DNA from: Bacillota bacterium
GTDB taxonomy: Bacteria; Bacillota; Sulfobacillia; Sulfobacillales; JAIMBI01
Direction of reading: 5' to 3'
Length of the DNA stretch: 51,812 nt
NCBI GenBank assembly: GCA_021846505.1
Contig: JAJZWV010000019.1
Span: 1-51,812 of the forward strand
The position numbers and the translations under genes are program-made. Below the pieces are notes generated by a model. That model did no database searches and was not told where the DNA came from. It worked only from the letters and a program-made list of their open reading frames with translations. Below, in pieces: positions 1 through 51,812 of this stretch. Position 1 is the first letter of the stretch. Each line of letters starts with the position of its first letter.

Positions 1-215
1 GCCAAGCGCCGCGCGATTCCTGCCGAGCGGCGCTCGACAAGCGTGATGCGTGTTTCAGAGGTGGCGGCGTTTCGCTCCTACCGAATCACTTCGCATGGAG
101 ATGTGCCCTTTATAACTGCACAACATGCCACAAGAGTGAACGGTGAGAGGAGGGGTATCTAGTGGACCAGCCGACGGTGCGCCAAGTCCGGGTCATCGCA
201 GCTGTGCGGGCCAGG
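1..215. other. Upstream region with no supported gene
   Basis: No conserved protein or RNA gene can be recognised here or up to the uvrB start at 361-364. A reading frame opening at GTG 162 and ending at 314 is preceded by a good AGGAGG (148-155). However, it runs through the SOS promoter and the hairpin described below and encodes a composition-biased 50-residue peptide I do not recognise, so I do not call it a gene. A weak TATAAC lies at 111-116 without a matching -35. Confidence 0.5.
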
Positions 216-244
216 TTCTCATCAAACGCGTGTTCCTGTATCAT
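216..244 (+). promoter_or_regulatory. SOS-type promoter with LexA (DinR) box upstream of uvrBAC
   Basis: The 14-mer at 223-236 (CAAACGCGTGTTCC) matches the Gram-positive LexA/DinR consensus CGAACRNRYGTTYC at 13 of 14 positions. It lies exactly in the 17-bp spacer between a -35-like TTCTCA (216-221) and a -10-like TATCAT (239-244), where a bound repressor would block RNA polymerase. Excision-repair genes are classical SOS targets in Bacillota, and uvrB begins about 120 bp downstream. The box is seen directly; LexA control is inferred, since lexA is not in the window. Confidence 0.7.
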
Positions 245-261
245 AGCCGCAGGGAAAGGGG

Positions 262-282
262 GGCGCGCTGGAGTCGCGCGCC
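262..282 (+). other. 7-bp GC hairpin in the uvrB leader
   Basis: GGCGCGC (262-268) and GCGCGCC (276-282) form a perfect 7-bp stem with a 7-nt loop. It lies between the SOS promoter and uvrB, so it would be in the 5' leader of an SOS transcript. It has no T-tract. It could be a weak terminator of upstream transcription or an mRNA-stabilising structure; the sequence does not decide. Confidence 0.35.
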
Positions 283-292
283 GCCCTCTTGG

Positions 293-298
293 TATAAT
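293..298 (+). promoter_or_regulatory. Candidate second -10 box for uvrB
   Basis: A perfect TATAAT lies 63-66 nt before the uvrB start codon, downstream of the hairpin at 262-282. No convincing -35 is found at 16-18 bp spacing, so it may be a weak or activator-dependent promoter giving basal expression next to the SOS promoter, or chance. Confidence 0.3.
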
Positions 299-360
299 TG
301 AAGGAATGCAGTAAGGCAGGAATCGCTTCAAGCGCGCTCAGGCAACGGTGAGGAGGGCTT

Positions 361-2376
361 TTGTTGGCCGATTTTCGTGTGGTGGCGCCCTTCGAGCCGG
401 CGGGGGACCAGCCCAAGGCCATTTGCGAGCTGGCGGAGGGATTTTTGGACCAAGGGCTGAAGCGCCAGGTGCTGTTGGGCGTGACCGGGTCCGGCAAAAC
501 CCTGACGATGGCGCACACGATTGCCCGCGTGGGGCTGCCCACCCTGGTGATGGCCCCTAATAAGACGCTGGCCGCGCAGCTGGCGGGGGAGCTGAAGGCG
601 TTTCTGCCCGACAACGCCGTCGAATACTTTGTGAGCTACTACGACTACTACCAGCCGGAGGCGTACATCGCCCAGAGTGATACGTACATCGAAAAGGACG
701 CCCAAATCAACGACGAAATCGACAAGCTGCGGCACTCGGCCACCTCTGCGCTGTTTGAGCGGCGGGATGTGGTGGTAGTGGCCTCCGTGTCGTGTATTTA
801 TGGCCTGGGGTCGCCCGAGGACTACCGGCAGCAGGTGCTGTCGGTGCGCGTGGGCATGGAGCGCGACCGGGACAGCCTGCTGAGAAGCTTAGTGGCGGTC
901 CGCTATGAGCGCAACGACGTCAACTTCGTGCGCGGGAAGTTTCGCGCCAAGGGCGACGTCGTAGAGGTGTTCCCCGCCAACCAGGGCGAGCAGGCGGTGC
1001 GCATCGAGTTTTTTGGCGACACCATTGAGCGCATTCGCGAGTTTGATCCCCTCACGGGCGAAGTGCTGGGCGAGCGCCAGTATGTGGGCATCTACCCGGC
1101 GTCGCACTACGCCACGCGCAAGGAGCGGATGCTGCCGGCCTTGGACAGCATCCGCGCCGAGCTGCAGGAGCGGCTCGCGGAGCTCAAGCGCCAAGATCGG
1201 CTGCTGGAAGCGGCGCGGCTGGAGCAGCGCACCCTGTATGACCTGGAGATGCTGGAGGAAGTGGGCCACTGCCCGGGCATCGAAAACTACTCGCGGCACC
1301 TGACCGGCCGGAAGGCGGGCGAGGCGCCGTATACGCTTTTGGATTACTTCCCGGGCGAGTTTCTCACCATCATGGATGAGTCTCACGTGAGCGTTCCGCA
1401 GGTGCGGGGGATGTATCACGGCGACCGCTCTCGCAAGGAGTCGCTGGTCGAGAACGGGTTTCGCCTGCCGTCGGCCTTTGACAACCGGCCGCTCACGTTC
1501 GATGAGTTTCAAAGCCGCATTGGGCGGGTGATGTATGTGTCGGCCACCCCGGGGCCGTATGAAGTGGAAGCCGCCACTCGGGTGGTGGAGCAAATCGTGC
1601 GCCCCACCGGCCTGTTGGACCCAAGTGTGGAGGTGGTGCCCACCACGGGGCAAATTGACCACTTGCTGGGCAAAATCCGCGACCGGGTGGCGCGGTCGCA
1701 GCGCGTGCTGGTGACCACGCTCACCAAGCGCATGGCGGAGGACCTCACCGAGTACTTCCGAGAGCACGGCGTGAAAGTGCGGTACCTGCACTCCGACATC
1801 GACACCTTGGAGCGGATGGCCATCCTGCGCGATCTGCGGATCGGCGAATTTGATGTGCTGGTGGGCATCAACCTGCTGCGCGAGGGCTTAGACTTGCCCG
1901 AGGTGGGCTTGGTGGCCATCTTGGATGCCGACAAGGAAGGCTATCTGCGCTCGGATACGTCGCTGGTGCAAACTATTGGGCGCGCGGCCCGCAACCTGGA
2001 AGGGCATGTCATTCTGTACGCCGACCGCATGACCGACTCGATGCGCCGGGCCCTGGCGGAGACCGACCGGCGGCGCGCCATCCAGCACGCGTTCAACCGA
2101 GAGCACGGCATTACGCCCCAAAGCGTGGTGAAGGCCGTGCGCGACGTCATTGCGGCCACGCGCCCGGTGGACGAGGCCGCCTCCCTGGCCGACAAGCCGC
2201 TGCGGGAGCTGTCCGCGAAGGAGCGCATCCGGGTGGAGGCGCGCCTGAAGAAAGAGATGAAAGAAGCCGCCCGGCAGTGGGAGTTTGAGCGGGCCGCCGC
2301 GCTGCGCGACCTCCTGATGGAGCTGGAAAGCCAGCGGCCGGTGCGGTCGGTGTCAGGGGGGCGGTCGCGTGCCTAA
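361..2376 (+). CDS. uvrB: Excinuclease ABC subunit B (UvrB)
   Basis: UvrB is the damage-verifying helicase-like subunit of nucleotide excision repair. UvrA loads it onto DNA and it then recruits UvrC. The 671-residue protein has normal family length. Visible motifs are Walker A GVTGSGKT (about 40-47), the Tyr-rich beta-hairpin ([14 protein letters not shown]), which clamps one DNA strand, a DESH box, the helicase motif VI region QTIGRAARN, and a C-terminal UVR motif ([10 protein letters not shown]) that binds UvrC. TTG codons occur at 361 and 364; the second is better spaced from AGGAGGG at 351-357, so the true start may be 364. The end overlaps uvrA by 8 nt, implying translational coupling. 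An SOS-type promoter lies upstream. Confidence 0.97.
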
Positions 2377-5221
2377 AAATGCGCTGGTGGTGCGGGGCGC
2401 CCGCCAGCACAACTTGAAAAACATCACCCTGGAAATCCCCCGCGAGCGGCTGGTCGTGATTACCGGGGTGTCGGGCTCCGGGAAGTCCTCGCTGGCGTTT
2501 GACACGATTTACGCCGAGGGCCAGCGCCGCTACGTGGAGTCTCTGTCGTCGTACGCCCGCCAGTTTCTGGGGCAGATGGACAAGCCGGACGTGGATGCCA
2601 TCGAGGGGCTGTCGCCCGCCATCTCCATCGATCAGAAAACGACGTCGCACAACCCGCGGTCCACGGTGGGCACCGTGACCGAGGTGTACGACTACCTGCG
2701 GCTCCTGTATGCCCGCGTGGGCCGTCCGCACTGCCCCCGGTGCGGTCGGCCCGTCAGCCAGCAGACCGTGGAGCAGATGATGGACCGCATCGCCGAGCTG
2801 CCCGCCGACAGCCGGCTCGAAGTGTGGGCGCCTTTGGTGCGCGGCAAGAAGGGCACCCATGACAAGGTGCTGGATGACGTGCGCCGGCAGGGCTTTACTC
2901 GAATTCGCGTGGACGGCACCCTGCTTCGGCTGGATGAGGTGCCCCCGCTGGAGAAAAACAAAAAGCACACGCTGGTGCTGGTGGTGGACCGGGTCACACT
3001 GTCGCCCACCAGCCGGGCGCGGCTGGCCGAGTCCATTGAGCATGCCCTGGAGGCATCGGGGGGCATCGTGGAAATCTCGGTGAACGGCGAAGGGGAGCCG
3101 CTGGTGTTTGGCCGCGACCTGGCCTGCGTGGCGTGTGGCATTACGCTGGAAGAGCTGACCCCGCGCCTGTTTTCGTTCAACGCGCCGTATGGCGCCTGCC
3201 CGGCCTGCACCGGCCTCGGCTATCGGCTGGAAGTGGATCCGGCGCTGGTGGTGCCCGACGACCGCCGCTCGGTGGCCGGCGGGGCCGTGGTGCCCTTTTT
3301 TCGGAGCACCTCACGCTTCTATCCGGATTTATTGGAAGCCGTCTGCGCCTTGGCAGGCATTCCGGTGGACGCGGCGTGGCGCGATTTGCCTCCCGAGGCC
3401 CACCAGATTATCTTGCACGGGTACCCCCATGACGTGCCATTTGAGTTTGAGACGGCTTTTGGTCGGCACCGGCGCCAGTTCGTTCGGTACCAAGGGGCCA
3501 TACCCATCCTGGAGCGGCGGCACAAGGAGAGCGACAGCGAGGCCCAGCGCGCCGAAGCGGAAACCTACATGCGCGAGGTGGCCTGCCCCGTGTGCCAGGG
3601 CCAGCGGCTGAAGCCCGAGGTGCTGGCGGTGACGGTGGGCGGCCGCTCCATCGCAGCGCTCACCGCGCTGTCCATCGACCGGGCGCGGCAGGCGCTGGAC
3701 GCCGCGGCGTGGACGCCGCGCGAGCTGACCATTGCCCGCGCCATCTTAAAGGAGCTGCACGAGCGGCTGGGGTTCTTGGTGGACGTGGGCCTAGGCTACC
3801 TGACGCTGGACCGCACGGCCGGCTCGCTGTCGGGCGGCGAAGCGCAGCGCATCCGGCTGGCGACGCAGATTGGGTCCTCGCTGGTGGGGGTGCTGTACAT
3901 TCTGGACGAGCCCTCAATCGGCCTGCACCAGCGGGACAACCAGAAGCTCATTGCCACGCTAAAGCGCCTGCGCGACTTGGGCAACAGCGTGCTGGTGGTG
4001 GAGCATGACGAAGAGACCATGCGCGAGGCCGACTGGCTGGTGGACATCGGGCCGGGGCCGGGTGTGTATGGCGGCCACGTGGTAGCGGCGGGCACCCCGG
4101 CCGCGGTGATGGCCAATCCCGCCAGCCTGACGGGCCAGTACCTGTCCGGAGCCCGGGCCATCCCGACGCCGGCCAGCCGCCGCGCGCCCACCCCCAGGGC
4201 GCTCAAGGTGGTAGGCGCCACCGCGCACAACTTAAAGGATATTACGGTGGAAATTCCGCTGGGCCTGATGGTGGCGGTGACCGGCGTATCCGGGTCGGGC
4301 AAAAGCACGCTGGTCAACGACATCATCCGCAAGCGCCTGGAGCAGGAGCTGAACGGCGCGCGCACCCGGCGTCCGGGGACTCACCGGGGGATGGAGGGCC
4401 AGCAGCACCTGGACAAGGTGATTGCCATTGACCAGAGCCCCATCGGGCGGACGCCGCGGTCCAACCCTGCGACCTACACCGGCGCCTTTGACCTGATTCG
4501 CGAGCTGTTTGCCGGGACCCCGGAAGCCAGCGTGCGTGGGTATCGCCCCGGCCGGTTCTCGTTCAATGTGCGGGGCGGCCGGTGTGAGGCGTGCCGCGGC
4601 GACGGCATTTTGAAGATCGAGATGCACTTTTTGCCGGACGTGTACGTGCCGTGCGAAGTGTGCAAGGGGCAGCGGTACAACCGGGAGACGCTCGCGGTGC
4701 ACTATCGCGGCAAAAGCATTGCCGAGGTGCTGGATATGACCGTGGACGAAGGCCGCCAGTTTTTCCATGCGGTGCCGCGCTTGGCCCGCAAGCTGGACAC
4801 GCTGGCCGACGTGGGCTTGGGATACATTCGGCTGGGCCAGCCCGCCACCACCCTGTCGGGCGGCGAAGCGCAGCGTGTTAAGCTGGCCACGGAGCTGTCG
4901 CGGCGCTCGGACGGGCGCACGCTGTACATTTTGGACGAGCCCACCACAGGGCTGCACAGCCAGGATATCGAGCACCTCTTGGGCGTGCTGGCGCGGCTGG
5001 TGGCGCAGGGCGACACCGTCCTGGTCATTGAGCACAACCTGGACGTCATTCAGACGGCCGACTGGATTATTGACCTGGGGCCCGAAGGCGGCGATGCGGG
5101 GGGCCAGGTGCTGGCGTCCGGGCCGCCGGAGGACGTCATGGAGGTGGAGGCGTCGTACACCGGGCAATTTTTGAGGCGCCACGCGCAGCGCGAGGCCGTG
5201 GGGCGGTATGAGCTCCGCTGA
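2369..5221 (+). CDS. uvrA: Excinuclease ABC subunit A (UvrA)
   Basis: UvrA is the dimeric ABC-type ATPase that scans DNA for bulky lesions and hands them to UvrB. At 950 residues it is full length. Two ABC modules are seen: Walker A GVSGSGKS at 33-40 and a second GVSGSGKST near residue 640, each followed by the signature LSGGEAQR and a downstream LDEP Walker B. Zinc-binding cysteine pairs are visible (CVACG with CPACTG; CEACRG with CEVCKG). It starts with GTG inside the end of uvrB and its own 3' end overlaps uvrC by 14 nt. Having all three excinuclease genes contiguous is less common than the uvrB-uvrA pair alone. Confidence 0.97.
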
Positions 5222-7160
5222 GGCGCGGGGAGCGGCCGAGGGGCGGCCGGCGCTGGCCGCTTACGTGAAAGGCCTGCCGGCCGCGCCGGGAGTGTACCTT
5301 TGGAAAGACGGCGCCGGCGCCATCTTGTATGTGGGCAAGGCGCGGTCGCTGAAGCAGCGCGTGCGGTCCTACCTGCAGCCCTTTGAGCGGCTGGACGCTA
5401 AGGTGCGGGCGCTCATGCGCAAGGTGGCCGACGTCGAAGTGATTGTGACGGACACCGAGGTGGAGGCGCTCATCCTCGAAGCCACGCTGGTGAAGCGCCA
5501 CCAGCCGAAATACAATATCCAACTCAAGGATGACAAGGCGTTTCCCTACCTGCGCATTTCGTGGGAGGAAGATTTTCCGCGCCTGCTGCTGGCGCGGCGC
5601 CCCTCGGTAGGCGGCAGCCGCTACTTTGGCCCGTTTCCGCGGGTGGGCGCAGTGCATGAAACCATTCGGCTGCTGCGGCGCGTGTTCCCGATTCGCAACT
5701 GCACCAACCAAAAGTTTAAAAGTGCGGCCCGGCCCTGCCTGGAGTACCATATTGGCCGCTGCCAGGCGCCCTGCCAAGCGCTGGTGGAGCAAGCCCCGTA
5801 CCGCGAGCAGGTCCGCCGCATGGAGCGGGTGCTGGAGGGCCGATCCGATGAGGTGGTGGCCGACTTGACCCGCCAGGTCAAAGAGGCGGCGGGGGCGCTG
5901 GAGTTTGAGCGAGCCGCCGAACTGCGCGATCAGGTGCGCGCGATTGGGGCTCTGCAGGAGCAGCAGAAGGTGGCCGGCGGCGCCGGCCGCGAGTTGGACG
6001 CGGTGGCGTGGGCGGCGGCCGGCAACGGCGCTGAGGTGCAGGTGTTCATGGTGCGCGGCGGGCGGCTTGAGGGCCGGGAGGCGTTTCAGCTGGAAGGGCT
6101 GGAAGGGTTGGCGGATGGCTCGGACAGCGAGCTGGCGCGCGCATTTCTCACCCAGTATTACGAGCGGGCCCAGCGGGTGCCGCGCGAGATTTTGGTGCCG
6201 GTGCGCCCCGATGATGCGGCGCTGCTGGAGGAGTGGCTGTCCGAGCGCCGCGGCCAGCGGGTGCACATTCGCGTCCCGGAGCGCGGTGAGAAGCGGCGGC
6301 TGTTGGAAATGGTGGGGGACAACGCGGTGTGGGCGCGCGATGAGGCGTTGCGCCGCCAAGCCGTGGGGGAGCGCGATCGCAGCGAGGCGCTTCTGCAAAT
6401 TCAGCACGGCCTGGGGCTTTCAGCGCTGCCACAGCGCATGGAGTGCTACGACATCTCCAACACCCAGGGCACTGAATCGGTGGCGTCCATGGTGGTGTTT
6501 GTCGATGGGGCGCCCGACAAGTCCCAGTATCGGCGGTTTCGCATCCGTACCGTGGAGGGCGCCAACGACTTTGCCTCCATGGCCGAGGTGCTGACCCGCC
6601 GCTTCGAGCATCAGGCGCTGGCGGAGGCGAGTGATGACCCCCAGCTGAAGCGGTTTGCCGCCTGGCCGGACCTGGTGGTGGTGGACGGCGGCAAGGGCCA
6701 GCTGTCCAGCGCGGTCGCAGCGCTCAGCCGCCTCCATATTGACGTGCCGATTTTCGGGCTGGCGAAGCAGCACGAGTGGCTCTATGCCCCCGACAGCCCG
6801 GACCCCATCGTGCTGGACATGAACTCCAGCGGGCTGAAGCTGTTGCGCCACCTGCGGGATGAGGCCCACCGATTTGCCATTACCTTTCACCGCCAGCTGC
6901 GCACGCGCCGCAATCTGCGGTCGCTCTTAGACGACGTGCCGGGCATCGGGCCGGCCAGAAAGCGCCAGCTGCTCAAGGCCTATCCGACGCTGGACGCGAT
7001 TCGCAGCGCGCCCCCAGAAGATTTGGCCCAGGTTCCCGGCATGAGCCGGAAGGCGGCGGAGGCGCTCACGGCGCACTTTGCCCAGTTGGAGCGCGCGGCC
7101 GCGCCGCCCTCGGCGGCGGCCGGCAGCCCGCCCGACCAGCGGCGGCCGCATCCAGGCTAA
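5208..7160 (+). CDS. uvrC: Excinuclease ABC subunit C (UvrC)
   Basis: UvrC is the dual-incision nuclease that cuts 3' and 5' of the lesion once UvrB is bound. The 650-residue protein shows an N-terminal GIY-YIG nuclease (GVY at 28-30, YVG at 41-43), a UVR motif ([13 protein letters not shown]) that pairs with that of UvrB, the RNase H-like endonuclease half ([11 protein letters not shown] and VVDGGKGQL), and tandem helix-hairpin-helix motifs near the C-terminus ([25 protein letters not shown]). ATG 5208 lies inside the 3' end of uvrA. The Ala/Pro-rich last 25 residues look like a disordered tail. It is followed after 20 nt by a small membrane-protein gene on the same strand. Confidence 0.96.
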
Positions 7161-7180
7161 GCGAAGGAGGGACCCGACGC

Positions 7181-7519
7181 GTGAGACGGCGTATGATTGG
7201 ATGGGTGATCCAGGTGCTGGCACTGCTCTTGGTGGTGCACCTCGGCATTGGGATTCGGGCGGCGGGGGTGGGGCCGCTGTTGGAAGCGGCGGTGGTGCTG
7301 GCACTGGTGAACCTCATTGTGCGGCCGCTCGTGGCCCTGCTGACCCTGCCCATCAATTTGCTGACGCTGGGGCTGTTTGGCTGGGTGGTCTCGGCCCTGA
7401 TGCTGTGGCTGACCAGTGCGATTGTCCCGGGATTTCACGTGGCGGGCTTCGTCCCCGCGCTGGAGGGCGCGGTGATTTTGGGATTGGTGTCGGGGGTGGC
7501 AAATTGGCTGATTCGCTGA
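7181..7519 (+). CDS. Phage-holin-family / YvlD-like small membrane protein
   Basis: A 112-residue protein made almost entirely of four hydrophobic segments, with the conserved-looking core NLIVRPLVALLTLPINLLTLG. This matches the pattern of the 4-TMS holin superfamily IV (PF04020, YvlD-like); those chromosomal proteins are not phage lysis factors and their role is largely unknown. The start is GTG 7181 with AAGGAGG ending at 7170. It lies 20 nt after uvrC and its last codons overlap the probable TTG start of the HAD gene, so it is part of the same transcript. Confidence 0.85.
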   Translation: MRRRMIGWVIQVLALLLVVHLGIGIRAAGVGPLLEAAVVLALVNLIVRPLVALLTLPINLLTLGLFGWVVSALMLWLTSAIVPGFHVAGFVPALEGAVILGLVSGVANWLIR

Positions 7520-8361
7520 GGAAGGCGGATCGAGGGCCGCATCAGGCCATCCGGCTGGTGGCGACCGATTTGGACGGCACCGTGTTTGCCCACAGCGATG
7601 AGGTGCGGCCGCGCGTGCTGGCGGCCTTAGCTGGCCTGGTGGCAGCTCACATCCCGGTCGTGATAGCCACCGGGCGCACGGCGCGGTCGGTCGAGCTGTT
7701 TCGGCAGCGGTGGCATCTGCCCGGCGGCCCGATGATTTGCTACAACGGCGCCGAAGTGGTGGAGCTTCCCGGCGGGCCCCGGTGGTTTGTGGACCACTTG
7801 CCCGACCAGGCGGCGCGGCGCGCCATGGAGCTGGTGCTGGCGGGCGGGCACTTGGCGCAGGTGTACATCCGGGACGGGCTGTGGGTGACACGGGACGACC
7901 CGCGCGTGCGGGCTTACATTGAGGCCAACCACATCCCAGCGGAAATCAAGCCGGGCGGAGAGATTTTGGACTGGCCAGAGCCCCCCATCAAGATTTTGAT
8001 TCAAGATGAGCCACCTGTGCTGGCACGGCTCCGCGCAGACATCGAGCCGTGGGCGGCGGCGGCGGGGGTGCGGGCGCTGAACTCCCAGCGCGACTATCTC
8101 GAGATTGTGCCGCTGGCTGCCACCAAGGGCCGTGCCTTGGCGCGGGTGGCGGAGCGGCTTCACATTCCGCAGGCGGCGGTGGCGGCGGTCGGGGACGGCG
8201 AAAATGACGCCGACATGCTGGCCTGGGCCGGCTGGGGCATGGCCATGGGGGGCGGGCACCCGGCAGCCCAAGGGGCGGCGGACGTGGTGCTGCCCTCGGC
8301 CGCGGAGGATGGGGCGGCCGTCGGCATCGAGCGGTACGTGCTGAAGCACAGGGGGGCGTAG
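7504..8361 (+). CDS. Cof-type HAD-IIB phosphatase
   Basis: A member of the haloacid dehalogenase superfamily, subfamily IIB, which usually dephosphorylates sugar phosphates, nucleotides or cofactors. The substrate cannot be told. Motif I DLDGT carries the nucleophile and acid/base aspartates (about residues 22 and 24), motif II is in VIATGR, and the metal-binding loop is AVGDGENDADML near the C-terminus. The frame is open far upstream, but the conserved domain begins just before motif I. TTG 7504, overlapping the end of the preceding gene, gives a normal-length 285-residue protein; GTG 7558 is too close to motif I. It is directly followed by the YtpB-like gene. Confidence 0.88.
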   Translation: MADSLRKADRGPHQAIRLVATDLDGTVFAHSDEVRPRVLAALAGLVAAHIPVVIATGRTARSVELFRQRWHLPGGPMICYNGAEVVELPGGPRWFVDHLPDQAARRAMELVLAGGHLAQVYIRDGLWVTRDDPRVRAYIEANHIPAEIKPGGEILDWPEPPIKILIQDEPPVLARLRADIEPWAAAAGVRALNSQRDYLEIVPLAATKGRALARVAERLHIPQAAVAAVGDGENDADMLAWAGWGMAMGGGHPAAQGAADVVLPSAAEDGAAVGIERYVLKHRGA

Positions 8362-9393
8362 TTGGTGGCGGGGGGTACTTCACGCTGGGCGCTGCACTAC
8401 TACTTTCGGATCCGCCCCCTGGTGCATCGCGCGCTGGCGCGGGTGGAAGCGCGCGCCCAGCGGATCCCCGATCCCGCTGTGCGGGCGATGGCGCTTGAGT
8501 CGCTGGCCACGAAGCGCTTTCACTGCGAGGGCGGCGCGGTGCTGGTGGGCGCCGCGCCGCCTTTGGTGTGGGCGGTGGTGGTGTACCAAAGCCTGTGCGA
8601 CTACCTGGATACGGTCACGGATCGGGGCCCGGCCGTGCCGTCGGGCGTGATCCGAGCCCTGCATGGCTCGCTTCAGGATGCGCTGGACCCCTACGCCCCG
8701 CTGCAGGATTACTGGCAGAGGCACCCGCAAGATGACGCAGGGTACATGGCGTGGCTAGTGGCCGAGTGCCAAGCGGTGCTCGCGAACCTCCCGCACTACC
8801 CGGCGGTTTCCGGCCCCGTGGCTTGGCTGGCAGCTCGCTACGTCGACCTGCAAAGCTTAAAGCATGCCCCCGGCACGGCCAGGGACCGCGCCCGCGACCT
8901 GCAGGCGTGGGCGGCTTTTCATCACCGCGACGACTGGGACGTGGCCTGGTGGGAATTTGCCGCCGCTGCCGGGTCGACGCTGGGCATCTTTGCCCTCTGG
9001 CACGAGGCCACCCACCCGGTGGCTGACGGCCGCGTGGAGCAGTTGGAGGCAGTGTACTTTCCCTGGATGGGGGGCTTGCACATCCTGCTGGACTACTTCG
9101 TCGACCAAGACGAAGATGAAGCCCACGGCGATTTTAGCTTCGTGGCGTGCTACCCGAGCCAGGCTGACGCGGTCGCGGGGATCGGGCGGCTCCACCGCGA
9201 GGCCGCACGACGGGCTGAGGGGCTGGCGGACCATGCGTTTCACCGATACGTGGCGGAAGGGCTGCTGGGGTTTTATCTTTCCGACCGCAAGGTGCGGGGA
9301 GCGCTGCGGGCGCCAGCTGGGCGGCTGTTGTCCGCCGGCGGCAATGTCAGCCGGGCACTGTACTGCTTGGCTAAAGTCGGGCGGACCCCCTGA
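8362..9393 (+). CDS. ytpB: Tetraprenyl-beta-curcumene synthase family (DUF2600, YtpB-like)
   Basis: The family enzyme of Bacillus cyclises all-E-heptaprenyl diphosphate to tetraprenyl-beta-curcumene, the first step to C35 sesquarterpenes. The 343-residue protein shows the family's two acidic motifs: DYLDTVTDRG (Asp80, 83, 87) and DYFVDQDEDE (from Asp244), which would bind Mg and diphosphate. The rest is mostly helical with no membrane segment. The start is TTG 8362 or GTG 8365, immediately after the HAD stop, with GGGGGG just upstream. It ends the uvr transcription unit. A heptaprenyl-type synthase gene at 29199, in the nuo unit, could make its substrate. Product identity is inferred from family. 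Confidence 0.88.
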   Translation: MVAGGTSRWALHYYFRIRPLVHRALARVEARAQRIPDPAVRAMALESLATKRFHCEGGAVLVGAAPPLVWAVVVYQSLCDYLDTVTDRGPAVPSGVIRALHGSLQDALDPYAPLQDYWQRHPQDDAGYMAWLVAECQAVLANLPHYPAVSGPVAWLAARYVDLQSLKHAPGTARDRARDLQAWAAFHHRDDWDVAWWEFAAAAGSTLGIFALWHEATHPVADGRVEQLEAVYFPWMGGLHILLDYFVDQDEDEAHGDFSFVACYPSQADAVAGIGRLHREAARRAEGLADHAFHRYVAEGLLGFYLSDRKVRGALRAPAGRLLSAGGNVSRALYCLAKVGRTP

Positions 9394-9413
9394 CCCGTCG
9401 GCCCAAGGACGCC

Positions 9414-9445
9414 AGCGGCGGATCCCCGTAGGGGGATCCGCCGCT
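9414..9445. terminator. Strong 14-bp hairpin between convergent genes
   Basis: A perfect 14-bp stem (9414-9427 with 9432-9445) closes a 4-nt loop. It sits 20 bp after the YtpB-like stop and 25 bp from the end of the convergent secreted-protein gene, so it can act as a terminator for both. Neither side has a T-tract. Confidence 0.7.
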
Positions 9446-9470
9446 CTGCCGAGAAGGCCGTCGCAGGGCG

Positions 9471-10481
9471 CTACGACGCTCCCAAACTGCTGCTAGCGCT
9501 CGCGGACGCCGACAGTCCCAGGGCCAGGCCGCCATGGCCGTTGGCATGGCCATGGGCGTGGGCGCTCGCATGGCTGTGGGCTGCTGCTTGACTGTGGGCC
9601 TGGCCGACTTGGCCCTGTGGCGAGGCGGTGGAATGGCTTTGGGATCCGGATTGCCCACCAGCGGGCTTGCCGGCGGCGTGCTGGGAGCCGGCCGCCTTGC
9701 GCCCGGTGGCCTGGAGCAGGATCACTTGGCCCTGGCTGTTAAAGGCCGCGCGCACCAGCATGCCGGCCGCCAGCGTACTGGCGGAAGCCGCAGTCGTGCC
9801 GGTGGCCGTGCGCACGATGGCGGCAGGCGCCAGAGGCGCCGAGAATGTGGCGCCGCCCGCGTAGGACAGCTGCACCGAAGCGCTGGACCTGCCCTGATAC
9901 GTCTCCCAGGCCCTGGCGCTTTGCAGCTGGATGGCCACCACTTGGCCGCGCTTCAGCGCCGCGTGGATGCGCTCGCCGGGATACAGCATGGTGCCGGCGT
10001 ACGGCCGGCCCTGGCAAGTGACGGTGGCCCCGGCGGCCATGGTATAGGACTGCCCACCTGCCAGCGTGAGGGTGCCTGCCGACTGGACTGACGCCATCGT
10101 CTTGATGCTGTGCAGCGGGCGAACGGTGGCGCGTCTGCCAAACAGCACCACCAGCCCGCCGATGTTGGACGTGGCTTGGCTCGTGGCGGTCGCCGACGCC
10201 TTGGCGGCCACCGAGACCGGGGCCGTCAGCACGCCCTCCACCTGCGCCATGCCGGCGGCCTGGTGCATGGAGCGGGAGCTATGGCTGTTGGTGGAGGCCG
10301 GAATGCTGGAGTGCGTGGTGACCTGCACGGCGGCGCTGCCCGTGATGCTCCCAGTGAGGCTGCCGTTGGCGACGCTTTGGGCCCACACCGACAAGCCGGG
10401 AGAGGGATGGGCAAACGCCGCGGCCGGCACAGCCAGCAGCGTGGCCCCGCCCAGGATCCCGATAGTGGTTCCGAGCCTCAT
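9471..10481 (-). CDS. Secreted Ala/Ser/His-rich protein, function unknown
   Basis: I do not recognise a precise family. The 336-residue product starts with a clear signal peptide (basic MR, hydrophobic core to about residue 22, cut near AFA-HP). The middle (about 110-250) is rich in beta-type alternation and has a repeat-like unit (GTLTLAGGQSYTMAAGATV, then ...ALKRGQVVAIQL) resembling DUF5666-type domains. The C-terminal 90 residues are low complexity (Gly, Ser, Gln, Ala) with a run of spaced histidines (AHSHASAHAHGHANGHGG) that could bind metal. The start is ATG 10481 with an excellent GAAAGGAGG. It is a single gene diverging from rapZ. The role outside the cell is inferred only from the signal peptide. 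Confidence 0.8.
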   Translation of the reverse strand: MRLGTTIGILGGATLLAVPAAAFAHPSPGLSVWAQSVANGSLTGSITGSAAVQVTTHSSIPASTNSHSSRSMHQAAGMAQVEGVLTAPVSVAAKASATATSQATSNIGGLVVLFGRRATVRPLHSIKTMASVQSAGTLTLAGGQSYTMAAGATVTCQGRPYAGTMLYPGERIHAALKRGQVVAIQLQSARAWETYQGRSSASVQLSYAGGATFSAPLAPAAIVRTATGTTAASASTLAAGMLVRAAFNSQGQVILLQATGRKAAGSQHAAGKPAGGQSGSQSHSTASPQGQVGQAHSQAAAHSHASAHAHGHANGHGGLALGLSASASASSSLGAS

Positions 10482-10653
10482 TGAAACATCCTCCTTTCGG
10501 ACGCTGACTGTCCGTTGGCGGCTGGGGTGGTGAATGCACTCTGCCCATCAACCGCAGGAAATCGCTATGAAGTTCGCCCGCGGGGCGCGTTTTAGGGGGG
10601 CCCGTCGCACCGAGCGCGAGATTGGGCGATAATCAGAGTGTCGGAGGTGAGCG
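10482..10653. promoter_or_regulatory. Divergent promoter region, secreted protein / rapZ
   Basis: This 172-bp gap separates two genes reading outward. A -10-like GATAAT lies at 10628-10633, 21-26 bp before rapZ ATG, and GGAGGTGA precedes the start. No good -35 can be seen on either strand, and no operator motif is recognised. Confidence 0.3.
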
Positions 10654-11544
10654 ATGGCGCGGCTTCTCATCATCACCGGGCAGTCGGGGGCCGGCCGGAC
10701 CCTGATTCTACGGGCGTTTGAGGACTTGGGCTACTTCTGCGTGGACAATTTGCCGCCGGCCCTGCTGCTGCGGTTTGCCGACCTGGTTCGGAAAGCCCCC
10801 GAAGTCGTGGGGGCCGCCATCGTGATGGACGTGCGCGGCGGCAACTTCTTTCAGGACGCCGAGCAGGCGCTGGACGACCTGGCGGATGCCGGGCAGCCCT
10901 ATTCACTGGTGTTTCTCGAAGCGGAAGAGGCCGTCCTGATTCATCGCTACAAGGCGTCGCGCCGAGCGCACCCGCTCGGGTCGCGGACGTCGCTCACGGA
11001 CGCCATCCGCCAGGAGCGGGAGCGCCTGGAGAACTTGCGAGGCCGCGCCGACGTCGTGCTGGACACCTCGAGCCTCACGCCTCATCAGGCGCGCGACCGT
11101 GTGGCGCAGCTATTTGCGCTGGACCCGGGGGGCCTGCCGTTTCAGGTGCGGGTGGTGTCGTTTGGCTACAAGCACGGCCTGCCGATGGACGCAGACCTAG
11201 TGTTTGACGTGCGGTTCTTGCCCAATCCGCACTATGAGGCCGAGCTCAGACCCCGCACCGGTGCGGACCCGGCCGTCCAGGATTTTGTGCTCAATTGGCC
11301 GGTGACCCAGGGCACACTGGCGCGCCTGTCGGAGCTGCTGGACTTCTTGGTGCCGCTGTACCGCCACGAAGGCAAGGCGTCGCTGGCGGTGGCCATCGGG
11401 TGCACGGGCGGCCGCCACCGGTCGGTGGTGGTGGCGGATCGGCTGGCCAGCTATTTGGAGCGGCAGGGCGTGCCGGTCGAAGTGGAGCACCGCGACATCG
11501 GGACGCCCCCGGATGGGGATGACACCCTGGGGGGCCAGCCTTAG
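10654..11544 (+). CDS. rapZ: RNase adapter protein RapZ (YvcJ family)
   Basis: RapZ/YvcJ proteins are P-loop nucleotide-binding proteins. In enterobacteria RapZ senses glucosamine-6-phosphate and controls glmS mRNA; in Bacillota the role is less clear (competence, nucleotide hydrolysis). The 296-residue protein has normal length, with Walker A GQSGAGRT at 9-16 (Arg in place of the usual Lys, as also occurs in actinobacterial members), the family block FEDLGYFCVDNLP, and the C-terminal GCTGGRHRSV block of the GlcN6P-binding domain. It is the first gene of rapZ-yvcK-whiA; its TAG overlaps the GTG of yvcK by one base. Note that glmS here has its own ribozyme (41493). Confidence 0.95.
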   Translation: MARLLIITGQSGAGRTLILRAFEDLGYFCVDNLPPALLLRFADLVRKAPEVVGAAIVMDVRGGNFFQDAEQALDDLADAGQPYSLVFLEAEEAVLIHRYKASRRAHPLGSRTSLTDAIRQERERLENLRGRADVVLDTSSLTPHQARDRVAQLFALDPGGLPFQVRVVSFGYKHGLPMDADLVFDVRFLPNPHYEAELRPRTGADPAVQDFVLNWPVTQGTLARLSELLDFLVPLYRHEGKASLAVAIGCTGGRHRSVVVADRLASYLERQGVPVEVEHRDIGTPPDGDDTLGGQP

Positions 11545-12866
11545 TGTGGCGCTGGCTCGCACCAGGCCTCCGCTTGAAGCGCTACTTGGCCATGGTGGGC
11601 CTGGGACTCTTGGCAGTGGGCGCGGCCATTGCGCTGGAGTCGGGCGAAGCCACCGCGCCCTTTCGGGCCTGGACGCGTCATGGGGACCTGCTGCTGTGGG
11701 TGTTGCTTTTGGGCATCGCCATCGTGCTGGTGGGGGCGCTGCAGCTGGTGCGGTCGCTGGCGCAGGCGTTTGACGTCACGGAAGATTCGCTGGCGCGGAT
11801 GCTGCTGGTGCGGCGGCGGGGCACGCGCGGGCCCAAAGTGGTGGCGGTGGGCGGCGGCACCGGCCTGCCGGCGCTGCTCCGGGGCCTGAAGGACTACACG
11901 GCCAACCTCACCGCGATTGTCACCGTGGCGGACGACGGCGGCAGCTCGGGGCGCTTGCGCGGCGCGATGGGCATGCTGCCCCCGGGTGACCTACGCAACT
12001 GCCTGGTGGCGCTGGCGGATGCCGAGCCGCTGATGCGGGATTTGTTCCAATATCGGTTTCAGCAGGGCGAGCTGACCGGCCACAGCTTTGGCAACCTGTT
12101 TCTGGCCGCCATGCGGGAAACCACCGGCGACTTTGTCACCGCGCTGCGTGCGTCCTCACGCGTGCTGGCGGTGCGCGGCGACGTCTTTCCCGCCACGCTG
12201 GACTCCATCGAGCTGGTAGCGGAGCTGGAGGACGGATCCGTGCGCCGGGGAGAAAGTGTGATTGGCCAGAGCACCTCTCGCATCCGGCGGGTGTGGCTCG
12301 ATCCCAGCGACGCCACGCCGCCCGTGGAAGCCGTGCGCGCGATTATGGGTGCTGACCTTTTGGTGCTCGGCCCCGGGAGCCTCTACACCTCCGTGATTCC
12401 CAGCCTCTTGATTGGGCCCATCGCCGAGGCCGTTCGACAGACGCGCGCCGCCACCGTGTATGTGGCCAATGTGATGACGGAGCCCGGAGAAACCGGGGGC
12501 TACACCGCCTATGACCACTTCAAGGCGCTGGAGGACCATGTCGGCCCAGGGATTATCGACGCCGTCCTGATCAACGACGAGCCGGTGCCCGAGGCCGTGC
12601 GGGATCGATATCGGGCCAGCGGCGCCGCGCCGGTGGAGCGCGGAAGCGGCTTCCCGCGCCGGGTGCTGGTGGTGCACGCGCCGCTGCTGGAGGTGGCGGG
12701 CGTCGTGCGGCACAACTCCGACCGGGTGGCGCGCGCCACGCTGCGCCTGCTGCTGCGCCTGAAACCCGACTGGGCTCGCCGCCGGCCCTGGGAGGGTCTG
12801 ATGCTGGACCAGCGACTGCGCCAGGCACAGGAGGGGGACGCCCATGGACTGGTCCCACACGCGTGA
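11544..12866 (+). CDS. yvcK: Gluconeogenesis factor YvcK/MgfK (CofD-like)
   Basis: YvcK binds UDP-sugars and is needed for growth on gluconeogenic carbon and for cell-wall homeostasis. The 440-residue protein is longer than the ~320-residue Bacillus protein because it has an N-terminal extension with two membrane segments (about 14-32 and 49-70), so it is probably membrane anchored. The CofD-like fold begins at VVAVGGGTGLPALLRGL (GGGTG 103-107), followed by TVADDGGSSGRLR and PPGDLRNCL. It starts with GTG overlapping the rapZ stop and overlaps whiA by 23 nt, so the three genes are translationally coupled. Confidence 0.94.
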   Translation: MWRWLAPGLRLKRYLAMVGLGLLAVGAAIALESGEATAPFRAWTRHGDLLLWVLLLGIAIVLVGALQLVRSLAQAFDVTEDSLARMLLVRRRGTRGPKVVAVGGGTGLPALLRGLKDYTANLTAIVTVADDGGSSGRLRGAMGMLPPGDLRNCLVALADAEPLMRDLFQYRFQQGELTGHSFGNLFLAAMRETTGDFVTALRASSRVLAVRGDVFPATLDSIELVAELEDGSVRRGESVIGQSTSRIRRVWLDPSDATPPVEAVRAIMGADLLVLGPGSLYTSVIPSLLIGPIAEAVRQTRAATVYVANVMTEPGETGGYTAYDHFKALEDHVGPGIIDAVLINDEPVPEAVRDRYRASGAAPVERGSGFPRRVLVVHAPLLEVAGVVRHNSDRVARATLRLLLRLKPDWARRRPWEGLMLDQRLRQAQEGDAHGLVPHA

Positions 12867-13674
12867 GGTGAAGGCCGAGCTGTGCCGCGTCGCCTGGCGG
12901 CGGGCTGATGAAGCGCGCGCGGAGCTGGCCGGCTTGACCGGAACCCTGGGCGCGCCGGATGGCGCGGGACTGCTCGAGCTGACGTCGCCGGTGGTGGCCC
13001 GGCGGGTGTTTGCGCTGGCCAAGGCTGTGGGTCTGGAGCCGCAGCTGGTGTCGGATCCCGGCCGACATCGCTATACCGTGGCGGTAGCCCGCATGCCCGC
13101 GCTGCCGGCAGGGCGCGAGCCGCGGGCGCTGCTCCGCGGAGCTGTGCTGGCCCGGGGCTACGTGGCCGCCCCGGGCCGCCCGTACCACCTGGAGGTGGTG
13201 GCGCCCTCCCCGGAGTGGGCGGCCATGCTGCAGCGGGCGATGGCGCAGCTGGGGCTTGCAGCCCAAGTGGCGGTGCGGCGGCAGCGGTCGGTCGTCTACG
13301 TCAAAGACCACGAGCAGGTGGCGGCCCTGCTGGCGCACTTGGGGGCGCACCGCGCGCAGCTCAAGCTGGAGGCGCAGTCGGTGGTGCGGGCGATGAAGGG
13401 CGACGTGAACCGCCGCGTCAACGGGGAGGCCGCGAACGTCCGCCGGACCGTGGAAACCGGTGTGGCGCAGGAGCATGCGCTGCGGGCGGGACTGAGCTGG
13501 CAAAGCTGGCCGGAAGACTTTCGCCGCCTGGCCAAGCTCCGGCTGGCTCACCCGGATTGGACGCTGGAGCAGCTGGGCCGTGCGATGACGCCGCCGCTCA
13601 GCAAGCCCAGCGTGGCGTATCGGCTGCGGCGGCTGCTCACCGGAGTCCCTCCGCGGGGGCGGCGCGGCGAATGA
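12844..13674 (+). CDS. whiA: WhiA-family DNA-binding regulator
   Basis: WhiA controls sporulation septation in Streptomyces and affects division and chromosome segregation in Bacillus. The 276-residue protein has an N-terminal degenerate LAGLIDADG-like half (from MDWSHTREVKAEL) and a C-terminal helix-turn-helix (about 215-265, including LRLAHPDWTLEQLGRAM and PPLSKPSVAYRLRRL). It is about 30-40 residues shorter than typical members but keeps both halves. ATG 12844 lies inside the end of yvcK with GGAGGGGG before it. It is the last gene of its operon and converges on a pseudogene 83 bp away. Confidence 0.93.
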   Translation: MDWSHTREVKAELCRVAWRRADEARAELAGLTGTLGAPDGAGLLELTSPVVARRVFALAKAVGLEPQLVSDPGRHRYTVAVARMPALPAGREPRALLRGAVLARGYVAAPGRPYHLEVVAPSPEWAAMLQRAMAQLGLAAQVAVRRQRSVVYVKDHEQVAALLAHLGAHRAQLKLEAQSVVRAMKGDVNRRVNGEAANVRRTVETGVAQEHALRAGLSWQSWPEDFRRLAKLRLAHPDWTLEQLGRAMTPPLSKPSVAYRLRRLLTGVPPRGRRGE

Positions 13675-13757
13675 AGCCGGTGCGCACCCTCATGGCCTGC
13701 ACGGGCCTGGCGAAGATTCGGGCGGAAGGCCGCCAGATAACCGGCCAGGGGAGCACG

Positions 13758-14816
13758 TCAGAGCGGCGAGCCCCTTCGTGCTGGCCGCTCTCCTGCCTGC
13801 GCCCCTGAGGGGTGGATGGGGGAGGTGGGGATGCCCGACAGGGCGGCGGCCACCACCGTGCTGTCGGTGGGGATTTGATAAGCTGCCACCACGTTGAACT
13901 GGAGCTGCCACCAGGCTGGGCCAGGGGCTGGCCGGCTCCGTCCACATGCGGCGTGTGCGAAAAGGCTGTGTTGGAGGCGCTCGCCGCCATGATGGCCGCC
14001 GCTGGCGGACTGATGGGCGGGGCTGCGATGTCATAGCGGGTCAGGAGGCTGCTGTCAGCGGGCGATTTCCAGGCCACCGCGACACCGTTGTGGGACGTGC
14101 TTCGGAGGTCGCCTCGGTGGCCGTGGCGGCCGCCTGGCGCGGGGCGACGTCGGCGCTGTCGAACCCGATGAGGGGCGCGGACACCATGGCGGAGGTGGCG
14201 CTCACCGTCCACACGCTGGCCGACGTTTGGCCGGGCAGGATGTCGACGGGGTCGCCCCGCCTGGCTGAAGCCGCCGGAGCTGGTTGCCCGCTGCACGCGG
14301 CCCGACAGGGTGGGCAGCGTGGAGCGGCGAGGTGCCCTGGACCGGGATGGGATTGCCCGCCGGGTCGGTGTTGGCCACCGGCATCTCCACCGGGCCCGCG
14401 GGCGACACCGGAGCGGGATTGGTGGGGCTTATTGTGGCGCCGCCACACTCAATCCACGGATTGAAGGTTGCTTGGCCCGGCGCCACCGTGTAAGTGGCCG
14501 ACGTGGACGGATCATGGGGCTCTGAGATGTCGGGGAACGCCCGCATCGCCGTCCCTGCCAAGTCGGCCCTCCACTGGCCGGAGGGGCTTTCCACCCAAAA
14601 CTGATACTCGGCCGTGCCGTTCAGGTCACGGGCACTGGCCGCAAACGTCGCGGAGCCATTGGTGGGCCGAATCGGCCCGCTCAAGGGGACGTTGCCGGGC
14701 GTCACGGTCGGCGCACTGTGGGCCAAGACCGCCGCCGCCGACCCAATGGACATCCACGCCAGCGAAGACGCCCTGGTGAGACGGGTTAGCATCCTCCGGT
14801 GTCGCCGCTGGTCCAT
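13758..14816 (-). pseudogene. Frameshifted secreted protein with FWVESPSGQW-type (triple-tyrosine-like) repeat
   Basis: On the minus strand one coding track runs through several frames. It starts at ATG 14816 with an export signal (SSLAWMSIGSAAAVLAHS) and a repeat AEYQFWVESPSGQW like those of extracellular triple-tyrosine/Ig-like modules. That frame stays sensible to about 14300. A second frame carries DPVDILPGQTSASVWTVSA near 14230, a third NGVAVAWKSPADSSLLTRYD near 14040, and a fourth WWQLQFNVVAAYQIPTDST near 13890, down to a TGA at 13758. At least three frameshifts would be needed to join them. All neighbouring genes are intact, so real decay is more likely than base-call errors. The exact function is unknown; a cell-surface role is inferred. 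Confidence 0.6.
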
Positions 14817-15124
14817 CTCTTCCTATCGCCCCATTGCTGATGGCAGCTTCCTTTCGAGGATCCCCGCCGGATTCCACGATGTCTATTCACTGCCGGGGGA
14901 CAGCTGCTGCCCCCTTCGAGGCATTTGGCATGCGCCGGCAGAGATTGGTGGGCTGGTCCGCGGCTAAAACTTGAGGCCCAAAGGGGGTGCCGGCGGCGCC
15001 GTGGCTCAGTCGGAGGCGCTTTGGTGCGAGAGCCGGGCGCTTGAGCTGCGCGCGTTCGAGCACTTTTGCTGGGCCGCCGCGCAAATTGACGCCACCCGAT
15101 GCTAGCCATGGCGGCTAAGAAGAG
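14817..15124. other. Non-coding gap before the nuo operon
   Basis: No protein gene is supported on either strand. A stretch at about 15001-15063 resembles a tRNA in its T-loop letters but does not fold as one. A TTGACG at 15086-15091 is too far (33 bp) from the nuo -10 to serve as its -35. Confidence 0.4.
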
Positions 15125-15152
15125 TATAATCGGCATGTGAATGCGGGCACAA
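15125..15152 (+). promoter_or_regulatory. nuo promoter -10 with Rex operator at the start site
   Basis: A perfect TATAAT lies at 15125-15130. Five bases on, at 15136-15151, is TGTGAATGCGGGCACA. This matches the Streptomyces Rex operator as I recall it (TGTGAACGCGTTCACA) at 13 of 16 positions and keeps both TGTG/CACA arms of the Bacillota site (TTGTGAAATATTTCACAA). It covers the predicted transcription start (about 15137), a position that would block initiation. The nuo unit ends with rex itself at 30185. The motif is seen; redox repression released by high NADH is inferred from the Rex family. No clear -35 is seen. Confidence 0.6.
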
Positions 15153-15222
15153 AAGCCGTGATTGGCCAGCGCGCCTGCGTGGGAGACTGGATGGCAGCGG
15201 CGGGAGGCAGAGAGAAGAGGAT

Positions 15223-15573
15223 ATGTCCGAATACGCGGCCCTGTTGATTTACCTGCTGGTGGCGATGGTGCTGGCGGCGGGCATTTCCTTTTCCTCGCAG
15301 CGACTTGGCCCCCGGGCGCCCGGCGGATTGAAGCGCGTCACCTACGAGTCCGGCAACGTGCCCGAGATGCCGGTGACTCACTTTTCCATCCGGTTCTACC
15401 GCGTGGCCATGCTGTTTTTGGTGTTTGACGTGGCGGTGATGGCGCTCTATCCATGGGCCGCCAGCCTCCGGGCATTTCACGCCGCTGGGTTTTTCAAAGC
15501 TTTGTTCTTTTTGCTGGTGATGGCCGTGGCGTTTGCCTACGTGTGGCGGCGAGGAGGGTTCAAGTGGGACTGA
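15223..15573 (+). CDS. nuoA: NADH-quinone oxidoreductase subunit A
   Basis: NuoA is a membrane-arm subunit of respiratory complex I, located at the junction with the peripheral arm. The 116-residue protein has three hydrophobic helices. It shows the conserved loop block [12 protein letters not shown] with its glutamates, and the second-helix motif [15 protein letters not shown] with the conserved aspartate. The start is ATG 15223 after GAGAAGAGG. It is first of the 14 nuo genes, about 85 nt after the predicted transcription start, and overlaps nuoB by 10 nt. Confidence 0.95.
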
Positions 15574-16097
15574 GTCGAGACTCAGAGAAAAGCGTCGAGC
15601 AGCAGGCGGCCGAGCGCGGCATCCTCACCACGACCGTGGAGAAGATGACGCACTGGGCTCAAAAGTCGTCGCTCTGGCCGGCCACGTTTGGGCTGGCCTG
15701 CTGTGCCATTGAGATGATCAACGTCACCAACTCGCGCTTTGACATCGCGCGGTTTGGGATGGAAGTGTTCCGCGCCTCGCCCCGCCAGGCTGACCTCATG
15801 ATTGTGGCCGGCCGCGTGAGCCAGAAGATGGCTCCCATTGTGCGGACGGTGTGGGAGCAGATGCCGGAGCCCAAGTGGGTGATATCGATGGGGGCCTGTG
15901 CGTCGTCTGGTGGGGTGTTTGACAACTACGCGATTGTCCAGGGCGTGGACCACGTGGTGCCGGTGGACGTGTACGTGCCCGGGTGCCCGCCCACGCCGGA
16001 CGCGCTACTGTTTGGCATTTTGAAGCTGCAGGAAAAGATTGCCCAGGGCATTCCGTCCAAGTCGCGGCAGCTGATGGCGGCGGGGGGCCTGGCATGA
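15564..16097 (+). CDS. nuoB: NADH-quinone oxidoreductase subunit B
   Basis: NuoB carries cluster N2, the [4Fe-4S] centre that passes electrons to quinone. The start is GTG 15564, set by GAGGAGGG at 15551-15558, giving 177 residues. Cluster ligands are visible: the vicinal pair Cys46-Cys47 (LACCAIEM), Cys112 (GACASSGG) and Cys141 (VPGCPPTP). It lies at the base of the peripheral arm next to NuoD. ATGA overlap with nuoC. Confidence 0.97.
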
Positions 16098-16552
16098 TCA
16101 CCGAAGCACCCGTCTTGGAGGCGCTGGCCGCTCGGTTTCCCGGCAGCTTGGAGGTGGTGCCGGCCGTGGACCAGCCCACGGCCCACGCTCCGAAGGAGAT
16201 GCTCTTGGCGCTGATGGAATTCGCCAAAGGCAGCCTCGGCATGAGCCTCCTGATCGATGTCACGGCGGTGGACTGGTTTCCGGCGCGGCCGCGGTTCGAG
16301 CTGGTGTACCACCTGCTGAATCCCGACACCATGGAGCGCCTGCGCATCAAGACTCGGTGCCATGTCAACGAAGCGGTGCCCAGCGTGATGGGGGTGTGGC
16401 CGGGCGCGGACTGGCCGGAGCGCGAAACCTACGACCTGTTTGGCATTGCCTTTGCCGGCCGCGGCGCAGTGCACCGCATCTACATGCCAGACGACTGGGA
16501 GGGGCATCCACTGCGCAAGGACTACCCGGTCGCGGGGCCGCGGGTGGATTGA
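16094..16552 (+). CDS. nuoC: NADH-quinone oxidoreductase subunit C (30 kDa)
   Basis: NuoC is a structural subunit of the peripheral arm that packs against NuoD. The family block is clear near the C-terminus: [12 protein letters not shown] followed by [21 protein letters not shown] 16094 overlaps the nuoB stop (ATGA), giving 152 residues, so it is the minimal domain without long extensions and not the fused NuoCD form of enterobacteria. Confidence 0.95.
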
Positions 16553-16587
16553 GCGATGCAGCACTCTGAAGGAAAGGGGGACGACCG

Positions 16588-17817
16588 GTGCCGGCTGAGG
16601 TGAAGACGGAAGGCGACCTGTTTGCCACGGGGCTGGAGTCGTCGCTGTCGCGCGAGAGCATGGTGATCAACTTGGGGCCCCAGCACCCGGCCACGCATGG
16701 GGTGCTCCGCGTGCGGCTCACGCTGGATGGGGAGACGGTGCTGCACGCCGAGCCGGTCATTGGATACCTGCACACCGGCTTCGAAAAGACGGCGGAGACG
16801 CACACCTACCAGCAGGCCAACACCCTGACGGACCGCATGGATTACCTGTCGCCGCTCACCAACAACCTGGCGTACGTGCTGGCCGTGGAAAAGCTTATGG
16901 GCATCGAGGTGCCCAAGCGCGCACAGTACATCCGGGTGCTGTTCAGCGAGCTGTCGCGCCTGGGCAGCCACCTGGTGTGGCTGGGCACGCATGTGATGGA
17001 CCTCGGTGCCATGAGCTTGCTGTTCTACTGCCTGCGCGAGCGCGAGCTGATTTTGGACCTGATTGAGCAAACCGCTGGGGTGCGCATGAATCCCAGCTAC
17101 TTCCGGGTGGGAGGCGTCGCCTACGATTTGCCCGCAGGCTTTCACGAAAACTGCCAGCGCTTTCTGGACGGATTTCCCCGGTGGATGCAGTCGTACAAGA
17201 ACCTGGTGCAGGGCAACCCGCTGATTGAGGACCGGCTGAAAGGAGTGGCGGTGCTCACCAAGGAGGAGGCCCTCGGCCTGTCGGCCACCGGACCCATCCT
17301 GCGGGCCTCCGGGGTCCCGATGGATCTCCGCAAGTCGGCTCCCTATTGCTTTTACGAGGAATTTGACTTTGATGTGCCGGTGCGCACCGGGGGAGACTCC
17401 TACGACCGGTTTTGGGTCCGCATGGAGGAGATGGAGCAGTCCATCCGCATCATGAGCCAGGCGCTGGCCAAAATCGAGCCGGCAGGCCCGTATACGACCA
17501 CCGACCGCAAAGTGTCGCTGCCGCCGCGGGAGGAGATTTACGGCAACATGGAGGCGCTGATTCACCAGTTTAAGTTGGTGAGTGGGGGCTTTCGCGCGCC
17601 CAAGGGTGAGGTGTACCAAGCGGTGGAGGGGCCCAAGGGCGAGATGGGATTTTATATTGTGTCCGACGGCGGCGCGCGCCCCTACCGCTGGCGCGCCCGC
17701 ACGCCGAGCTTCTACAACCTGCAGACGCTGCCGACGATGGCGCGCGGCGGCTTCGTGGCCGACGTCATTGTGGCGATTGGGACCATCGATATTGTGCTGG
17801 GGGACGTGGACAAGTGA
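16588..17817 (+). CDS. nuoD: NADH-quinone oxidoreductase subunit D (49 kDa)
   Basis: NuoD is related to the large subunit of NiFe hydrogenases and forms the quinone-binding pocket with NuoB. The 409-residue protein starts at GTG 16588 after GAAAGGGGG. The family signature NLGPQHPATHGVLR includes the histidine that contacts the quinone headgroup; the hydrogenase nickel-ligand cysteines are absent, as expected. The C-terminal region has the conserved KGEMGFYIVSDG and PSFYNLQTLP. GTGA overlap with nuoE. Confidence 0.97.
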   Translation: MPAEVKTEGDLFATGLESSLSRESMVINLGPQHPATHGVLRVRLTLDGETVLHAEPVIGYLHTGFEKTAETHTYQQANTLTDRMDYLSPLTNNLAYVLAVEKLMGIEVPKRAQYIRVLFSELSRLGSHLVWLGTHVMDLGAMSLLFYCLRERELILDLIEQTAGVRMNPSYFRVGGVAYDLPAGFHENCQRFLDGFPRWMQSYKNLVQGNPLIEDRLKGVAVLTKEEALGLSATGPILRASGVPMDLRKSAPYCFYEEFDFDVPVRTGGDSYDRFWVRMEEMEQSIRIMSQALAKIEPAGPYTTTDRKVSLPPREEIYGNMEALIHQFKLVSGGFRAPKGEVYQAVEGPKGEMGFYIVSDGGARPYRWRARTPSFYNLQTLPTMARGGFVADVIVAIGTIDIVLGDVDK

Positions 17818-18357
17818 GCAACCAGCAGTGGCCGGCCGAGTGGCGGGCGTGGGCCGAGGAAGTGCAGGCCACGTTTCCCAACGCTACTTCGTCGCTGATG
17901 CCGTTTCTGCACCGGGTGCGGAGCCAGCAGGGCTGGCTGACGCCCGAGGCGCTGGATGCGGCGGCGGAGCTTTTGGGCATGACGCGCCAGCATGTGGACT
18001 CGGTGGTGTCGTTTTACACGCTGTTTCGCACGGAGCCCACGGGGGCGCGGACGATTCACGTGTGCCGTGGCCTGTCGTGCATGATGGCGGGCGCCGACAC
18101 CCTGATGGAAAACCTGGAGCACCACCTGGGCATTGCCGAGGGGCAGACGACCAGCGACGGCGCGGTCACGCTCCTGGAGGCGGAGTGCCTGGCCGCCTGC
18201 GATTTGGCGCCCGCCTGCCAGGTCAACTTGGTGTATCGCGGGCCGGTGGCGCCCGACGCCTTTCGCGAGCTGCTGGAGATGCCAGTCGAGGAGCCCCCGG
18301 CGCTGGCTCGCCGGGCAGAACAGAGCGGCGCCCAGGGCGCCAAGGGGGTAGCGGACC

Positions 18358-18365
<8 letters not shown>
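17814..18365 (+). CDS. nuoE: NADH-quinone oxidoreductase subunit E (24 kDa, 2Fe-2S)
   Basis: NuoE is a thioredoxin-fold subunit of the NADH-oxidising module, holding cluster N1a beside NuoF. The four [2Fe-2S] ligands are Cys84, Cys89, Cys125 and Cys129 (CRGLSC and CLAAC). The protein is 183 residues, with an Ala/Gly-rich tail after about residue 155. It starts with GTG overlapping the nuoD stop and overlaps nuoF by 8 nt. Many Bacillota complex I operons lack nuoEFG, so its presence indicates a true NADH-oxidising enzyme. Confidence 0.96.
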
Positions 18366-19639
<1,274 letters not shown>

Positions 19640-19659
<20 letters not shown>

Positions 19660-21916
19660 CGGGCGCGAAATTTCTGTGCCCGAAGGCACCATGGTGGTGG
19701 ACGCCGCCGCCAAGCTCGGCATTGAGATCCCCGTCTACTGCTACCACCAGGCGTTGGGCCCGCTGGGCGCCTGCCGCATCTGCCTGGTGGAAATTGAGAA
19801 GATGCCCAAGCTTCAGACCGCGTGCACGACCGCGGTCCGCGAGGGCATGGTGGTGCACACCGGGGGGCCGGCGGTTGAAAAGGGCCGGCAGGGCATTCTG
19901 GAGTTTCTGCTCATCAACCACCCCCTGGACTGCCCCGTGTGCGACAAGGGCGGCGAGTGCTTTCTGCAGGACTACTCGTTTTGGTATGGCAGCGGCAAAA
20001 ACCGCTTCGAGGAGTCGAAGATTCAGCGGCAGAAAGATTATCCGGTCAGCGACTACATCCTGCTGGACCAGGAGCGCTGCGTGCTGTGCCAGCGCTGCAT
20101 TCGGTTTCTGGGCGAGTACGTGGGCGAGGAGCAGCTGATGCTGGAGGGCCGCGGGGTCCACACGGTAGTGTCGACCGTGGAGGGCCAGCCGGCCCACTCA
20201 CCGTATGCCGGCAACGTGATCGACCTGTGCCCCGTGGGGGCGCTGCTGTCGGAGCCGTATCACTTCAAAGCGCGGCCGTGGAACATCGAGCGCGAGGAGA
20301 CGGTGTGCAGCGTGTGCCCGGTGGGTTGCGCCAGCTTGGTCACCGGCCGCGACGGGCATCCGGTGCGGCTGGAAGGCCGGCCGCAGCCGGACTTGGATGA
20401 CTACGGGTTTCTCTGCGACCACGGGCGCTTTACCTATGACTTTGTGAATCACCCCGCACGGCTGGAGCAGGCGTTCCTGGACGGGAAGCCAGCCAGCGCC
20501 AGCGCCGCGGTCGCGGCGGTGGGCGAGCGCTTGGCGCGGGTGGTGGAAAAGTCCGGCGGCGGCGCGGTGGCCGTGCTCACCGGCGCCGTGCACACGGTGG
20601 AAGAGGAGTGGGCACTCGCCCAGTTTGCCCGGGAGTCCATCGGCACCAGCCGCTTAGCCGTGCTGAAGCCGGTCGCCGGCGACCTGCCGCTGCCGCTTTT
20701 GGGGACCTACGCCGACCTGGCCGCGGCCACGGGGGTGCTCCTGCTGGGAGCGGACCCCTATGAAGCCGTGCCGGTGATGCATCTGAAGCTCAGAGCGGCG
20801 CGGCGCGCGCACCCGGTGGCGGTGTGGGGCTTGGGGGACCGCGTGCTGACCCGGTCGACCCTCCCAGGGGAAGACTTTGTGGCCGAGCCCGGCCAGGTAG
20901 CCGCCCGCTTGGGCGTGGTGCTGGGGGGCGAGGCGCTGGACGGCCGCTGGGCGGAGCTTCGCCGCGGGCTGTTGGAGACCGAGCGCCTGGTGGTGCTGTG
21001 GGATGGCGCCGATCCCGCTGCGGCGGCGCTGCTGGCGGCGCTGGCGGGGCAGCGGGGCGAGCGGCCCACGGCGGTGCTGCCCACGCACGGGCCCCGCAAT
21101 TGGCTGGGCGCCGTGCGCGCCGGGATTTCCGCCGAGCATGCGGCGGCCGCTCGCATCTTGGAGGATGCCGCGGAGGGGCGGCTGGAGGCGCTGATTTTGC
21201 TGGCGGCTGACCCCTTGCGAGACTTTCCGGATGGCGACTTGGCCGCCCGTGCGCTGGAGCGTGTGCCCGCCGTGTACTTTGCAGGATGGTTTGCGCCGGA
21301 GCCCCGCCACGCCTTGTCGGCGATGCTGCCGACGGCGGCGTGGGCCGAGGTGACGGGCACCTACGCCAACATGGAGGGCCGCCTGCAGGTGGCCCACGGC
21401 GCTGCGGCTGCGCCGGGCCAGGCGCGGCCGGTGCGGTCGCTGGTGACAGCCTTAGCTCGAGCGATGGGGCACCCACTGCGGCTGCCCGACTTTGACCCGT
21501 TTCAGGATCAGGACGGGGACCGCATCGCTCGCCCGGCGAAGCAGCCCGCGGAGTCCGCCGGCGCTCCGGCTCGGCCGGCCCTGCCGCCCGGCGAGTGGCG
21601 CGTCCTGACCGGCGACATGGTGGCCGTGAGCCACCCCCCGTCGGAAATTGCGGAGCGGACCCGCGAGCCGCTTCCGCTGCGCCTCCATCCCCACGACGCG
21701 GACGAGCTGGGGCTCGGGGCGCCGGGCGGCCTGATTGAGGTGGCGCAGGGCGAGCGCCGATTTGTGGCGGGGGCGCGGCGCGACGCGCGCATTCCGGCGG
21801 GGCGGGTGTTTATCCCCCGCGGCCTGGCGGATGTGCCGGCCAATCGGCTGGACCACGGGGCAGGTGTGAAGATTGCGCTGGCGGATCCAGTGCGTGAAGA
21901 GGTGGCCGCGCCATGA
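19640..21916 (+). CDS. nuoG: NADH-quinone oxidoreductase subunit G
   Basis: NuoG is the largest peripheral subunit and carries the wire of iron-sulfur clusters from NuoEF towards NuoI. The start is ATG 19640 (MIQLSIDGREISVPEG), just before the ferredoxin fold; the open frame further upstream is only a nuoF shadow. Visible clusters: [2Fe-2S] ligands in CYHQALGPLGACRIC, the His/Cys cluster in HPLDCPVCDKGGEC, a [4Fe-4S] set in CVLCQRC, and a further set CSVCPVGC at the front of the molybdopterin-like domain (the extra N7-type cluster). The protein is 758 residues; the C-terminal part is a degenerate molybdopterin-oxidoreductase fold. ATGA overlap with nuoH. Confidence 0.96.
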
Positions 21917-22905
21917 TTCTGCTGTCCGTCGTCATCACGATTGTGAAGGTCATCCTCCTGGTTGGGATTCTGATGACAGGGTTTGCTTACACCATGCTCC
22001 TGGAGCGCCGGCTGCTCGGCTTCTTCCAGCTGCGGCTGGGGCCCAACCGGGTTGGCCCGATGGGTCTTCTGCAGCCACTGGCGGACGCCGTCAAGATGCT
22101 CACGAAAGAAGACCTGCTGCCGTCGGCGGCCGACCCGCTGGTGTTTCGGCTGGCCCCGGTCGTGGCGCTGTTTGCCGCACTGGCGGTGGATGCGGTGATT
22201 CCGTTCGGCGCGCCCATCCACCTGTTTGGGCTCACCATCAGCTTGGACATCGCCAACCCGGGGATTGGGCTCTTGTACGTCTTTGCCTTCAGCTCCCTGG
22301 GGGTTTACGGTCTGGTGCTGGCGGGATGGGCGTCGCAGAACAAGTACTCCCTTTTGGGCGGCGTGCGCTCGTCCGCCCAGCTGATTTCCTATGAGCTGGC
22401 GATGGGGCTCTCCGTGCTGGGCATTCTCATCACGGTGGGCAGCGCCAACCTCGAGACCATCGTGCAGTTCCAAGCCCACCACTGGTGGTTTGTGTTCACG
22501 CAGGTGATTCCGTTCCTGGTGTTTTTCACGACCGCCATGGCAGAAACCAACCGCATCCCGTTCGACTTGCCGGAGGCCGAGTCGGAGCTGGTGGCGGGCT
22601 ATCACACAGAGTACTCCGGCATTCGGTTCGCCATGTTTTACATGGCGGAGTACATCAACATGATTACGGCGTCGGGCATGGCCGTCACGCTGTTTTTTGG
22701 CGGGTGGTCCGGCTGGAGTTTCCTGCCGCCCATCATCTGGTTCCTGCTGAAGGTTGGCGCCTTTATTTTCGTGTTCATCTGGATTCGCGCCACGTTGCCG
22801 CGCTTTCGGTATGACCGCCTGATGAACTTCGGGTGGAAGGTGCTGGTGCCACTGGCCTTCGTGTACGTGCTGGCCACGGCGGCGCTGGCCAGCGGGGCGA
22901 TTTAG
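21913..22905 (+). CDS. nuoH: NADH-quinone oxidoreductase subunit H
   Basis: NuoH is the membrane subunit that lines the quinone channel and links it to the proton path. The 330-residue protein has about eight hydrophobic helices. Family blocks are RRLLGFFQLRLGPNRVGP in the first loop, ETNRIPFDLPEAESELVAG with its conserved charged residues, and the IRATLPRFRYDRLM motif before the last helix. It is coupled to nuoG by an ATGA overlap. Confidence 0.97.
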   Translation: MILLSVVITIVKVILLVGILMTGFAYTMLLERRLLGFFQLRLGPNRVGPMGLLQPLADAVKMLTKEDLLPSAADPLVFRLAPVVALFAALAVDAVIPFGAPIHLFGLTISLDIANPGIGLLYVFAFSSLGVYGLVLAGWASQNKYSLLGGVRSSAQLISYELAMGLSVLGILITVGSANLETIVQFQAHHWWFVFTQVIPFLVFFTTAMAETNRIPFDLPEAESELVAGYHTEYSGIRFAMFYMAEYINMITASGMAVTLFFGGWSGWSFLPPIIWFLLKVGAFIFVFIWIRATLPRFRYDRLMNFGWKVLVPLAFVYVLATAALASGAI

Positions 22906-22947
22906 CCTCGGGCGAGCGGGCGGAGTCGAGGGCGAAGGAGGTAAGCG

Positions 22948-23388
22948 GTGATGCTGTCGGGATTCAAGGCGATTGCCAACGGGCTCAAGACCACGTTGCT
23001 GATGCTGAAGGAGCCGCGCGACACCATTCAGTATCCGGAGAAGCGCCGGGAGTATTCCCCCCGCTTCCGCGGCAAGCACATGCTGGCGCAGGACGAGGAT
23101 GGCCACGAGCTGTGCGTGGGGTGCGGCTTGTGCGAGGCGGTGTGCCCCGCCCACGCCATTCGGGTGGTGGCGGCGGGCGCCCCGGGGTCGCGGCCGGTGT
23201 CGTGGACCGAGCGGTATGCCGTGGACTACGAAGTGGATCTCATCCGCTGCATCTTCTGCGGCATGTGTGAGGAGGCGTGCCCCACCAATGCGGTGCGGCT
23301 GACACCCTTCAACGAACTGGCGGCGTACAGCCGGCTGGACATGGTGGCCGACAAGGAGGAGCTGCTGGCGCCGCCGGTTCGAAACTAG
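22948..23388 (+). CDS. nuoI: NADH-quinone oxidoreductase subunit I (two 4Fe-4S)
   Basis: NuoI is a ferredoxin-like subunit that bridges NuoG and NuoB with clusters N6a and N6b. Both CxxCxxCxxxCP motifs are intact: Cys56, 59, 62, 66 and Cys101, 104, 107, 111. The protein is 146 residues. GTG 22948 and ATG 22951 are adjacent possible starts; AAGGAGG at 22935-22941 fits both. A 42-nt gap to nuoH is the first non-overlapping junction since nuoC/nuoD. Confidence 0.96.
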   Translation: MMLSGFKAIANGLKTTLLMLKEPRDTIQYPEKRREYSPRFRGKHMLAQDEDGHELCVGCGLCEAVCPAHAIRVVAAGAPGSRPVSWTERYAVDYEVDLIRCIFCGMCEEACPTNAVRLTPFNELAAYSRLDMVADKEELLAPPVRN

Positions 23389-23453
23389 CCCGACGCAGCC
23401 AGCGGCACGAGGCCAGAGGCCCGGCAAGTCAAGTTTACGTGAGGAGACGAAGC

Positions 23454-23987
23454 ATGGTCGGCTTTATCATCTTGGCGGTGCTGTCGTTCGCGGCGGCCGT
23501 AGGCGTGGTGGCGGCGCGGACACCGGTGCACAGCGCGCTGTATCTCATCGGCAACGTGGTGACGCTGGCGGTGTTTTACCTGCTGCTAAATGCCGAGTTT
23601 ATGGCCGCCGCCCAGGTGATTGTGTACGCCGGGGCCATCATGGTGCTGTTCCTGTTTGTGGTGACGCTTTTGACCGCCGGCAAAGAAGAGCGCGAGCGAA
23701 GCGAGGGGTTGCCGGGGCAGCGAGCGCTGTCGGGCTTTTTGGCCATCACCGCCGGCGTGCTGCTGGCGGGCGTGGCGGTGCGCTACAGCGCCGGGCCGTC
23801 GGTCCGGCCTTTTGCCAGTGGGTACGGGTCGCTTCCCGCGATGGGCCGGCTCTTGTGGGGCCCGGGCTTTGACTATCTGGCGGTCGTGGCGCTGATGCTG
23901 CTCACAGCAGCGCTAGCCGTGCTGGTGCTGAACCGCGCGGTGGACGATGGGCGCCGCCCTGCTAAGGTGAAGGAGGATCCCTCATGA
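23454..23987 (+). CDS. nuoJ: NADH-quinone oxidoreductase subunit J
   Basis: NuoJ is a five-helix membrane subunit next to NuoK in the proton-pumping arm. ATG 23454, with GAGGAGACG before it, gives 177 residues. The conserved third-helix region NAEFMAAAQVIVYAGAIMVL is clear; it contains the pi-bulge helix known to move in the family. The C-terminal 20 residues are polar. ATGA overlap with nuoK. Confidence 0.95.
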   Translation: MVGFIILAVLSFAAAVGVVAARTPVHSALYLIGNVVTLAVFYLLLNAEFMAAAQVIVYAGAIMVLFLFVVTLLTAGKEERERSEGLPGQRALSGFLAITAGVLLAGVAVRYSAGPSVRPFASGYGSLPAMGRLLWGPGFDYLAVVALMLLTAALAVLVLNRAVDDGRRPAKVKEDPS

Positions 23988-24295
23988 TCAGGGCTGTGCC
24001 GGCGGGGGATGTCGTGGCGCTGGCGGCCGCCCTGTTTGCGGTGGGCGCGGTGGGAGTGCTGGTGCGCAAGAACCCGCTCATCATGTTCATGTCGGCGGAG
24101 ATGATGTGGAATGCAGCGGCCCTGGCGTTTATTGGCTATGCCGCCGAGTGGCACCAGATGCAGGGCCAGCTGATGGCGTTTCTCATTATTGCGACGGCGG
24201 CGGCGGAAGTGGGCATCGGGCTCGCCCTGATCGTGTGGGTCTACCACAAGAAGCTGCGCCTGGACGTGGACGATGTGTCCGAGATGAAAGGTTGA
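23984..24295 (+). CDS. nuoK: NADH-quinone oxidoreductase subunit K
   Basis: NuoK is a small MrpC-like membrane subunit with three helices. The conserved glutamates needed for proton transfer are seen in FMSAEMMWNAA and ATAAAEVGIGLA. At 103 residues it has standard length. Its start overlaps nuoJ by 4 nt, and nuoL follows after 55 nt. Confidence 0.95.
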   Translation: MIRAVPAGDVVALAAALFAVGAVGVLVRKNPLIMFMSAEMMWNAAALAFIGYAAEWHQMQGQLMAFLIIATAAAEVGIGLALIVWVYHKKLRLDVDDVSEMKG

Positions 24296-24350
24296 GGGGC
24301 CTCGGCTTGCCGGCGGGGCCCACAAGGGTATCGGTGACGGAGGGACAGCC

Positions 24351-26219
24351 GTGACGCTGCTGGTGGAAATTTTAGCCCTGCCGCTGCTGGGTGCAGTGAC
24401 GCTGGGGAGCTTTAAGTCGGTCTTGCCCCGCCCCCTGGCGGGGATTTGGGCGAGTCTGTTGGTGCTGGGCGCCTTTTTGCTGAGCTGGGCCGCCAAGGAC
24501 CGGCTGGCCCTTTTGCCGGCGGCGCACCGCGTCATTACCGGGAGCCTGTGGGTGTGGACCCAGGGGTTTGGGCCCGCCATTCACTGGGCGCTGTATCTCG
24601 ACCCGATGGCGTCCATTTGGACGCTGATTATCACCGGCGTAGGCTTCTTGATCCATGTGTACTCGAACGGGTACATGGCGGAGGACCGCGACCGCGCCCG
24701 TTTTTTTGCTGAGCTCAACCTGTTTATCTTCTCCATGCTGCTGTTGGTGCTGGCGGGCAACCTCTTAGTGCTGCTGATTGGCTGGGCACTGGTGGGGCTG
24801 TCGTCGTACCTGCTGATTGGCTTCTGGTTCGGCCGGCCCTCGGCGGTGCGGGCCGCGAAGAAAGCCTTTGTGGTGAACACGCTGGGCGACGTCGGCATGC
24901 TGGTGGCGCTGGTGCTGCTGTACGCGCGCTTCGGCACGCTGTCGTACACCGGGCTGTTTGGCGCCCTGGCGCACTCGGCCCCGGCGCCGATGTTTTACAC
25001 CTGGGTGGCGCTGCTGCTGTACTTGGGGGCGATGGCCAAGTCGGCGCAGTTTCCGCTGCACATCTGGCTGGCCGACGCCATGGAGGGCCCCACCCCCGTG
25101 TCCGCTCTGATTCATGCCGCCACGATGGTGACGGCCGGCGTCTACCTGATCGCACGGCTGTATCCGCTGCTGGCGCTGGCGCCCGGGGTTGGGGAAGCCA
25201 TTGCCGTGATTGGCGCGGGAACCGCGCTGTTTGCCGCGACCGTGGCGGTGTTCCAAAAAGACATCAAGCGCGCGCTGGCGTATTCGACCGTGAGCCAGCT
25301 GGGCTACATGTTTCTGGCGGTGGGCATCGGCGCGTATGTGGCGGGCGTGTTCCACTTCATGATGCACGCGTTTTTCAAGGCCTTGCTGTTCCTCGCCGCC
25401 GGCAGCGTCATCCATGCCCTCGCGGGGGAGCAGGACATGGGTGCCATGGGAGGCTTATATAGGAAAATGCCTTGGACGGCGGCCGGCTTTTTGGCCGCCA
25501 CGCTCGCGATTTCGGGCATCCCCGGCTTTTCCGGCTACTTTTCGAAAGAAGCCATCTTGGGCCAGGCGCTCAACACGGGCCACCCGTGGCTGTGGGCGGT
25601 GGGTGCTTTCACCGCCGGCTTGACGGCGTTTTACATGTTCCGCGTGTTTTTCCTCACATTTCTCGGCAAGCCTCGCGACCAGCACCTGTATGAGCACGCC
25701 CATGAGGCGCCCTGGGTGATGACCGGGCCGGTCGTGGTGCTAGCGGTGCTGTCGGTGATTGGCGGATACTTCGGCACCGGCCTGAACACCTGGCTCACAC
25801 CGACGTTCACGCGCTACGCGGGGGCAGCGCACTTCGCCCTGGAAGCCGGTCCGGTGTGGGCCACGGCAGTGGCCGTGGGCCTGGCGCTGGTGGGCATCGC
25901 CGGGGCGTATCGGCTGTACCTGGTGCGGAGCATGTCGGTGGACAGCGGCACCGAGCGAGCCCCGGGCCGCTGGGCCGCGGCCTCGTGGGGAAGCGACACC
26001 GCGTGGGCCTGGACCACTACCCTTCCCCTGATGGCGCTGGGCGACTGGCTCACGGGTGTGGAGCGGGGGTTCGTGGGATCGCTCGCGGGCGTGGGGCGCG
26101 GGGTGCTGGCGTGGGCGGACGAGCTCCGGCCCATCGAGACCGGGCTGGTGCGCCGCTATCTGCTGTCGGTGATGGTGGGCAGTGTGGTTTTGCTCGCCTA
26201 CTTTCTCGTGAGGTTTTAG
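24351..26219 (+). CDS. nuoL: NADH-quinone oxidoreductase subunit L (antiporter-like)
   Basis: NuoL is the distal antiporter-like proton pump of complex I, with a lateral helix that braces the membrane arm. The 622-residue protein has about 15 hydrophobic helices. Family blocks are LIGWALVGLSSYLLIGFW, LADAMEGPTPVSALIHAATM with the key lysine/glutamate network around it, and KRALAYSTVSQLGYMFLAVG. GTG 24351 is preceded by GGAGGG. A strong hairpin follows the stop before nuoM. Confidence 0.96.
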   Translation: MTLLVEILALPLLGAVTLGSFKSVLPRPLAGIWASLLVLGAFLLSWAAKDRLALLPAAHRVITGSLWVWTQGFGPAIHWALYLDPMASIWTLIITGVGFLIHVYSNGYMAEDRDRARFFAELNLFIFSMLLLVLAGNLLVLLIGWALVGLSSYLLIGFWFGRPSAVRAAKKAFVVNTLGDVGMLVALVLLYARFGTLSYTGLFGALAHSAPAPMFYTWVALLLYLGAMAKSAQFPLHIWLADAMEGPTPVSALIHAATMVTAGVYLIARLYPLLALAPGVGEAIAVIGAGTALFAATVAVFQKDIKRALAYSTVSQLGYMFLAVGIGAYVAGVFHFMMHAFFKALLFLAAGSVIHALAGEQDMGAMGGLYRKMPWTAAGFLAATLAISGIPGFSGYFSKEAILGQALNTGHPWLWAVGAFTAGLTAFYMFRVFFLTFLGKPRDQHLYEHAHEAPWVMTGPVVVLAVLSVIGGYFGTGLNTWLTPTFTRYAGAAHFALEAGPVWATAVAVGLALVGIAGAYRLYLVRSMSVDSGTERAPGRWAAASWGSDTAWAWTTTLPLMALGDWLTGVERGFVGSLAGVGRGVLAWADELRPIETGLVRRYLLSVMVGSVVLLAYFLVRF

Positions 26220-26220
26220 T

Positions 26221-26250
26221 GAGCGGCCCACCGCGCTTGGTGGGCCGCTC
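26221..26250 (+). other. 12-bp hairpin between nuoL and nuoM
   Basis: A perfect 12-bp stem (26221-26232 with 26239-26250) closes a 6-nt loop, beginning 2 nt after the nuoL stop. It is as strong as the apparent terminators elsewhere in the window yet sits inside the nuo operon, 42 nt before nuoM. It may be an mRNA processing or stability element, a partial terminator that lowers nuoMN-hepT-rex expression, or a protective 3' end for nuoA-L mRNA. No T-tract follows. Confidence 0.6.
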
Positions 26251-26291
26251 GCGAGGGATCGGGGAACCACTGCAATTTAGGGGGCCGTGGC

Positions 26292-27758
26292 ATGTTGGCG
26301 TTTGGGCTGGTGCTGATACCGTGGATCGGACTCGGGCTGTTTCTCTTGCCCAAGGGGTGGGTGAAGGCAGGCGCCGTGGTGCTGGCGGGCGTCGAGGTGC
26401 TGCTGTTCGCGCGCGCGCTGTTGGCGCCCATGCCGTCCAGCCTGGCGGTGGTGAACTGGAACTGGATACCAAGCCTGGGCGTCCACTTTCACCTGAGCCT
26501 GGATGGCCTGGCGCTGTTTTTGGTGGGCTTGGCATCGGTCGTCACCCTAGCCGCGGTGCTGGCGTCTCCAAATAAGCAGGGGCCGGCGTACTACTTCTGG
26601 ATTCTCCTCGCCGAATCGACGGCCATCGGCGTGTTCACGGCGCTTGACCTGGTGGCGTTTTACGTGTTCTGGGAAGTGGTGCTGGTGCCGGTGTTTTTCC
26701 TGCTGGGCGGCTGGGCCGCCGGCCCCGCGCGCCGCACCGCTTTAAAGTGGCTCATCATGAACCTGTTTGGGAGCTTGTTCATGCTCATTGGCGTGGTGGC
26801 CATGGGCGTCGTGCACGCCCAGGAAACCGGGCACCTCACGTTCCAGCTGGCCAGCTTGGCGCACACCACGCTGGTGCCGCAAGTGGCGCCCTGGGTGTTC
26901 CTGTCGTTCCTGGTGGCGTTTATCATCAAGGCCCCGCTGTGGCCGCTGCACGGCTGGATGCCGCCGGCGTACAGCGATGCGCCGGCTCCCGTCACCGCCG
27001 TGATTTCGGGGGTGCTGTCCAAGCTGGGCGTGTTTGCGATGGTGCGGGTCTTGGTTCCGCTGTTCCACGCGGAAATGGCGCAGGCGGAGCCCTGGCTGAT
27101 GGCGCTGGCCGCCGTGGGCCTGGTGTACGGCGCCGAGCTGGCGCTGCGGCAGAAAGACGTCAAGATGGTGGCCGCCTACGGGTCGCTGTCGCACATGGCC
27201 ATGATGGCGCTGGGGATTTTCACCCTGACTCAGGCCGGGCTGGTGGGCGCGACATTTTACATGGTGGCTCACGGCGTCATGCTCGGCGGCCTGTTTCTGC
27301 TGCTGGGCTGGTATGAGGAGCGCACCGGGAGCCGGGCGCTCACCATGCTGGGGGGCTTGAACCAGTCGGTGCCCAAGCTCACCGCGTGGTTTCAAATCTT
27401 CGCGCTGGCGACGCTGGGCTTGCCCGGCCTGGCCGGCTTTGCGGGGGAGTACATGATTTTCCAGGGATTGATTCAAAACAACATCACGGTGGCGGCGGTG
27501 GCCGGCGTTATCCTCGTGCTGGCGGCCTGGTATATGCTGCGGCTGTTTCAAGGAGCCATGCAGGGCCCCCGCGCCACCGGGCGCTCGCCGGCGGATCTCA
27601 CCACCGCCCAGGTGGGATTGATTGGCGCCTTGGGGCTCTTAGTGGTGGTGCTGGGGATTTGGCCGGCGGGCGTGACCAGCCATCTGCCGGTGCTGGCGCC
27701 ACCCGCGACGCACGCGCTGGCCCACGCATCCCACCGGAAGGGGGGTGAGCCGGCATGA
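26292..27758 (+). CDS. nuoM: NADH-quinone oxidoreductase subunit M (antiporter-like)
   Basis: NuoM is the middle antiporter-like proton-pumping subunit. The 488-residue protein has about 14 helices, with the blocks FYVFWEVVLVPVFFLLGGW, KAPLWPLHGWMPPAYSDAP (conserved lysine at the start) and VAAYGSLSHMAMMALG. ATG 26292 has only a loose GGGGG ribosome site, and it is the only nuo gene preceded by a strong hairpin. ATGA overlap with nuoN. Confidence 0.96.
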   Translation: MLAFGLVLIPWIGLGLFLLPKGWVKAGAVVLAGVEVLLFARALLAPMPSSLAVVNWNWIPSLGVHFHLSLDGLALFLVGLASVVTLAAVLASPNKQGPAYYFWILLAESTAIGVFTALDLVAFYVFWEVVLVPVFFLLGGWAAGPARRTALKWLIMNLFGSLFMLIGVVAMGVVHAQETGHLTFQLASLAHTTLVPQVAPWVFLSFLVAFIIKAPLWPLHGWMPPAYSDAPAPVTAVISGVLSKLGVFAMVRVLVPLFHAEMAQAEPWLMALAAVGLVYGAELALRQKDVKMVAAYGSLSHMAMMALGIFTLTQAGLVGATFYMVAHGVMLGGLFLLLGWYEERTGSRALTMLGGLNQSVPKLTAWFQIFALATLGLPGLAGFAGEYMIFQGLIQNNITVAAVAGVILVLAAWYMLRLFQGAMQGPRATGRSPADLTTAQVGLIGALGLLVVVLGIWPAGVTSHLPVLAPPATHALAHASHRKGGEPA

Positions 27759-29146
27759 TGCACTTTCTGGAGCCGGAGATTATTGCGGCGGTGGGCGTCT
27801 TAGCCACGCTGGTGGCCGCGATGCTGGCGTCGTCCCGCTCCACGGTGCCGTACTGGTTTGGGCTGGTGTTCAGCGCGGCGGCGCTGGCGCGGGCGTCGAT
27901 GCTGCACCTCAGCACGCATTTGTACGGGGGGGCGGTGCTGGGCGACAGCTACAGCATTGTGGTGACCGTGTTCACCCTGCTGGCGGTCATGGCTGGGCTG
28001 CTCTTAGCGTGGGATCCGGACAAGTACGGCGCGGAGTTCCCGGCGCTGCTGCAGCTGGCGGGCCTGGGCGCCATGGTTATGGGCTTTGCCGGCAACTTGA
28101 TTCTCCTATTCTTGGGGCTGGAGCTTTTGAGCCTGCCGCTGTACGTGCTGGCCGCCTCGCGGCGGACGCCCCTGGGTGGCGAAGCCGGATTGAAGTATCT
28201 CTTGATGGGCGCGTTTTCATCCGGCATCCTGCTGTTTGGGGCGGCACTGCTTTATGGCGGCACGGGCAGCATGACGTTTGTGAACTTCACCGCCGTCCAT
28301 GTGGTGCCGGGCCTGATGGCCGCGGGCCTTGGATTTCTGCTGGTGGGGCTCTTGTTCAAGCTGGCAATTGTGCCGTTTCACATGTGGGTGCCGGACGTGT
28401 ATGAAGGCTCGCCGACGCCGGTCGCGGCCTTCATGGCCTTTGGCACCAAGGTGGGAGCCGCGGCGGCGCTGCTGCGGGTGCTGGCGTTTGGGTTTTCGCT
28501 GTCCGCCGCCTGGTGGGGCCTGATGCTGGGCTATCTGGCGGTGCTGACGATGATTGCCGGGAACATGGTGGCGCTGCCCCAGCGCGACTTAAAGCGGCTC
28601 TTAGCATGGTCCGGGGTGGGCAACGCCGGCTACGTGCTGGTGGGCATTGCCTCGCACAACCTGCTGGGCGCCCAGGCGGCGCTGTTTTACCTGCTGCCGT
28701 ACGGGCTTGCGATCCTGCTGGCCTTTACGGTCGTGCGGGTGCTGGAGGGCCGGGAGGAGTCGCCCGTGACGCTCGCGAGCTTAAAGGGGCTCGCGTATCG
28801 TCAGCCCTGGCTCGCGGTGGGCTTCCTGGTGGCGATGCTGTCGCTGGCGGGCATCCCGCTGACGGCAGGGTTCATCGGCAAGTTCTACTTGGTGCGGGGG
28901 GCCATTGCCGCTGACCAGTGGGGGGTGGCCGTCGGGCTAGTGGTGGCGACCATCGTGGGGCTGGCCGTCTACTTTCGCCCCGTGCAGCAGATGTTTGCCC
29001 CCGGCGACGGGGCCAGCGGGCGGTTCACGGTGGGCACCGGCGTGGTGCTGGCCGCGGCGGCGCTGGGCACGCTGTTTATCGGCATCTACCCTGAGCCGGT
29101 CCTGCATGCGGTAATTCAGTCAGCCCGGTTTACCTGGCTCCACTAG
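27755..29146 (+). CDS. nuoN: NADH-quinone oxidoreductase subunit N (antiporter-like)
   Basis: NuoN is the antiporter-like subunit closest to NuoK. The 463-residue protein has about 13-14 helices, with the conserved blocks LELLSLPLYVLAA, KLAIVPFHMWVPDVYEGSP and RLLAWSGVGNAGYVLVG. ATG 27755 overlaps the nuoM stop; ATG 27758 is an alternative. It completes a full 14-gene set and is followed after 52 nt by the prenyl synthase. Confidence 0.96.
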   Translation: MMHFLEPEIIAAVGVLATLVAAMLASSRSTVPYWFGLVFSAAALARASMLHLSTHLYGGAVLGDSYSIVVTVFTLLAVMAGLLLAWDPDKYGAEFPALLQLAGLGAMVMGFAGNLILLFLGLELLSLPLYVLAASRRTPLGGEAGLKYLLMGAFSSGILLFGAALLYGGTGSMTFVNFTAVHVVPGLMAAGLGFLLVGLLFKLAIVPFHMWVPDVYEGSPTPVAAFMAFGTKVGAAAALLRVLAFGFSLSAAWWGLMLGYLAVLTMIAGNMVALPQRDLKRLLAWSGVGNAGYVLVGIASHNLLGAQAALFYLLPYGLAILLAFTVVRVLEGREESPVTLASLKGLAYRQPWLAVGFLVAMLSLAGIPLTAGFIGKFYLVRGAIAADQWGVAVGLVVATIVGLAVYFRPVQQMFAPGDGASGRFTVGTGVVLAAAALGTLFIGIYPEPVLHAVIQSARFTWLH

Positions 29147-29198
29147 GATTCGCGACAGGTGTGGCCGCGCGTCGCTCGCGCAGGGAGAGGAGTCGGCA

Positions 29199-30182
29199 GT
29201 GAGTAAACCTGAGGCCGTGGACCCGGAGGTGTTTGGCCTCTTTAGCTTGGTGGAGCCCGAAATGCGCCTAGTGGCTCGGCAGATCGAGGCCGTGGTGCGT
29301 GATGAGAGCCGCCTGGTGGCGGAGGTGGCGAGCGCGCTCTTGGCGGCCCCGGGAAAGCGGCTGCGGCCGGCGCTGGTGCTGCTGGCGGGCCAGGCGGCCG
29401 GCGCGTCCAGCGCGATTTTGCTGCCCACCGCCACCGCGGTGGAGCTCATTCACATGGCGACCCTGACCCATGACGACATCTTGGACCGCGCGGACTGGCG
29501 GCGCGGCGAGCCGTCCGTGCGGGCCGTGGCGGATGACCAGGTGGCGGTGCTTGCGGGCGACTTCCTGTTTGCCCGCGCCGTGCAGCTGTTGGCCTCCACC
29601 GGTCGGCCGCCCGTCGTAGCCGAAGCCGCCGAGGTGGTGCATGCGATGTGCCTGGGCGAAATTCGCCAGCACCTGGGCCACGGCCGGCGGCCGAGCGAAG
29701 CCGAATACCTTGGGCGCATTGAGGCGAAAACCGCGACGTTCTTAGCGATTTGCTGCCGCCTGGGGGCGCTCAGCTCCGACGCCGGCCCCGAGGTGTCCGA
29801 CCCCTTGTACCAGTTTGGCTGGCATGTGGGCATGGCGTTCCAGCTGGTGGATGACCTCTTAGATCTGCTGGCGGACCCGGACAAGCTGGGCAAAGCCGTG
29901 GCAGCCGACTATGTGCAGGGGGTGCTGACGCTACCGGTGGTGTATGCGCTGGCCGAAAGCCAAGATGCCGCCGAGCTGGAGGAGCTGCTGCAGCGCGGCC
30001 GCCCCGCCGACTTGCCGCGCGTGCGGCTCATTTTGCACGAGAGCGGGGCGCTGGACTACGTGCGCCACAAGATTGACGGGTATCGGGTCGAGGCCGCCCG
30101 GGCCTTGGCGGCCCTGCCGCCCTCGCCAGCGGCCCGCGCGCTGGATGTGCTGGCCACGTTCGTGGTCACCCGGGACTTCTAG
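29199..30182 (+). CDS. hepT: Polyprenyl diphosphate synthase (heptaprenyl-type, menaquinone side chain)
   Basis: A trans-prenyltransferase that adds isopentenyl diphosphate units to an allylic primer; in this setting it most likely makes the menaquinone tail. The 327-residue protein has the first aspartate-rich motif LTHDDILDRADWRRG and the second QLVDDLLDLLAD, plus GKRLRPALVLLAG near the N-terminus. GTG 29199 follows GAGAGGAG by 6 nt. Chain length cannot be read reliably from sequence; heptaprenyl is inferred from the Bacillota-like context and the YtpB-like gene at 8362. Being in the nuo unit ties quinone supply to complex I. It is 2 nt from rex. Confidence 0.88.
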   Translation: MSKPEAVDPEVFGLFSLVEPEMRLVARQIEAVVRDESRLVAEVASALLAAPGKRLRPALVLLAGQAAGASSAILLPTATAVELIHMATLTHDDILDRADWRRGEPSVRAVADDQVAVLAGDFLFARAVQLLASTGRPPVVAEAAEVVHAMCLGEIRQHLGHGRRPSEAEYLGRIEAKTATFLAICCRLGALSSDAGPEVSDPLYQFGWHVGMAFQLVDDLLDLLADPDKLGKAVAADYVQGVLTLPVVYALAESQDAAELEELLQRGRPADLPRVRLILHESGALDYVRHKIDGYRVEAARALAALPPSPAARALDVLATFVVTRDF

Positions 30183-30184
30183 CG

Positions 30185-30856
30185 ATGGCCAAAGGCATGC
30201 TGCCGCGCACCGCCCGGCGGATTCCTGACGCCACCATCCGCCGCCTGCCGGCGTATCTCCGCGCCTTGGAGGCGGAGGCGGGGCAGCGCCTGACATCGGC
30301 GGCGCTGGGTGTGCTGACGGGGTTTTCCTCCGAGCAGGTGCGGAAGGATCTCGCGTACTTTGGCGCGTTTGGCACGCGCGGCGTGGGATACCCCGCTCAG
30401 GAGTTGGCCAGTGAAATTCGGCATATTCTGGGTCTCGACCACGAGCTCAAAGCAGCGCTGTTTGGAGCGGGCCACCTCGGGACCGCACTGGCCCGCTACG
30501 TGGCCGCCACCCATCGGGATGTGCGCATTGTCGCCATCTTCGACCCCGACCCCCAAAAGCACGGGACGGAGATTGCCGGCACGGTGGTGGAGTCGCTGGC
30601 CCACTTCGAGACGGAAGTGCAGCGCCTGGGCGTGGCGGTGGCCATTTTGGCCGTGCCCGACGCGGCGGCGCAGCCGCTGGCGCAGCGGCTGGCGGCCGCC
30701 GGTGTGCGGGGCTTCCTGAACTTTGCCCCCGTCATGCTGACCCTGCCGGCCCCAGCCGACGGGAGCCCCCCCGCGGCCGTCCACAACATTGACCTGTCGA
30801 TCGAGCTGCAGACGCTTGCGTACTTTGTGCAGGTGCATGAAACGGCTCAGGTGTAG
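30185..30856 (+). CDS. rex: Redox-sensing transcriptional repressor Rex
   Basis: Rex binds DNA when NAD+ is abundant and leaves when NADH rises, controlling respiration and fermentation genes. The 223-residue protein has an N-terminal winged helix (RRLPAYLRALEA...SSEQVRKDLAYFGAFGTRGVGY, which is the hallmark Rex block), a Rossmann NAD(H) fold with ALFGAGHLGTALARY, and the C-terminal swapped helix (HNIDLSIELQTLAYFV). It is last in the nuo unit, 2 nt after hepT. A Rex-like site at 15136-15151 overlaps the start of that unit, so it probably regulates nuo and itself. Confidence 0.96.
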   Translation: MAKGMLPRTARRIPDATIRRLPAYLRALEAEAGQRLTSAALGVLTGFSSEQVRKDLAYFGAFGTRGVGYPAQELASEIRHILGLDHELKAALFGAGHLGTALARYVAATHRDVRIVAIFDPDPQKHGTEIAGTVVESLAHFETEVQRLGVAVAILAVPDAAAQPLAQRLAAAGVRGFLNFAPVMLTLPAPADGSPPAAVHNIDLSIELQTLAYFVQVHETAQV

Positions 30857-30914
30857 GGGGGCTGACGTCGGGCCCGCACGCTGGGGACGGTCTTCAAGGC
30901 TTCAACCCCGGGTC

Positions 30915-30953
30915 CGTACCCTAGGCCGCGCCGTCGGCGCGGCCTAGGGTACG
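30915..30953. terminator. 18-bp stem-loop between rex and the convergent Rieske gene
   Basis: A perfect 18-bp stem (30915-30932 with 30936-30953) closes a 3-nt loop, the strongest hairpin in the window. It lies between the stop codons of two convergent genes, so it can end transcription from both sides. As with the hairpin at 9414, no T-tract is seen, which suggests this genome ends transcripts with very stable GC stems. The rest of 30857-31071 shows no gene. Confidence 0.75.
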
Positions 30954-31071
30954 CCTGGCGCAGGACGCAAGCCAGATCAAAGGGTGCCCTCGCTAGCGGT
31001 CCAAGGTGGGGGCAGATTCCCCCCACTCCCCGGCGGCCAGCATCCGGCACGCGTGTGGGGGCGGCCCGGCC

Positions 31072-32832
31072 TTACTCGGGGTCCACCAGCTGCTCGCCGC
31101 GCGCCAGCTTGAACGCGGTGTCGGTTTCCCACTGGACCAGCCGCCGGTCGCGCTGGGCGGTGGTAAAGCGCGTCCCGGCCAACAGCGGCCAGGGGCCGTC
31201 CAGGCGAGATCCCAGCCGCCGCTGCAGCGACAGGGCGGCGTCTAGCGCTTGCAGGGCGTGGAACCCGGCGTCTTCGCGCCAGACGCCTCGCACCCAGGTC
31301 GCGCTGACCGCGCCCAGCGGCTTCACCGTGAGCAGCTCCGCGGCCCGCCACGCGGCGTCATCGGTTTGGCCGTTGGCCATAGCCGCCATCCACGCCGCCT
31401 GGGCGGCGTCTGGACTGGTGGGCGCCTGCACCGGGCGGATTTCCCCCGGCAGGTAGTGGCGCGGCAGGTTCAAAAAGCGGTTCAGGTAGCCGTAGAGTGC
31501 GCTGTGGAGCACGGCGCGGTACAGCGCCCGATCCGTTTCGGGGTCCTGACCGCCCATCGCTTCGGCCAAGCCCAGCACGCCGTTGGCGTTGGTGACCAGG
31601 TGGTGCACGGCATCCCAGTCATCGGCATTGGCCACCGGGAAGCGGCCCAGGCGCCGGACGGCGGCCTCGGCCTGCACCCGCGCTAGCTCGGCCACCGGGG
31701 TGCCGCCGAAAAATGCCCCCGCCAGCGCGCGGATGATGGCTTGGGGGTCTCCCCCCAGCAGCACCGCGGGCGTGAGGGGGGGCGCCTCGGTGGGCGCTGC
31801 CCCGGCCTCGGCCAAGAGCGGCAGCAGCTCCTGCCAGTCCAGGTCCTCCTCATGGCGAAAGCCGTCGGCGATGGGGGTCAGCATGCCCACCAGCACTTCG
31901 GTCACGGTGGCGGGGTCGTGCGCCAGGTGGTGCGAGAGCTCCCGCGACTTGTTGAGAAAGTCCAGCACATGGCCCGTGGAGAGAAAAACGTGCCGCGTGG
32001 CCGCCTGCAGCAGCCAGCGGATCGCCTCGTCCGCAGCCGCGCCGTCCTCTAAGAGCGTCCGCAGGCACCGCTCCGCTCCCGCCGTTTCGCGCTCCTCCAG
32101 GAAGTCCTGAAACCAGGCGGCCAGGCGCGCCCGGTCGGGCAGGGGATCCGGCAGGCGCATCTCGGGCCGCTTCGGCGTGCGCGCCGAGATGTCGCCCGCG
32201 ACGTGGCGCAGCGCATGCGCCAGGCCCAGCACCTGCTCCTCGGGTGCGAGCGGCACCTGCTCCAGCACGTTTAAGACGGCGGCCAGCACCACCAGGCCGG
32301 TCGACACCCCGGCCCGGCTGTACAAAAGGGCCAAGCGGGTCGCGCGCGCCGCGATCTCGGTGGGGGTGGCGTTCAGCCCCGCCAAGGTGACCAGGGAGCG
32401 GGCGCGCAGAAACGACCGGCTTTCGCGGATGCCTTCTTCCAGGCGCGTCCAGGCGTGCTGGCGCTCGCTGGCGGGCGTGGCGCCCCGCGGCGCGGCACCG
32501 ACGAAGATGTGGCCCGCCCCGTCGATGGAGACGTCATAGGTGGGGACATCGTCTCCGCCGGCAGTGAAGCAGCCGCCCGAGGCCAAGTCAAAGCGCCAGT
32601 GGTGCCAGTGGCACCGCAGGATGCCCCCTTCGACCGTGCCCTTGGTCAGGGGATAGCCCATGTGGGGGCACCGGGAATCCATCGCATGGACCTGATTCCC
32701 GGTGCGCCACAGCATGAGGGGCGTCTGCCCGGCGGTGACGACCCGGTGGCCGCCGTCGGGCAGCTGCTCCAGTGAGATGCCGCAATCCACCCAAGGCCGT
32801 TCGGCCGGAACCACGTCAGCCGTGGTAGCCAT
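31072..32832 (-). CDS. Rieske [2Fe-2S] protein with a large C-terminal helical domain of unknown function
   Basis: An unusual two-part protein of about 586 residues. Residues 1-115 are a Rieske ferredoxin-type domain with all four ligands: Cys55-x-His57 (CPHMG) and Cys74-x2-His77 (CHWHHW). From about 120 to the end is a long, alanine-rich, apparently all-helical region with many His/Asp/Glu positions (RHVFLSTGHVLDFLNKS, SRELSHHLAHDP, DDWDAVHHLV), which I cannot place. It does not look like the StAR-fold catalytic half of Rieske oxygenases. There is no signal peptide or membrane segment. ATG 32832 fits AGGAG at 32841-32845 best; ATG 32838 is too close, and the open frame reaches further upstream. 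It is a single reverse-strand gene, probably an electron-transfer or oxygenase-like protein. Confidence 0.8.
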   Translation of the reverse strand: MATTADVVPAERPWVDCGISLEQLPDGGHRVVTAGQTPLMLWRTGNQVHAMDSRCPHMGYPLTKGTVEGGILRCHWHHWRFDLASGGCFTAGGDDVPTYDVSIDGAGHIFVGAAPRGATPASERQHAWTRLEEGIRESRSFLRARSLVTLAGLNATPTEIAARATRLALLYSRAGVSTGLVVLAAVLNVLEQVPLAPEEQVLGLAHALRHVAGDISARTPKRPEMRLPDPLPDRARLAAWFQDFLEERETAGAERCLRTLLEDGAAADEAIRWLLQAATRHVFLSTGHVLDFLNKSRELSHHLAHDPATVTEVLVGMLTPIADGFRHEEDLDWQELLPLLAEAGAAPTEAPPLTPAVLLGGDPQAIIRALAGAFFGGTPVAELARVQAEAAVRRLGRFPVANADDWDAVHHLVTNANGVLGLAEAMGGQDPETDRALYRAVLHSALYGYLNRFLNLPRHYLPGEIRPVQAPTSPDAAQAAWMAAMANGQTDDAAWRAAELLTVKPLGAVSATWVRGVWREDAGFHALQALDAALSLQRRLGSRLDGPWPLLAGTRFTTAQRDRRLVQWETDTAFKLARGEQLVDPE

Positions 32833-32942
32833 AGCCATCACTCCTCTCGCGTTATAGCGGGGGGATCTTTGGAGCATCCCACCCGCTGCCCGCACTGTAG
32901 CGCGGGGTCGCAGGGCTGTCATCGGCCTTTGGGCGGAGGGGG

Positions 32943-33716
32943 CTACCAGTACAGCTCAGCCCCGTGCTCGTGGAGCCAGCGCTTGCTTTCGGGATAGGCC
33001 GGCAGGACGCGGGCGACGGCGGCCCAAAACGGCGGCTGGTGGTGGGGGTGCGCCAGATGGGTCAGCTCGTGCACGGCGATGTACGCCTGGCAGTGGGGCG
33101 GGGACTGCACCAGCCGCCAATTAAACGTCAGGAGGCCGTCGGATCGGGCGACGCCCCAGCGGCTCCGATAGTCGCGCACCCGCACGGCCGTGGGCATCGG
33201 GCCGCCCACCTGCGGCGCCCAGCGCAGCACCTGCTGCTGGAGCGCCTGGGCGGCCTGGGCGGCCAGCCAGTGCTGGAGGAGCGGCCGGAGCACGCGGTCC
33301 TGGTCTGCCGGGGCAACGGGGGCCGGCAGGGACACCCAGAGGATGCCTTGGGGTCCGTCGGGCTGAACGGCCCATCCGGGGCCCGGCCGCGTGCGCACCA
33401 CCAGGGGTGCGCCGCCGAACAATAGGGCCGTGCCCTCTTGGAGGCGCACCGGCGCCGGCGGAGGCGCCGGCGGATGGGCCCAGTGGCGCAGCACCCACGG
33501 GGCCTTGGCGCGCAGCAGTACTGCGGCGTCGGCGGCGGGCGCCCCGGCAGGCAGCAGCACCACCACCGCGCGCTGGGCGGTGATTTGGATGGCCGCGTGC
33601 TGCCGGCGGGGGCGCCACTCCACCCGGTACGAAATCTCGACGCCCTCGAGCAGCACGGACTGCGCCAGCGGCGCCGCAGGTCGGCCGCGGCCTCGGTTGA
33701 CTGGTGGCTTTGGCAT
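32943..33716 (-). CDS. YgjP-like zinc metallopeptidase (M48/DUF45 family)
   Basis: The family is a small cytosolic zinc-peptidase-like group of unclear substrate. The C-terminal zinc site HELTH (His216, Glu217, His220) is followed by HPHHQPPFW carrying the third ligand, and the preceding family block RDYRSRWGVA...LTFNWRLV is clear. The N-terminal half is the beta-rich domain (GVEISYRVEWRPRRQHAAIQI). The length of 257 residues is typical. ATG 33716 lacks a good ribosome site, so the start may lie slightly downstream at a GTG in AQSVLLEG. It is read in the same direction as the FMN protein gene 60 bp upstream. Confidence 0.85.
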   Translation of the reverse strand: MPKPPVNRGRGRPAAPLAQSVLLEGVEISYRVEWRPRRQHAAIQITAQRAVVVLLPAGAPAADAAVLLRAKAPWVLRHWAHPPAPPPAPVRLQEGTALLFGGAPLVVRTRPGPGWAVQPDGPQGILWVSLPAPVAPADQDRVLRPLLQHWLAAQAAQALQQQVLRWAPQVGGPMPTAVRVRDYRSRWGVARSDGLLTFNWRLVQSPPHCQAYIAVHELTHLAHPHHQPPFWAAVARVLPAYPESKRWLHEHGAELYW

Positions 33717-33776
33717 GCCCGGAGGTTCGCCATGGCGCCGACAATCCCTGCCCGCCCGGCCGCCCCACCCTTCGGG

Positions 33777-35252
33777 CTAGTGGGGCGCGTGGCTCCCTTC
33801 CGGGTCGGGGTGCCGGTGGCGCTCCCAGGGCTCCACCCGGGGTTGGCTGTCCACCAGGCTCTTGATGCCCGCCAGCCGGGCGGTCCACGGGTCCAGCGCC
33901 ACCAGGTCGTCGGGCCCCACATCCCGGACGCGGGTGAGGCCGAGCGACTCCACCCCAAACGCCATCTCCGCCGTGCAGCTTTTTAAAAAGTGCCGCAGCG
34001 CCTGGGCTGCGCGGCCAATCTGGAGCCGCTGGCGTGACGGGCCGGATGCGTAGAACAGCGCTTCGGGCGGGCCCCAGGGCATGACCTGCGGCGCTTCGAC
34101 TGCCGACAGGGCCATCAGGGCCGCGTAGCCGATGTACACCGCGTCCGCGCCCACGGCCATGGCCTTCAGAAAGTCCCCGGGGGTGCGGAGCCCGCCGGCG
34201 GCAATGACCGATACCCGGTGCCGGAGCCCCCGGTCCTGCAGGTACTGATGCGTCCACGCCAGCGCCACCATCAAGGGGAGGCCAAAGTCGTCCTGCAAAA
34301 TCGGCGGGCCGGCGTGGGTGCCCCCTTCGCCGCCATCCAGCGTGATAAAGTCCGGCTCCGCCGCCATGAGCAGGTGGAGGTCCTCCAACAGGCGCGCCGA
34401 CGGCGCCAGCTTGATGCCCACGGGCACGGGGTGGCGGGCCTTTAACTCCTGAATCTTTTTGACCACGTCCTCCGAGTGCTGCACGCCTTTGAGGCGGGTT
34501 TCAATCACCGCGTCCTCGCCCGCGGACAGACCCATGGCGCGCCGCATGGACGGATCCAGCCGATCTGGCGGGGTGCGGCGAGTAGCCGCCGCCTGGGCGC
34601 CCTGCCCCAGCTGCACCTCAATGGCGTCGGCCTGCTCCAGCCACGGGGCATAGTTCTGCGCCGACTTGGGCCAGGTGCCGCGGTGGTACTGCACGATGAG
34701 GCGCTTGGCGTGGCGGCGCTCGGCGGGCAGATAGTTTTCGCCGGTGTTGGTGGCCGTGCCCGCGGCGGTGGCCCCGTCGGCCAGCGCGATTTTGGTGCGC
34801 TCCGACAGGGCGCCCGCAAACGACATGCCGGTGATAAGAATGGGAATGTCGCAGGTGAGCGGCCGCTTCGCCTTCGGGCCAATGGTCACGCTCATGTCGA
34901 TCGACGCGTGGGTGGCAGTCGGCAGCTTGGCCACCTGGGCCGGGTTGAACACCAGCTGGCCCCAGGGCGACGTGCGGATCGGCCCGCCCATGGGCCGCGC
35001 CAGCGGCTGGTCCGTGCGGGTGCGCAGCATGTTTTCGAGGAAGACTTGGGGGTCCGCCCGGCGCAGGAGGTTCAGGAGGGAGCCCAGGTTCATGGGGTAG
35101 CGCGCACCGGTCAGCTCCCGCATGCCGTAGCGGTACAGGGAGCCCATCATGAGCCGCGCGACGAGGCCATTCGCAATGAAAAACGCTGCGGCTGCGAGCG
35201 CCAGTGCTGCGCTCGCGGCCCAAAATACCGTCCACCACAGTGGCATGTCCAT
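33777..35252 (-). CDS. FMN-binding glutamate-synthase-like protein (GltB central domain family)
   Basis: This stand-alone family resembles the FMN/synthase domain of glutamate synthase but has no amidotransferase domain; its natural reaction is uncertain. The roughly 491-residue protein has an N-terminal membrane helix (WWTVFWAASAALALAAAAFF), then the TIM-barrel with ITGMSFAGALSERTKIALA, VGIKLAPSA, DFITLDGGEGGTHAGP and SVIAAGGLRTPGDFLKAMAVGADAVYIG. A cysteine near SCTAEMAFG corresponds to the FeS-binding region. ATG 35252 or ATG 35246 starts fit a GGGGGTG site; the longer open frame upstream lacks support. It diverges from the FAD oxidoreductase gene. Confidence 0.86.
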   Translation of the reverse strand: MDMPLWWTVFWAASAALALAAAAFFIANGLVARLMMGSLYRYGMRELTGARYPMNLGSLLNLLRRADPQVFLENMLRTRTDQPLARPMGGPIRTSPWGQLVFNPAQVAKLPTATHASIDMSVTIGPKAKRPLTCDIPILITGMSFAGALSERTKIALADGATAAGTATNTGENYLPAERRHAKRLIVQYHRGTWPKSAQNYAPWLEQADAIEVQLGQGAQAAATRRTPPDRLDPSMRRAMGLSAGEDAVIETRLKGVQHSEDVVKKIQELKARHPVPVGIKLAPSARLLEDLHLLMAAEPDFITLDGGEGGTHAGPPILQDDFGLPLMVALAWTHQYLQDRGLRHRVSVIAAGGLRTPGDFLKAMAVGADAVYIGYAALMALSAVEAPQVMPWGPPEALFYASGPSRQRLQIGRAAQALRHFLKSCTAEMAFGVESLGLTRVRDVGPDDLVALDPWTARLAGIKSLVDSQPRVEPWERHRHPDPEGSHAPH

Positions 35253-35389
35253 CACCCCCGATAGCGTGCCCGGGCGAGAGCGGCCGCAAACCCCCGGCAT
35301 TGTGGTAGCGTTCAGACATCACCGCACGCGGCGCGGTCGGGAGTTCATCGGCTCCGGTGGAGAGGTAGTTGAGAGGCAGGGGGTGTGAG

Positions 35390-36595
35390 ATGGCTGAGAG
35401 CCACAAGTACGTCATCGTGGGGGGCGGCATGGCGGCGGACGCCGCCGCGCGCGGGATTCGGCGCCGCGATGCCCAAGGGTCCGTGCTGATGCTGTCTTCG
35501 GAGTCGTTCCCGCCGCACGACCGCCCGCCGCTGTCCAAGGCCCTGTGGAAAAAAGGCGGCAAGGTGGAAAACATCTGGCGCAGCTTGGACTACCGCGAGC
35601 TTCGGGTGACGCTCCGCCTGGGCGAGCAGGTGGCGGCCATTCGGCCCGGGCCGCACGAAGTGGCGCTGGCCAGCGGCGCGCTGGTGGGCTACGAAAAGCT
35701 GCTGCTGGCTACGGGCGGCATGCCGCGGCCGTTGCCGGGGAATCCTGAGGGTGTGATGTACTTTCGGACCGCGCAGGATTACTTTGGCCTGCGGCGCGCG
35801 ATTCTGAGCGGCCACGAGGCGGTCGTGGTGGGCGGGGGCTTCATCGGAGCGGAAATGGCGGCCGCGCTGACCCTGGCGGGCAAGCACGTGCACATGGTGT
35901 TTCCAGAGCGGGGGGTGCTGAGCCGCCTGCTGCCCGCGCCGCTGTCCGACGGCATTACGGACGACTACCGCCGCCGCGGGGTGTCGGTCCATGCCGGGCG
36001 CACGGTCACTGGCACCAAGCCCGCCGACGGCGGCGCCTGGCGGGTCATGCTGGATGACGGCACGCTCCTGGAGGGGGCGGCCGTGGTGGCTGGGCTCGGC
36101 ATCGTGCCCGAGGTGGATCTGCTGGCCGCGCTGGGGGTGGAGTGCCGGGACGGCATCGCGGTGGATGCATATGGCGCCACCTCCGTGGGCGATGTGTATG
36201 CGGCGGGGGACGTGGCCAACTTTTTTGCGCCCGCCTTGAATCAGCGGATCCGGGTGGAGCATGAAGACCATGCCAATCGGCACGGGGAGTGTGTCGGAGC
36301 CAACATGGCCGGCGCGGCCACGCCCTATGACTATCTGCCGTACTTCTACTCCGACCTGTTTGACCTGGGCTTCGAGGCGGTGGGCCGGATCGACAGCCGG
36401 CTGGCCACGCTGGACGACTGGATTCAGCCGGGCCAGCAGGGCGCCGTGTTTTACCTGGACGGCGGCCAAGTGGTGGGTGTGCTGTGCGTGGACCTGTGGG
36501 ACCGCCTGGACGCCGCCCGCCAGCTTATCGCCGGCGGGCAGCGGGTTCTTGGGCCGGCTGACGTGCAGGGGCGGCTGACGGGGGAGCGCGGCTAG
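35390..36595 (+). CDS. FAD-dependent NAD(P)H oxidoreductase (ferredoxin/rubredoxin reductase-like)
   Basis: A two-dinucleotide-fold flavoprotein of the class that reduces ferredoxins, rubredoxins or dioxygenase components, also related to AIF. The 401-residue protein has the FAD-binding VIVGGGMAADAAA near residues 8-20, the PPHDRPPLSKALWKKG block, an NAD(P)H-binding VVVGGGFIGAEMAAAL in the middle, and the FAD-closing SVGDVYAAGDVANF. A 90-residue C-terminal domain is typical of the group. ATG 35390 follows AGGGGG. No ferredoxin gene is adjacent; the Rieske protein 2.5 kb away is a possible but unproven partner. Its TAG lies in the same CTAG as the stop of the convergent UbiB gene. Confidence 0.87.
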   Translation: MAESHKYVIVGGGMAADAAARGIRRRDAQGSVLMLSSESFPPHDRPPLSKALWKKGGKVENIWRSLDYRELRVTLRLGEQVAAIRPGPHEVALASGALVGYEKLLLATGGMPRPLPGNPEGVMYFRTAQDYFGLRRAILSGHEAVVVGGGFIGAEMAAALTLAGKHVHMVFPERGVLSRLLPAPLSDGITDDYRRRGVSVHAGRTVTGTKPADGGAWRVMLDDGTLLEGAAVVAGLGIVPEVDLLAALGVECRDGIAVDAYGATSVGDVYAAGDVANFFAPALNQRIRVEHEDHANRHGECVGANMAGAATPYDYLPYFYSDLFDLGFEAVGRIDSRLATLDDWIQPGQQGAVFYLDGGQVVGVLCVDLWDRLDAARQLIAGGQRVLGPADVQGRLTGERG

Positions 36596-38253
36596 CGGCG
36601 GCGCCGTGCCACCGCGCGCCACGCCGGCCGCGCGGCGGCTGCTGCCCACGCCAAGAGGGCCGATAGGGTCCAGCCCAAGCGGGTGAGCCAAATACCCAGG
36701 GCTAAGAGGCCCACGGTGTAAATGGCGCCCGCGACGGCGTCGAGGCCCAGGTCTACGCGGTGCAGCGCGTCTTGGCCGTCGGGCCACTGGATGCTGGCTT
36801 CCAGCTCGCCATCCTCGATGTGGCGCAGCACGCGGGTGGCCATGGGGGGCAGTGCCAGCACCGACTGCCCCCAGTCCTTCGCGCGGCCCCAGGCATATCC
36901 CGCCGGGCCGCCGGCTTCCTGCGTCACGAACCGGCGCGCATAGGGGGTGAACAGCTTCACGAGGTTCACCGAGGGGTCCAGGTGGGTGGCAACCCCCACC
37001 AGCATGCTGACGGCCCGGCCCAGAAACGCAAACTGGGCCGGAAACTGGATGGGCTCTTCGCGCACCAGCTGCTCGATGTCGCCCAGCATGGCTTCGACAT
37101 CGGTCTGGCGCATATCCTGCAGCGTCTCGGCGTAGTAGCGCTCCAGGAGATAGGCAGCTCGCGAGCGGAGCCGCCGGCGGTCTGCCTCCGGGTGCAGCAC
37201 CCCCAGGGCAAACAGGCTGTCCACCACGACATTGGGCCGACGCTCCGAGAGGCCCACAAACAGGCGGCGCATCTGGCGCCGCGCGGCCGCGGAGATGTGG
37301 CCGACCATGCCAAAGTCCAGCAGCACCAGGGTGCCGTCCGGCTGGACCAGCAGGTTGCCGGGGTGCGGATCCGCGTGAAAGAAGCCCGTGTCCATGACCA
37401 TGTGGAGATACAGGTGGATGACGCGCTCGGCCAGCGCTTGCCGGGAGATGTCCCACGCATCCAGCTCGGCGACGTCCGAAATTTTGACGCCGTCCAGCCG
37501 CTCCATGGTGAGCACGCGCCGCGTGGAGCGGTCGGGGTAGACATGCGGGATGCGAAGCTCGGCTAAGTCACGAGTTTCCGAGCGGATGCGCGCGGCGTTG
37601 GCGGCCTCGGCTTCGTAGTCCAGCTCTTCCAGCACCGTGCGCCGAAATTCGGCTAAGAGACGCGGCAGGTCAAAGGTGCGGCTCAAGTTGGTGAAGCGGT
37701 TGGCCAGCAGCACCACCAGCGACAGCGCCCGCAGGTCGGCGTGGACGATGCGCTCAATGTGAGGCCGCTGCACTTTGACCGCCAGCGCCTGGCCATCCCA
37801 GCCGGTTGCCCCGTACACCTGGCCCAGCGAAGCCGACGCGATCGGGGTGGGGTCAAACGACAAAAAGGCTTGGTCCAGGGGGCCTAGCTCCTGCTCCAGC
37901 AAGGCACGGACCTCTTGCCACGGCGCTTCCCGCACCCGGTCTTGCAGGGTGGCCAATTCATGGACGAACACTTTGGGCAGCAGGTCCAGCCGGCTGGACA
38001 GGAACTGCCCGACCTTGACCACCAACCCGCCCATGACTTCGGCCGTGACCCGGATCTTCACCGCCTGGCGGTGCATGGTGGCCTCCAGCCGGGCTTCGCC
38101 GGCCGTGGGGCCATACAGCCGAAACACCCAGCGCAGCCGCCAATAATCGATGAGGATCGACAGAAAGAGGCGCAGCACCATGGCGATGCGCACCGCAGGG
38201 CGCGAGGGCGGGCTCCCGCGGTGGTCGGGCGAATGCGGTATACTAGTGGACAT
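36592..38253 (-). CDS. ubiB: ABC1/UbiB-family atypical kinase
   Basis: UbiB-family proteins are membrane-tethered atypical kinases/ATPases needed for quinone synthesis or lipid handling. Family marks in this 553-residue protein: the KxGQ motif VVKVGQFLSSRLDLLP (from about residue 79), which replaces the usual Gly-rich loop, ALAVKVQRP with the ATP lysine, HADPHPGNLL (catalytic loop) and LLDFGMVG. The C-terminus has two hydrophobic helices (YTVGLLALGIWL and the following one). ATG 38253 with GGAGGC is a better start than the longer open frame. In this quinone-using organism a menaquinone-related role is likely. It diverges from cdaA. Confidence 0.9.
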   Translation of the reverse strand: MSTSIPHSPDHRGSPPSRPAVRIAMVLRLFLSILIDYWRLRWVFRLYGPTAGEARLEATMHRQAVKIRVTAEVMGGLVVKVGQFLSSRLDLLPKVFVHELATLQDRVREAPWQEVRALLEQELGPLDQAFLSFDPTPIASASLGQVYGATGWDGQALAVKVQRPHIERIVHADLRALSLVVLLANRFTNLSRTFDLPRLLAEFRRTVLEELDYEAEAANAARIRSETRDLAELRIPHVYPDRSTRRVLTMERLDGVKISDVAELDAWDISRQALAERVIHLYLHMVMDTGFFHADPHPGNLLVQPDGTLVLLDFGMVGHISAAARRQMRRLFVGLSERRPNVVVDSLFALGVLHPEADRRRLRSRAAYLLERYYAETLQDMRQTDVEAMLGDIEQLVREEPIQFPAQFAFLGRAVSMLVGVATHLDPSVNLVKLFTPYARRFVTQEAGGPAGYAWGRAKDWGQSVLALPPMATRVLRHIEDGELEASIQWPDGQDALHRVDLGLDAVAGAIYTVGLLALGIWLTRLGWTLSALLAWAAAAARPAWRAVARRRR

Positions 38254-38338
38254 CCGGCCGCCTCCGCGGTTTAGAGTAACACAGGCGGCTAGCGCGCCGG
38301 GACGGGACGGACGTAGCGGAAAACCCGGGTGGTGCGCG
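38254..38338. promoter_or_regulatory. Divergent promoter gap, ubiB / cdaA
   Basis: An 85-bp gap between outward-reading genes. A TATACT (38239-38244) inside the ubiB start region could be a forward -10 for cdaA, about 95 bp before its ATG, but has no matching -35. No operator is recognised. Confidence 0.25.
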
Positions 38339-39160
38339 ATGCTTTCGTTTATTTCAGAGATGTCGTGGTCTCGATGGCTTTTGTCCGTAGTGGACATCGC
38401 CATCGTGAGCTATGGCTTTTACCGACTCTTTCGCTTGATTCGTGGGACCCGTGCCGTGCAGCTGATCAAAGGCATTGTGCTAATTTTGGTAGCGGTGCCG
38501 GTGTCGCAGTACCTTCACCTGTACGCCACCCATGAAATCCTCGCTGCCATCCAAACCATGCTGATTGTCGCGATTCCGATTGTGTTTCAGCCGGAGCTCA
38601 GGCGGGCGCTGGAGCAGATTGGCCAGGGGCGCTTCTTTTCCGAGCCGCTCTTGGGCCATGAGCCCGTTGACATGTCCCAGGTGATTGATGAGGTGGCCCG
38701 GGCGGCGGATCATCTGGCGCACTCGCGCACCGGGGCGCTCATTGTCATGGAGCGGCAGACCGGGTTGAATGAATATGTAGCCACCGGCGTGCCGCTGGAG
38801 GCCAAGGTATCGTCGGCGCTGCTGGAAAATTTGTTTGTGCCCAACACGCCGCTGCACGATGGTGCCGTGATCATTCGGGGGGACCGGCTGGTAGCTGCGG
38901 CGGCGTTTCTGCCGCTCACCGACGCGGCGCGCCCCGGCAGTGAGCTCGGAAGCCGCCACCGCGCCGCGCTGGGCGTGAGCGAGCAGTCCGATGCTGCCGT
39001 GGTGGTGGTGTCGGAGGAGACGGGCTGGATTTCGCTCGCGGTGGAAGGCAAGCTCAACCGGCGCCTGGAGGACCGGACGCTGCGCGAAATGCTCCAGCGG
39101 CTGTACCGGGGGCGCAGCTATAACGGGCTCCGGCTGTTCACACGGGGCGCGGCGCGATGA
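38339..39160 (+). CDS. cdaA: Diadenylate cyclase CdaA (c-di-AMP synthase)
   Basis: CdaA joins two ATP into the second messenger c-di-AMP, which controls potassium and osmotic balance and cell-wall integrity. The 273-residue protein has three N-terminal membrane helices (about 13-33, 40-58 and 66-83) and the DAC domain with the catalytic DGA motif (174-176, LHDGAVII) and RHR (206-208, GSRHRAALG). ATG 38339 has a weak ribosome site; the longer open frame is not supported by homology. It is the first gene of cdaA-cdaR-glmM-glmS and overlaps cdaR by 4 nt. Confidence 0.95.
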   Translation: MLSFISEMSWSRWLLSVVDIAIVSYGFYRLFRLIRGTRAVQLIKGIVLILVAVPVSQYLHLYATHEILAAIQTMLIVAIPIVFQPELRRALEQIGQGRFFSEPLLGHEPVDMSQVIDEVARAADHLAHSRTGALIVMERQTGLNEYVATGVPLEAKVSSALLENLFVPNTPLHDGAVIIRGDRLVAAAAFLPLTDAARPGSELGSRHRAALGVSEQSDAAVVVVSEETGWISLAVEGKLNRRLEDRTLREMLQRLYRGRSYNGLRLFTRGAAR

Positions 39161-40071
39161 CCGATCGGATTCTGGAAAACGACACCGCGCTCAAAATTCT
39201 ATCGCTGCTGGTGGCCATTGCGATTTGGCTGCAGGTCAACAGCAGTGCGGCACCGCGGCAGGTGGAGCGCAAGCTGGGGCCGGTGCCGGTTACGTGGCTG
39301 GCGGCCACCAACCACTACACGGTGCTGAGCATGCACCCCGCGTCGGTGACGATCGACATCAAGGGGCCGCCCACATCGGTGTCGCAGTCCATTCATGCCG
39401 AGGCATGGGTGGACTTGGCCCACATCACCAAGCCGGGCACCTATTCGCTGCCGGTCAGTGCCTCGGTGCCTCCGGGCACCAGCCTGGTGTCGGTCAGCCC
39501 CTCCGACGTGACCGTAACGGTCGACCGCATTGTGGCCAAAAAGTTTAGCATCACGGCGGTGCCGGTGGGGCACGTGGCCAGCGGCTACGGCATCGTGTCC
39601 ATGACCCCCGTCAGCACAGCCGTGGAAGTGTCCGGCCCCTCGCATGATGTGGCCGCAGTGGCCCATGTGTATGCTCGCGTGAATGTCAGCGGCCAAACCA
39701 GCAACCTGAACGCGCAGGAAGCGCTGGTCGCGGTGAACGCGGCTGGCCACACCGTGCCACAGGTCACGGTCAGCCCCAGCCTGATGAATGTGGCGGTCAC
39801 CGTGTCACCGGAGAAGGTGCTGCCGGTGGTGGTGAAGTACCACGGCACGCCGGGCACCGGGTATGTGGTGGGGCCCATCACGGTGGACCCGCGGCACGTC
39901 ACGGTGTATGGCCCCGCGTCGGCGCTGTCCGGTTTGACCGCGATGGACACCCAAGCCATCACGATTTCGGGCCGCACCACATCGGTGACGAAACGGGTGG
40001 GGCTGGTGCTGCCCAGCGGGGTGACGGCGGCGCCGTCGACGGTGCGGGCCACGATTTCGATTGGGCCGTGA
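39157..40071 (+). CDS. cdaR: CdaA regulatory protein CdaR (YbbR-domain)
   Basis: CdaR is a membrane-anchored extracytoplasmic protein that modulates CdaA. The 304-residue product has one N-terminal membrane helix (LKILSLLVAIAIWLQVNSS), then several YbbR repeats, each of about 80 residues and beta-rich (for example LGPVPVTWLAATNHYTVL, KFSITAVPVGHVASGYGI and VLPVVVKYHGTPGTGYVV). Its ATGA start overlaps cdaA. glmM follows after 73 nt. Confidence 0.92.
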   Translation: MTDRILENDTALKILSLLVAIAIWLQVNSSAAPRQVERKLGPVPVTWLAATNHYTVLSMHPASVTIDIKGPPTSVSQSIHAEAWVDLAHITKPGTYSLPVSASVPPGTSLVSVSPSDVTVTVDRIVAKKFSITAVPVGHVASGYGIVSMTPVSTAVEVSGPSHDVAAVAHVYARVNVSGQTSNLNAQEALVAVNAAGHTVPQVTVSPSLMNVAVTVSPEKVLPVVVKYHGTPGTGYVVGPITVDPRHVTVYGPASALSGLTAMDTQAITISGRTTSVTKRVGLVLPSGVTAAPSTVRATISIGP

Positions 40072-40144
40072 CCGACCCGCCGCCGCGGCATAGGCATGAG
40101 ATCTCAGCGCAGGAGCCGGGGAGCACCGAGGGGAGCAGCGCCGC

Positions 40145-41479
40145 ATGTTTGGTACCGATGGAGTGCGCGGCCAGGCGCCGCGCGAACTGACCCCGGAGCT
40201 GGCCCTGGCGGTCGGGGCGGCGATGGTAGCCGAGCTGCCGCCTGCGCCGCTGGTTCTGTTGGGCCGCGACACGCGCGTCTCCGGGCCGCTGCTGGAGGCC
40301 GCCGCGGTGGCGGGCATTGCCGCGGCCGGCGGCACGGCCAAGCTGCTGGGCATCGTGCCGACGCCGGCGGTGGCGGCGCTGGTGCCTCGCCTCGGGGCGG
40401 ACGCCGGCCTCGTCATCTCGGCCAGCCACAACCCGCCGGAGTACAACGGGCTGAAGCTGTTGGATGCGGGCGGCCGCAAGTGGCCCCCCGAGCGCGAGCA
40501 TGCCGTGGCCGAGCGCGTCGCGCGGCGTGAGCAGGCCTGGGTGGCTTGGGACGCGGTGGGCGGCGCCCAGGCGGCCTCGGATCACGTGGCACTTTATCGG
40601 GACAGCCTGGTGGCCCGATTTGCTGGCCGCGTGGGCCCCGGGCGGGTGGTGGTAGACCTCGGCTCCGGCGCTGCCGTAGCGACGGTGCCGCCGGTGCTGG
40701 AGGCGCTGGGCTTTGAGGTGGCGGTTTTGAACGGCACCGCCGATGGGCGCCGCATCAACCAGGGCACCGGGGCCACGCACCCTCATGTCGTGGCGCGCGC
40801 CGTGGTGGAGCAGGGCGCTGATGTGGGCTTCGCCTTTGATGGCGACGCCGACCGTGTGATTGCCGCAGGCGCTGACGGCCAAATTGTTGATGGCGACGGC
40901 ATCCTGTACCTGCTGGCGCGCGGCTTGGACGCTCAGGGGCGCCTGCCGCACCAGGAGGTGGTGGGCACGGTCATGGCCAACTTAGGGCTGGAGCGAGCGC
41001 TGGAGGCGAGCGGCCTCCACCTCCACCGCACGCCGGTGGGAGACCGCTGGGTAGCTCGCGCCATGGGCGACCGGGGCACCGCAGTGGGGGGCGAGCAGTC
41101 GGGCCACATCATTTTGTCGGAGTGGGCGGTGACGGGCGACGGGCTCCTGACTGCGCTGGCCATCCTGGCGGAGATGCGGCGCACGGGTGCGCCGCTGGCG
41201 TCGCTCGTTGCACCCATGCCGCGCTACCCGCAGCGGCTGGACAATGTGCGCCTGCCGGCCGTCGGCTTTCGGTGGGAGGCGCTGCCGGGGGTGGGCGACG
41301 CCCTGGCGGCGTGCACCGCGGCGCTGGGCGATGACGGCCGGCTTGTAGTCCGGGCTTCCGGAACAGAGCCCCTGTTGCGTATCATGATTGAGGGGAGGGA
41401 TGCGGCGGTCGTGCAGAGGTGGGCCGACCGGCTGACCACGGTCGTTCGGCAGGCGCTGACGTCGGAACAGCGCGGCTGA
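40145..41479 (+). CDS. glmM: Phosphoglucosamine mutase GlmM
   Basis: GlmM converts glucosamine-6-phosphate to glucosamine-1-phosphate on the way to UDP-GlcNAc and peptidoglycan. The 444-residue protein begins MFGTDGVRG, has the phosphoserine active-site motif ISASHNPPEYNG (Ser about 94), the metal loop FDGDADR and the C-terminal phosphate-binding RASGTEPLLRIM. In other Bacillota GlmM binds and inhibits CdaA, which fits the gene order. It ends only 13 nt before the glmS ribozyme cleavage-site nucleotide. Confidence 0.97.
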   Translation: MFGTDGVRGQAPRELTPELALAVGAAMVAELPPAPLVLLGRDTRVSGPLLEAAAVAGIAAAGGTAKLLGIVPTPAVAALVPRLGADAGLVISASHNPPEYNGLKLLDAGGRKWPPEREHAVAERVARREQAWVAWDAVGGAQAASDHVALYRDSLVARFAGRVGPGRVVVDLGSGAAVATVPPVLEALGFEVAVLNGTADGRRINQGTGATHPHVVARAVVEQGADVGFAFDGDADRVIAAGADGQIVDGDGILYLLARGLDAQGRLPHQEVVGTVMANLGLERALEASGLHLHRTPVGDRWVARAMGDRGTAVGGEQSGHIILSEWAVTGDGLLTALAILAEMRRTGAPLASLVAPMPRYPQRLDNVRLPAVGFRWEALPGVGDALAACTAALGDDGRLVVRASGTEPLLRIMIEGRDAAVVQRWADRLTTVVRQALTSEQRG

Positions 41480-41492
41480 ATTTGGAGCCTGA

Positions 41493-41640
41493 AGCGCCGG
41501 AGCCCGGGAGAGCCCGGGCTGACGAGGAGAGGGATCTCGAAATTTTCGGCGGGTGACCTCCGGCTTCTCGGCGGCCGATAGCCACGGGACAAAGGGTCGG
41601 CAGCAATGCCGCCACAAAGCCGTGTGGCCGAGCCCGACAA
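41493..41640 (+). ncRNA. glmS self-cleaving ribozyme/riboswitch
   Basis: This region matches the glmS ribozyme almost base for base in its core. A(41493)-GCGCC forms the cleavage site, with the cut expected between A41493 and G41494. A perfect 8-bp P1-type hairpin follows (41501-41508 with 41513-41520), then GACGAGGAGAGGGATCTCGA and AATTTTCGGCGGGTGACCTC, the conserved pseudoknot core. GGCT..AGCC and GTCGG..CCGAC arms fit P3 and P4. Glucosamine-6-phosphate acts as the cofactor for self-cleavage, exposing a 5'-OH end that in Bacillus leads to RNase J decay of glmS mRNA. It sits right after glmM, so it can also cut the cdaA-glmS co-transcript. The rest of the 41641-41804 leader shows no gene or clear structure. 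Confidence 0.93.
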
Positions 41641-41804
41641 TTTTCTATCGAACGGTCCCGCCCGAGGGCTGCCAGCACGGCTGGCCAGCTCTCTATGGGG
41701 CTGTTCGCACTGCCAAGCAAACGGCGAGAGGACAAAAGCGAGCAGCGGCGCGAAAAAACGCGGAGATGCGCACGCGAATCGGCGTGAAGAAAGAAGGACG
41801 GCAG

Positions 41805-43625
41805 ATGTGCGGGATTGTCGGGTACGTAGGGCGCGAGGCGGCGCTGCCATTTTTGCTGGAGGGATTGTCGGCTCTCGAGTATCGCGGCTATGACTCCGCC
41901 GGCGTGGCGCTGGTGGACCAGGCGGGCATTGCCCAGGTGAAGCAGGCGGGGCGGCTGTCCAGCCTGCTGGGCGTGGTGGACAGCCTCCCGGGCGGGGCGC
42001 ACTGCGGCATTGGCCACACACGGTGGGCGACGCACGGCGCGCCCACCGATGCCAATGCCCACCCCCACACCGACTGCCACGGGCGGGTGGCGGCGGTCCA
42101 CAATGGCATCATCGAAAACTACCAGCCGCTCCGGCGGATGCTGCAGGACGCGGGCCATGAGTTCCAGAGCGAAACCGACACCGAGGTGATTCCGCATCTC
42201 TTGGAGCACTACTATCAGGGGAACTTGTGGGAAGCGGTGGCGGCGACCGCCCGGGACCTGGACGGCGCGTATGCGTTTTTGGCGGTGGCCGCCGACGACC
42301 CCATGACGATGGTGGCCGTCCGGGAAGCCAGCCCGCTGGTGATTGGGCTGTCGGACCACGGCACTTATGTGGCGTCGGACTTGACCGCGCTGGTGCCCTA
42401 CACCCGGAGTGCGCTGGTGCTGGACAATGGCGAGATGGCCATCATCCGGGCTGATGGCGTGGAGATGCGCGACAAAGCCGGGGCGGCGGTCGAGCGCGCG
42501 CCGTTTCAGATTGACTGGAACCGGGAGCAGGCGTCGCGCGGCGGGCATGCCCACTTCATGCGTAAGGAGATTTTCGAGCAGCCCGACGCATGGCGGGCGA
42601 CCATGGCGGGACGCGTGGCGCCGGATGGGCAGCTGGCGGTGGACGAGCTCGGGCTCACGGCCGAGGACTTGGCGTCCGTGCAGCACGTCCGGCTGGTGGC
42701 GGCCGGGAGCGCGTATCACGCGGGGCTGGTGGCGGCCCACCTGCTGGAGCGGCTGGCGGGCCTCCCCGCGGCCGTGGAGGTGGCTTCCGAGTTTCGGTAC
42801 CGCGACGCGGCGCTGCCGGCCGGGACGGTGGTGTGGGCCATTTCGCAGTCGGGAGAAACCCTGGACACGCTGGCGGCGGCCGACCTCGCGCAGCGGAGAG
42901 GGCTTCCCGTGTGGGCCATCACCAACGTGGTGGGCTCCACCCTCGCGCGGCAGGCAGATCGGGTAGCGCTGAATCGGGCGGGGCCGGAAGTGTCGGTGTG
43001 CTCCACGAAAGTTTACACGAGCCAAATTGTGCTGCTGACGCTGTGGACCTTGGCACTGGCGGCGGCGCGCGGCCAAGCCCATCCCGAGGTGGCGGCAGCG
43101 CTCGCATCCCTGCCACCGCACGGAGAGGCGTGGCTGTCGTCCCCGGCCGGGGTGCTCGAAGAAGTGGCGCGGCGGCTGGCCAGCGCGCCCAGTGTGTTTT
43201 ATGTGGGCCGCGGCCAGGACTATCTCTCGGCGCTGGAGGGCCAGCTGAAGTTCAAGGAGATCACCTATATCCACGCGGAGGCGTACCCGGCCGGCGAGCT
43301 GAAGCACGGCACCCTGGCCTTAATCGAGCCGGGCGTGCCGGTGGTGGCGGTGGTGTCCAACCCGGCGCTGGTGGCCAAGACGCGCTCCAACATTATGGAG
43401 GTGCGGGCCCGCGGGGGCTTCGTGGTGGGCATTGTGGCCGATGAGCTGGCCGAGGGATTGGCCGACGTGCTGGATTGCGCAATTCCGGTGCCCACCCTGG
43501 CGCCCGACGTCATGCCCATCCTGATGGCGCTGCCTATGCAGCTTTTGGCGTATGAAACGGCGCGGCAGCTGGGGGTGGACATCGACAAGCCGCGCAACCT
43601 GGCCAAAAGCGTCACGGTGGAATAG
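41805..43625 (+). CDS. glmS: Glutamine-fructose-6-phosphate aminotransferase GlmS
   Basis: GlmS makes glucosamine-6-phosphate from fructose-6-phosphate and glutamine, the committed step to UDP-GlcNAc. The 606-residue protein begins MCGIVGYVGREA, with Cys2 as the glutaminase nucleophile after Met removal. The amidotransferase half has RWATHGAPTDANAHPH. Two SIS sugar-isomerase domains follow (WAISQSGETLDTLAA and FKEITYIHAEAYPAGELKHG), and the protein ends KSVTVE as typical. ATG 41805 follows AAGGACG; the longer open frame upstream overlaps the ribozyme and is not coding. It is regulated by the ribozyme upstream. Confidence 0.97.
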   Translation: MCGIVGYVGREAALPFLLEGLSALEYRGYDSAGVALVDQAGIAQVKQAGRLSSLLGVVDSLPGGAHCGIGHTRWATHGAPTDANAHPHTDCHGRVAAVHNGIIENYQPLRRMLQDAGHEFQSETDTEVIPHLLEHYYQGNLWEAVAATARDLDGAYAFLAVAADDPMTMVAVREASPLVIGLSDHGTYVASDLTALVPYTRSALVLDNGEMAIIRADGVEMRDKAGAAVERAPFQIDWNREQASRGGHAHFMRKEIFEQPDAWRATMAGRVAPDGQLAVDELGLTAEDLASVQHVRLVAAGSAYHAGLVAAHLLERLAGLPAAVEVASEFRYRDAALPAGTVVWAISQSGETLDTLAAADLAQRRGLPVWAITNVVGSTLARQADRVALNRAGPEVSVCSTKVYTSQIVLLTLWTLALAAARGQAHPEVAAALASLPPHGEAWLSSPAGVLEEVARRLASAPSVFYVGRGQDYLSALEGQLKFKEITYIHAEAYPAGELKHGTLALIEPGVPVVAVVSNPALVAKTRSNIMEVRARGGFVVGIVADELAEGLADVLDCAIPVPTLAPDVMPILMALPMQLLAYETARQLGVDIDKPRNLAKSVTVE

Positions 43626-43828
43626 CGGCCGGCCGGCCGCCGCCCAGCCAGAGAACGCCGCACAGGAGAGGAGGCTTTCTCCCCATGGAGGTGAGCTGAC
43701 GCTCCGGCGGAGGCGCTTGCGGCCTGCCGGAGGTGGTCGGGTCCACCAGAACAGGCGGGCTGTCGCCTCGGCCGCAGGCGGCAGGCCGCACGGCCGCTGC
43801 GGAGGAGCCCGCGGATCACGTGGGTGAG
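43626..43828. repeat. Inverted repeat region after glmS
   Basis: An 11-bp inverted repeat (43719-43729 with 43779-43789) is separated by 49 nt. It may be a weak terminator for the glmS transcript or the relic of a small element next to the foreign fragment that follows. A GAGGAGG at 43671-43677 precedes a meaningless short frame. Nothing else is recognisable. Confidence 0.35.
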
Positions 43829-44173
43829 TGGAAAACAACGTCTGCCGCGTGGATCGAGTCGCGCGGCATCAATTGGTCCATGGACGTAAGTGATCCTGTT
43901 ATGCAGATCAAAATTGCAGAAATATCCACATATATAATGGAAGGACCGTTCAGTACGGCTCACCAGGATAGATTCTTGGATGCTGCCGATCCGTGGATCG
44001 TAGCTGCGGCAGCTTTCAATGCGTGTGTTGTTGTAACTCAAGAAACCATGACGCGTATTGGAACGAAGAAGATTGAGATCCCCAATGTCTGCTCCCAATT
44101 CGGAGTGAGGTGTTGCAGCGCCTTTGGCATGTTGGCTGAGCTCGGTGCGAAATTCGAGACCCGCAGCCATGGT
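43829..44173 (+). pseudogene. Truncated DUF4411 PIN-like toxin fragment
   Basis: The frame encodes the C-terminal two-thirds of a DUF4411-family protein. These are usually about 160-residue PIN-like RNase toxins, often paired with an ImmA/IrrE-HTH protein. Visible family blocks are DAADPWIVAAAAFN, VVVTQE and KKIEIPNVCSQFGV with FGMLAELGAKF. The N-terminal start that carries the first catalytic Asp (a LLDTNVFI-like block) is missing, and the frame runs on 110 nt past the domain. It is visibly AT-richer than its surroundings, pointing to horizontal transfer and then decay. No antitoxin partner is present. The toxin role is from family knowledge; inactivity is inferred. Confidence 0.7.
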
Positions 44174-44693
44174 GCGTGGACTCATCGCTCATTGTGGGAG
44201 CGGGCAACGGCTGCCTGCGGCCAAGAAGATTCAAGGTCGCCTAGATATCGGGGAAGTCCGCGGGTCGCGCGGGGATGCGTCTGAGAGCCGCTCGGCCCCA
44301 GTCCGCATGGGTGGGCATCGCGACGAGGTGCTTGGGCGCGCTTGAGCCGCCGCGCCCGCCGTGGCCCAAGGCGTCTGGCGCAACTTTTGTGCCAAGCACC
44401 TTAGAGGCTGGGCGAGTAGGACCCTATTGCGCCCATCGCCGGCGACGCCGCGCGGTGGCATGCTGCCGTGCACGGCGGCAGCCGGACCGCGCATTAGGAG
44501 GCGCATTCCGGGTTTTGCGGGCAGAAGCCCTGTACTCGGCAGGTGTCAAGTGGCCGCCGCCGGTGCGCCGCCGCCAGACCCGGGTAGCGGGCACAGCGGC
44601 AATTAACCTGGCCACACCCGTGTCGGCGGATGCCCCCGCACAGAACATGACCAGTCGCTGGGGCCAGATCAAGGGCCTATCCTCCCGTGGCCG
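44174..44693. other. Gap with no recognisable gene
   Basis: GC content returns to the genome norm. Several open frames exist on both strands, but none has a recognisable domain, a good start or normal composition. It may contain debris of the same insertion or deletion event that truncated the DUF4411 gene. Confidence 0.4.
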
Positions 44694-45551
44694 CTACAGC
44701 GTCAGTGCCACGCCTGCGGCAATGAGGGCGGCTCCAACGACAAAGGTCCAGCCCACGGGCTCACCCAGCACCAGCCAGCCCAGCGTGGTGCCCACCAGCG
44801 GCTGAAAGAAGAAGTAGACGCCTCCGCTGCCGGCATCCACCAGCTGGACGCCTCGCGTCCAGAAGAAAAACGCGCCCGCCGTCGAGACGACACCCAGGTA
44901 CAAGAGGCCGCCCCACAGGAGGGGATTGCCGGTGATGGCCGCCGCCGTGGGGGCTTGCGGCAGCGCCAGCGGCGTGATGAGCACGGCGGCCACCAAAATG
45001 CCGTAGGTGGTCACCGCCAGAGCCGAGTAATCGGCGGGCACACGCTTCACCAGGACGGACATGAGGGCCCAGGTGACGGCGGCCAGCCCCAGGATGAGGC
45101 CGCCCGCCGGGCTCGTGGAGACGCTGCCCGCGCCGACAATCACCAGCACGCCGAGGGTGGCGGCCGCCACGGCCGCGGCGCGCCGCCAGGTGACGCGCTC
45201 CCGCAGCAGGAGGCGGCCAAACACCACCATGAAGGCTGGCGTGGCTGCCGTAATGACCGACGCCGCCTGGGCGGTGGACAGCTGGGTGCCGCGGAATTGA
45301 GCCCAAATGGAGATGCCGTAGCCCACCACGCCGATGGCGCCCAAAGTGGGCACGTCGCCCCACCGGAGATGCCACCGCTCTCGAGTCAACAGACCTAACA
45401 GCCCTAAGGCGGCGAGCCCCACCACATAGCGCAGCCACACCAGCGCCAAGGGCGCCACCAGCACCAGCACCAACTTGCTGACCACATACATGCCGCCCCA
45501 GATGCTGGCCGCCAGCGCCATGAACAGGGGGCCCCGATACTTATCGGCCAC
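44694..45551 (-). CDS. EamA/DMT-family transporter
   Basis: A drug/metabolite transporter superfamily protein with two EamA repeats and ten hydrophobic helices. Family blocks are ALAASIWGGMYVVSK in helix 1, TAQAASVITAATPAFMVVFGRLLLRE, and the second-repeat end FFFQPLVGTTLGWLVLGEP. The substrate is unknown; such proteins export amino acids, nucleosides or other metabolites. GTG 45551 with GGGGAGG upstream gives 285 residues; the longer open frame to 45662 adds a non-conserved stretch without a site. It is intact and isolated among pseudogenes. Confidence 0.9.
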   Translation of the reverse strand: MADKYRGPLFMALAASIWGGMYVVSKLVLVLVAPLALVWLRYVVGLAALGLLGLLTRERWHLRWGDVPTLGAIGVVGYGISIWAQFRGTQLSTAQAASVITAATPAFMVVFGRLLLRERVTWRRAAAVAAATLGVLVIVGAGSVSTSPAGGLILGLAAVTWALMSVLVKRVPADYSALAVTTYGILVAAVLITPLALPQAPTAAAITGNPLLWGGLLYLGVVSTAGAFFFWTRGVQLVDAGSGGVYFFFQPLVGTTLGWLVLGEPVGWTFVVGAALIAAGVALTL

Positions 45552-45642
45552 CTTGTCCTCCCCTCGTGATCCCGTGATGCCGCGGGAGCTCAGGCCGGCG
45601 AGGCCGGCGCCCGCGCCGCCGAGGCTCAAGGTATTTTCAAAG

Positions 45643-45658
45643 GTACTTTCAGTACAAT
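45643..45658. promoter_or_regulatory. Candidate operator and -10 upstream of EamA gene
   Basis: GTACT-TTC-AGTAC (45643-45655) is a 5-bp inverted repeat in a short AT-rich island, overlapping a forward TACAAT (45653-45658). It lies between the transporter gene and the divergent transglutaminase-like pseudogene and may be a regulator site for either. No known factor is matched. Confidence 0.3.
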
Positions 45659-45777
45659 ACAACGGAGGCGGAGGATCTTCCGGCGGGTCTGTGCAATATC
45701 CCCGAAGGATTCCGAGCGAGGAGGGGCCGAGGCGACAGAAAGCGGCCTGCTACAGGCGTTCAGATAGGCCGCCCACA

Positions 45778-46392
45778 AATGCGGCCGGGCATCGCGGCCG
45801 CCTGTTCCGCCTGGTGCGCGACATGCCCTACCGGCGGCCGTCGGGCATCGGCCCACCGGCCGCGGTGGAGGAGTGGTGCGGCACCTGCTCCACCACGCAC
45901 GCGCCGCTGCAGGCGCTGTTCGGGGCCGCGGGGATTCCGTCGCGCCTCATGATCGCCACCGATTCGTATCGGTGGATGCGCAGCGCATCGCCGCCGGCCA
46001 TCGCGGCGCTATAGGCCAATGGCCCGATTCCGGATGGGCACACCTTCCTAGAGGTGTGGGCCGGTGAGGCGTGGCTGCCCCTGGACGCTACCTGGCCGCT
46101 GGCGGGGGAGATCCTCGGCTTCGCCGCCCATCCCGAGGGGGTGCCCGGCGAGGCGCACCGGGTGGCGTGTGTGGAGCCTTTTCGATTGTGGGCGGTGCCG
46201 CCCGCCGCGGACCCGCGCGCCTACAAGGGGGCGGTGGTGCGGAGCAGGCTCGGCGGCGACCGCCTGCGGCGCGAGCGGCTCATCGCTCGCCTGGGCGACG
46301 TGCCGCGCGAGGCCGGCTCCATGAAATTGGCGGCACGGGCAGGCCGCGGCCTGGCTTGTGCGGCCGGCCCAGGCATGTTTCCCGTGAAGTGA
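45778..46392 (+). pseudogene. Transglutaminase-like protein, interrupted by in-frame TAG
   Basis: One frame encodes a transglutaminase-like thiol-hydrolase fold with a visible Cys-His-Asp triad: Cys in WCGTCSTTHAPLQALF, His in DGHTFLEVW and Asp in WLPLDATWP. Between the Cys and His blocks the frame is broken by TAG at 46012-46014, after SASPPAIAAL; the same frame then resumes with ANGPIPDGHTFLEV. No proper start is seen, and the sequence before 45778 suggests another lesion. The specific substrate is unknown. Decay is the simplest reading, since a related gene at 47822 also carries frameshifts. The short 46393-46490 gap has a TACAAT (46466-46471) before the ATPase gene. Confidence 0.65.
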
Positions 46393-46490
46393 ATCAGCCG
46401 GACACCCGCGAGCTTACGCCACTCGTCCACCAGTTTTTCGGTGTGAATGCACCATAAAATCGGTGTACAATGATTGAGAGGAGGCGCGGG

Positions 46491-47609
46491 GTGGCGGATG
46501 ACGCGCTGTTCCCCATCGGGGTGCCCGCGGGGGAGGGCCACGTGGTGGACCGTGAGGACTTTGTGGAGTCACTCACGCAGCAGCTGAGCGACCGGGTCAG
46601 CGTCGTGCTGTCGGCGCCGCGGCGCACGGGGAAAACGTCGGTGGCGCTGGAGGTGCTCCGGCGCCTCAACAGCGCGGGCGTGCACACGGCCGCCATTGAC
46701 CTGGCGGGCGTGCTGTCGCTCGAGGAGTTTGCGGATGGGCTGTCCGCGGAGTGTCTGCGGAATCTGCCCCTGGTCGGGCGGCTGTCGCGAGCGATCGGCC
46801 GTAGCTGGCGCGAGTTGCTGGCGCGGCCAGAAATCCGCCTGCGGCTGCACGACCTGGAGCTGGCGGCATCGCTCCGTGATTGGGAGGACGCCGATCCTTG
46901 GCAGAAGGTGAACTTAGCCCTGGCGCTGCCCGAGCTCATTGGCGAGCGCACCGGGCGCCGATTCGTCGTGATGATGGACGAGTTTCAACTGGTGCGCGAC
47001 TTAGGCGCGGCCGCGCTCCTGCGCCGCATGCGCAGTGTGTTCCAGCTGCAGCAGCACACCGCTTTCTTGTTTTTGGGCAGCCAAGGGAGCCTCATGCACC
47101 AGCTGTTTGAATCCGCCCGCGAGCCGTTTTTTCGCTACGCCGTGGGGCAGCCGCTGCCGCCGGTTCCCGACCCGGCCTGGCGCAAGTACATCCGCGAGCG
47201 GCTCGCGTCCAGAAACCGCCGCATCGGCGAGGACGCGCTGGACGCGATGCTGGACGCGACGGGCGGCCACCCCTACGACACCATGGAGGTGGCTTACTAC
47301 ACGCACCTGCTGGCACGGGAGCGGCCAGATCCCATCGATCGGGCCTGCGTGCTGGCGGCCGTCGACCAGACCGAAGATTTGCTGCAGGCGGTGTTCCAGG
47401 CGGAGATCGAGGCGCTGGGGCCCAAGGCCCGCTTGGTGCTGGGGCGCCTGGCGCACGCCCGGCCCGTGTACACGGCTGAGGACCGCTCGCAGTCCGCTCT
47501 TCGCGCGGCCGTGCGGGAGCTGCTCCAAGCCGGCGTGCTGGTGCGGCACGGGCGAGGGCGCTATGCATTTGGCGAGCCCATGCTGGCGCGGCACTTGCGC
47601 AGAACCTGA
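46491..47609 (+). CDS. AAA/STAND-type ATPase with C-terminal winged-helix-like domain
   Basis: An archaeal-ATPase-like P-loop protein. GTG 46491, spaced 6 nt from AGGAGG (46479-46484), gives 372 residues; ATG 46470 is upstream of that site. Walker A is APRRTGKT (42-49), Walker B is FVVMMDEFQ, a sensor-1-like FLFLGSQGSLM follows, and the C-terminal 60 residues (RLAHARPVYTAED...LLQAGVLVRHGRGRYAFGEPMLARHLRR) look like a winged helix. Such proteins often act as switch ATPases in signalling, defence or mobile islands; the function here is unknown. It is intact, flanked on both sides by broken transglutaminase-like genes. Confidence 0.8.
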   Translation: MADDALFPIGVPAGEGHVVDREDFVESLTQQLSDRVSVVLSAPRRTGKTSVALEVLRRLNSAGVHTAAIDLAGVLSLEEFADGLSAECLRNLPLVGRLSRAIGRSWRELLARPEIRLRLHDLELAASLRDWEDADPWQKVNLALALPELIGERTGRRFVVMMDEFQLVRDLGAAALLRRMRSVFQLQQHTAFLFLGSQGSLMHQLFESAREPFFRYAVGQPLPPVPDPAWRKYIRERLASRNRRIGEDALDAMLDATGGHPYDTMEVAYYTHLLARERPDPIDRACVLAAVDQTEDLLQAVFQAEIEALGPKARLVLGRLAHARPVYTAEDRSQSALRAAVRELLQAGVLVRHGRGRYAFGEPMLARHLRRT

Positions 47610-47642
47610 GACGCGGCCCGACCGCGGCGGGGAGCGAGGTGA

Positions 47643-47666
47643 GCCAGGCGGCCCTAAGCGCCTGGC
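47643..47666 (+). terminator. 8-bp hairpin after the ATPase gene
   Basis: GCCAGGCG (47643-47650) and CGCCTGGC (47659-47666) form a perfect stem with an 8-nt loop, 34 nt after the ATPase stop. There is no T-tract, as with the other terminators of this window. 47667-47821 holds no gene. Confidence 0.5.
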
Positions 47667-47821
47667 GGGATCTGTGCCGCGGCGCGCCGCGCGGGCGGCC
47701 GTAGGGCGCACAGACGCTCCGGGCCAAGATCCCCACGCCGATCCTGATCCTCAGATCAAGGCGGCCTGCCCCGCCATCGTGCACGCTGGATGCGATGGGG
47801 AGTGCAAAGGAGTGGTGGCCG

Positions 47822-48975
47822 ATGAGCCCGTGGGACCGGCGGCGGCAGTGGCATCTCACCGACCATCAGCACATGGAGCAGAGCCCGGCGTGGGCGGCGT
47901 ACCGGTGGGAGCCGGATCCATAGCTCAGGCGGCGCCTCAGGGAAGCCACCGGGATCGAACCTGTGCTGGCGGCGCTGCCCGATGATTGGGAGAAGCTGTT
48001 GGCGCTGATGAACTTTGTGCATGGGGTATCCGAGCATCAGGGCTGGCAGGAGGCGCCGGGCCTGAGCGCGCTCCCCCTGCTGGCCATGGCACGGACGAGG
48101 GAGGTGGTGTTCCGGTGCGTGGACTTTGCCCATCTCCTGCAGCAGGTTGCTCCGCCTTCGGGTATGCCGCCCGGGTGATGGGGCTCCGCCGCGCCGGCTC
48201 GGACGATGGCCTGGGACGCGGGCACGTGGTGGTGGACGTGTGGAGTCCCGCGCACGAAAAGTGGGTCATGCTGGATCCGCAGTTCAACAGGTACTACCGC
48301 GACCGCGCGGGGCGTGTGCTGGCGCCGTGGGAGATTGCGGACCGCGTGCACGCGGGGCACTTTGGCGACCTGGTGCTGAGCGGGGAGGCCGAGCTGGCCG
48401 CGGAGTACACCGGCCATGAGGCCCAGAAAACACCGACGTAAGCCAAATCGAGGTGCCCGAGGGATTTGACCGGGGCGAGGCGTGGCGGTCGCTGCCGGCG
48501 CAGGGCGGCTTTGCCGGCTTCCTGCGATTCTGGCAGGAGTATTACTGGGAGTTGGTGTACCGCACTCACTATGCCTTGACGCGGCCCGCGCCGCGGGATG
48601 GGGGCGAAGGTGCCGATGTGCCGCTCGACTACCATCGGCCGGGCGACCTGCCGCCCCTCTTGTTTCAGCGGATGCCGCAGTAGGTGCGCTTTACCACCGA
48701 TCGGTCGCGGGTGGACGTGCCCTTGGAAGGGGCGGAGCTGCAGTGGGCGCCGCGCCAGGTCCCGGCCGATGCGCCGCTGGCCGACACCCGCCGGCTGGAC
48801 GTGGTGCTGCGCCACTCCATGCCGTGGTTTGACCACTATGAGGTGTCGCAGAGCGGGAGCCCCTGGCGCCCGCACCACGGCCGCCAGCTCGCGGTGCGGC
48901 TCTCGGCGGGGGCGAATCCGCTGGCGGTGCGGGCGGTGAACGACTTGGGCCGTCGCCGTGCCGGAGGCGCGGCTG
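47822..48975 (+). pseudogene. Second transglutaminase-like gene (copy A), broken
   Basis: The track begins at ATG 47822 (MSPWDRRRQWHL) and is cut by TAG at 47921-47923. It continues in the same frame through LPDDWEKLLALMNFVHG and the active-site block VFRCVDFAHLLQQ, then shifts frame near 48150 into YAARVMGLRRAG, GRGHVVVDVW (His) and MLDPQFN (Asp). It shifts again near 48440 into IEVPEGFDRGEAWR and meets a TAG at 48681-48683, after which the frame continues to about 48975 (a beta-rich domain, LPLEGAELQWAP-like). A Cys-His-Asp triad is visible, so the parent gene was a transglutaminase-like protein with an extra C-terminal domain. A diverged copy lies at 50133. Confidence 0.7.
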
Positions 48976-48978
48976 GCT

Positions 48979-49584
48979 TTAGTCGTCAACTGACTCGGGC
49001 CCGCGGGCCGCGCTGATTTCGTCCAGCGTTTGCTCAAAGGCGCCCGCAAACGTGTCCAGGAAGTAGCGCACCTCAGCCATGTCCATGGCGTCCAGGGCGG
49101 CGGCGCACTGCTCCTTGGCGACCGCAAACTCGCGGTTGCCGGCCATGACTTCGAATGAGCACTTCAAGTAGGCGTCTAGGCGGTCCGCCGCCTTGATCCA
49201 CACCTGGACCGACGCGGGCGGCTCCTCCAGCCACGGGACGTACGCCGGGCGCAGCGCTTCGGGAATCATGGCGGCCAGCTGGGCGGCGGCTTCCTGCTCA
49301 ATCTCGCGAAAGTGGTGCAGGATGTCGGCGTTGTGGTGCTTGACGGGCGTGGGGATGTCGCCGGTCAGCACTTCCGCGGCATCGTGAAACAGGGCCGCCG
49401 CCACTACGTCTTGCACTGGCACGTCCTTGTGGTAGACGGTGTGGGCAATGTGGCACAGCGCATGGGCCAGCACCGCCACATGAAACGAGTGCTCGGCCAC
49501 ATTCTCGGGGTGGGTGTTGCGCATCAGGCTCCAGCGCTGGATGTACTGCAGCCGATAGATATAGGCCAAAAATGGGCTCGGCAT
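48979..49584 (-). CDS. yfbR: YfbR-like HD-domain 5'-deoxynucleotidase
   Basis: YfbR enzymes dephosphorylate deoxyribonucleoside 5'-monophosphates using a divalent metal. The 201-residue protein shows IQRWSLMRN with the specificity Arg17-Trp18, ENVAEHSFHVAVLAHAL (His32), the HD pair His67-Asp68 in ALFHDAAEVLTGDIPTP, and the last metal ligand in KAADRLDAYLK. ATG 49584 follows AAAGGACA. It is intact and full length. Its 3' end abuts the end of copy A, so that pseudogene appears truncated there. A TACAAT on this strand near 49669-49674 is a possible -10. Confidence 0.93.
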   Translation of the reverse strand: MPSPFLAYIYRLQYIQRWSLMRNTHPENVAEHSFHVAVLAHALCHIAHTVYHKDVPVQDVVAAALFHDAAEVLTGDIPTPVKHHNADILHHFREIEQEAAAQLAAMIPEALRPAYVPWLEEPPASVQVWIKAADRLDAYLKCSFEVMAGNREFAVAKEQCAAALDAMDMAEVRYFLDTFAGAFEQTLDEISAARGPESVDD

Positions 49585-50132
49585 GGCTTGTCCTTTCGTG
49601 CCGCTAGGTGCGGTGCTCCGTCTGGAATGCGGGCGCGCAGCCCAGTGCCCGCACGCGATGCGCTTTATTGTAAGACAGTTCGCTCGGGCTGTGGCGGTGG
49701 AGTGAGGCGGACCGAGCCTGCGCGAGAGGCGCGCCCCCTAGAGCAAGCCCCGCGCGGTGCTGGCCGCGACCGGGGGGGAGGCCCCACTCACTGCCGGTGG
49801 AGTACGACTAGAGTGCTCCGTGGAGAGTGGCGCGCCCGGTGGCGCTGGGCGGCAGCACCGATGCCGGAACGGCGTTCCCTCAGCTGGCATCAGAGTGAAT
49901 CCGTCTCGAGCAAAAAACCTTCCCTCGTGCGGCCCCACTGTTCATGCCTTTCGGCGGCCGGCGCGGCCATGGGCTTCTCCTCATCAACGGGGCAAGAACC
50001 CGAGGCGATCTTGTGCACCCGGATTGCAGGGCGTTAGAGACGCGCTGCCCAACACTGATCCGGAGATCAATGCGGGCCGCTCCCCGATTGCGCATGCTGG
50101 GTGAGCGTTGGGGTGCGCAGGCGTGCCGGCCG
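49585..50132. other. Gap with no recognisable gene
   Basis: No protein gene is supported. A 13-bp palindrome GGAAC-GGC-GTTCC lies at 49866-49878. From about 50020 the sequence aligns by eye with the DNA before copy A (from about 47703), for example ACTGATCCGGAGATCAATGC against CCTGATCCTCAGATCAAGGC, so the duplicated unit begins before the coding part. Confidence 0.45.
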
Positions 50133-50640
50133 ATGAGCCCGATGGACCGCTGGCGCGAGTGGCCTCTGACGGAATCTGCACCGGGAGCAAGCCCACGCGG
50201 GCGGCGCATCGAGGGGAGCCGGACAAGGACCCGAGGCCCGCCGGCGAGGCGCCGCCGAGATCGGATCGGCGCTGCCTGATGAGTGGGATCAGCTCCTGGA
50301 GCGCCTGAACGCGAGGCGGCCGATCATTAGAGCGGGGAGGAGGCGCCGGACTTGAGCGAGCTGCCGCTGGCGGCCACGGCACTTTCGGGGGAGGAAGTGT
50401 CCCGGCGTGTGGCACTCCTCTTTTCCTGCAGCAGGAGTAGGCACGTTCGGCGACGCCGCCCGGGTGGTGGGCCTCCGCCGCGCTGGCTCAGGCGACAGCC
50501 TGGGCCGCGGGCACCTGGCGGTGGACGTGTGGACCCGCCGCAGGGCGAACGTGCGGCGGGATCCGCAGTTCAACATGCACGGCCTCGTAAAGGATTCCGC
50601 TGTCCTGAAGGGGTCTGAAGTGGGTTCCCCGGGGCGGCAA
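50133..50640 (+). pseudogene. Degraded paralogue of copy A (copy B)
   Basis: This is a diverged second copy of the gene at 47822. It starts ATGAGCCCGATGGACCGC, against ATGAGCCCGTGGGACCGG in copy A, and keeps the block FGDAARVVGLRRAGSGDSLG then GRGHLAVDVW and RRDPQFNMHG (His and Asp positions). The central part is heavily shuffled by indels and the Cys block is not recognisable. It ends much earlier than copy A, lacking the C-terminal domain. No intact product can be made. It shows that the transglutaminase-like unit was duplicated and then lost. Confidence 0.65.
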
Positions 50641-50758
50641 GCCCGTGCGGCCTTGCTGACGGCCCGGCACCGCTCGGCGGTCAACAAATTTGGGACAATG
50701 GGTTGGAGAGCGGCCACACCGCTCGGGGGGCAACGGCAGCGCCAGGGAGGGATTCGGA

Positions 50759-51688
50759 ATGCTTGCCATTGAGAAGTATGACTTGCAAGTCGCGGTCTCG
50801 CCCCCGTCGCGTGCTGCGATGCCTGATGCGCCTGGACGAATCGCGGTGCGGGGCACTCTCCATTTCCACAACCGGGGCCGCCAGGCGGTCCACTCTGTGT
50901 CCTGGCTTCTCTACCGGCTCCTCACGGTGTCAGAGGTTGCCGATGGGGCAGGCCGGCGGGCCGTGCACTTTTGCCAGCGCGTGCAGTCCCTCCGCGACTG
51001 GCCCAGCATCCAGGTGAACTGCGTCCAGGTGTCCTGCAGCCCACCGGTTGCCTCGGGGGAGATGCTGGCCCTGAACCTGGCGTACAGCGGCCCCGTCGTG
51101 GGATATCGGGAGGCGTTCCCCTATGTTCACGACGCGGTCGAGCGAGATCGGACACTCCTGAGGCGGGAGGTGCTGTGGTATCCCGTCTCAGGATTCCCGA
51201 CGTGGGCGACGTACACTGGGGCGTGGCAGCCCCGGGCATTTGATGTGACCATGACTCTGCCCTCCGACTGGTGGGGATGCCTGTTGCCTGGCAGCACGGT
51301 GCGCGATGGCCCGGGTATCTGGCGGTGGCAGGCCTGCAGTCCCGGCGCGGTTCTCGTGGCCGGACGCTATGCTCCGCCCGCGGCAAACACGGGCGAGCCC
51401 TGCACGGTCCGGGCCTTCACGGGGCAGGGCGCTTGGGCGTCGCACGTGCAGGAGGCCGCGGGCCTTGCGGTGGAGCGGCTGACGCCTCTGATCGGACCAA
51501 GCCCGCGGGCTGGCGACCCGTGGCAGATCATCGAAGTGCCGGATCACTGGGGGTCCGAGGCAATGGCGGGGGCGGTGCTGATGGAGCACCACGCGAACCC
51601 TGCCCGCGTGATCCGCGAAACCGTGCACGAGGTCGCCCATCGGTGGGCTTTAGGGGCGGATCCGCATCGATTTTGCGATGAGAGCCTA
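50759..51688 (+). pseudogene. M1-type metallopeptidase-like gene, interrupted by an IS
   Basis: ATG 50759, with GGGAGGGA 6-7 nt before, opens an intact frame for about 310 residues. An N-terminal beta-rich domain (GTLHFHNRG) and a middle region lead to a catalytic block like that of M1 aminopeptidases: EVPDHWGSEAMAG, then HEVAHRWA (zinc His-Glu-His) and CDESL with the probable third zinc ligand 13 residues later, shorter than the usual 18. Translation then runs into the IS630 end and stops after V-S at 51697. The missing C-terminal part would lie beyond the element, outside the window. A membrane-linked peptidase is possible but not shown. Confidence 0.7.
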
Positions 51689-51812
51689 GTGTCCTGAATT
51701 GCTAATTCGCTTGCAATAGTTTGCGAGGGCCGCGAGGATTTGGTCGGCCGTCTTCACCCAGACATAGGGCCGGGGATGGTCATTCCACGCCGCGATCCAC
51801 GCCCGGATGTCC
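51686..51812 (-). CDS. IS630-family transposase, C-terminal fragment
   Basis: The minus-strand frame from 51811 gives 41 residues ending at TAG 51688-51686. It contains the family C-terminal pattern IAAWNDHPRPYVWVKTADQI and ends in KRISNSGH. The DDE catalytic residues lie upstream, beyond the window. The reading frame is open to the edge, so nothing indicates that it is broken here. Confidence 0.85.
   Translation of the reverse strand, partial: DIRAWIAAWNDHPRPYVWVKTADQILAALANYCKRISNSGH
51687..51812. mobile_element. IS630-family element, one end, running off the window
   Basis: The element begins at the TA dinucleotide 51687-51688 (IS630 family elements insert at TA and duplicate it). Its end sequence GTGTCCTGAATTGC follows at once, and the transposase reads inward on the minus strand. 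Only 126 bp are in the window. It interrupts the M1-like gene. Confidence 0.8.

Follow-up and report, generated by a model that had tools for sequence, protein, structure and literature searches.

A glmS ribozyme with variant linkers beside the cofactor pocket, located between glmM and glmS in a genome of the order Sulfobacillales

The glmS ribozyme is a model cofactor-dependent ribozyme whose core is often called almost invariant; one review states an identity of the core above 97% (PMC7824784). In Bacillus subtilis, the cdaA-cdaR-glmM-glmS operon is reported to bear a ribozyme controlling glmS (PMC6171935). GlcN6P is described as the general acid of the reaction and the pocket that binds it as preformed, and three point mutations near the site abolished cofactor dependence in vitro (PMC6273943, which names glmS(AAA) as a cofactor-independent mutant). 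The cleavage product is reported to decay via RNase J1 (PMC7125110, PMC7824784), and the sensitivity of core and IL4 positions to change has been described (PMC11602151). In the core numbering of Andreasson et al. (PMC7125110), used throughout this work, P2 terminates in the pair G38-C61, positions 39-42 and 57-60 are linkers, and the P2.1 strand 43-45 belongs to the cofactor pocket.

We analysed a window of 51,812 nt, that is, the whole stretch of DNA under study. Its plus strand carries cdaA (diadenylate cyclase, 38339-39160; TIGR00159, 251.6 bits, cut-off 188.8), which overlaps cdaR (YbbR-like, 39157-40071; Pfam YbbR, 109 bits) by 4 nt. These genes are followed by glmM (phosphoglucosamine mutase, 40145-41479; TIGR01455, 458.1 bits, cut-off 447.55), the ribozyme (41482-41637), a leader read from the sequence (41638-41804) and glmS (GlcN6P synthase, 41805-43625; TIGR01135, 712.9 bits), whose product starts with MCGIVGYVG. 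A simple scan detected neither promoter-like sites in 38000-42000 nor plus-strand terminator-like sites between glmM and the glmS start, a result that is not evidence of co-transcription. Compared with that of most relatives in the order, the leader in the genus of the window is longer by approximately 90-150 nt; it is open in the reading frame of glmS and showed no match to a known RNA family. An earlier reading made from the sequence only had listed glmM, cdaA, cdaR, glmS and rapZ, and profile matches in the window demonstrated that all of them are present. The genes rapZ, glmR (yvcK) and whiA are consecutive at 10654-13674 of the same contig, about 28-31 kb upstream of glmS. That reading had set rapZ beside the ribozyme as the gene of a GlcN6P sensor; rapZ is indeed there (10654-11544), but it lies in the rapZ-glmR(yvcK)-whiA cluster about 30 kb from the ribozyme and nothing links RapZ to it.

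The covariance-model scan proposed earlier for this locus was run (cmscan against Rfam) and returned a full-length match to the glmS ribozyme (RF00234, model positions 1-167) at 41482-41637 of the plus strand, with 73.3 bits (curated threshold 37 bits) and an E-value of 4.9e-15. This was the sole Rfam match above threshold within the window, and the genome (3.58 Mb, 119 contigs) contained no second RF00234 match. The genome encodes one full GlmS, the product of the gene 3′ of the ribozyme. Alignment to RF00234 places the predicted cleavage dinucleotide of the AGCGCC motif at 41493-41494 (plus strand), with A-1 at 41493 and G+1 at 41494; G41494 is thus the predicted first nucleotide 3′ of the cut, as had been proposed from the letters, and the distance of 13 nt from the glmM stop (41479) to A-1 (41493) also agrees with that proposal. 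The AGCGCC cleavage segment and the GACGAGG and CGGCGG segments are identical in 33/33 ribozymes of the order. The RNA is sited in the 5′ leader of glmS, a location which is typical of glmS ribozymes rather than defining. The element at 41482-41637 is a genuine glmS ribozyme in its customary place.

The fold was analysed in an alignment of the 33 ribozymes of the order (from 42 genomes), counting the pseudoknotted structure. Paired cells amounted to 98.3% (shuffled mean 91.5), changes on both sides were present in 15 of 33 pairs (shuffled mean 8.2) and the covariation score was 0.295 (0.148 shuffled). None of 500 shuffles reached the pairing, the both-side changes or the covariation score of the real alignment, and slid structures were only 30-47% paired. 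All 8 pairs of the P2.1/P2.2 double pseudoknot form in 33/33 sequences (P2.1, 41523-41525 with 41537-41539; P2.2, 41495-41498 and 41500 with 41548-41551 and 41547, 41499 being bulged); as both helices are invariant, no covariation is readable in them. P1 is the perfect 8-bp stem reported earlier (41501-41508 with 41513-41520), and two of its four basal pairs counted vary on both sides, as do one of four pairs in P2 (41529-41532 with 41557-41560) and one of five in P3 (41561-41565 with 41573-41577), all cells of these three helices being paired. In the P3.1 pseudoknot (41567-41571 with 41628-41632) four of five pairs vary on both sides and 98.8% of the cells are paired. The P4 arm (41582-41627) varies on both sides in 7/7 pairs of its inner stem, contains the IL4 adenines in ACAAAG at 41589-41594 and 41614-41619, of which the majority are invariant across the order alignment, and has a GCAA tetraloop (41603-41606). 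The outer P4 stem was left out of the count, as the MAFFT alignment offsets it by one base for the family of the window. All of these elements are on the plus strand. Free folding of the ribozyme RNA alone was not significant (z = -1.0), a weak signal that is expected because the RNA is pseudoknotted; the core was misfolded because of the pseudoknots, and free-energy folding was discarded as support. The case against a chance resemblance rests on the covariance-model score and on covariation. Family membership, fold, site, place and gene order are direct observations at this locus.

The peripheral arms had been described as unusually GC-rich. The GC content of the ribozyme is 68%, against 72% in its flanks. 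In 47 ribozymes (50 parsed rows, of which G051, G052 and G057 were dropped), ribozyme GC tracked flank GC (Spearman 0.80 for the whole RNA, 0.65 for P1 and 0.76 for P3-P4). The window ribozyme had residuals of -0.3 SD (whole RNA) and -0.2 SD (P3-P4), while that of P1 was +1.9 SD, the highest of the 47. The description consequently holds for P1, which alone is mildly GC-rich for its genome, and fails for P3-P4 and for the RNA as a whole. The GC-richness of the peripheral arms is mostly base composition, and an adaptation through GC-rich arms was dropped as the main point, since composition follows the flanks.

The real peculiarity of this RNA lies in the variant linkers of its core, overlooked by the sequence-only reading. 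The core had been considered nearly perfect; the catalytic segments are present, but the linkers 39-42 and 57-61 show concerted departures from the consensus. The window reads G38-A-U-C-U43 on the 5′ side and G57-G-U-G-A61-C62 on the 3′ side. Canonical cores have A42, an N-N-N-A linker and the pair G38-C61; the window has C at 42, A at 61 and a linker 1 nt shorter. Its 5′ linker is G38-A39-U40-C42 (41533-41536, plus strand; canonical G38-N-N-N-A42) and its 3′ linker is G57-G58-U59-G60-A61 (41552-41556, plus strand; canonical mostly G57-A/G-U-G-C61). The linker sequence is identical in all 33 ribozymes of the order, and GGANC at 38-42 together with G58-U59-G60-A61 was found in the window and in its 32 relatives. 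As the linkers are invariant within the order, no covariation is readable there. Core position 42 is Bsu A52 by our own count, and we take it to be Tte A50.

Wider sampling revealed that the two sides of the variant are coupled. The 5′ GGAUC and the 3′ GGUGA co-occur in 51 of 126 distinct cores and never appear apart; GUGA at the 3′ side was present in 51/51 variant cores, 0/69 canonical cores and 0/6 cores of a third type (0/75 others). In a scan of the class with a pattern that demanded a non-A at position 42 and left the 3′ letters free, 46 of 154 genomes matched: 40 had GGATC, all 40 with GTGA, and 6 were of the third type, without GTGA. In the phylum, a pattern allowing UCGA or UCGG, again with free 3′ letters, matched 26 of 398 genomes (25 with GGANC and GGTGAC, from 16 families, and 1 of the third type), and reversed control patterns gave 0 matches. 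Residue 40 of the 25 phylum variants was T in 23, G in 1 and A in 1, and positions 38, 39, 42, 58, 60 and 61 were constant. Position 42 was A in 144, C in 5 (all variant) and U in 1 of the 150 matches listed, out of at least 173 core-pattern matches in the phylum sample. Among the matches listed, position 58 was G in every variant, whereas the 145 non-variant matches divided into 87 with A and 58 with G; A61 was also present in two canonical matches (G189 and G315), there opposite U38; and covariation between 41 and 58, sought in the canonical cores, was not seen. The third and rare core form has U at 42 (..AUUCGA) and no A61 (loci L145, L146, L147, L150, L181 and L182). No description of the variant linker type was found in the glmS ribozyme literature searched; the main survey, McCown 2011, lay outside that search and may list it. 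No discussion of A42 was found in the text searched.

The variant is most likely, on the evidence of its letters, a second core sequence type with rebuilt linkers between P2 and the pocket, having G38-A39-N40-C42 opposite G58-U59-G60-A61, compared to G38-N-N-N-A42 opposite R58-U-N-C61 in the canonical type. In the structure that we propose, P2 would be extended through G38.A61 and A39.G60 (a tandem G.A), N40.U59 and a new Watson-Crick pair C42-G58; the variable nucleotide 41 would be lost, and the continuous helix would hold the pocket without A42. The strict 5′/3′ coupling, the fixed G58 and the free N40 favour this model, and a fixed G58 is what a C42-G58 pair would require. Nearest-neighbour energies gave the model no support (variant P2 strands -5.3 kcal/mol versus -9.5 in the canonical type, the extra C-G pair gaining only 0.6), by a method that covers tandem G.A pairs and tertiary contacts poorly. 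We keep the continuous helix solely as a model, which we infer because of the 5′/3′ coupling.

The sequence makes it very probable that this RNA, with its variant-linker core, works as a glmS ribozyme and acts on glmS in cis, and the element at 41482-41637 is most likely active and GlcN6P-dependent. By analogy with B. subtilis and with crystal work, from which cleavage, cofactor and decay are taken, abundant GlcN6P would bind the preformed pocket and act as general acid, and cleavage would fall between A41493 and G41494. The glmS mRNA 3′ of the cut, starting with a 5′-OH, would then be degraded, and the cdaA-cdaR-glmM part would have its own 3′ end. It is plausible, as in B. subtilis, that cleavage uncouples the decay of glmS from that of cdaA-cdaR-glmM. 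The 51 distinct variant cores are followed by glmS (45), nagB (3) or a contig end (3); as 45 precede glmS and 3 precede nagB (n = 48), the ligand should still be GlcN6P. The 69 distinct canonical cores are followed by glmS (63), FBP aldolase/phosphatase (4), glnA (1) or glmM (1).

The three nagB cases (G163, G197 and G323; 94-97% complete) belong to one genus and have the order glmM - glmS ribozyme - nagB (L173, ribozyme 1742-1895 with nagB 1915-2769; L174; L175), with RF00234 scores of 88.7-102.8 bits. NagB was identified by TIGR00502 in two of these genomes (288 and 284 bits) and by tblastn in the third (86% identity). No full GlmS was found in the three; the best TIGR01135 matches reached 114-117 bits (cut-off 418) and were partial, covering the first 224-227 positions. 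The nagB-linked ribozyme probably regulates a NagB that works in reverse to produce GlcN6P. Seven of the 16 genomes in the family of these cases have the ribozyme; it stands before nagB in 3 and before glmS in 4. In another family (f127), 4/5 genomes have a canonical ribozyme before the fructose-1,6-bisphosphate aldolase/phosphatase gene (L241, 2-175 with 378-1502; L255, L256 and L257; genomes G408, G545, G543 and G544) and 3/5 have a variant before glmS; the enzyme of G408 matched NF041126 with 592 bits. Both core types are present in G084, G408 and G544, the variant being at glmS each time. In G084, a glmS ribozyme (L177, 2266-2418, minus strand) is located directly 5′ of glnA (glutamine synthetase, 862-2274, minus strand). 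This glnA copy is weak because its contig is 4.9 kb long and the contamination of the genome is 7%, and it is possibly an assembly or contamination artefact. One further genome (G425) has two ribozymes in one operon, cdaR - ribozyme - glmM - ribozyme - glmS (L186, 1941-2094 and 3598-3751).

A tentative reading of these arrangements, which we regard as rather doubtful, is that glmS ribozymes of two structural types occur in Bacillota, the variant seen here having a junction of tandem G.A and C42-G58 with its own cofactor response. In the dual-type genomes, the variant would govern the GlcN6P-making enzyme (glmS, or nagB in the absence of GlmS), with the canonical type governing the substrate-supply enzymes (FBP aldolase/phosphatase for fructose-6-phosphate, glnA for glutamine), one metabolite setting several genes at different thresholds.

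A related explanation, possible although with the odds clearly against it, is that the variant core alters cofactor behaviour, through GlcN6P affinity, a wider cofactor range, or catalysis in part by metal ions of the kind seen in the evolved glmS(AAA). A42, which is affected by the change, adjoins the P2.1 strand 43-45 of the pocket (PMC7125110), so that a loss of cofactor dependence is conceivable. In 3/3 dual-type genomes (G084, G408 and G544), moreover, the variant is at glmS and the canonical type at another gene, as if they were tuned differently. However, these are only three genomes, two from one family, and may reflect a single event, and the genes 3′ of the variant still make GlcN6P. 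The metal-dependent glmS(AAA), evolved in vitro (PMC6273943), demonstrates that the mechanism can be altered by a handful of letters close to the pocket, here three adenosine mutations, with the fold unchanged; evidence for such behaviour in the natural variant was not found.

It is improbable that this is an ordinary ribozyme in which the linker letters reflect neutral drift, of no functional consequence, in a portion of P2 that tolerates change. P2 is reported to rearrange and to tolerate many mutations, P2 mutants being rescued by U39G and by mutations of A33 (PMC7125110), and relatedness accounts for much of the clustering, as the core label needs just 6 changes among the labelled rows of a quick GlmS tree (103 rows). 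Drift, however, would break the 5′/3′ coupling, which is seen in 51/51 against 0/75 cores and across 16 families of the phylum sample, and the A at position 42 in 144/150 of the matches listed indicates that this position is not tolerant. In the same tree the 36 rows of the order, 31 with the variant and 5 lacking a ribozyme, cluster in a single starred group. The tree does not distinguish between gain, loss and transfer, because 36 of the 100 inner branches are left open and the starred ones force only 4 changes, even counting the ribozyme-less rows; multiple independent origins of the variant were discarded as a claim.

The ribozyme is present in 33 of the 42 genomes of the order, always of the variant type. 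A contig scan with GlmM yielded distant relatives only and was set aside. Five of the 9 genomes without it have glmM beside glmS and no RF00234 match; these clean natural losses (L188-L192, in G016, G030, G032, G014 and G026) are a ready comparison for the role of the ribozyme. In the other four, GlmS was not found (G018, G023 and G036) or was only partial, at a contig edge (G040). A decayed, inactive ribozyme, which the lowish family score (73.3 bits) and the five losses might suggest, is very unlikely, given that the catalytic segments and pseudoknots are invariant or covarying over 33 sequences and that the losses suggest that an unneeded copy gets deleted, not kept intact.

The preferred reading, a functional glmS ribozyme with variant linkers, makes this recurrent natural rebuilding beside the pocket a ready experiment for separating the core letters needed for chemistry from those that hold the pocket. 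The dual-type genomes and the copies at nagB, fbp and glnA could provide an example of a single metabolite that regulates its own synthesis together with the supply of its substrates. Should the variant prove to behave as canonical cores do, the locus adds just another ordinary glmS ribozyme at the expected position.

Compared to the B. subtilis operon (PMC6171935), the locus is alike in gene order and in having a ribozyme placed to control glmS, and it differs in core type. The RNA shares with the RF00234 ribozymes of Thermoanaerobacter tengcongensis and B. subtilis the cleavage motif, P1, the P2.1/P2.2 double pseudoknot, the P3/P3.1 pseudoknot, the P4 internal-loop adenines, a GNRA-type tetraloop and the placement before glmS. 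By contrast, it differs from both in the linkers 39-42 and 57-61, where C replaces A42, the 5′ side is 1 nt shorter, G38.A61 stands instead of G38-C61 and G58 is fixed.
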